From positions 1 through 32,419 of the forward strand of contig BQIW01000053.1 in the NCBI GenBank assembly GCA_021604105.1: a DNA stretch of 32,419 bases. Direction: 5' to 3'. The notes below the pieces were generated by a model that searched no databases, was not told the DNA's origin, and was given only the letters and a program-made list of their open reading frames with translations. The translations under genes were made by a program, and so were the position numbers. Below are positions 1 to 32,419 of the stretch, piece after piece. This DNA is from Nitrospirales bacterium (GTDB lineage: Bacteria; Nitrospirota; Nitrospiria; Nitrospirales; UBA8639). Numbering within the stretch: the stretch's first letter is position 1; each line of letters begins with the position of its first letter.

Positions 1-270
1 AACTTTTCCGTGAAAACTCCGCTCTGGCAGGATGCGCAGAAATCGAGTTATGACGTAAACTCTGTTCGCACCAATGCTCTTGAGCAATTAAAACCTCAGC
101 CCGGTCTGCTCGTGTTTGAGCCACGAGAGTTCATGTCGGAGTCGTCCGGTGGGGAAGACATAGGGAGTTTCTTGAAAGGAAAACCCTGGCATGTGGCCAT
201 CGGGTATCGTGAGTTTTTAGGCCATTCACTCTCTCCTGAAACACCGATGAACAAACGAAAAGCCGATTAA
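1..270 (+). CDS. Possible 3' end of a hypothetical gene (partial at window edge)
   Basis: The frame is open from base 1 to a TAA at 268-270, with a GTG at 10, so it could be the C-terminal end of a gene that begins outside the window. The encoded tail is hydrophilic, shows no motif I recognise and ends in a basic stretch (NKRKAD). It converges with phoU, whose stop is 98 bp away. No terminator hairpin is evident between the two. It could equally be a chance open frame. The rest of the stretch to base 368 shows nothing else. Confidence 0.3.
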   Translation, partial: NFSVKTPLWQDAQKSSYDVNSVRTNALEQLKPQPGLLVFEPREFMSESSGGEDIGSFLKGKPWHVAIGYREFLGHSLSPETPMNKRKAD

Positions 271-368
271 GATCTTCCTTCCAACCTGACGTCCCTCTGC
301 GATGACGGAAGCCTTCTCTATAATTCTGAGGTCTCGAGGGGATTTGAATGTGGTGTGCGTCTAATTCT

Positions 369-1058
369 TTATAACAGTTCACTGACTTTGGGACGGGGGC
401 TTTGCAAAGGAAGGCCAGTGACCATTAAATATATTTCTTCAGCAATGTCGGTCACATGATCGCCGGCGCGTTCCAACCCTTTAGCGATAAATAATAATTG
501 AGTCCCGTCACCGATGTTCCTGGATTCCTGGCTCATCATGCGGAGCAGGTGCTCAAACAGGTTGGCATAGACGGTGTCCAATTCGGCGTCATCCGTCCAA
601 GCAACATTGGCCAACGGGGCATTATGGTGAATATAGGACTCCGTGACCTGGGACAACATGGATTGGATGCGTTTCCCCATCCATAGAAATTCTTCAGCAA
701 ATTCGGCAGAGATGGGCCGTGCCAAATGCCGGCTGCGTTTGGCGGTATTTTTTGCGTAATCACCGATCCGTTCCAAATGAATCGCGATGCGAGAAGCCGC
801 CAGAATAGCTCGCAGGTCGTCCGCCATCGCCTGTTGACGGGCCAGAGTGCGGGTCGTATGGGTATTGATTTTTTCTTGCAGGGCATCTGCAATACGGTCG
901 TTGGCAATAACCTGCTCCGCCAAGTCGGCATTGTTCTCCACCAAGGCGGTCAGCGCACGGTGCAGTTGCTCCGACACGTGGTTTGAGAGAGCCACAATCT
1001 CCTGCCGAAGGGTGTTCAAATCTTCGTCAAAGATTCGTAGGGTGTGTTGATTGTTCAT
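369..1058 (-). CDS. phoU: Phosphate transport regulator PhoU
   Basis: This 229-aa protein has the normal length of PhoU, the cytoplasmic two-domain helical protein that links the Pst transporter to PhoR signalling and limits phosphate uptake. Each half carries the expected E/DxxxD metal-cluster motif: HLERIGDYAKN near residues 94-104 and GLERAGDHVTDIAE near 194-207. The ATG at 1058 is preceded by AAAGGA at good spacing. It is the last gene of the pstS-C-A-B-phoU operon, 32 bp after pstB, which is its classical position. The second Pst system further upstream has no PhoU of its own, so this one might serve both. No PhoB or PhoR gene is present in the window. Confidence 0.93.
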   Translation of the reverse strand: MNNQHTLRIFDEDLNTLRQEIVALSNHVSEQLHRALTALVENNADLAEQVIANDRIADALQEKINTHTTRTLARQQAMADDLRAILAASRIAIHLERIGDYAKNTAKRSRHLARPISAEFAEEFLWMGKRIQSMLSQVTESYIHHNAPLANVAWTDDAELDTVYANLFEHLLRMMSQESRNIGDGTQLLFIAKGLERAGDHVTDIAEEIYLMVTGLPLQSPRPKVSELL

Positions 1059-1090
1059 GATGATCCTTTCGAAATCGGTGTTCCGCCGGT

Positions 1091-1924
1091 TTATCCAAAC
1101 CGGCCGGTGATATAATCCCGCGTCAGCGTTTCTTGCGGCGTGGTAAACAGTTCTCCTGTTGGAGCGAATTCAATGAGTTTGCCCAGATGCATGTAGGCGG
1201 TAAAGTCCGAAATCCGGGCCGCCTGCTGCATGTTGTGGGTGACAATGATCACCGTGAACCGATGGCGAATTTCTGTAATCAGATCTTCAACTTTGGCGGT
1301 GGCAATGGGGTCCAATGCCGAGGTGGGTTCATCCAGTAAGAGGATTTCAGGTTGTGGGGCCAGGGCCCTGGCGATACATAATCGTTGCTGCTGTCCGCCT
1401 GAGAGGCCGTAGGCCGATTGTGAAAGGCGATCCTTCACTTCCTCCCACAAGGCCGCATCCCGCAAGGCCTGTTCCACACGGTCGCTCAACAGTTTTTTGT
1501 TCTGAACGCCCTGAATCCGAAGGCCGGCCGCTACATTTTCAAAGATGGATTTGGGAAAAGGATTGGGTTTTTGGAACACCATCCCGATTCGAAGCCTGAC
1601 CATGAAGGGATCAAGGTCGATGAGATTGTGATTTTCAGGAAACAGACAAATTTCTCCACTATACCGGTTGCCCGCATAGAGATCATGCATACGGTTAAAC
1701 GACCGGAGGAGGGTGCTTTTCCCGCACCCGGATGGACCGATCAACGCGGTGACCTTCCGATAGGCAATCGACAAGGTGATCTCCTTCAAGGCTTGGGTTT
1801 CACCATACCAAAAGCTGAGTTTCCGAACTTCCGCCGCCAGGGATTCCCGTTGGGTATTGGGGGTAGGCTCGGTCTTTGGCGACAGTTGCGTGACGTGCTG
1901 GTCATGAAAACTCTTCTGTGTCAT
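1091..1924 (-). CDS. pstB: Phosphate ABC transporter ATP-binding protein PstB (system 1)
   Basis: This 277-aa ABC ATPase would energise phosphate import at the inner membrane with PstC and PstA. It shows a full set of motifs: Walker [10 protein letters not shown] (about residues 63-71), Q-loop FQKPNPFP, which is typical of PstB, signature LSGGQQQR, Walker [14 protein letters not shown], and the switch histidine in VTHN. An N-terminal extension of about 30 residues precedes the ABC fold. The ATG is preceded by AAGGA about 10 bases upstream. It lies 42 bp after pstA and 32 bp before phoU in one operon. Identification is secure. Confidence 0.95.
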
Positions 1925-1966
1925 ATGGGTGGTTCCTTGGTTGGGCTAAGAGGTCATCACGGATGG

Positions 1967-2905
1967 CTAACGAATCTGGCGGCGTAAATGATAGCGCAAC
2001 CAGATGGCTATTCCATTCATCGCCAACGTCATCAACATCAGAATGACGCCGGCCGCTGCGGCATTGATATGAAATTCTGCCTGGGGTCGTGAGACCCAAT
2101 TGAACATTTGAATAGGCATAATGGTAAATGGGCTTTCGAGCCATTCAAAATTGATAAACGGAGGACTGGACTGAATTGGCGAAGGGGGGAGAAAGGCGAT
2201 AAAGGTCAAGGCCCCGATGGTGATGACCGGCGCGGCTTCTCCAATCGCTCGAGCCAAACCCACAATGGTTCCAGTCAAAATGCCCGACCGCGCAGCGGGC
2301 AGCACATACAGGCGAACGGTCTGCCATTTGTCAGCACCCAGCCCATAGGCGGCTTCCCGTAAGTCAAGGGGAATACCACGAATGGCTTCACGGGTGGACA
2401 CAATAATGACCGGCAAAATCAGTAATGCGAGGACCAGGCCAGCCGTCAGGATCGTCTCTCCCAGCCCGAACCCGTGGATGAACAGGCCAAGTGCTAATAA
2501 CCCGTAGATGATGGAAGGTACACCTGCCAGATTGCTGACGTTGATTTCAATGAAATCCGTGATCCAGTTGCGTGCAGCATATTCCTCCAAATACACCCCC
2601 GCTCCAACTCCCAGCGGGATCGCGATGCCCGCGGTGACCAGCATGACCAGGATTGTGCCGACCCAAGCAGAAACAATTCCTGCTTGAAGAGGATGGCGTG
2701 AGGGAAAGTTGAGATAGAAATCCGGGTTTATGAGTCTTGGCCATCCGCCCACGATCAGGTCGATGACCACAGCCGCCAATAAGCTCATTGCGACGATCAG
2801 CACCGAAATCCCGATGCCGGCCATGACCAGATCTGTCCGGCGGTTGGCATCAACAATACCGGTCAAGTTGGGAAGAGTGGCTTGAGACATTTCGGCATTC
2901 ACCAT
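1967..2905 (-). CDS. pstA: Phosphate ABC transporter permease PstA (system 1)
   Basis: This 312-aa integral membrane protein has about six hydrophobic helices and the binding-protein-dependent permease (EAA) loop, REAAYGLGADKWQTVRLYVLPAARSGI, written here as two adjoining parts around residues 184-210, which docks on PstB. The region ARAIGEAAPVITIGA is characteristic of PstA. Its ATG shares one base with the pstC stop codon (TAATG), so translation is probably coupled. An SD-like GGAGG lies inside the end of pstC. Length and position are typical. It forms the membrane channel with PstC. Confidence 0.95.
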   Translation of the reverse strand: MVNAEMSQATLPNLTGIVDANRRTDLVMAGIGISVLIVAMSLLAAVVIDLIVGGWPRLINPDFYLNFPSRHPLQAGIVSAWVGTILVMLVTAGIAIPLGVGAGVYLEEYAARNWITDFIEINVSNLAGVPSIIYGLLALGLFIHGFGLGETILTAGLVLALLILPVIIVSTREAIRGIPLDLREAAYGLGADKWQTVRLYVLPAARSGILTGTIVGLARAIGEAAPVITIGALTFIAFLPPSPIQSSPPFINFEWLESPFTIMPIQMFNWVSRPQAEFHINAAAAGVILMLMTLAMNGIAIWLRYHLRRQIR

Positions 2906-3858
2906 TAATACACCTCCTTAAAGCGTCGCCGAAGGAAGAACCCGATCAAATTGAAAGTCAGCGTGATGACAAACAACACGATTCCGGCCGCAAACACGGA
3001 TTGGTAGGCGATAGAGTCATGAGGCAAATCCCCCATGGCCATTTGCACGATGTAGGCCGTAATCGTTGCAGCCCCTTCGGTGGGGTTGAATGAAAAATTG
3101 GGGTTTTGCCCGGCTGCGATGGCGACGACCATGGTTTCTCCCACGGCTCGTGACATGCCAAGAATAAAGGCGGCGGTGATACCGGAAAAAGCGGCAGGGA
3201 CCACGACCCGCATGGCGACCCGGAAGCGAGAGTAGCCCAAGGCGTATCCGGCCTCACGCAGGCCGGATGGGACTGCCCGCATGGCATCTTCGCTGACTGA
3301 GGCGGTGTAGGGAAGAATCATGATTCCCATGACCATGCCTGGTCCAAGCATGTTAAACCCTTCCAATCCGGGAATGAAGGTTTGCAAAAGGGGCGTAAAA
3401 AAGAGAAGAGTGAAATAACCATAGACCACGGTCGGAACTCCTTCGAGCAACTCCAGACAGGGTTTGACGGTCTCGCGAACTTCCCTTCGTGCATATTCGC
3501 TGAGGTAGATAGCCAAGGCCAATCCCGCCGGAATAGAGACGGCCAACGCGATCCCTGCCACGGTCACCGTCGCCGAAACCAGAGTCATCACCCCGAAGTG
3601 GGCATTCTCAAAAACAGGAGTCCACTGTGTGTCTGTCAGAAAATCCAGGAGAGCGATCTGAGCAAAGAACCCCATGGATTCCGTGACCAAGACATACACG
3701 ATTCCCAATGTCACAAACACTGAGCTCGCGGCTGCGATCAATAGACACCCGCCGGCGAAAGAGCCCCATAATGCGCGGCGGCGGAGGAAGCTTTCGCTGG
3801 CGCGCATGGGAGATCCTGCAGGGCCGGCAGGGGTTAAGGACGATGGTAATGTTGGCAT
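2905..3858 (-). CDS. pstC: Phosphate ABC transporter permease PstC (system 1)
   Basis: This 317-aa membrane permease is the partner of PstA. After an N-terminal cytoplasmic stretch of about 30 residues comes a first helix (WGSFAGGCLLIAAASSVFV), then the usual PstC core with the EAA-type loop LREAGYALGYSRFRVAMRVVVPA and the conserved SRAVGETMVVAIAAG. The chosen ATG at 3858 has GGAG about 11 bases upstream. An internal ATG at residue 18 with AGGA 6 bases before it is an equally good start. An 85-bp gap separates it from pstS and contains a GC-rich hairpin (3893-3910). The stop overlaps the pstA start. Confidence 0.94.
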   Translation of the reverse strand: MPTLPSSLTPAGPAGSPMRASESFLRRRALWGSFAGGCLLIAAASSVFVTLGIVYVLVTESMGFFAQIALLDFLTDTQWTPVFENAHFGVMTLVSATVTVAGIALAVSIPAGLALAIYLSEYARREVRETVKPCLELLEGVPTVVYGYFTLLFFTPLLQTFIPGLEGFNMLGPGMVMGIMILPYTASVSEDAMRAVPSGLREAGYALGYSRFRVAMRVVVPAAFSGITAAFILGMSRAVGETMVVAIAAGQNPNFSFNPTEGAATITAYIVQMAMGDLPHDSIAYQSVFAAGIVLFVITLTFNLIGFFLRRRFKEVY

Positions 3859-3892
3859 GTGATGTCAGCTCCAGATGAAATGCCCTTTACCA

Positions 3893-3910
3893 GGGGTGGC
3901 TGGCCACCCC
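3893..3910 (-). terminator. Intercistronic hairpin between pstS and pstC
   Basis: GGGGTGGC and GCCACCCC form a GC-rich inverted repeat with a very short centre (in practice a 7-bp stem with loop CTGG). It lies 34 bp after the pstS stop and before pstC. It has no U-run, so it is more likely a partial terminator or RNA-stabilising hairpin than a full stop. Such hairpins often keep binding-protein mRNA more abundant than that of the downstream permeases. Confidence 0.55.
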
Positions 3911-3943
3911 CGGAAAGGACCGATCCGATTGTTCCGATGTCCC

Positions 3944-4942
3944 TTACTGAGGAACCCTGGCCAGCAGTTCTTCGATTCCCACGCCCACTTCAGCCCCGTG
4001 GAATACCGTACCGGTAAGACCTTTTGTGAATTTGTTCAACGCCATGGTGTAGGCCTTTGAGGGCAGCGGCACGTATCCCACTTCTCGAACGAGCGTTTGA
4101 GCATTGTCGTTGTTCAAATAGAACTCGATGAATCGCTTGACATGGGGTTTTTTGTTCACGGCATCTTTATTCACGTACACAAAAATGGGTCGCGATAACG
4201 GTTGGTACGTGGCATTTTTGGCATGCTCCACAGAGGGACCCACTGGTTTCCCGCCTTTCCAGGAAATGGGCACGGCTTTTAATTTGTCCTTGTTTTCCTC
4301 GTAATACGCCAAGCCGAAAAATCCCATGGCATTGAGGTCATTCGTGACCCCTTGAACCAGGACATTGTCGTCTTCGCTTGCGGTGAAATCTCCGCGGGAA
4401 CTTTTTCCCTCAACGATGGCCTCGACAAAATAATCGTATGTTCCAGAATCGGTTCCCGCGCCGAACAGTTTCAAGGGCCGGTCGGGAAAGCTGCTGCGAA
4501 TTTGATTCCAATTGTTCACCGTGTCCTGGGCCTCAGGTTCCCAGGCCTTTTTCAACTCCTCGACAGTCAAATGGTTTACCCAGTCGTTTTTGGGATTCAC
4601 CACGACCGTCAACGCATCCAGGGCGATCGGTAACTCGATATAAGCAACTTTGTTTTCCCGGCACAGTGTAATTTCCGACTCCTTAATTGGACGGGAAGCG
4701 TCGGCGATATCCGTTTCACCCCGACAGAATTTTTTAAAGCCGCCGCCCGTGCCGGAAATGCCCACGGTCACCATTGTTTTCCCTCGTTCGGCCTTTTGAA
4801 ATTCCTCAGCCATCGCTTCGGTAATTGGAAAGACGGTGCTGGATCCGTCTATTTTGACCAGGTCGCGGGCTGACACCGTGGATGCCGAAGCAGTAATAGT
4901 CAGGGCGATGGCCGTCATCGCAAAGTGGACTGGAATTTTCAT
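3944..4942 (-). CDS. pstS: Periplasmic phosphate-binding protein PstS (system 1)
   Basis: This 332-aa protein has a cleavable signal peptide (about residues 1-25, ending SASTVSA). The phosphate-binding loops of the PstS family are visible: GSSTVFP near residue 33, [11 protein letters not shown] near 62, DASRPI near 80, and [10 protein letters not shown] near 162. The length is normal. It captures phosphate in the periplasm and delivers it to PstC/PstA. The start ATG has a GGAGGG-type SD (read as GGAGGGTTCAC before ATG). It is the first gene of the pst operon and is preceded by a Pho box about 95 bp upstream, so induction under phosphate limitation is expected. Confidence 0.95.
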
Positions 4943-5020
4943 GTGAACCCTCCGTATGCATGAGTGTGAAAATTTAAATTGGAACGATAAACAATTATTT
5001 CTTGAAAGATCTGCCGTACG

Positions 5021-5054
5021 ACTATCTCAGGATACAGTGACACATCCATGACAC
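5021..5054 (-). promoter_or_regulatory. Pho box promoter of the pst operon
   Basis: On the minus strand, GTGTCAT-GGAT-GTGTCAC (5054 to 5037) matches the PhoB direct-repeat consensus CTGTCAT-N4-CTGTCAY closely and has the required 11-bp period. Exactly 10 bases after it comes GATAGT (5026-5021), which fits a -10 element at the spacing usual for PhoB-activated promoters, where the Pho box replaces the -35. The predicted leader to the pstS ATG at 4942 is about 70 nt. No equally good Pho box was seen in front of the second Pst set. Confidence 0.75.
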
Positions 5055-5185
5055 TCACGTTACTTCCAGGTTAATTATTGCCGGGGAAAAACATACCCTT
5101 CCTCAAGAGGTGGTTTTTGGGAATGTTCGCAGGCCGGTCGTAAGAGGTCACGCGAATCTACCATTTCATCGATAGATACCAGGGC

Positions 5186-5223
5186 CCAACAGGCCTCTCC
5201 CGGAATCGGCAGAGGCCTGTTGG
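5186..5223 (-). terminator. Hairpin terminator of porin 1
   Basis: A perfect 13-bp stem (CCAACAGGCCTCT / AGAGGCCTGTTGG) has a 12-base loop and lies 39 bp beyond the stop of the minus-strand porin gene. There is no clean U-run after it on either strand, so it may act with other factors. It separates the porin transcript from the downstream pst promoter. The remainder of 4943-5262 holds only the pst promoter. Confidence 0.65.
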
Positions 5224-5262
5224 TGGGACGAGAGGGAGGAGTGCCTTTGCGTCCCGTTGAAT

Positions 5263-6636
5263 TTAGAACGATACGTCCCATTGTAGACGGACCCGTTGTT
5301 CATGTTGGTTTTGACCAGCGGGTTGGGCCAGTGTGAGCCAGGACCCATCGAGTGTGATCTTGTTTTTATGTCCTGCGAAGAACCAGTTGATGGCCGTGGT
5401 ATATTCCTGCCGCCGGTCATTGGGCGCGGAGATGTTGGGGTCGACGAATGCATAGCGGAAGGCCACTTCCAACGGTTTTGGCACCGCCGGAATGAGACCA
5501 TGGGGGAAATACCCGATCTGTGAATAACTTCCCATCATGTTGGTCTTATGGCCCGGTGCCCCCTCTGCATAGCTGTTGTCCTTGACCTCTTTCCAATGGT
5601 ATTCATGTTGAATGGACAGCCCCCGCCATTTGAACGCGAATTCCTCCACCATGCCCTGCACCCGGTATTGCCCAGCTTTCGCGTTGGAATCAGAGGTGTA
5701 GGGCACGCCGGCCGAATTGTCCTCGGGCAACGTACCGCACCCGCTTGAGGACCACCGGGTACATTTGCCGATCGTGGTGTAGGCCCCGAAGGCTACGCTT
5801 CCCGTGGGTAGCTCATGGAACTCCACATCACTTTGTGACCATTTCAGATCCCGGCCCAAAAAGTTCCATTGGTATCGTCCGAAATACATCATGTTTGCGT
5901 CGTCGTTGGCTTCTCCCCGGCCGGACCCCGTAAAGACACCGGCATAATACCGGGAGTCAAAAGCCGTACCGGGTGCCACATGGCCATACAGCATGGCTCC
6001 AACCTGTCGGTCGATAGTAAAAATGTCATTGACGATCGATCGTTCGACAAATTGTTGGGCGCCTGAGGAGTCTCTCCGTTCGCGGTTGTAGTCGACTTTC
6101 CATTGTCCGAGTTGAAGGGAGAGGAATTTGAATTTCTCCAGCGAGATCCGCCAGTCGATTAATCTGGTCGATCCGGGTGACCCACCGGCATTGGAAGTGG
6201 ATTGCAAGTCCAACTCGAAATAGTACTTGATCCAGGGGCGATAACCATGTCCGCCGATTTTCATTCGAACCCGGCGAAGTTCCAGAGTACTCTGGGGACC
6301 ATCATTAAAATCAGCAGCAGATACCGGATTTCCCCTTGTGGGATACGTAAAGCGGCCCTGGAACCGCCATTGAATTTGAGTGGCAAATTTGCCGTCTTTC
6401 GTTTTAAATTCAAACCCCTTACTGCCCCAACCCACATCAACGGGAAATTTATCGTCAAACGCTTTTTGTTGCTCCAAAGCCTTTTTCTCTTCTGCCGCCT
6501 CAATCTTGATCCAATCTTCTTTCGTAAGGATCTCTTTTTCGCGCAAGAGATCGATCAGGGCGTCACTTGCCTGGACATTCGGCTGAAAAAACAGGCTTAG
6601 GCACGCCACGGTAGTCAACAACCAAAATACTTTCAT
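5263..6636 (-). CDS. OprP/OprO-type phosphate-selective porin 1
   Basis: This 457-aa outer-membrane beta-barrel protein belongs to the Porin_O_P family (Pseudomonas OprP/OprO, phosphate and polyphosphate channels). A signal peptide ends at about residue 23 (QPNVQA). A short N-terminal helical/coiled segment rich in E and K (about 28-60) is followed by barrel strands starting at VDVGWGSKGFEF. The protein ends in an aromatic residue (VRLQWDVSF), the outer-membrane assembly signal. AGGAGG sits 8 bases before the ATG. It lies just upstream of the Pho-controlled pst operon, with its own terminator between. Residues 161-457 differ from porin 2 at only six positions, while the earlier part diverges strongly. 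Phosphate specificity is inferred from family and context. Confidence 0.9.
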   Translation of the reverse strand: MKVFWLLTTVACLSLFFQPNVQASDALIDLLREKEILTKEDWIKIEAAEEKKALEQQKAFDDKFPVDVGWGSKGFEFKTKDGKFATQIQWRFQGRFTYPTRGNPVSAADFNDGPQSTLELRRVRMKIGGHGYRPWIKYYFELDLQSTSNAGGSPGSTRLIDWRISLEKFKFLSLQLGQWKVDYNRERRDSSGAQQFVERSIVNDIFTIDRQVGAMLYGHVAPGTAFDSRYYAGVFTGSGRGEANDDANMMYFGRYQWNFLGRDLKWSQSDVEFHELPTGSVAFGAYTTIGKCTRWSSSGCGTLPEDNSAGVPYTSDSNAKAGQYRVQGMVEEFAFKWRGLSIQHEYHWKEVKDNSYAEGAPGHKTNMMGSYSQIGYFPHGLIPAVPKPLEVAFRYAFVDPNISAPNDRRQEYTTAINWFFAGHKNKITLDGSWLTLAQPAGQNQHEQRVRLQWDVSF

Positions 6637-6871
6637 TCAAACAACCTCCTATTAAAAGTCCGTGTATGTGGTTTGTTATTCGGCGGAAATTTTTTCTTAT
6701 CTTGGAATGGGAGAGTACTCCGAGTTTGTTACGAGGGAGTTAAGCTGGGGTCAAGGAGAAGTAAAAAATGGGGAATGGGATCAGAGTGTCGTTCTACTGG
6801 ATGGGAGCAACTTCAATGAGTGCGTTCGAGGAGAAATGGGTGTGGCAGAGAAAGAGAGGTGGACAGAGAAA

Positions 6872-7086
6872 GGGAGTGTTGAATAATAAGGATGTTCAAG
6901 GGCAAATTTGCGCAGGATGCGACTACTCATCAAAGGCTACGGGTCGGTTCAAAAAAGCATGCCCTGAGTCTTCCCGAAGGGTCCGTCCAGCAAGGCCGCA
7001 GCCGTTTTTACGCGCGGAGCGTAGGCTTCGTACGTGAGCACGGGAAAATGGCGAGAGCGCCGCTGGCGGCTTTTTTCAACAGACCC
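6872..7086 (+). mobile_element. Miniature inverted-repeat element, copy 1 (215 bp)
   Basis: This non-autonomous element is bounded by imperfect terminal inverted repeats: left end GGGAGTGTTGAATAA, and right end whose complement is GGGTCTGTTGAAAAA. It is flanked by the direct repeat AGAAA at 6867-6871 and 7087-7091. It matches copy 3 (28162-28376) over the whole 215 bp with about 12 mismatches counted by eye. Inside are a GCCGCTGGCGGC palindrome next to a T-run and several short hairpins. It encodes no transposase, so it must have been moved by one supplied in trans. It lies between porin 1 (upstream side) and the 3' end of porin 2; the remainder of 6637-6866 shows no gene. Confidence 0.85.
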
Positions 7087-7135
7087 AGAAAGTGTTCAGG
7101 CAGGGACGTGGAGGGAGGAGGTATGAACTAAAATT

Positions 7136-8518
7136 TTAAAACGATACGTCCCATTGTAGACGGACCCGCTGCTCATGTTGATTTTGACCTGCGGGTTGAG
7201 ACAGCGTGAGCCAGGATCCATCGAGTGTGATCTTGTTTCTATGTCCTGCGAAGAACCAGTTGATGGCCGTGGTATATTCCTGCCGCCGGTCATTGGGCGC
7301 GGAAATGTTGGGGTCGACAAACGCATAGCGGAAGGCGATCTCTAGGGGTTGGGGGACTGCCGGAATGAGGCCATGGGGGAAGTACCCGATTTGTGAATAA
7401 CTTCCCATCATGTTGGTCTTATGGCCAGGCGCCCCCTCTGCATAGCTGTTGTCCTTGACCTCTTTCCAATGGTATTCATGTTGTATGGACAGCCCCCGCC
7501 ATTTGAACGCGAATTCCTCCACCATGCCCTGAACCCGGTATTGCCCGGCTTTCGCGTTGGAATCAGAGGTGTAGGGCACGCCGGCCGAATTGTCCTCCGG
7601 CAACGTACCGCACCCACTTGAGGACCACCGGGTACATTTGCCGATCGTGGTATAGGCCCCGAAGGCCACGCTTCCCGTGGGTAGCTCATGGAATTCCACA
7701 TCACTTTGTGACCATTTCAGATCCCGCCCTAAAAAGTTCCATTGGTATCGTCCGAAATACATCATGTTCGCGTCGTCGTTGGCTTCTCCTCGGCCGGACC
7801 CCGTAAAGACACCGGCATAATACCGGGAGTCAAAAGCCGTACCGGGTGCCACATGGCCATACAGCATGGCTCCAACCTGTCGGTCGATGGTAAAGATTTC
7901 ATTGACGATCGATCGTTCGACGAATTGTTGATTGCCCGAAGAGTCTCTTCGTTCGCGGTTGTAGTCGACTTTCCATTGTCCGAGTTGAAGGGAGAGGAAT
8001 TTGAATTTCTCCAGCGAGATCCGCCAATCGAGTAATTGGGGACTTTCACTGGAACTGCCGGATTCCGAGGTGGACTGCCAATTCATTTCGAAATAATATC
8101 TAATCCAGGGTTGAAAGCCATGCCCGCCGATTTTCATCCGAACCCGTCGAAGTTGAAAGGTACTTTGTGGGTCTTCATGAAAATCATCTGCAGAGATTGG
8201 ATCCTCGTCCGTGGGATAGGACCAGCGACCTTGAAATCGCCATTGAATTTGGGTGGAAAATTTGCCGTCCTTGGTTGAAAATTCAAAACCTCTTATCCCA
8301 TATCCCACGGTAACCGGAAATTCTTGGTCCATACGGGTATTGAGCTCTTGTTCTCTTTTTTCCTGCTCCGCCTGAATGCGGACCCAGTCCTCCTTGGTAA
8401 TGATTCCTTTTTCCAGCAACACATTCTCCAGACTGTCCTCATAGAGAGGGTCCATGGCCCAGGCTTGCGTTAGGGTTAACAGCCCATAGCATATCAATGC
8501 CATAAGAATGCGTTTCAT
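7136..8518 (-). CDS. OprP/OprO-type phosphate-selective porin 2
   Basis: This 460-aa outer-membrane porin is a paralogue of porin 1. I place the start at the ATG at 8518, because it directly begins a good signal peptide (MKRILMALICYGLLTLTQAWA) and has GGAAG upstream. The longer frame would begin at a TTG at 8569. The mature N-terminus has an E/K/Q-rich helical stretch, then barrel strands beginning near FPVTVGYGIRGFEF, and the same C-terminal VRLQWDVSF. It is the last gene of the predicted ArsR-pstS2-C2-A2-B2 operon, 86 bp after pstB2, which suggests an outer-membrane channel dedicated to that transporter. From residue 164 on it is nearly identical to porin 1. Confidence 0.9.
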   Translation of the reverse strand: MKRILMALICYGLLTLTQAWAMDPLYEDSLENVLLEKGIITKEDWVRIQAEQEKREQELNTRMDQEFPVTVGYGIRGFEFSTKDGKFSTQIQWRFQGRWSYPTDEDPISADDFHEDPQSTFQLRRVRMKIGGHGFQPWIRYYFEMNWQSTSESGSSSESPQLLDWRISLEKFKFLSLQLGQWKVDYNRERRDSSGNQQFVERSIVNEIFTIDRQVGAMLYGHVAPGTAFDSRYYAGVFTGSGRGEANDDANMMYFGRYQWNFLGRDLKWSQSDVEFHELPTGSVAFGAYTTIGKCTRWSSSGCGTLPEDNSAGVPYTSDSNAKAGQYRVQGMVEEFAFKWRGLSIQHEYHWKEVKDNSYAEGAPGHKTNMMGSYSQIGYFPHGLIPAVPQPLEIAFRYAFVDPNISAPNDRRQEYTTAINWFFAGHRNKITLDGSWLTLSQPAGQNQHEQRVRLQWDVSF

Positions 8519-8604
8519 TGAAACGTTCTTCCGGGGAATGTGATTGAGGTGCCGATGATTCACGTGCAAGCCATGACAAATTTTGATAGAGGGGTCGAAG
8601 AGGT

Positions 8605-9474
8605 TTACCCTCTGGTCCCGGAAATATAGGCACCCGTGAGTTCATGTATGGGATTCTCAAAAATGGCTTGGGCAGGGCCATATTCCACCAGTGTACCGGA
8701 CCCTTCAAACGACCAGAAAAACGCGATGTGGTCGGCAATGCGCCGGGCCTGGGCTAAGTTGTGGGTAACAATCATGATCGTAACATGACCTCGTAAGCTG
8801 ACGATCAGATCCTCAACGATTCCACTGGACAGGGGATCCAGCGCACTGCATGGCTCATCAAGCAGAAGAAGATCCGGAGACAACACCAGGGCTCTGGCCA
8901 GGCAGAGCCGTTGTTGTTGTCCTCCCGACAAGGCTTGAGCGGGATGGTCAAGCCGGTCTTTGACTTCATGCCAGAGCCCAACTTGCTGGAGGACATTTTC
9001 CATGGCGGAGTGTAATACGGTGCGATGATGCGTTCCGTGTTCGCGGAGAGGGAGTTCCAGGTTTTTGCGAATGGAAAAGGGAAAAACGGTGGGTTTTTGA
9101 AAAATCATTCCCACAGCACGACGCAATTGGAGAAGATCGGTTGTGGGGGCGAGGATATCCAATTCATTCATGTGCAGGTTCCCGGAGACCTGGCATCCTG
9201 GGATCAAATCCGTTAAGCGATTGAGGCTCATGAGAAAACTGGTTTTTCCACAACCTGAAGGCCCCACTAACGCCGTTATGCATCCTCGATTGATTTCAAG
9301 AGTCACATTCCGAAGCGCCTGATGATCCTGATAGGCGATAGAAAGGTTTTTCGCGCGAATATGAGTGACGGGCTCACAGCAGAGTTCGTCGGATGGATAG
9401 GGGACCCATGGTCTGAGCCCTGCCGGTTTGCCGGGCTCAGGATTTATGCGGAAAGTCGGTTGCATGATGTCCAT
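8605..9474 (-). CDS. pstB: Phosphate ABC transporter ATP-binding protein PstB (system 2)
   Basis: This 289-aa ABC ATPase has Walker A GPSGCGKTS, a PstB-type Q-loop FQKPTVFP, signature LSGGQQQR, Walker B LLLLDEPCSALDP and the switch histidine in VTHN. A poorly conserved N-terminal extension of about 45 residues is rich in proline. It overlaps the end of pstA2 by 31 bp, so the two are probably translated together. No strong ribosome-binding site is visible, and an ATG at residue 4 is an alternative start. It is clearly a PstB relative but quite divergent from the system-1 copy, so it is not a recent duplicate. It should power import through PstC2/PstA2. Confidence 0.9.
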   Translation of the reverse strand: MDIMQPTFRINPEPGKPAGLRPWVPYPSDELCCEPVTHIRAKNLSIAYQDHQALRNVTLEINRGCITALVGPSGCGKTSFLMSLNRLTDLIPGCQVSGNLHMNELDILAPTTDLLQLRRAVGMIFQKPTVFPFSIRKNLELPLREHGTHHRTVLHSAMENVLQQVGLWHEVKDRLDHPAQALSGGQQQRLCLARALVLSPDLLLLDEPCSALDPLSSGIVEDLIVSLRGHVTIMIVTHNLAQARRIADHIAFFWSFEGSGTLVEYGPAQAIFENPIHELTGAYISGTRG

Positions 9475-10298
9475 CGTGAGGCAATCCAGGAAGAAGAAAC
9501 GTTAATGATGAACACAAGGCCCACCAAGACAAGAGCGGTCGCATAGGCGTGGGGGTTCCCGCCAGCCACATTCATGGCTAAATCGTAAATGTGTACTGCG
9601 AGAGATCGTCCCGAGTCCATCAAGGATTCCGGCATCCGGGCCACGTAGCCACTGGTAAAAATCAAGGCTGCCGTTTCGGCAACGGCTCGTCCAAGTCCGA
9701 GGATGATTCCTACGAGCAGGCCGGGGAGGGCTGCAGGAAGGAGAATCCTTCGAATAGTCGTCGTTTTTGAAAGGCCAAGGGCTGCTGCGGATAATCGTTG
9801 TTCCTGGGAAATGGCGTGGAAACTTTCCTCAACCGTGCGAATCAAAATTGGTAACACCATGCAGGCTAAGGTGAGACCTCCCGAGAGAATAGAGAATCCT
9901 AATCCCAGGATCTGGCAGAATAGGGCGTTGCCAAACAGGCCAAAGACAATGGAGGGCACGCCTGCGAGTACGTCCAGCGAGCCCCGGATCAGTCGCCCCA
10001 GAACATGATCGTGACGGGTGTATTCCGACAGAAACAGTGCCGTCCCCAATCCCATGGGGACGGCTGTCCCCATGCATACTCCCACAATCAGCAGGGTGGA
10101 TATGAGGATGGGGCCGATCCCGCCTTCCCGCCCTGCATTCTGTGGAGCAGAGAACACAAAGCTGAATGAAAGTTGGTCCCAACCATTCCAGAGTAAATCA
10201 CCCATTATCCAGATAAAGGGAATGGTGACCATGGTCGCCCCTATCCATATGAGGACGCTGAGACAGTATTCTTGAAGTTGCCTACTTTGCAGATACAT
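9444..10298 (-). CDS. pstA: Phosphate ABC transporter permease PstA (system 2)
   Basis: This 284-aa membrane protein has about six hydrophobic segments, beginning at WIGATMVTIPFIWIMGDLLW. The permease docking loop LSAAALGLSKTTTIRRILLPAALPG replaces the usual EAA by SAAALG, and is followed by GRAVAETAALIFTSG, the PstA hallmark. The start ATG lies inside the end of pstC2 (17-bp overlap) and the gene overlaps pstB2 at its 3' end, so the operon is very compact. It is only loosely similar to PstA of system 1. Confidence 0.9.
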   Translation of the reverse strand: MYLQSRQLQEYCLSVLIWIGATMVTIPFIWIMGDLLWNGWDQLSFSFVFSAPQNAGREGGIGPILISTLLIVGVCMGTAVPMGLGTALFLSEYTRHDHVLGRLIRGSLDVLAGVPSIVFGLFGNALFCQILGLGFSILSGGLTLACMVLPILIRTVEESFHAISQEQRLSAAALGLSKTTTIRRILLPAALPGLLVGIILGLGRAVAETAALIFTSGYVARMPESLMDSGRSLAVHIYDLAMNVAGGNPHAYATALVLVGLVFIINVSSSWIASRWTSCNRLSA

Positions 10299-11169
10299 AG
10301 GTGTTTCGATGTCGTAGGGCCTCTGCCGTGCTGACGACCAGGGCCACGACTCCCATAAGGAAGAGCCCGCTCATGAATAATGCTGCACGGTGGTCGCCCA
10401 ACGCATAAGCCATTTCCAGAGCAATGTTTGCGGTCAGGGTTCTGACCGGATCAAAGAGGTGGGATGGAGTTTGTACGACGTTTCCACAGACCATCAGAAC
10501 GGCCATAGTTTCCCCGAGCGCCCGGGCCAAACCCAAAAGGATGCCAGTGAAGAGTCCCATCCTGGTGGTGGGAAGAATCACATGCCAAATCATCGACCAT
10601 CGGCTGAATCCTAAGGCTGAGCTAGTATGAATCAGGGCGATGGGAACGTGGGCCAGGCTCGCATGGGACACTAACATGATGGTGGGCATGATCATCAGAG
10701 TCAGGATGAGTATGCCACTTATCAGACTTGGGCCTGGTGGATGCCAACGGCCGATGATCGGAACCAGAACCATGAGACCCCAAAAGCCGAAGACGACCGA
10801 AGGAATTCCGGCTAGGAGTTCAACCATGCGGCGGTACCATCGGGCAAGCAGAGGAGGCGCATAAAAATGACAAAAGAGCGCCGAGAGAATTCCGAAGGGG
10901 GAGGCAAACAGCACCGCGCCGGTGGTCGCCAGGAGACTGCCCCAAACCATCGATGTCAGTTGATACGAGTTCTCGGTCGGATACCAGTCCGGATCGCTGA
11001 AAAAGCGTGACAGCCCGATGTTTTGAAGGGCCGGCCAGGATTCGTGAAAGAGAAACGCTACGACCAGAAATAAGAGGCCTCCTGCCGTCAATGCAAGAAG
11101 TCTCACGCTCCCTAAGAGCAGGAAATCACCCCTGGAGCGGGACAAAGTATTGCTGGAGAATGAGATCAT
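10282..11169 (-). CDS. pstC: Phosphate ABC transporter permease PstC (system 2)
   Basis: This permease is about 295 aa from the first ATG (11169). The frame continues upstream to a TTG at 11238, and another TTG at about 11142 would start just before SRSRGDFLLLG, so the start is uncertain. The first helix is VRLLALTAGGLLFLVVAFLF in part. The docking loop SALGFSRWSMIWHVILP and the motif ARALGETMAVLMVCG are typical of PstC. The chosen start lies within the last 44 bp of pstS2, so translation is probably coupled. It pairs with PstA2 to form the membrane channel. Confidence 0.88.
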   Translation of the reverse strand: MISFSSNTLSRSRGDFLLLGSVRLLALTAGGLLFLVVAFLFHESWPALQNIGLSRFFSDPDWYPTENSYQLTSMVWGSLLATTGAVLFASPFGILSALFCHFYAPPLLARWYRRMVELLAGIPSVVFGFWGLMVLVPIIGRWHPPGPSLISGILILTLMIMPTIMLVSHASLAHVPIALIHTSSALGFSRWSMIWHVILPTTRMGLFTGILLGLARALGETMAVLMVCGNVVQTPSHLFDPVRTLTANIALEMAYALGDHRAALFMSGLFLMGVVALVVSTAEALRHRNTYVSAK

Positions 11170-11968
11170 GGACCTGAGGTGATTGCGCGAAATCAATAAA
11201 GGTTTTAACGAGTCCTGCGGGAGGAGATTTTGTGACAAGGGTGAGTGGACGAGAGAGAGGAAATCTCCCTTCCCGGACCGTTTCGAGAGTGGCCGGAATA
11301 TGTTGCAGGGCTAACAATCGGATCCCTATGCCATGGGCCGCATCATACTGCGCCGTTCCAATGGAGACATAGCCGATCGCATTGGGGTTGCCGGCCACGG
11401 TTTTAATACCCTGCTCGTTGTCTCCAATGACCACATGAGCGTGAATATCGCGATTGGATAGGTGAAAATAGTCTAGAAATAATTCCAGGGTGGAACGCCC
11501 TTCTGCTTTATTCACCACGGTAATCCCCGAATCAGGACCGCCAACGTGACTCCAATTCGTGCTGCTTCCGGTATAGATAGACCGGATTTGGTCATCGGTT
11601 AATTCCTGGACGGGATTTGATGTGTGGAGGATGATCGTGATGCCGTCATGGGCAATGACTGATCCATTCAAATGTTGTTCTTGAGATTTCAGGGCACGAG
11701 AGGCCATACCAATGTCAGCCAATCCATTCACGGTATCGGCAATGCCACGAGAGGAACCTCCGGTTTGAACGTCCACCCGGACCTTCGGGTGAAGGGTCTC
11801 AAAGCGTTTGCCGATTTCGGATACCAAGGGGGCCATGGTACTGGAGCCGGTGATGATCAGTCTTTCTCCTTCTGCCCGGGCGCTCGGATATTCCCATGCC
11901 CATGCCCAGAGCAGAGGACCAACCAGGAAGACTCTCAGTGTGAAAAAGAAAAAAGTGGAGAAAGGCAT
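11126..11968 (-). CDS. pstS: Periplasmic phosphate-type binding protein PstS2 (system 2)
   Basis: This protein is about 280 aa, counted from the first ATG at 11968; the open frame starts at a TTG 9 bases earlier. A signal peptide ends near residue 30 (YPSARA). PstS-family loops are present: GSSTMAPL, QTGGSSRGIAD and GMASRALK. The third anion-binding loop reads KAEGRSTLELF where classical PstS has DSGT, so the SGT triplet is replaced. I recall EGRST-type loops from a subgroup of PstS-like proteins, but ligand preference cannot be read from sequence. It follows the ArsR gene by 37 bp and heads the transporter genes. There is no clear ribosome-binding site, so coupling to the ArsR gene is possible. 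Confidence 0.88.
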   Translation of the reverse strand: MPFSTFFFFTLRVFLVGPLLWAWAWEYPSARAEGERLIITGSSTMAPLVSEIGKRFETLHPKVRVDVQTGGSSRGIADTVNGLADIGMASRALKSQEQHLNGSVIAHDGITIILHTSNPVQELTDDQIRSIYTGSSTNWSHVGGPDSGITVVNKAEGRSTLELFLDYFHLSNRDIHAHVVIGDNEQGIKTVAGNPNAIGYVSIGTAQYDAAHGIGIRLLALQHIPATLETVREGRFPLSRPLTLVTKSPPAGLVKTFIDFAQSPQVHDLILQQYFVPLQG

Positions 11969-12005
11969 AAGGTGCAACAGGATTTCTGCGTTGAAGAAGA
12001 ACGCG

Positions 12006-12305
12006 TTAATCGAAGGAAATTTTGCAGCACCCCAGATGGATGGATTTGGCCGTGGTTGAATCTGAAACGCTTTCCGGCACTTGGTAAATCATGGTTTTCC
12101 CCTCTCGAGATGATTCCACTAAGCCTGCATCTCGAAGAATGGCCAAATGGTGGGACAATAAACTCTGTTCAACATCCAATTCATCCATAAGTTCTCCGAC
12201 ATTTTTCGGTCCTGACATGAGGGTTTCAATCACCCCCAGACGGGTTGGGTCTGACAAAACTTTCAGTTTATCCGCACAAGCGGGGGAAATAATTTTTGTT
12301 TTCAT
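12006..12305 (-). CDS. ArsR/SmtB-family transcriptional regulator
   Basis: This 99-aa winged-helix repressor spans the normal ArsR fold: KLKVLSDPTRLGVIETLM (helices 1-2), then VGELMDELDVEQSLLSHHLAILRDAGLVESSREGK in two parts (recognition helix and wing, residues 36-70). The classical arsenic site ELCVCDL in helix 3 is absent (GELMDEL instead). Cysteines occur at 10, 93 and 94; the C-terminal pair resembles the Cys95/Cys96 site of the Acidithiobacillus ferrooxidans ArsR. It is first in a predicted operon with pstS2-C2-A2-B2 and porin 2, and divergent from another phosphate-binding protein. It probably represses one or both sides. The ATG at 12305 lacks an obvious SD sequence. Confidence 0.88.
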   Translation of the reverse strand: MKTKIISPACADKLKVLSDPTRLGVIETLMSGPKNVGELMDELDVEQSLLSHHLAILRDAGLVESSREGKTMIYQVPESVSDSTTAKSIHLGCCKISFD

Positions 12306-12678
12306 GGAAATTGATAGAAAATTTTGAAATGTAAAAATGTATTTAATATGACTGCATTTTCATATGAATGAAATTTAATTTGAATCCTTGTTGTGAGTCA
12401 AGGTTTCATGGAAGCCGTCGTCCCCATATCCCGGGATAGCCTGATATTCATCGAAGAGCAATAGATAACATACGCAGAAAAAGATAAATTATAGCAGGGG
12501 GCCCTGGATGAAAATTTACATAAATGTAACACCCGAGAAATAAATCCGACACAATACCAAGCTAGCCTCAATCCTAAAGTCATAAAAAATGAGATAATGA
12601 GGGTACCTTCCTTCTTACATTGGAACCGGTGGTTTTGGGATGATGAAGCATATTAATCCTTACTTAGGAGAAACACAC
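12306..12678. promoter_or_regulatory. Divergent control region between arsR-pst2 and the third PstS gene
   Basis: This AT-rich region of about 370 bp has no gene. Candidate operators are an inverted repeat ATATG-N10-CATAT at 12346-12365 overlapping the palindrome TTCATATGAA (12359-12368), about 40-60 bp upstream of the ArsR start, and TTACAT-AA-ATGTAA at 12516-12529. A further ATGTAA lies at 12329-12334. Dyads of this size and AT content are typical of ArsR-family operators. A possible -10 for the plus-strand gene is GATAAT near 12590. No Pho box was found here. Confidence 0.5.
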
Positions 12679-13719
12679 GTGAAGTCAACAAACATAAAGC
12701 TGCTGAAGTCCAGTGTATGGCTGGGAGTGATGTTGGTTGGGACACCGGTGATGGGAGAACACGACCTGTTTCCCCGTATCGACCAACAGATTCCCCATTA
12801 CTCTTCGGAGATTGGAGTGTCCGGGAAGATCAAAATAATTGGTTCCAATACCATGGACCCGCTTCTGAAAAAATGGAAAGACCGGCTGGGAAAAGTTCAA
12901 CCTCATATGGACATTACTCTGGATACGAAGGGGTCCAATATCGGATTCGAGTCTTTGATGAGTGGGAAGACCCATATCGCGGCCATGTCCCGTCCGCTGA
13001 CAAATGAGGAAATCGAGGAATTCACCACACGGGTCGGGTACCCGCCCACTTCGGTGCCCGTTGCCGTGGATGCGTTTGCAGTCTTTGTGCATAAGGATAA
13101 TCCGCTCGATCAAATCACCTTTCAACAATTAGATGCCGTATTCTCGTCTGAGAGGCGACGAGGGGCTCAGGAGCCTCTGGACCATTGGGGCCAACTGGGG
13201 CTTTCCGGCACATGGGAACAAGCGCCTATCCTTGCGCAGATTCGGGATTCCAATTCAGGTACCGGACAGTTTTTCAGGGATTTAGTCCTCCTGGGTGGGG
13301 AAGATAAAGAGACGAGTGTTAAACAGCCTGGTGCCGCGTCGGTTGTTCATGCCGTTATGAATGATCCCTATGCCATCGGCTATAGTGGAATTGGGTATCG
13401 CACCGATTCCGTCAAACCACTGCGCGTGGCTGGCGAGCAAGGGGAACCGTTTATCGAGGCGACATTTGAAACTGCCGGCAATGGATCCTATCCACTTCGG
13501 CGCGTGCTCTATCTGTATTTGAACCATCCTTCACATGCCGAGGATTCTCCTCTTCTGTCGGAAATCATTAAATTTGCTGTGAGTCAAGAAGGCCAGCAGG
13601 TAGTTGTCCAATCAGGTTTTTTCCCGTTACCCACCCAAGACCTGGTTGCCTTGTATGCTACCTGGTCCAAGCCGATTACTTCCGCAGCTAGCACTGCGAA
13701 CCCCCAAAACATCCGATAA
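12679..13719 (+). CDS. Solitary phosphate-binding protein of the PstS family (third copy)
   Basis: This protein is 346 aa from the GTG at 12679, chosen because AGGAG lies 8 bases upstream and a good signal peptide follows at once (helix WLGVMLVGTPVMG). An in-frame ATG at 12640 would add 13 hydrophilic residues. Binding loops of the PstS superfamily are seen: IIGSNTMDPLL, LDTKGSNIGFESLMSG, AAMSRPL and RDSNSGTGQFF. The conserved YAIGYSGIGYRT follows. It has no permease genes beside it on its own strand. It may supply another affinity class to either Pst transporter or act as a sensor. It shares the control region with the ArsR gene. A decayed relative lies 2 kb downstream. Confidence 0.87.
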   Translation: MKSTNIKLLKSSVWLGVMLVGTPVMGEHDLFPRIDQQIPHYSSEIGVSGKIKIIGSNTMDPLLKKWKDRLGKVQPHMDITLDTKGSNIGFESLMSGKTHIAAMSRPLTNEEIEEFTTRVGYPPTSVPVAVDAFAVFVHKDNPLDQITFQQLDAVFSSERRRGAQEPLDHWGQLGLSGTWEQAPILAQIRDSNSGTGQFFRDLVLLGGEDKETSVKQPGAASVVHAVMNDPYAIGYSGIGYRTDSVKPLRVAGEQGEPFIEATFETAGNGSYPLRRVLYLYLNHPSHAEDSPLLSEIIKFAVSQEGQQVVVQSGFFPLPTQDLVALYATWSKPITSAASTANPQNIR

Positions 13720-13770
13720 TCTTTCGCGGAAAAAATTTGTCGGGCCAAGTCATTTGCCATAATGATGAGG

Positions 13771-13799
13771 TGGTCTCACGCTGAAAAGGTGTGAGACCA
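13771..13799 (+). terminator. Hairpin after the third PstS gene
   Basis: A perfect 9-bp stem (TGGTCTCAC / GTGAGACCA) with an 11-base loop starts 51 bp after the stop at 13719. It is followed by TCGGTTT, only a weak U-run. It is a likely transcription end for the solitary binding protein. From here to 14170 I see no gene. Confidence 0.55.
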
Positions 13800-14171
13800 T
13801 CGGTTTGGTCCGATATTCGAATTCTATCTTCCTGTCTGGAGCGATGTCTCTGCTCACTCCCATGTGGTTTTATTGCATGCAATTTTCGGTGATGGGTTTT
13901 ATTCTGGTCCCCGAACATGCCGCTAAGTGATTTTGTTAGATGGACAGTGGAACCTTCGTGGGAGTGGGAGGAGTGTGCCGGCTACGGGGGACGGTTATGA
14001 AGAAGACAGGCCTGAGCTAGATTATTTCTGAAACGTCTATCTTCTCCTCTCGGGTTGTATCGGTGCGGAAGGAAAGGTGGGAGTTCTTTGGCTTTTCGTT
14101 TTTCTCTCAACCACCTTCTTTATTCGGTACAGACCACTCTGCGAGATTTGTTCGTGGACCTTGGCCTGAGA

Positions 14172-14207
14172 CCCTTCGACACCGCTCGGGTCAGGCTTGC
14201 CGAAGGG
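14172..14207. repeat. Short intergenic inverted repeat CCCTTCG...CGAAGGG
   Basis: CCCTTCG (14172-14178) and CGAAGGG (14201-14207) flank a 22-base GC-rich centre, inside an otherwise gene-free region. It looks like a REP-type intergenic repeat, and a similar CCCGAAGGG core occurs inside the 215-bp mobile element. Only this copy is seen in the window, so dispersal is inferred. Confidence 0.35.
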
Positions 14208-14284
14208 CTCGGGGTGAAATTTTAGGGTGAAGGTGGCTGTTTTTTTTCCCCAACATGAATTCCCCATACAGATGTCGATCTTGA

Positions 14285-14344
14285 AGGGGACAGGCAATTC
14301 CTGTCTACCCCTGTGTGTACCAGCCATGCGGCCGGTACACACAG
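14285..14344. other. Two adjacent hairpins in a gene-free stretch
   Basis: The first hairpin pairs AGGGGACAGG with CCTGT and CCCCT (three-base bulge) around a CAATT loop, ending at 14312. The second is a perfect 11-bp stem CTGTGTGTACC (14311-14321) / GGTACACACAG (14334-14344) with a 12-base loop. They lie about 180 bp beyond the stop of the minus-strand Slp-like gene. No U-run follows on either side. The flanks (13800-14526) show no convincing gene. Confidence 0.45.
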
Positions 14345-14526
14345 AGTCGGGCATCACGAAATACCAGAAGGTCTGACATCCCGTATGTTGGGCTTATCCG
14401 AAACTGCCCCTATTTTTTGATCATACAGAGCCGGCTATCTGTAAAAGCGACGAAGACATCCGCCGAATCGTGTATGGCGTTGAGTGCGAGGAGGGTTCCT
14501 CGTTTTGTGCTAAATTGCTCACCCTT

Positions 14527-15087
14527 TTAATCCGCACAGACTATTCGGTGTCTCACTGGAGGATATTCGACATCTCTTTGGCTGGAGTTGTCAACGTCAT
14601 CTCCGGTTTCCCAAATTTTAATACATTTAGCATTCACATACAGGAGATTCATTCTGGGACCAAACACGTTGACCAAGGCTTTTCGTGTCCCCTCTACTTT
14701 TCCTTCAAAAAGGAATTTATTTCCACGAGTGGTGTAAAATTCTTTTTTACGTTTTCCAACAAATCGAATAAGAAAATGTCGGTTGTTATCCAATTGCCCG
14801 TTCTGTGGAGCTTGATCGACGTTATCTTTTGAATAGGGGAGCCATTTGGCTAACACCAGATACCCTTCGTCCGTTTCATCCATGCTGACGACGGCTCCTG
14901 CCAGTTTCGTTTCCTGGCCGACATATTTTTCTGAATTTCCAGCTATCTCGTCGAACTGGGATTCGGTGGTGACAATTTTGGCTCCCTTGTCTTCAGGGAA
15001 CAATTCCTCAGAGTTTGCGTGTGTGGTGTATCCACTTTGCAGACTTACTAATCCCAATAAGCTGAATACCAGAAACCCTTTTCTCAT
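14527..15087 (-). CDS. Exported Slp-like protein
   Basis: The start is the ATG at 15087: AAGGAGG lies 6 bases before it, whereas the ATG two codons earlier overlaps that SD sequence. The 186-aa product has a signal peptide of about 24 residues (MRKGFLVFSLLGLVSLQSGY onward). The mature part (KYVGQETKLAGAVVSM..., VLAKWLPYS, HFLIRFVGKR, FLFEGKVEGTR) has the rhythm of the Slp/YeaY outer-membrane protein family: 'Y-G-G-V...PL...RF'. Unlike Slp it has no lipobox cysteine, so it is probably soluble periplasmic or held otherwise. A small inverted repeat ACACCG-N7-CGGTGT (15116-15134) lies just upstream. The family match is by eye and function is unknown. Confidence 0.7.
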   Translation of the reverse strand: MRKGFLVFSLLGLVSLQSGYTTHANSEELFPEDKGAKIVTTESQFDEIAGNSEKYVGQETKLAGAVVSMDETDEGYLVLAKWLPYSKDNVDQAPQNGQLDNNRHFLIRFVGKRKKEFYTTRGNKFLFEGKVEGTRKALVNVFGPRMNLLYVNAKCIKIWETGDDVDNSSQRDVEYPPVRHRIVCAD

Positions 15088-15538
15088 AACCATCCTCCTT
15101 CATGTTAGCCAAATAACACCGGACATAACGGTGTGAACGAAATGACATGATGCCCGTTGAATCGGTCATCAATATGTTCAATACGAGGACGATCCTACTA
15201 TTCCTTTATGTCAGGAATATCAAGAGATTGTTACAAGGCAGTAAATTTCCATGTGTCGTGCACTCATGATTTTTTACTCTGGTCCACCTTGGCAAAGATC
15301 GTGGCCGTATCTTTTTGGCACGTGAATATTTAGGCCTGTCATGGTGGCAGAGGGAGTCTGCAAGTCAGCAAAATGGTCTGCCGGCTAACTTGAGCGGATG
15401 TACTGTTCACGATGTTTGCACCCTCAACTCATATCCAACGATGAGCGGAGAGACCGGAGATCTCTGACCTCTTTGTGTACATACTTTCAGGGCGGGAATG
15501 ACGGATTAGGAAGAATTACCTGAAATACCATAATGACA

Positions 15539-15890
15539 TCAGTTCATGTTTTAAGGAAAGATTCCTTTATGGCACCTCTTTACAATGGGATGCGTTGGTT
15601 TTCTCTGAAAGACGCGGAGGGTCTTTGGAGTTTTCCGACACCTCGTGGCAGTTGGGTCTATTCGGGATTTGGGAACAAGCCCCAGTTGTTTCTCAAATTC
15701 GAGATGCCCAATCATGTGCCGGACAGTTTCCCAAAGGTTTCGTCTTACCGGGCAGAAAAGATAGGGCTTTGGTCTGGTTCAGCCAGGTGTTGCGTCTGTT
15801 GTCAATGCGATAACGAATGGTCCTTTTGCTTTAGGCTATGGTGGAATCGGCTATCGCACAAATTTCGTTATGTCATTGCGGCGGGAATGA
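15539..15890 (+). pseudogene. Decayed PstS-family gene fragment
   Basis: Three reading frames in succession match residues in the middle of the intact PstS paralogue at 12679-13719. SVHVLRKDSF (from 15539) resembles AVFVHKDNPL. After a frameshift, LQWDALVFSERR...WEQAPVVSQIRDAQSCAGQF (about 15568-15780) matches the region with WEQAPILAQIRDSNSGTGQF, 13 of 20 identical. After another shift, QPGVASVVNAITNGPFALGY... (15780-15890) matches with 22 of 34 identical. Both the signal-peptide end and the C-terminal third are missing. It is a dead duplicate. The gene-free stretch before it (15088-15538) shows only the upstream hairpin of the neighbouring gene. Confidence 0.8.
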
Positions 15891-15934
15891 ACGATTCGTT
15901 CGCTGACATGCGCAGGATAGAAAATCAAGATTAG

Positions 15935-16122
15935 GGGAGTGTTGAATAATAATTTCCAAGGGCATATTGACCCACAGGCACATTGCATAATAGAGGCCTC
16001 GGGGCGGTTCAAAAAAGTTCGTCCAGCAAGGCCACAGTCATTTTTGCGCGCAGAGCGTACTTCCAGTACGTGAGCACGGAAAAATGGCGAGAACGCCGCT
16101 GGCGGCTTTTTTCAACAGCCCC
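15935..16122 (+). mobile_element. Miniature inverted-repeat element, copy 2 (188 bp variant)
   Basis: It has the same ends as the other copies (GGGAGTGTTGAATAA on the left, TTCAACAGCCCC on the right). It is flanked by ATTAG at 15930-15934 and 16123-16127. It is shorter than copies 1 and 3, mainly because of a 24-bp internal deletion after the CGGTTCAAAAAA segment, and is more divergent in its left third. The right-hand duplication contains the TTA that is the stop codon (complement) of the transglutaminase gene. It encodes no protein. Confidence 0.82.
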
Positions 16123-16123
16123 A

Positions 16124-17014
16124 TTAGACAAGTGAAGGATGTGGAGCAGGGCTGACGTCCACGGATACGGCGAGCGTATGTTGTCCGCCCCCGACCATAA
16201 ACCCATTGATCGGACTGACATCTCCATAGTCCCTTCCCCAGGCTAAGGTGATGTGTTCATCGCCGGGAATGATATTGTTGGTAGGGTCAAAGTCCACCCA
16301 ACCGAGGCCGGGACTCCATGCGGCGACCCAGGCATGTGAGGCATCGGCCCCCACCAGTTTTTCCTGCCCTTTAGGTGGATGTGTCAGAAGGTATCCACTA
16401 ATATAGCGTGCGGGCAAGCCCAGACTGCGGAGTGCGGCAATTTCCAAATGCGCAAAGTCCTGGCAAACGCCCTTTCGTGAGGTGAGCACGTCTCGAACCG
16501 GGGTGGACACCTCGGTCACACCTCCTTTATAGGTAAATTCCTCAAAAATTCGGCTGGTTAATTCCATGACTCCCGCCAGAAGCGGACGGCCGGATGGAAA
16601 ACATCCACGAACAAAATCATACGTGGCGTCGTCAATCGTGATATACGGGGAATCATACATAAATTGTTGGGCTTCCAGATTCGGCGAATCCAACGATCCC
16701 TGGAGTTGGTGGACGACTTGCTCCCAAGGCGGACTTTGATCCAACGGTATCGGATCCGGCTTTAGGACCTCCACTAAGGTTTGGGCTTCAACAACCAACT
16801 GAGGATGGGGAGATTGAATGGTCAGGTGAGTCATGGGATTTCCAAAATAGTCCTGACCGTCTGAACGGACAGATGGCGCGGGATCCAACGTCACGGTCGA
16901 TCGAAGGCAGTGTTGTCGGGGATGAGACCGGGGGGTGAGACGCAATATATGATGAGAAATGGCAACCGGCTGGGCGTAGGCAAAGGTGGTCCGGTGTGTA
17001 ACCTGATACCTCAT
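16124..17014 (-). CDS. Transglutaminase-like protease/amidase domain protein
   Basis: This 296-aa protein has the bacterial transglutaminase N-terminal domain (MRYQVTHRTTFAYAQPVAIS, about residues 1-80) and a transglutaminase core. The catalytic triad is visible: Cys184 in SRKGVCQDFAH, His227 in ASHAWVAAW, and Asp241 or Asp243 in WVDFDPTNN. No signal peptide is seen, so it is probably cytoplasmic. The start ATG at 17014 overlaps the upstream stop (ATGA) with GGAGG 7 bases ahead, indicating translational coupling to the 861-aa ATP-grasp/alpha-E protein. Proteins of this type are expected to cleave or transfer amide bonds. The substrate is unknown. Its stop codon lies inside the target duplication of a mobile element. 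Confidence 0.88.
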   Translation of the reverse strand: MRYQVTHRTTFAYAQPVAISHHILRLTPRSHPRQHCLRSTVTLDPAPSVRSDGQDYFGNPMTHLTIQSPHPQLVVEAQTLVEVLKPDPIPLDQSPPWEQVVHQLQGSLDSPNLEAQQFMYDSPYITIDDATYDFVRGCFPSGRPLLAGVMELTSRIFEEFTYKGGVTEVSTPVRDVLTSRKGVCQDFAHLEIAALRSLGLPARYISGYLLTHPPKGQEKLVGADASHAWVAAWSPGLGWVDFDPTNNIIPGDEHITLAWGRDYGDVSPINGFMVGGGQHTLAVSVDVSPAPHPSLV

Positions 17015-19596
17015 GGAATGCCCTCCAGCCATTGAGGCCCTGAAATACGTTGGGCCAATGAATGACTGAAAAAGGTATGCGCCACCACATCGGAGAGTTG
17101 GTGTACCTGTTGGTCCAGTTGTTTAAGTAGGCGCTCAAGATTGACCCGTACGCCGCTTTTCGTATTGAATTGAGCAAGTTCCATCATGTCGGCCAGTCGA
17201 ATATCCGTGCACCCTCGTGTGGTGATCCGTTGTGCCGGGTTGAGGGAGGCAGAGCCTTCCTCCCGGGGCAGGGCGTTAATATGTGCCTCAATCGTCAATA
17301 ACTGGAAAATAATTGAACGAGGGTTTGTATCATCGGCCAAAAGCAAATCCAAGACTGCCGCGAGTTTGGCTTCAGCCTTGTATCGGGTTCGGTAGGTAAT
17401 GGAGGCGTCGGCTAATTCCAGAAGCAGATTGAGGGCGCCGGTCGTTTCCGGCGTTCCTCGTGAAGCCAAATGACGGATGAGTTTGGATAAGTGCCTCACG
17501 CGTTCCAGACGCCGTCCCATTTCCAGAAACCGCCAGGCATAGCTGCGCGTCATATTTTCCATGACCATACCGGTGAGTGCCGCCAGATGTTGAATCATCC
17601 GGCTCAGCAATCGAATCGCATCATCGATGCTTTGTCCTTTGGTCTGTGCCCATTCCTTTGGCACGCTGGTCAGTTCCATGAGAATATTCCAGGTGTCAAG
17701 GGACAACCGGTGGCGAACCAGTTCTGCGGTGCGTCGTACATTCTGGAGGATGGTGGCCAAACCATCAGGCGAATCCGGGTCAAATAAAATTGTTCGAAGT
17801 TCTGCCTCCACCGCGCCGGCTCCGCCTTCCACGGCCCGTTTGGCGCGACGGGGCGATAAATGTTTTTGCATGACGAGTAGTGAAACCAAACGATGCAGGG
17901 TTTCAGGATCATCTCCAATTCCGGCCTCTCCGCTCATGCGTGACACCAGGCTTCGCAATAAACGGATCGCCCCTTCAGCGCGTTCGGTGTAACGTCCCAG
18001 CCAGAAGAGATTATCCGCCGTTCGACTGGGTAAATCCCGTCCTCCTCGACGAAGCTCAAGCGTATGATGGGGGAGTGTGACGGAGGCCGGAATATCGAGG
18101 GGACCGTTCGATTGGACCCAGGTGTCTTTACTGAAATCACCAGGTTCATGCCAGTGTCCACGGGGATCCGATCGAACTGATACGCGAGCGAGTCCACCCG
18201 GCATGACGGTATAGCCGTCTTTCGTGGCTGTGAGATAGATGCGGACAGTCATCGGGACCGGTTTGAGATTATCGTGAGACGTCCAAAAGGGAGTGGTGGA
18301 GGGCGAAACGATTTCACGTCCCACGTATTCATGCCCACGGCGGGTGATGGCTTGAGCCAGGATTTCACGGTCTTGCTCGTTCAAGTCTGGCCCGAAGGAG
18401 GATAGATGGTCGTGAGTGAGGCCCCGTTTGGGAGTCAATACACGACGAATTAACAGCCGGGTCATATTATCCAGGACGTAGGCGCGCTCGTTGGCTTGTC
18501 CACACCACCAGGTGGCAACACTGGGAATTTTGAGCCCTTCGCCAAAAAAGAATTTTGATAACGTCGGCAGAAAGCTTAAGAGGACTTCGCTTTCGATCAA
18601 TCCACTCCCGAGCGCGTTGGCCATCGTGACGTGTCCGGCTCGAATAGCTTGGAGCAACCCCGGGACACCCGTGGTGGACTCGGTCATCAATTCGAGGGGA
18701 TCGCATAAGTCTGAATAAATCCGCCGCATGACCAGATCGACGGGCTTCAGGCCATCGACGGTTTTCAGGAACAGCCGTTCATCGCGTACGGTCATGTCCG
18801 ACCCTTCGACAATCGGGTATCCTAGATACCGGGCCAGATAGGCATGCTCAAAATACGCCATATTTCCTGGCCCCGGTGAGAGCACAACCGCCAGGGGATC
18901 ATCCCGTTGGGAAAACTGGAGAAAACTTTCGCTGAAGGTCTGGAAAAACGAAGAGAGTCGTTGGACCTGTGTTCGGGCAAACAGGTTGGGTAAGGACCGT
19001 GAGACGATAATGCGATTTTCAAGAGCGAATCCGGCGCCGGTGGGTGCTTCGGTGCGATCCCGCAAAACCCACCATTTTCCATCTGGCGCTCGCGCCACAT
19101 CGAATGCCAGGAAATGTAAATAAGTGCCTCCTGCGACGGGTATGCCATGGCAGGGCTGTAAAAACTGGGGATTGCCGAACACGACAGCGGGGGGTAAGGT
19201 TCCGTTTTTCAGCAATTGTTGCGGGCCATACAAATCGCTCAGGATATGATTGAGGAGACGGGCCCGTTGAATCAGACCTGCTTCAAGGTGCTGCCATTCT
19301 TCCTGGCTGATTAATAGCGGGAATAAATCAAGCTGCCAGGGTCTGTCCTGTTGTCGTTCATGCTGACCGGCAAGATACGCCATGCCGTCATTTTTCAACA
19401 TACGTGCGGCAGTTTCGTGAGCCAGACGGCGTTGATTGGTGTCCAGGCTCTCGAACTGTTTCAAGAGATGTTGCCAATGCGGACGAACAGACCCGTCCGA
19501 AGCCACAAGTTCATCAAAGATATCAGGTTGAGGCGGGTACATCGTGGCGGGTTCGCAAAGGGGGTCCGCTGGTTCGGGAGAATGGAAGGACGCCAT
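17011..19596 (-). CDS. Circularly permuted ATP-grasp / alpha-E fusion protein
   Basis: This 861-aa protein has two domains. Residues about 60-500 form a circularly permuted ATP-grasp ligase (DUF404/DUF407 type), with VLRDRTEAPTGAGFALENR near 177, PGPGNMAYFEHAYLAR near 241 and MPGGLARV near 465. From about residue 522 the all-helical alpha-E domain (DUF403) begins with LPSRTADNLFWLGRYTERAE. ATP-grasp enzymes of this class are predicted amide or peptide ligases, and alpha-E is a frequent partner of unknown role. It equals in one chain the two separate proteins at 23307-25760. It lies 80 bp after the DUF2126 gene and overlaps the transglutaminase gene. No strong SD sequence is seen at 19596. Confidence 0.88.
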   Translation of the reverse strand: MASFHSPEPADPLCEPATMYPPQPDIFDELVASDGSVRPHWQHLLKQFESLDTNQRRLAHETAARMLKNDGMAYLAGQHERQQDRPWQLDLFPLLISQEEWQHLEAGLIQRARLLNHILSDLYGPQQLLKNGTLPPAVVFGNPQFLQPCHGIPVAGGTYLHFLAFDVARAPDGKWWVLRDRTEAPTGAGFALENRIIVSRSLPNLFARTQVQRLSSFFQTFSESFLQFSQRDDPLAVVLSPGPGNMAYFEHAYLARYLGYPIVEGSDMTVRDERLFLKTVDGLKPVDLVMRRIYSDLCDPLELMTESTTGVPGLLQAIRAGHVTMANALGSGLIESEVLLSFLPTLSKFFFGEGLKIPSVATWWCGQANERAYVLDNMTRLLIRRVLTPKRGLTHDHLSSFGPDLNEQDREILAQAITRRGHEYVGREIVSPSTTPFWTSHDNLKPVPMTVRIYLTATKDGYTVMPGGLARVSVRSDPRGHWHEPGDFSKDTWVQSNGPLDIPASVTLPHHTLELRRGGRDLPSRTADNLFWLGRYTERAEGAIRLLRSLVSRMSGEAGIGDDPETLHRLVSLLVMQKHLSPRRAKRAVEGGAGAVEAELRTILFDPDSPDGLATILQNVRRTAELVRHRLSLDTWNILMELTSVPKEWAQTKGQSIDDAIRLLSRMIQHLAALTGMVMENMTRSYAWRFLEMGRRLERVRHLSKLIRHLASRGTPETTGALNLLLELADASITYRTRYKAEAKLAAVLDLLLADDTNPRSIIFQLLTIEAHINALPREEGSASLNPAQRITTRGCTDIRLADMMELAQFNTKSGVRVNLERLLKQLDQQVHQLSDVVAHTFFSHSLAQRISGPQWLEGIP

Positions 19597-19676
19597 GGAA
19601 TTGATCAGGGTGTTTCTCGCTGAGGGATGTTCAAATTTACCTTACCGTTTCCTGGATACCCTGTCTACCTATGTGA

Positions 19677-22600
19677 TTATGCAGGCCATCGGAGGTCCAG
19701 CGTGCAAGGAAATTCAGGGCGGGTGGTATCCGGTGGTTCGGCATAGGGTCCAGCGGTATGACCAAAGGAATGAAACCTGGCCAACCGACGGCTTTCGGCC
19801 TCATAGGCGTTGACGGGGAAATGCTCAAAATTCCGTCCGCCCGGGTGGGCCACATGGTAGGTGCACCCCGCAACCGCCCGCCCGGCCCATTGATCGTAAA
19901 TGTCGAAAGTCAGCGGTGCGTCAATGCCGATCTTCGGATGCAAACAGTGTGGTGGCTGCCAGGCCCGGTATCGCACGCCTCCGACCGCCTCTCCTTGTCG
20001 TCCGGTTGGTATCATGGGCAGCCGTCTGCCATTGCAGGCGATGATAAAACGGTTCTGCGTTAAGCCGGATAGTTTGACCTGCAGACGTTCGACCGACGAA
20101 TCCACATATCGGACGGTGCCGCCAGGCGCCCCTTCCTCTCCCATCACATGCCATGGTTCCAGAGCCTGTCGCACTTCCATTACCAGACTGCCATAGTTGA
20201 TTGAACCAAAGAGGGGAAAACGGAACTCCAGGTGAGGCGCGAACCAGTCGTCTTGCAGTTCGTACCCGCCGCGATTCATTTCCTGGATGACCTCATGGAG
20301 ATCCTGAGCGAGAAAGTGGGGGAGCATAAAACGATCATGAAGTTGGGTGCCCCATCGGACGAGATTTCCCCGGTCGGGAGTTTTCCAGAAACGCGCAACA
20401 AGCGCCAGAAGCAGAACCTGTTGAGCCAGACTCATGCGTTCGTGGGGCGGCATTTCGAAGGCCCGGAATTCGACTAGTCCGAGTCGACCGGTCGGGCCAT
20501 CCGGGGAATAGAGTTTGTCGATACAAATTTCCGTGCGATGCGTATTTCCCGTGACATCAATGAGCAAATTTCGAAAGATCCGATCGACCAACCATGGTGG
20601 GGGTGGCGCCCCGACATTGGGAGCGGGGACCTGAGCAAATCCCAGCTCCAGTTCATACAAGGAATCATGACGGGCTTCATCGATGCGGGGAGCCTGACTG
20701 GTCGGGCCGATGAAAAGACCGGAAAACACATAGGAGAGGGAAGGATGGCGTTGCCAGTACGCGATCATGCTGCGCAGGAGATCGGGCCGACGCAGAAAAG
20801 GACTGTCAGCAGGGGTGTTGCCTCCCATGACCACATGATTGCCTCCACCGGTTCCCGTGTGTCGTCCATCCAACATGAACTTTTCCGTGCCTAACCGACA
20901 GAGCCTGGCTTCTTCATAGATAGCCGTGGTAATTGCGACCATGTCCCCCCAATTTTTCGCGGGGTGGATATTCACCTCGAGCACTCCAGGATCGGGAGTG
21001 ATTTTCAACACGTTAATGCGAGGGTCGTATGGTGGGGTGTAGCCTTCCAAGTGAATGGGCTGATTTAATTCCGCAGCGGTATCTTTAATAACGGCGACCA
21101 GGTCCAGATAATCTTCAGCCGATTCCAGAGGGGGCATGAACACGCAGAGGTGCCCGTTACGAGGTTCCACCGTGAGAGAGGCGCGAACCACACCCCCTGC
21201 GCCGATCCCGCTCTGCTGTCCCATGATCACTTGAGCCGGTTCATGGTGTCCATCTTCTCCCTGTTGTGTTTGTTGCCGTTGTTCCTGACGGGAAGATTCC
21301 TGAATCGGATCGGGTAAGGGCCCTCGGATGTCGAATGGGTCCGTCGGAATAATATAGGGATAGTCTTTGGGATCAATGACCGGTAATGATGGGAGGGGCA
21401 ACCGGAAACCGATCGGTGAGTCACCCGGGACCAAAAACAGGTGCTGACTGCGTGTGGTCCACGTCGCGGTGACCCAGCGACGTGCTCCGTCCTTGGCATT
21501 CCAGCGTTGCAATGGCAGAACATAGCCTGCCGGTTTGTCGAGGCCACGTTCATAAACCTTGGCGAGCCGGGCACGAGCCATGGGGTCGTCGAGATTATTG
21601 GTGGCCGGTTCGAGATTTTCGGGGAGCTTGCGTTCCTGACCGATGAAATGCCAGGGATCTTCATAGACGGGTTGAATGGTTTTGGTACCCACTTCTACCC
21701 GTTTCGCGATTCCCTGAATGAAGTGGTTGGCATCATCGGCCGAAATGTTGGAGTTCTGGTGCTCTTCGGCAAAGAGTTGGTCTTCCTGCCAGATCGGGTT
21801 TCCATCCTGCCGCCAATAGAGGCTAAAGGCCCAGCGTGGCAAGGGTTCGCCGGGATACCATTTCCCTTGGCCAAAGTGCAGAAGACCTCCAGGGGCGAAA
21901 CGCTCCCGTAAGCGTTTGATGAGATTCGCCGCCAATGGTCGTTTCGTCTCACCCACAGCCTCGGTATTCCATTCAGGAGCATCGGGATGATCAATGGAGA
22001 TAAAGGTGGGTTCTCCTCCGATCGTGAGCCGGACATCGTTGACCGCCAATTCCTGATCCAGTCGTTGTCCGAATTGATCGATCGCCTGCCATTGTTCCTC
22101 TGTGTAGGGTTTGGTCACCCGTGGCGTTTCAACAATACGGGTAACCGACATTTCATGAGAAAAGGTCGTTTCACAAATCTCCATCGCTCCACTTATTGGC
22201 GTAGCGGTCAGAGGGTGAGGGGTGCAGGCCAACGGGATGTGCCCTTCTCCAGCCAACAGACCGGACGTGGCATCCAATCCTACCCACCCGGCCCCCGGCA
22301 GATAGGCCTCCACCCAGGCGTGGAGATCTGTGAAGTCCCGATCGGGACCAGATGGACCGTCCAACGATTTCACGTCGGCGACAAGTTGAATCAAATAGCC
22401 GGAGACGAATCGACTGGCAATGCCCAGGTGGCGAAGGATCTGCACGAGGAGCCAACCGGTGTCCCGGCACGATCCACGTCCCAGTTCCAGTGTTTCATCG
22501 GGCGTTTGCACGCCGGGTTCCATGCGGACGACATAGTCGATTTGAGATTTCAGTTGCTGATTGAGACTCATTAAAAAGGGAACGGTAGGATCATTGTGCG

Positions 22601-23009
22601 GCGCGGTGAACTGCCGCAGCCACTCTTGCAGTCGCGGACCGGGTGGTTCTTTGGTTAAATACGGGAGCAGATCCTCTTTGACTAGGGGATCATAGTTGAA
22701 GGGAAGTGTCTCGGCGTCCGGCTCCAGAAAAAAGTCGAAGGGATTATAGACGACCATGTCGGCTAGAAGGTCGACTTCCACATGAAATTCCTGAACCTTT
22801 TCGGGGTAAATAATCCGTGCCAGATAGTTGCCGTGAGGATCCTGTTGCCAGTTCAGGAAATAACCGGTGGGCTCAATCTTGATCGCGTAACTCAGAATGG
22901 GAGTCCGGCTATGGGGAGCCGGACGCAACCGGATAACGTGAGGTCCCATCTGAACGCGGCGATCGTAGTGATAATGTGTTTGGTGATTGAGTGCGACGTG
23001 GAGTGCCAT
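19677..23009 (-). CDS. Transglutaminase-DUF2126 protein
   Basis: This 1110-aa protein has a transglutaminase N-terminal domain (residues 1-90), then a core with Cys181 in GRGSCRDTGWLL, His230 in DLHAWVEAY, and Asp246 in WVGLDATSG. The remaining two thirds (from about 330) are a large DUF2126 region with conserved stretches such as LTIGGEPTFISIDHPDAPEW, HTGTGGGNHVVMGG and VEFRAFEMPPHERMS. DUF2126 resembles amidoligase (glutamine-synthetase-like) folds in published classifications; I cannot test that here. Length is normal for this fusion family. It is the first gene of a three-gene minus-strand operon, divergent from an ATP-grasp gene. A probable peptide-forming and peptide-cleaving enzyme, substrate unknown. 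Confidence 0.9.
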   Translation of the reverse strand: MALHVALNHQTHYHYDRRVQMGPHVIRLRPAPHSRTPILSYAIKIEPTGYFLNWQQDPHGNYLARIIYPEKVQEFHVEVDLLADMVVYNPFDFFLEPDAETLPFNYDPLVKEDLLPYLTKEPPGPRLQEWLRQFTAPHNDPTVPFLMSLNQQLKSQIDYVVRMEPGVQTPDETLELGRGSCRDTGWLLVQILRHLGIASRFVSGYLIQLVADVKSLDGPSGPDRDFTDLHAWVEAYLPGAGWVGLDATSGLLAGEGHIPLACTPHPLTATPISGAMEICETTFSHEMSVTRIVETPRVTKPYTEEQWQAIDQFGQRLDQELAVNDVRLTIGGEPTFISIDHPDAPEWNTEAVGETKRPLAANLIKRLRERFAPGGLLHFGQGKWYPGEPLPRWAFSLYWRQDGNPIWQEDQLFAEEHQNSNISADDANHFIQGIAKRVEVGTKTIQPVYEDPWHFIGQERKLPENLEPATNNLDDPMARARLAKVYERGLDKPAGYVLPLQRWNAKDGARRWVTATWTTRSQHLFLVPGDSPIGFRLPLPSLPVIDPKDYPYIIPTDPFDIRGPLPDPIQESSRQEQRQQTQQGEDGHHEPAQVIMGQQSGIGAGGVVRASLTVEPRNGHLCVFMPPLESAEDYLDLVAVIKDTAAELNQPIHLEGYTPPYDPRINVLKITPDPGVLEVNIHPAKNWGDMVAITTAIYEEARLCRLGTEKFMLDGRHTGTGGGNHVVMGGNTPADSPFLRRPDLLRSMIAYWQRHPSLSYVFSGLFIGPTSQAPRIDEARHDSLYELELGFAQVPAPNVGAPPPPWLVDRIFRNLLIDVTGNTHRTEICIDKLYSPDGPTGRLGLVEFRAFEMPPHERMSLAQQVLLLALVARFWKTPDRGNLVRWGTQLHDRFMLPHFLAQDLHEVIQEMNRGGYELQDDWFAPHLEFRFPLFGSINYGSLVMEVRQALEPWHVMGEEGAPGGTVRYVDSSVERLQVKLSGLTQNRFIIACNGRRLPMIPTGRQGEAVGGVRYRAWQPPHCLHPKIGIDAPLTFDIYDQWAGRAVAGCTYHVAHPGGRNFEHFPVNAYEAESRRLARFHSFGHTAGPYAEPPDTTRPEFPCTLDLRWPA

Positions 23010-23306
23010 GAAAAATCAATAGCCTCTGAATAACCGGTGTTGGTGAAAGGAAATGGGAAAAATGAAATGACCATCTTCACATGACGGATCAACGGATCTT
23101 AGCACTCTCCTTCATTCATTGCACCATTCTCTTTCCCTCTGAACCATTTCCAACATGATCCAATTATTACTCCAGAGTAAGCCTTTGATGGGCCTCCTTC
23201 AGTCGTTGAAATTGCCCTTGGGCCAGCCGGCTATGCTACACTGATTTCCCAAAAATTCCGGTGGGGTTGTCCTTGTGCAAGAGGCCCCCGATCAAAGGGT
23301 AGGATT
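23010..23306. promoter_or_regulatory. Divergent promoter region of the two ATP-grasp modules
   Basis: This gene-free 297 bp separates divergent operons. On the plus strand TGCTACACT (23234-23242) is an extended -10 (TG-N-TACACT) about 65 bp before the GTG at 23307. No clear -35 or operator palindrome was found. AGAGG lies too far (about 14 bases) from the minus-strand ATG at 23009 to be a normal SD. Confidence 0.4.
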
Positions 23307-24767
23307 GTGAAATCGTTATTTGATCGCTATCAGATGAAATCAGGTTTTGATGAAATGTTCGAGTCGGCCGGGGTTCCACGTCGTCATTACCGGCGTCTCG
23401 TCGAGCGGTTACGGAATTTTACGTCGAAAGATCTGGAGTTGAAGCGGCGGCAGGCCGATCAGGCGTTTCTGCGGCAGGGCATTACCTTTACCGTCTATGG
23501 CGATCTTCAGCAAACGGAGAAGATTTTTCCTTTTGATCTGATGCCACGAATCATCCCGGATCTCGAATGGCGGGTCATTGAAGAGGGGATTCGCCAGCGA
23601 GTCATGGCCTTGAATATGTTTTTAGTAGACTTGTATGGCGATCAACGGATTCTTGACGATCATGTGGTGCCTCGTGAGCTCATAGAAAGTTCCGCCCATT
23701 TCCAGAAAGATCTGGTGGGTTTTTGTCCTCCCAAAGAGGTGTTTATCCATGTGTCGGGAGTTGATTTGGTGCGGAACCATGAAGGCCAATACTATGTCCT
23801 GGAGGACAATCTCCGGACACCATCAGGCGTGTCGTATGTCCTGGAAAACCGACTGGTCATGAAGCAACTGTTTCCCAACCTGTTTGCCGACATGCAAGTC
23901 CGGCCTGTCGATCAATATCCGACGCAACTTCTGGAAAATCTCAAGTGGCTGGCCCCCCTGGGGAAGGAAAATCCGACCGTCGTCCTCCTGACTCCAGGCG
24001 TATTTAACTCTGCCTACTTTGAACATTGCTTTTTATCCTTACAAATGGGGATTCAAATGGTGGAAGGGCGTGATCTGGTGGTGGAATCGGATGATAAGGT
24101 CTATATGAAGACGACCCAGGGTCTCGAACAGGTGGATGTGATTTATCGCCGGGTGGATGATGCCTTTCTCGATCCTGAAGTGTTTCGCGAAGATTCCGTA
24201 TTAGGCGTTCCCGGCCTGGTGCGGGCCTATCGAGCAGGGAATGTGGGCCTGGCCAATGGCATCGGGAACGGGATCGCAGACGATAAGGCGGTGTATACCT
24301 TTGTGCCGAAGATGATCGACTACTATTTAAGTGAGAAACCCATTCTGCAAAATGTTCCCACCTATTTGTGCGGAAATCCTGAAGATCGGCAATATGTGTT
24401 GGAGCACCTCGGGTCGTTGGTCGTCAAAGCCGTCGCGGAATCAGGCGGATATGGAATGTTGATGGGACCCAGTTCGACCAAAGCCGAACAGGAGGAGTTT
24501 CGGAAGAAAATAGAGTCGGACCCGCGAAGTTACATTGCCCAGCCGGTGGTGACCCTCTCGCATCATCCGTGTGTCGTGGATGGAGAAGAGAGCATGCGAT
24601 TGGTCGGGCGGCACGTCGATCTCCGGCCGTTTGTGCTCTGGGGGGAAGAGATTTCCCTGTCGTTGGGAGGACTGACCCGAGTCGCCTTGAAGGAAGGCTC
24701 TCTTGTCGTGAATTCTTCGCAAGGCGGGGGAAGTAAGGATACATGGGTGCTCTATGGAGATGAATGA
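23307..24767 (+). CDS. Circularly permuted ATP-grasp protein (stand-alone)
   Basis: This 486-aa DUF404/DUF407-type ATP-grasp enzyme starts at a GTG with AGG close upstream. Motifs: YVLEDNLRTPSGVSYVLENR near residues 163-182, LLTPGVFNSAYFEHCFL near 227, and a glycine-rich loop ESGGYGMLMGPSS near 378-390, expected to cover ATP phosphates. GGLTRVAL and GGGSKDTWVL follow near the end. It is colinear with residues about 60-500 of the 861-aa fusion on the other strand, but that protein lacks the GGYG loop. The alpha-E gene follows after only 3 bp. Predicted amide-bond-forming ligase, product unknown. Confidence 0.9.
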   Translation: MKSLFDRYQMKSGFDEMFESAGVPRRHYRRLVERLRNFTSKDLELKRRQADQAFLRQGITFTVYGDLQQTEKIFPFDLMPRIIPDLEWRVIEEGIRQRVMALNMFLVDLYGDQRILDDHVVPRELIESSAHFQKDLVGFCPPKEVFIHVSGVDLVRNHEGQYYVLEDNLRTPSGVSYVLENRLVMKQLFPNLFADMQVRPVDQYPTQLLENLKWLAPLGKENPTVVLLTPGVFNSAYFEHCFLSLQMGIQMVEGRDLVVESDDKVYMKTTQGLEQVDVIYRRVDDAFLDPEVFREDSVLGVPGLVRAYRAGNVGLANGIGNGIADDKAVYTFVPKMIDYYLSEKPILQNVPTYLCGNPEDRQYVLEHLGSLVVKAVAESGGYGMLMGPSSTKAEQEEFRKKIESDPRSYIAQPVVTLSHHPCVVDGEESMRLVGRHVDLRPFVLWGEEISLSLGGLTRVALKEGSLVVNSSQGGGSKDTWVLYGDE

Positions 24768-24770
24768 GGC

Positions 24771-25760
24771 ATGTTAAGCCGAACCGCAGAATCGTTTTTC
24801 TGGATCGGACGCTCCGTGGAACGGGCCGAATATACGGCCAGGTTCGTGGATGTGCATTTTCATTTACTGACGGAAATTGCGACCAAGGAAGATCAAGCCA
24901 ATATTTGGACCCGATATTTGGAAGACACCGGTGAACTGGAAGCCTATGCCAAAATTTTTGGGGAAGTGCAGACCAGACCGGTTATGGAATTTGTTACGCT
25001 CTGTCGTGATAATCCCAATTCGCTGACCAACCTCATTGCCGCCGCCCGAAATAGTGCCCGCGGGATCCAGGATCAGTTATCCAGCGAAGTTTGGCATTTT
25101 ATGAATGATTTTTATCTCAGCCTCAAGGGAAAGACCGAATTTGATCTATGGTCCGATACACATGATTTGCTCAGGTATGTGCGTAATACCTGCTATACCC
25201 TGGACGGGGTGGTCGGCAGCACGATGGTCCACGATGAGGGATGGAATTTTTACCGGTTGGGGTTGAACATTGAACGGGGTGGACGGACGGCTCGACTCAT
25301 TGATATTCCTGTGCTCAGTGACCCCACGACGGAACCCAGGAGAATTTCCGAATATCATCAGTGTTTAGCCGCGTTGAAATCGGCCAGTGCCTTCGAGGCC
25401 TATCGGAAATTCTACTCGGCCCAGTTGGTGCCAAAACGAATCGTTGAATTTCTCATTTTTCATGATAAATTTCCTCGATCGGTCCGGTATACGACGGCGC
25501 AAATCAGTAAAATCGTGGAACGGTTGGCGGGAAGTAGTCGAAGGTCTGAAACCCGTCAGGCGGTCAGATTAAGCGGGGCCTTGGCGGCGGATTTGGAATT
25601 TGGCAGTTTGCAAGAGGTGTATTCCACCGGCTTGTCACATTTTTTGACTCAGTTACTCGAACATTTTGACCAGCTTTCAAATCTGATTGCCCTGGCATTT
25701 TTCCGCACCAGTGGCTATTCCACCGCTTCTCAATCCCAGAAACAATCCCAAACCGTTTAA
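24771..25760 (+). CDS. Alpha-E domain protein (DUF403)
   Basis: This 329-aa, wholly helical protein begins with the alpha-E signature MLSRTAESFFWIGRSVERAE, closely matching the second domain of the 861-aa fusion. Other family features are SSEVWHFMNDFYLSL near residue 104 and GWNFYRLGLNIERGGRTARL near 160. It starts 3 bp after the ATP-grasp stop, so the pair is certainly co-transcribed and probably acts as a complex. The biochemical role of alpha-E is not known. A weak hairpin (GTCCTT-N5-AAGGAC) lies about 10-25 bp after the stop. Confidence 0.9.
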   Translation: MLSRTAESFFWIGRSVERAEYTARFVDVHFHLLTEIATKEDQANIWTRYLEDTGELEAYAKIFGEVQTRPVMEFVTLCRDNPNSLTNLIAAARNSARGIQDQLSSEVWHFMNDFYLSLKGKTEFDLWSDTHDLLRYVRNTCYTLDGVVGSTMVHDEGWNFYRLGLNIERGGRTARLIDIPVLSDPTTEPRRISEYHQCLAALKSASAFEAYRKFYSAQLVPKRIVEFLIFHDKFPRSVRYTTAQISKIVERLAGSSRRSETRQAVRLSGALAADLEFGSLQEVYSTGLSHFLTQLLEHFDQLSNLIALAFFRTSGYSTASQSQKQSQTV

Positions 25761-25871
25761 AAGCCGTTGTCCTTGCGGGAAGGACCTCGAATCTCCCTTG
25801 AGGATTCTCGATCTTCTCTTCTGTTCTCAGTTGTAGTCCCGTCCGAACTGGGGTAAGCTTTCTCCGTTCCC

Positions 25872-25900
25872 TTGACAAGGCCTTGTCATTCTCATACATA
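25872..25900 (+). promoter_or_regulatory. Putative promoter with embedded palindrome for the radical SAM gene
   Basis: TTGACA (25872-25877) and TACATA (25895-25900) are separated by 17 bp. The -35 is perfect, the -10 weak. A perfect 16-bp palindrome TGACAAGGCCTTGTCA (25873-25888) overlaps the -35 and spacer, an ideal place for a repressor dimer. The radical SAM start is 54 bp beyond the -10. Confidence 0.5.
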
Positions 25901-25953
25901 GGCGAATAGCGAATCATCGGTATTCGTGTTGTTTTCCAGAGGCTCACCATACC

Positions 25954-28158
25954 ATGTCTGCATTATCTGTCCTATTGGTAATCCCTCCTCTGACTCAACT
26001 CAATACGCCGTATCCGTCCACCGCCTATTTGACCGGGTTTTTGCGGTCACAAGGGTATCGCACGCACCAGGCTGATGTGGGCATTGAAATGGTGTTGGCT
26101 CTGTTCTCCCGTGGGGGCCTGAGCCGGGTCTTTGCCGAACTCCGGAAAAGCGCCATTGACGAACTGCCTGGTGAAGCGCGGCAAATGCTGAGTCTGTCAC
26201 GGGCGTATGTCGAGACGATTAATCCGGTGATTAGCTTTTTGCAGGGTCGAAATCCCACCCTGGCTTCGCGCATCTGTCAGGGCACCTTCCTTCCCCAAGG
26301 TCCACGCTTTTCATCAAAGTATTCGGAAAATCAAAATGGAATACCTCGTTCATACAATCAAGCCGATCAGGCCAAGCATCTGGCAACCTTGTATCTTGAA
26401 GATCTCGCCGACCTGCTTCAGGCCACCATCGCGCCCCACTTTGCGTTGAGTCGCTACGCCGAATCCATTGCCATGCAGGCGAATGCCTATGATCGTCTTG
26501 AGGAAGCCCTGGCCCAACCCATGAGTCTCACTGACGAGTGGATGGTGGACGCGCTCTGGCGGCATGTGGACCGGCATCAACCCGCCGTCGTCGGATTCTC
26601 GGTGCCCTTTCCCGGTAATCTGTATGGCGCACTTCGGATGGGGCAGCAATTACGCCTCAAAAGGCCGGAGATCAAAGTGGTGCTAGGGGGAGGGTATCCC
26701 AATACGGAGTTGCGACGGGTACGGGACGCCCGACTGTTTGAAGTCGTTGATTTTGTGACACTTGACGATGGGGAGCGACCTTTTCTCTGTCTGTTGGAAT
26801 ACCTGGAAGGTAAACGGAGAGTGGCGGATCTGTGCCGGACCTTTCTTCGTTCAGGGCAGAATGTCGTCTGGCAGAACGGAGCCGGCGAACCGGACGTTTC
26901 GCAGGTCGAGGTGGGAACCCCAACTTACGACGGATTGCCTCTCAATCGGTATATTTCCGTGCTGGATACATTGAATCCCATGCATCGGCTCTGGTCCGAT
27001 GGCCATTGGAATAAATTAACGGTGGCGCATGGGTGTTACTGGAAGCAGTGTACGTTCTGCGATGTGGGACTGGATTACATCGGCCGGTATGAAGCTTCAC
27101 CGGGCGAAGTGTTGGTGGATCGGATCGAAGCCCTGATAGCCGAAACCGGATGTTGCGGGTTTCACTTCGTGGATGAGGCCGCTCCCCCGGTGGGATTGAA
27201 AAATCTGGCGCTATCTTTGCTCGAACGAGAGGTCACCATTTCCTGGTGGGGAAACGTCCGGTTTGAACCGGCGTTTACGGCGGACCTCTGCCGACTGCTG
27301 GCCGCCTCCGGCTGTATTGCCTTGAGCGCGGGTCTGGAAGCAGCGTGTGATCGTCTGCTGGCCTTGGTCAAAAAAGGTATCACCGTCGACCAGACGGTCC
27401 GGGTGGTTCAGGCCTGCCGGAACGCGGAGATTCTGGTACATGCCTATCTCATGTATGGGCTTCCGAGTGAGACGATCGGGGAAACCATTGAAAGCCTCGA
27501 GCGAGTGCGTCAATTGTTTGCCCATGATCTCATTCAATCGGCCTTCTGGCATCGGTTTACCACCACCGCCCATAGCCCGATCGGTTTGCAACCTCAGGCC
27601 TATGGCATTCACCTTACCGGACCGGCATTCGGAGGGTTTGCGGAAAATGACCTGGTTCATGTGGATGACCTGGCATCCATGCCGGAATGGATCGGAGAGG
27701 GCCTGCGAACGGCTCTTTGGCATTACAAAGAAGGGTTGGAATTGACCCGGGATGTCCGTGAATGGTTTCCGGAGCGGGTCCCAAAACCAAAGGTCAAACG
27801 CACCTGGGTCAAGCAGATCCTGCAGAGCGACGAGCGGGAAGATCATGCCAGGTTAGAGCGGAAATTCATCTGGATCGGCGGGCAGCCGGATGTTGATCGA
27901 GGAAATGGCGAGCAATACAAAATCATTTTGCCGAATCGAACAACAGATGAAGAAGTGAGGCTGAAGCGAGGCCAAGGGGAATGGTTTCTGAATCTGATCG
28001 AACGTGCCGTGCCGGTGCATCAAGCCGGTGGGCATCGGTATCCTATTTACAAAGAGGTTCGAGCCGGCTTTCCGTTTGGCGGACCAAAAGGGTTTGATAA
28101 ATGGTGGCAGTCCGCTTCTGCTCACAAAGCCAGAGCCATCGGCCTGCTGTTGGTCTAA
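25954..28158 (+). CDS. B12-binding-type radical SAM protein
   Basis: This 734-aa protein has an N-terminal Rossmann-like region (SVLLVIPP near residue 5; VVGFSVPFPGNLYGAL and VVLGGGYPN near 212-250) resembling the cobalamin-binding half of B12/radical SAM proteins but without a DxHxxG motif. The radical SAM core follows, with cysteines 361, 366 and 369 in GCYWKQCTFCD: the spacing is C-x4-C-x2-C instead of the usual C-x3-C-x2-C. FVDEAAPP, WWGNVRFE and SAGLEAACDRLLALVKKG are typical core segments. It would reductively cleave S-adenosylmethionine; the substrate is unknown. It follows the alpha-E gene by 193 bp on the same strand but has its own apparent promoter. Its TAA lies within the target duplication of a mobile element. 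Confidence 0.85.
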   Translation: MSALSVLLVIPPLTQLNTPYPSTAYLTGFLRSQGYRTHQADVGIEMVLALFSRGGLSRVFAELRKSAIDELPGEARQMLSLSRAYVETINPVISFLQGRNPTLASRICQGTFLPQGPRFSSKYSENQNGIPRSYNQADQAKHLATLYLEDLADLLQATIAPHFALSRYAESIAMQANAYDRLEEALAQPMSLTDEWMVDALWRHVDRHQPAVVGFSVPFPGNLYGALRMGQQLRLKRPEIKVVLGGGYPNTELRRVRDARLFEVVDFVTLDDGERPFLCLLEYLEGKRRVADLCRTFLRSGQNVVWQNGAGEPDVSQVEVGTPTYDGLPLNRYISVLDTLNPMHRLWSDGHWNKLTVAHGCYWKQCTFCDVGLDYIGRYEASPGEVLVDRIEALIAETGCCGFHFVDEAAPPVGLKNLALSLLEREVTISWWGNVRFEPAFTADLCRLLAASGCIALSAGLEAACDRLLALVKKGITVDQTVRVVQACRNAEILVHAYLMYGLPSETIGETIESLERVRQLFAHDLIQSAFWHRFTTTAHSPIGLQPQAYGIHLTGPAFGGFAENDLVHVDDLASMPEWIGEGLRTALWHYKEGLELTRDVREWFPERVPKPKVKRTWVKQILQSDEREDHARLERKFIWIGGQPDVDRGNGEQYKIILPNRTTDEEVRLKRGQGEWFLNLIERAVPVHQAGGHRYPIYKEVRAGFPFGGPKGFDKWWQSASAHKARAIGLLLV

Positions 28159-28161
28159 GTT

Positions 28162-28376
28162 GGGTCTGTTGAAAAAAGCCGCCAGCGGCGTTCTCGCCAT
28201 TTTCCCGTGCTCACGTACTACGCGTACGCTCCGCGCGTCAAAACGGCTGCGGCCTGGCTGGACGGACCCTTCGGGAAGACTCAGGGCATGCTTTTTTGAA
28301 CCGACCCGGAGCCTTTGATGAGTAATCTTATCCTGTGCAAATTTGCCCTTGAACATTCTTATTATTCAACACTCCC
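28162..28376 (-). mobile_element. Miniature inverted-repeat element, copy 3 (215 bp)
   Basis: It is in inverted orientation relative to copies 1 and 2 and has the same 215-bp length as copy 1. It is flanked by AAGTT at 28157-28161 and 28377-28381. Its right end begins 4 bp after the stop codon of the radical SAM gene, and the duplication overlaps that codon. It carries no transposase. The stretch beyond it to 28623 has no gene, only the leader of the DUF5069 gene. Confidence 0.85.
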
Positions 28377-28623
28377 AAGTTGGCAGAAGTCACTCTTGTC
28401 AATTACGCTATCCTTCATCGGGAACCGGCATGGATGTTACCATTTTTCTGGTCTTGTTCGACCGGATTCATTTCCAGGCCTTTCACGATTACCTTCTTAT
28501 CCATAAGCGCAGGATCGGGGTTTATCCTGATAGACATTTTCTTTCAGGCCTCTAGTGGGTTATACATTATGATCAATGCTTATAAGGTCTGAATAGATTC
28601 ATTTACCAAAAGGAGTAGGAGCG

Positions 28624-29061
28624 ATGAACACAGCACAGTATCCACGCAGTCCAAAAGAACAAGTCGGCGGGCTTTGCCATCTCGGACGGCTCATCGACAA
28701 AGTCCGGATGCGGAATGCCGGACAGATTCAAGATTACAATTATCTCACCGTCGGCTTCGATAAATATTTGTTGGATAAATTGGAAATCAAAGGAGAGGAT
28801 TTTGAAAAGCGGGTACTACAAGGCGGGACGGATACAGAGATTGCCGATTGGGTGAAGTCTAATGGGAAAAGCCTGAGCGATGCGGAAAAAGCCGAATGGA
28901 ATGACATGGTGCTGACATTCGGCCCGAAAGCTCCAATGGCGCAGAAAGCCTTTGACGAATATAAAGCCGGTCTGGCGAAAAAACGTGGTGTGTCGGTGGA
29001 GTCCCTTTCCCATATCACCACATGGTTGAGTCTCATCGAACACGACGAAGGCCGGATGTAG
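28624..29061 (+). CDS. DUF5069 family protein
   Basis: This is a 145-aa soluble protein of the DUF5069 family, recognised from YPRSPKEQVGGLCHLGRLIDKVR in two parts near residues 6-28, QDYNYLTVGFDKYLLDKL near 36, and the C-terminal WLSLIEHDEGRM. No signal peptide or catalytic motif is seen. GGAG lies just before the ATG, with AAGGAG a little further up. Function is unknown. A degenerate fragment of a second copy is found 700 bp downstream, beyond an oppositely oriented gene. Confidence 0.82.
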   Translation: MNTAQYPRSPKEQVGGLCHLGRLIDKVRMRNAGQIQDYNYLTVGFDKYLLDKLEIKGEDFEKRVLQGGTDTEIADWVKSNGKSLSDAEKAEWNDMVLTFGPKAPMAQKAFDEYKAGLAKKRGVSVESLSHITTWLSLIEHDEGRM

Positions 29062-29126
29062 GCGAATAACCGCATCGGATTTTTATCTGGGCATTGGGTG
29101 CCCGATAGGTGCGGAACTCAATAGAT

Positions 29127-29570
29127 CTATAGCGGGATTTTTGGCGGGCCGGAAATATCTTCGAAGGAGAGAATGTGGCGATGACCTTTTCCGTCGTCCT
29201 GGACGATCAGTTCCAGAGGCAGCCCTTTCGAAAGGGTTGACAGTTTTTCCCATTGCTCGGAATCGCGGGGTTGGACCGCTAAGGTGGCATCCCCGGGGAC
29301 GAGCTTCCATCCTGAGTCAAACAACGGTCTTTCATCTGATCGTTGTTCCCAATTTAACCAGAGTGTCTGCCGGTCCTTTTCAATATAACGCACGGTGCCA
29401 CGGATACCCGTGGGTTCAGAAAAATTGGTAATACCTTTTATGAAGGTATCCAGCGGGTGAGGTTCCGTTTCGAGCTGTGCCTGAGCGATGACAGCTGTCA
29501 ATCCCAACCCCAGGCATGCGGCAAAGCTCAGGAGGAGAGTGGAAATCCGTGAGAACCGTCTCGTCGCCAT
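29127..29570 (-). CDS. Small exported protein of unknown function
   Basis: It is 147 aa from the ATG at 29570, chosen because GAGG lies 8 bases upstream and a signal peptide follows (MATRRFSRISTLLLSFAACL...AQA, cleavage near residue 31). An ATG 33 bases earlier lacks an SD sequence. The mature part is mostly beta-like, with RGTVRYIEKDRQTLWLNW suggesting a small barrel or OB-like fold, and GHRHILSFEDI near the end. I do not recognise the family. It converges with the DUF5069 gene (65-bp gap). Confidence 0.65.
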   Translation of the reverse strand: MATRRFSRISTLLLSFAACLGLGLTAVIAQAQLETEPHPLDTFIKGITNFSEPTGIRGTVRYIEKDRQTLWLNWEQRSDERPLFDSGWKLVPGDATLAVQPRDSEQWEKLSTLSKGLPLELIVQDDGKGHRHILSFEDISGPPKIPL

Positions 29571-29729
29571 GGATAACCTCACTGGTGAGAGGAAGGATGA
29601 CATTCCCGACTCTTTAATTTAATCATAAGCAAAGATGATTCACAAATGCCTGGCTTTTGTGTCTGACTTGAATGGGGAAAGAAATGTTTTTAAAAATCAG
29701 GACTTTCAAGTTAGAATGGCGGATGGTTG

Positions 29730-29900
29730 GAAGTATGAAACAAGATGGTGGTTACCGTAGGTCCAAAGAATTTGCAAATGTAGAAAGTCTACGATGGCTA
29801 TAAGGCCGAGATCGTTAGGAACCTTGTGGTCTCAGTCGATCAGCTTCCAAAAATGATCTCCTGGTTTGAACTCATCGAATACGACGAAGGCTGGATGTAA
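29730..29900 (+). pseudogene. DUF5069 gene remnant
   Basis: One continuous frame ending in TAA at 29898-29900 aligns without gaps to the last 56 residues of the intact DUF5069 protein, 24 identical by eye. It contains two internal stop codons: TGA at 29736-29738 where the intact gene has Trp, and TAG at 29781-29783 where it has Gln. The end LIEYDEGWM mirrors LIEHDEGRM. The N-terminal 60% could not be traced. It is a dead paralogue. The remainder of 29571-29958 shows no other gene. Confidence 0.78.
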
Positions 29901-29958
29901 TAAATAACATGGATTTAACAAAAAGATAGCCTTTGAGAAAGTAGGATGCCAACAACTC

Positions 29959-32082
29959 ATGAATGATTTGTCTGACCAAATTGGACAAGAGGAGAAACAT
30001 GTAACGCTTTCTTCCGAAACTCTAGAGGGCATTTTTTCGTCACATCAAAAATGGCTTGAATCAGAAGGGAAGGTCGGTGAAAAAGCAAATCTCAGTGGTG
30101 CAAATTTAAGATATGTTGATTTAAGTGGAAAAAATTTGCGATTAGCTGCCTTGGAGGGAGCGAATCTTCAATTTGCACAGTTAAAGGGTGCTAACCTTAT
30201 AGATTCAAGTTTGGAAAACGCTGATCTTTCAGAAGCCAAAGGTCTCTTGGAAAAACAGCTTGGTGGAAGTAATTTAACAGCAACTAAGCTTCCGTCTCAT
30301 ATTTCCAAATTTGAAAGCCTTAATCGAATCACTGATTTAATAAAGAATGCCAAACAGTTAAACTTAACAATCATTTTGACTTGTTTGTATTCTTGGTTGA
30401 CCATTGCCACAACTACAGATGGTCGATTGATAACCAATTCAATTCCTTCCCCTCTCCCCATTATTCAAACAGAAATCCCAATCGCTGGCTTTTTTTGGGT
30501 AACGCCTTTTCTTTTGCTTTGTCTCTATTTTTGGTTTCATATTAGCTTGCAGGAATGTTGGAAGAGCTTTTCGCAATTACCGGCTTTCTTTCCGGATGGA
30601 AAATCTCTGGATGAAAAAGTTTATCCATGGATAATTGAGGGGCTTTTACGGAAAAATTTTTCTTTATTGAAAGTGAAAACCTTCTTCACATGGTTGAAGG
30701 TTAAAATTTTCACAATTCTTGCTTGGTATCTAGTCCCGATAACTATTTTTCTTTTTTGGGAGCGTTATCTCAGTAGCCGGGAAAAATTCGGAACCATTCT
30801 TCTCTCGATTTTATTCATATGTACAATGTTGTTTGGTGTATATTCCTATCGGATGGCCATTTCTACTCTTAATCATAACCCTCCTGCCTTTTTTAATTGG
30901 AAAAACTATATTCCATTCAAGACCGCATTTGGACAAGTCTCGATATTAATTATATTTGTTATTACGACCAGTTTTATGTCGTTTGGAGAAAGACCCATTG
31001 GACTTCTTTATTTAGTTAAGAACTATGCGATTCTAGTTGAAGAAGATGTATCACTAAAACCAGAAAGTTGGGATGGCAAGGAAATTTCCCTGGTAAAGGG
31101 AGCTAATCTCGCAGGAAAAGATTTACAGAATGCCTTGGCTCAAAAGGCCTTTTTCGTGAAGGCTGACCTGCGATATGCTAATCTTAAGGGAGCCAAAATT
31201 GCGGGGGCAAATTTTCAAAATGCTAATCTTTTAGGGGCTAATCTTGAGAAAGTGGATGCTGGGTGGGGCGAAGAAGATAATCAGATATATTTCCGATCAG
31301 AAGCTTTGGTAAGGGAAATTATAAATTTTAATAAAATTTCAGGATTTAATCATAAAAATGTAGACAATTCAAATTTTGAGAAGAACCTTCGAACAATGTT
31401 AAATCTGAAATATGATTTAGGTGCAAATTTCCAAAAAGCCAATTTGATTGGTGCCAACTTGCAGGAATCTATACTGGCATTTTCTGATTTTCAAGATGCG
31501 GATTTGGCCAGTGCGAAAATTTTCAAGGGGGACCTTAGATTTTCTAATTTTACTCGTTCAAAGCTTCAAGGTGTTAATTTAGAGGAGGCTTGGCTTTCTT
31601 ACTCTAATTTTGAGGGTGCCCATCTTTTATCGGTAAATTTAGAAAAAGCCCTCCTTGATTTTACAAATTTTCAAAATGTGAAATTCTATGACTTTCCGAT
31701 TCCTGAAAATAATAACGCAATAGAAAACTTAGATAAAAAGGTCTTGGTGAAGGATTATAATGATTCACTTTTTGTAGGAAATCTTAGGGAAGCCCAATTT
31801 AATTTTTCCGATATGAGAGGAGGTAATTTCACTCAAGTTGATTTATATAGGGCAAATCTTTCATATGGCAATCTGGAAAATGCCATTTTTTATCAGGCTA
31901 ATTTGGAAGGAACCATACTGAAAGGCGCCAATGTGACAAGAGCCAATTTTTTGCAGTCCCGATTGCATGGAACTGACCTCAGTGAGGTGGAGGGGCTCAC
32001 CCAGGAACAAGTTGACCTTGCATGTTTAAACGAGGCAACGATACTTCCAGCTGGCCTAACAAAACCACAACCTTGTAATTGA
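29959..32082 (+). CDS. Pentapeptide-repeat membrane protein
   Basis: This 707-aa protein has an N-terminal segment LSSETLEGIFSSHQKWLESE (residues 17-36), commonly seen before pentapeptide blocks, then A(D/N)Lxx repeats at about 43-95. A membrane block of about five helices follows (roughly 134-150, 173-197, 248-267, 278-298, 324-342). A long second repeat block covers about 378-435 and 485-675, and the tail is GLTQEQVDLACLNEATILP. The repeats should form right-handed beta-helices on the same side or on both sides of the membrane. The gene is strikingly AT-rich compared with the rest of the window (bases 31321-31380 contain only 10 G or C), suggesting acquisition from another source. Function unknown. 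Confidence 0.85.
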   Translation: MNDLSDQIGQEEKHVTLSSETLEGIFSSHQKWLESEGKVGEKANLSGANLRYVDLSGKNLRLAALEGANLQFAQLKGANLIDSSLENADLSEAKGLLEKQLGGSNLTATKLPSHISKFESLNRITDLIKNAKQLNLTIILTCLYSWLTIATTTDGRLITNSIPSPLPIIQTEIPIAGFFWVTPFLLLCLYFWFHISLQECWKSFSQLPAFFPDGKSLDEKVYPWIIEGLLRKNFSLLKVKTFFTWLKVKIFTILAWYLVPITIFLFWERYLSSREKFGTILLSILFICTMLFGVYSYRMAISTLNHNPPAFFNWKNYIPFKTAFGQVSILIIFVITTSFMSFGERPIGLLYLVKNYAILVEEDVSLKPESWDGKEISLVKGANLAGKDLQNALAQKAFFVKADLRYANLKGAKIAGANFQNANLLGANLEKVDAGWGEEDNQIYFRSEALVREIINFNKISGFNHKNVDNSNFEKNLRTMLNLKYDLGANFQKANLIGANLQESILAFSDFQDADLASAKIFKGDLRFSNFTRSKLQGVNLEEAWLSYSNFEGAHLLSVNLEKALLDFTNFQNVKFYDFPIPENNNAIENLDKKVLVKDYNDSLFVGNLREAQFNFSDMRGGNFTQVDLYRANLSYGNLENAIFYQANLEGTILKGANVTRANFLQSRLHGTDLSEVEGLTQEQVDLACLNEATILPAGLTKPQPCN

Positions 32083-32099
32083 ATTCATCTATTATCGCA

Positions 32100-32131
32100 C
32101 CCATCCCTACGCGTGGTGGCTGGGGGATGGG
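32100..32131 (+). terminator. Probable terminator of the pentapeptide gene
   Basis: A perfect 8-bp stem (CCCATCCC / GGGATGGG) with a 16-base loop starts 17 bp after the stop at 32082 and is followed by CCTTCTTCG, not a clean U-run. A second hairpin (AGCCCAA-AGAC-TTGGGCT, 32231-32248) lies further on, followed by T-rich sequence. From 32132 to the end of the window I see no gene I can support. Confidence 0.5.
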
Positions 32132-32419
32132 CCTTCTTCGAGATATGCCATTTTGATATGGCTGAGATAGTCCGTGGGGACGTCCGTCCGTGTGGCTTCC
32201 ACATCCACCTTAAACAATTTGGTCGCCCTGAGCCCAAAGACTTGGGCTTTGAGCCCTTTTGAGAAAGCCAGCTAGTGCCGCGTTTCCTGAATTTTTTTGG
32301 GAATCTGAAAAAAAGGACAGGAACTACAGGTTCTGTCAAAGGTCTTTGTGCCGGGCCATCTTGGAATCAAGATGCCTCGATACGCTTAAGGGTTGGAGAG
32401 GCTGCGAAATAACTTTTTT

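Follow-up and report, generated by a model that had tools for sequence, protein, structure and literature searches.

The two neighbouring porin genes in the window, which is the whole 32,419-nucleotide stretch of Nitrospirales DNA analysed here, are with a probability of about 93% two old tandem phosphate-type porins in which homologous recombination, probably non-reciprocal (gene conversion), has recurred across approximately the final two thirds of the gene. The N-terminal parts of the upstream copy (porin u) and the downstream copy (porin d) are separate lineages that predate the split of the species compared. The C-terminal parts are common to both copies within a species, and the tract boundaries vary by species, lying mostly between codons 95 and 178.

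Both genes are located on the minus strand. The open reading frames of porin d (positions 5263 to 6636, 457 amino acids) and porin u (7136 to 8518, 460 amino acids) match the Pfam family Porin_O_P (PF07396) with E-values of 4.6e-15 and 1.4e-14, and their scores of 56.2 and 54.6 bits, against a gathering cut-off of 20.9, place them in this family. In a codon alignment of d with u, codons 1-160 are 64.1% identical at the nucleotide and 55.7% at the amino acid level, a divergence as high as the earlier note had described for the first 160 residues, while codons 161-457 are 94.3% and 98.0% identical. Beyond approximately residue 160 that note had estimated about six differences in 297 positions, and exactly six were counted. 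The homogenised part extends from codon 161 to the stop in d (5263 to 6156) and, as delimited by identity and break position, from codon 164 to the stop in u (7136 to 8029); the unconverted parts are 6157 to 6636 in d, comprising the signal peptide, periplasmic helices (codons 24-63) and the first strands and loops, and 8030 to 8518 in u. The abrupt change in DNA identity had been placed near 6156 and 8030, which agrees exactly with the start of d codon 161 (6156) and is one base off for u codon 164 (8029). Under a two-rate model the best single break was obtained at d codon 162, with an LLR of 100.8 (100 codon shuffles reached no more than 10.3), so that it lies within the coding sequence as proposed. 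Similarity had also been said to end directly after the stop codons, and indeed nothing alignable was found downstream of them, with 17 of the first 60 bases matching ungapped, approximately the level of chance. About 51 differences between u and d are scattered along the C-terminal part, which is not uniform, as a denser synonymous patch is present at codons 376-391. At 94% identity, conversion of this part is not very fresh.

The porins lie between two Pst sets encoded on the same strand. The second set (pstB2, pstA2, pstC2 and pstS2; 8605 to 11977, assigned by NCBIfam) is located directly upstream of u in an order that is kept in relatives, and porin u begins 86 nt behind pstB2. Downstream of d, positions 369 to 4942 harbor the first set (phoU, pstB1, pstA1, pstC1 and pstS1), of which pstS1 and phoU were profile-scanned; the names pstB1, pstA1 and pstC1 are our assumption from position and the genes' own sequence. 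In the fetched stretches of two relatives, G001 (L090) and G002 (L089), pstS1C1A1B1 was not found next to porin d, and partial phoU-like matches were obtained instead. The intergenic region between u and d (6637 to 7135) contains a conserved upstream block of d, TTGACC ... CTTAAC-N5-CGTAACAAA, and an inserted dispersed repeat (6872-7090). The CTTAAC-N5-CGTAACAAA portion is positioned at 6725-6744 on the minus strand, and the block, which may be Pho-box-like, is kept in the window's own genome (G000), G001, G002 and G014 and partly in G019 and G009. Because the pattern was derived from the sequence itself, its single match in the window is not independent evidence, and only its conservation counts. 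The earlier note had further claimed that upstream control was preserved; the upstream contexts of u and d do differ, and from this we infer that separate control may have been maintained. A gene for an ArsR/SmtB-type regulator (12006-12305, minus strand) immediately precedes the second Pst set and porin u, an order kept in many relatives. A third PstS-like gene (12640-13719, plus strand) is oriented divergently from the ArsR-pst set, and pstS3-like fragments that look like a decayed duplicate follow 2 kb further on (15583-15881, plus strand).

The comparison covered 20 genomes of the genus including G000, an assembly of 217 contigs, and porin matches were obtained in 17 of them. The near relatives in the named collection belong to Nitrospirales and Nitrospirota and are mostly metagenome assemblies. 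G000, G001, G002 and G014 each carry two complete copies side by side. G005 carries one whole and one cut copy, the locus RBC_NOB5 a whole u and a cut d, G008 non-overlapping porin pieces and G011 two copies on different contigs, and several other relatives show a single copy at the same place. The pair is homogenised in three of the four genomes that carry both genes complete and adjacent, G000, G001 (96.4% C-terminal identity) and G002 (90.5%). In G001 and G002 the break was detected at codon 178 with LLRs of 144.7 and 78.6 (shuffle maxima 11.6 and 8.5); one ancestral boundary common to all species is rejected, as the breaks differ. In G014 no break was obtained (LLR 6.1, shuffle maximum 8.0) and identity is approximately 72% throughout (72.1% in the C-terminal part), demonstrating that this pair is not homogenised, and the G005 pair, of which one copy is truncated, is 75% identical in the C-terminal part. 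Orthologues are 86.2-93.5% identical in this part, below the within-genome paralogues of G000 and G001. In G002, the paralogues are less alike than the orthologues shared with G001 (u with u 93.5%, d with d 91.5%), and a recent event of its own is thus not demonstrated for G002. Paralogues therefore exceed orthologues in likeness over a bounded tract in G000 and G001 and do not do so in G002 and G014.

Trees were built from either side of the break, without four short fragments (G008_x, G018_x, G009_x and G015_x); G005_a was left out of the N-terminal tree only, and NOB5_d and G008_u of the C-terminal tree only. With codons 1-160, one clade united the u genes of G000, G001, G002 and G008 (support 100/100). 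A second clade held the d genes of G000, G001 and G002 (96/99) and was joined with the single genes of G019 and G009 (95/93). With codons 178-457, the d and u genes of G001 paired (98/99), those of G000 paired more weakly (76/95), and the copies of G001 and G002 grouped together (96/98). A clade of u and d of G000 was rejected in the N-terminal tree (p-AU 1.4e-37) and likewise in the corresponding protein tree (p 4.4e-6), and a clade of the three d genes was rejected in the C-terminal tree (p-AU 4.9e-60). When d and u of G002 were constrained to group, p was 0.47, and for G001_u with G002_u it was 0.054, so that neither grouping was rejected. The genes thus group by position in the first third, u with u and d with d, and by species in the last part, and the trees on either side of the break conflict in the way that conversion predicts.

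Selection alone, with a strongly constrained C-terminal barrel and an N-terminal part free to vary, would fit the low number of differing C-terminal residues (just 6 of 297) and a Porin_O_P match that covers mainly residues 115-429, but it is barely credible given the silent sites. Between codons 24-160 and 178-457 the pS of the paralogues drops (G000, 0.69 to 0.23; G001, 0.59 to 0.06; G002, 0.70 to 0.28), whereas among the orthologues of these three genomes it is alike in both parts (0.26-0.40 and 0.26-0.49). This demonstrates that the C-terminal part is not slow at silent sites and not merely constrained, but shared between the paralogues. Uniform synonymous divergence, named in the earlier note as the pattern that would speak for selection, is therefore absent, and the comparison in related genomes that it suggested agrees with conversion both here and in the conflicting trees. 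In addition, codons 161-177 of G001 and G002 are highly conserved yet saturated at silent sites, and selection alone does not account for the grouping of the C-terminal parts by species. In the six genes of the three species, 81 nucleotide differences are fixed between u and d in 158 N-terminal codons, none in the 17 middle and none in the 280 C-terminal codons, while sites that distinguish G000 from G001 and G002 and are common to both paralogues number 2, 1 and 29, respectively. A chimera or a collapsed repeat in the assembled contig is equally hard to believe. The window's genome is fragmented and contigs of G008, G009 and G018 end inside a porin gene; however, the two copies differ along the whole C-terminal part, and G001 and G002, which are single-contig genomes, have the same architecture, so that assembly does not account for it.

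A recent whole-gene duplication, after which one N-terminal part was exchanged for foreign sequence, would be consistent with the best N-terminal tree, in which the clade of u is not sister to that of d; a tree forced to unite u, d, G019 and G009 is 24 log units worse, although not rejected (p 0.08). Both N-terminal clades include G000, G001 and G002, which makes the N-terminal difference older than these species, and the 29 species-specific shared sites place the homogenisation of the C-terminal parts after the species split. As a single event can also not yield breaks at both codons 162 and 178 together with differing C-terminal ages in three species, this scenario is very improbable. Somewhat less remote, if still unlikely, is unequal crossing-over, in which expansion and contraction of an array would produce hybrid genes instead of conversion in place. 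One porin at the same place in several relatives would suit it, as would the mosaic of u and d in the single visible whole gene of G009. Nevertheless, the copy number is two in G000, G001, G002 and G014, and a crossover in the C-terminal part would leave a u-type N-terminal part behind pstB2. In G019, both the N-terminal part of the single gene and its upstream block are d-type, so that loss of u in G019 by a crossover between C-terminal parts was rejected as a misfit.

Further tracts were traced with 125 marker sites that consistently separate u from d in G001 and G002. The gene of G009 is d-type in the N-terminal part and carries the u-type state at 25 of the 27 sites between codons 137 and 169, where its close sister G019 is d-type, and G008_u carries a d-type tract in codons 95-118 (12 of 12 sites); neither was reached in 10000 shuffles. 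Within the window a mosaic junction is located in d codons 164-176 (6109 to 6147, minus strand), with u-type sites in codons 164-168 followed by d-type sites in 169-176, and u shows the same mosaic. In G000, d is u-type at 6 of 6 sites in codons 164-168 (0 of 10000 shuffles) and u is d-type at 5 of 5 sites in codons 169-172 (27 of 10000), and in both copies the sites in codons 169-176 are mostly d-type. In the simplest history, built on this handful of sites, u would first have acquired its C-terminal part from d, joined at 168/169, before d in turn regained the stretch from codon 162 onward from u. Exchange between u and d was repeated and probably went in both directions. In a patch of G000_u (codons 384-391) the silent sites are as in G019 and G009 and not as in G000_d; judged from these sites, exchange with copies of other strains may have occurred besides that within one chromosome, and the two look alike in the present data.

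The recombination would presumably be of the RecA type and intrachromosomal. Its 3' limit may be the stop codon, where homology ceases, and its 5' limit may be set by an identity too low for efficient pairing, in a variable loop (residues 144-157) and the next strand; a limit set in this way would tend to be reused. Longer tracts are probably eliminated by purifying selection, which would maintain the N-terminal helices specific to each paralogue as well as the separate expression of the two genes. Copy number and N-terminal parts are kept and the mosaics are compatible with non-reciprocal transfer, to which reciprocal exchange between sister chromosomes is a possible alternative.

An AlphaFold (AF2) model of d (pLDDT 84.7, pTM 0.77) predicts a signal peptide, helices at residues 22-33 and 39-63 and a barrel. 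The best Foldseek matches were OprP (2o4v, E 1.9e-18) and OprO (4rjw, E 4.4e-16), with TM-scores of 0.59-0.67, indicating a predicted OprP-like barrel fold. A phmmer search of the single protein against the PDB gave no match, while a profile search found OprP. In the model, the break is positioned in strand 158-169, right after the poorly predicted loop, which leaves the first barrel strands and two loops in the unconverted part. The earlier statement that recombination homogenised the barrel is thus supported with respect to conversion and too broad with respect to the barrel, inside which the break lies. Arg occupies the equivalents of OprP R34, R59, R60 and R133 in u as well as in d (hand alignment), and those of Tyr62 and Tyr114 are the invariant Arg124 and Lys180 (hand mapping from the profile alignment); we take the OprP residues compared to be those of the arginine ladder and of the binding site or filter. 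As these equivalents are the same in u and d across the nine copies inspected, a substrate-filter difference carried by the unconverted third was rejected as far as testable. We infer that the channel is the same and that the differences lie in the periplasmic segment and the loops. Read from the sequences, u and d may supply the two Pst uptake sets with one anion (phosphate) channel that is controlled in two different ways; for phosphate selectivity, the Pst neighbourhood is circumstantial evidence.

The most divergent part between u and d is the periplasmic helical segment (codons 24-63), which holds 19 of the 35 residues fixed between them in its 40 residues, while codons 64-160 hold 12. 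The segment is conserved within each type: G000_u and G001_u are identical at 40 of 40 residues despite 10 nucleotide changes, and the d copies at 35 of 40. By analogy, these helices might serve as an address of each paralogue that determines which porin self-assembles, or which Pst-linked periplasmic partner is served, with conversion keeping the channel identical and selection purging tracts that overwrite the address, a suggestion that we regard as speculative and rather doubtful. It is motivated by strand exchange of the amino-terminal segment of OprP, which stabilises the trimer according to the part of the source available (PMC4849052).

Segmental gene conversion between linked porin genes is already known from omp2a and omp2b of Brucella, and u and d are an unusually clear further case in Nitrospira-like bacteria. 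As far as the accessible text of the source describes it, the Brucella genes are likewise mosaics with a species-dependent degree of homogenisation and events within the coding sequence; in contrast to the direct repeats u and d, they lie in opposite orientation at a distance of approximately 830 bp, expression is reported for omp2b only whereas u and d both look intact, and some species are fully homogenised whereas here the first third is distinct in three compared species (PMC7050475). The pair also resembles OprP and OprO of Pseudomonas aeruginosa in fold, in Porin_O_P family and in forming a pair of related phosphate porins (putative ones for u and d), although identity to the d model is only 15-16%. 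Unlike OprP and OprO, u and d are identical at the mapped channel residues and have a helical N-terminal segment before the barrel; OprO/P heterotrimers are cited in the available part of PMC4849052. In long-lasting recurrent concerted evolution in prokaryotes, paralogues within a species are more alike than orthologues between species, a pattern shared by u and d. In the accessible part of that survey, the long-lasting cases belong to core pathways and complexes, outer-membrane protein genes are described as frequent among the short-term cases, and no porin pair was seen among the cases given (PMC6053082). A narrow search of the open-access literature found no paper on a phosphate-selective porin of Nitrospira.

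The pair is a clean natural experiment, with one gene segment evolving independently, the other in concert, and several separable tracts in sister species. Near-identical neighbouring porins need not signal a recent duplication, and it is in the short periplasmic helix that u and d really differ. Trees or abundance estimates derived from the C-terminal part will mis-assign the paralogues, and short-read assemblies tend to break there.

The repeat inserted between the porins is approximately 216 bp long and occurs in the window at 6872-7090 (plus strand) and 28161-28376 (minus strand), with partial copies at 16017-16123 and 15935-15968. It is located between the porins in G000 and, judged by eye and by length, absent there in G001, G002, G014, G005 and NOB5. 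An Rfam scan of the window at the gathering cut-off gave no match for it. By eye, its ends carry the short inverted repeats TGTTGAA and TTCAACA, and its plus strand folds better than shuffled sequences (z -2.9). The window's genome contains at least 40 copies with 93-100% identity (40 scored from 188-200 first-look candidates), and relatives of the repeat were detected in all 20 genomes of the genus.
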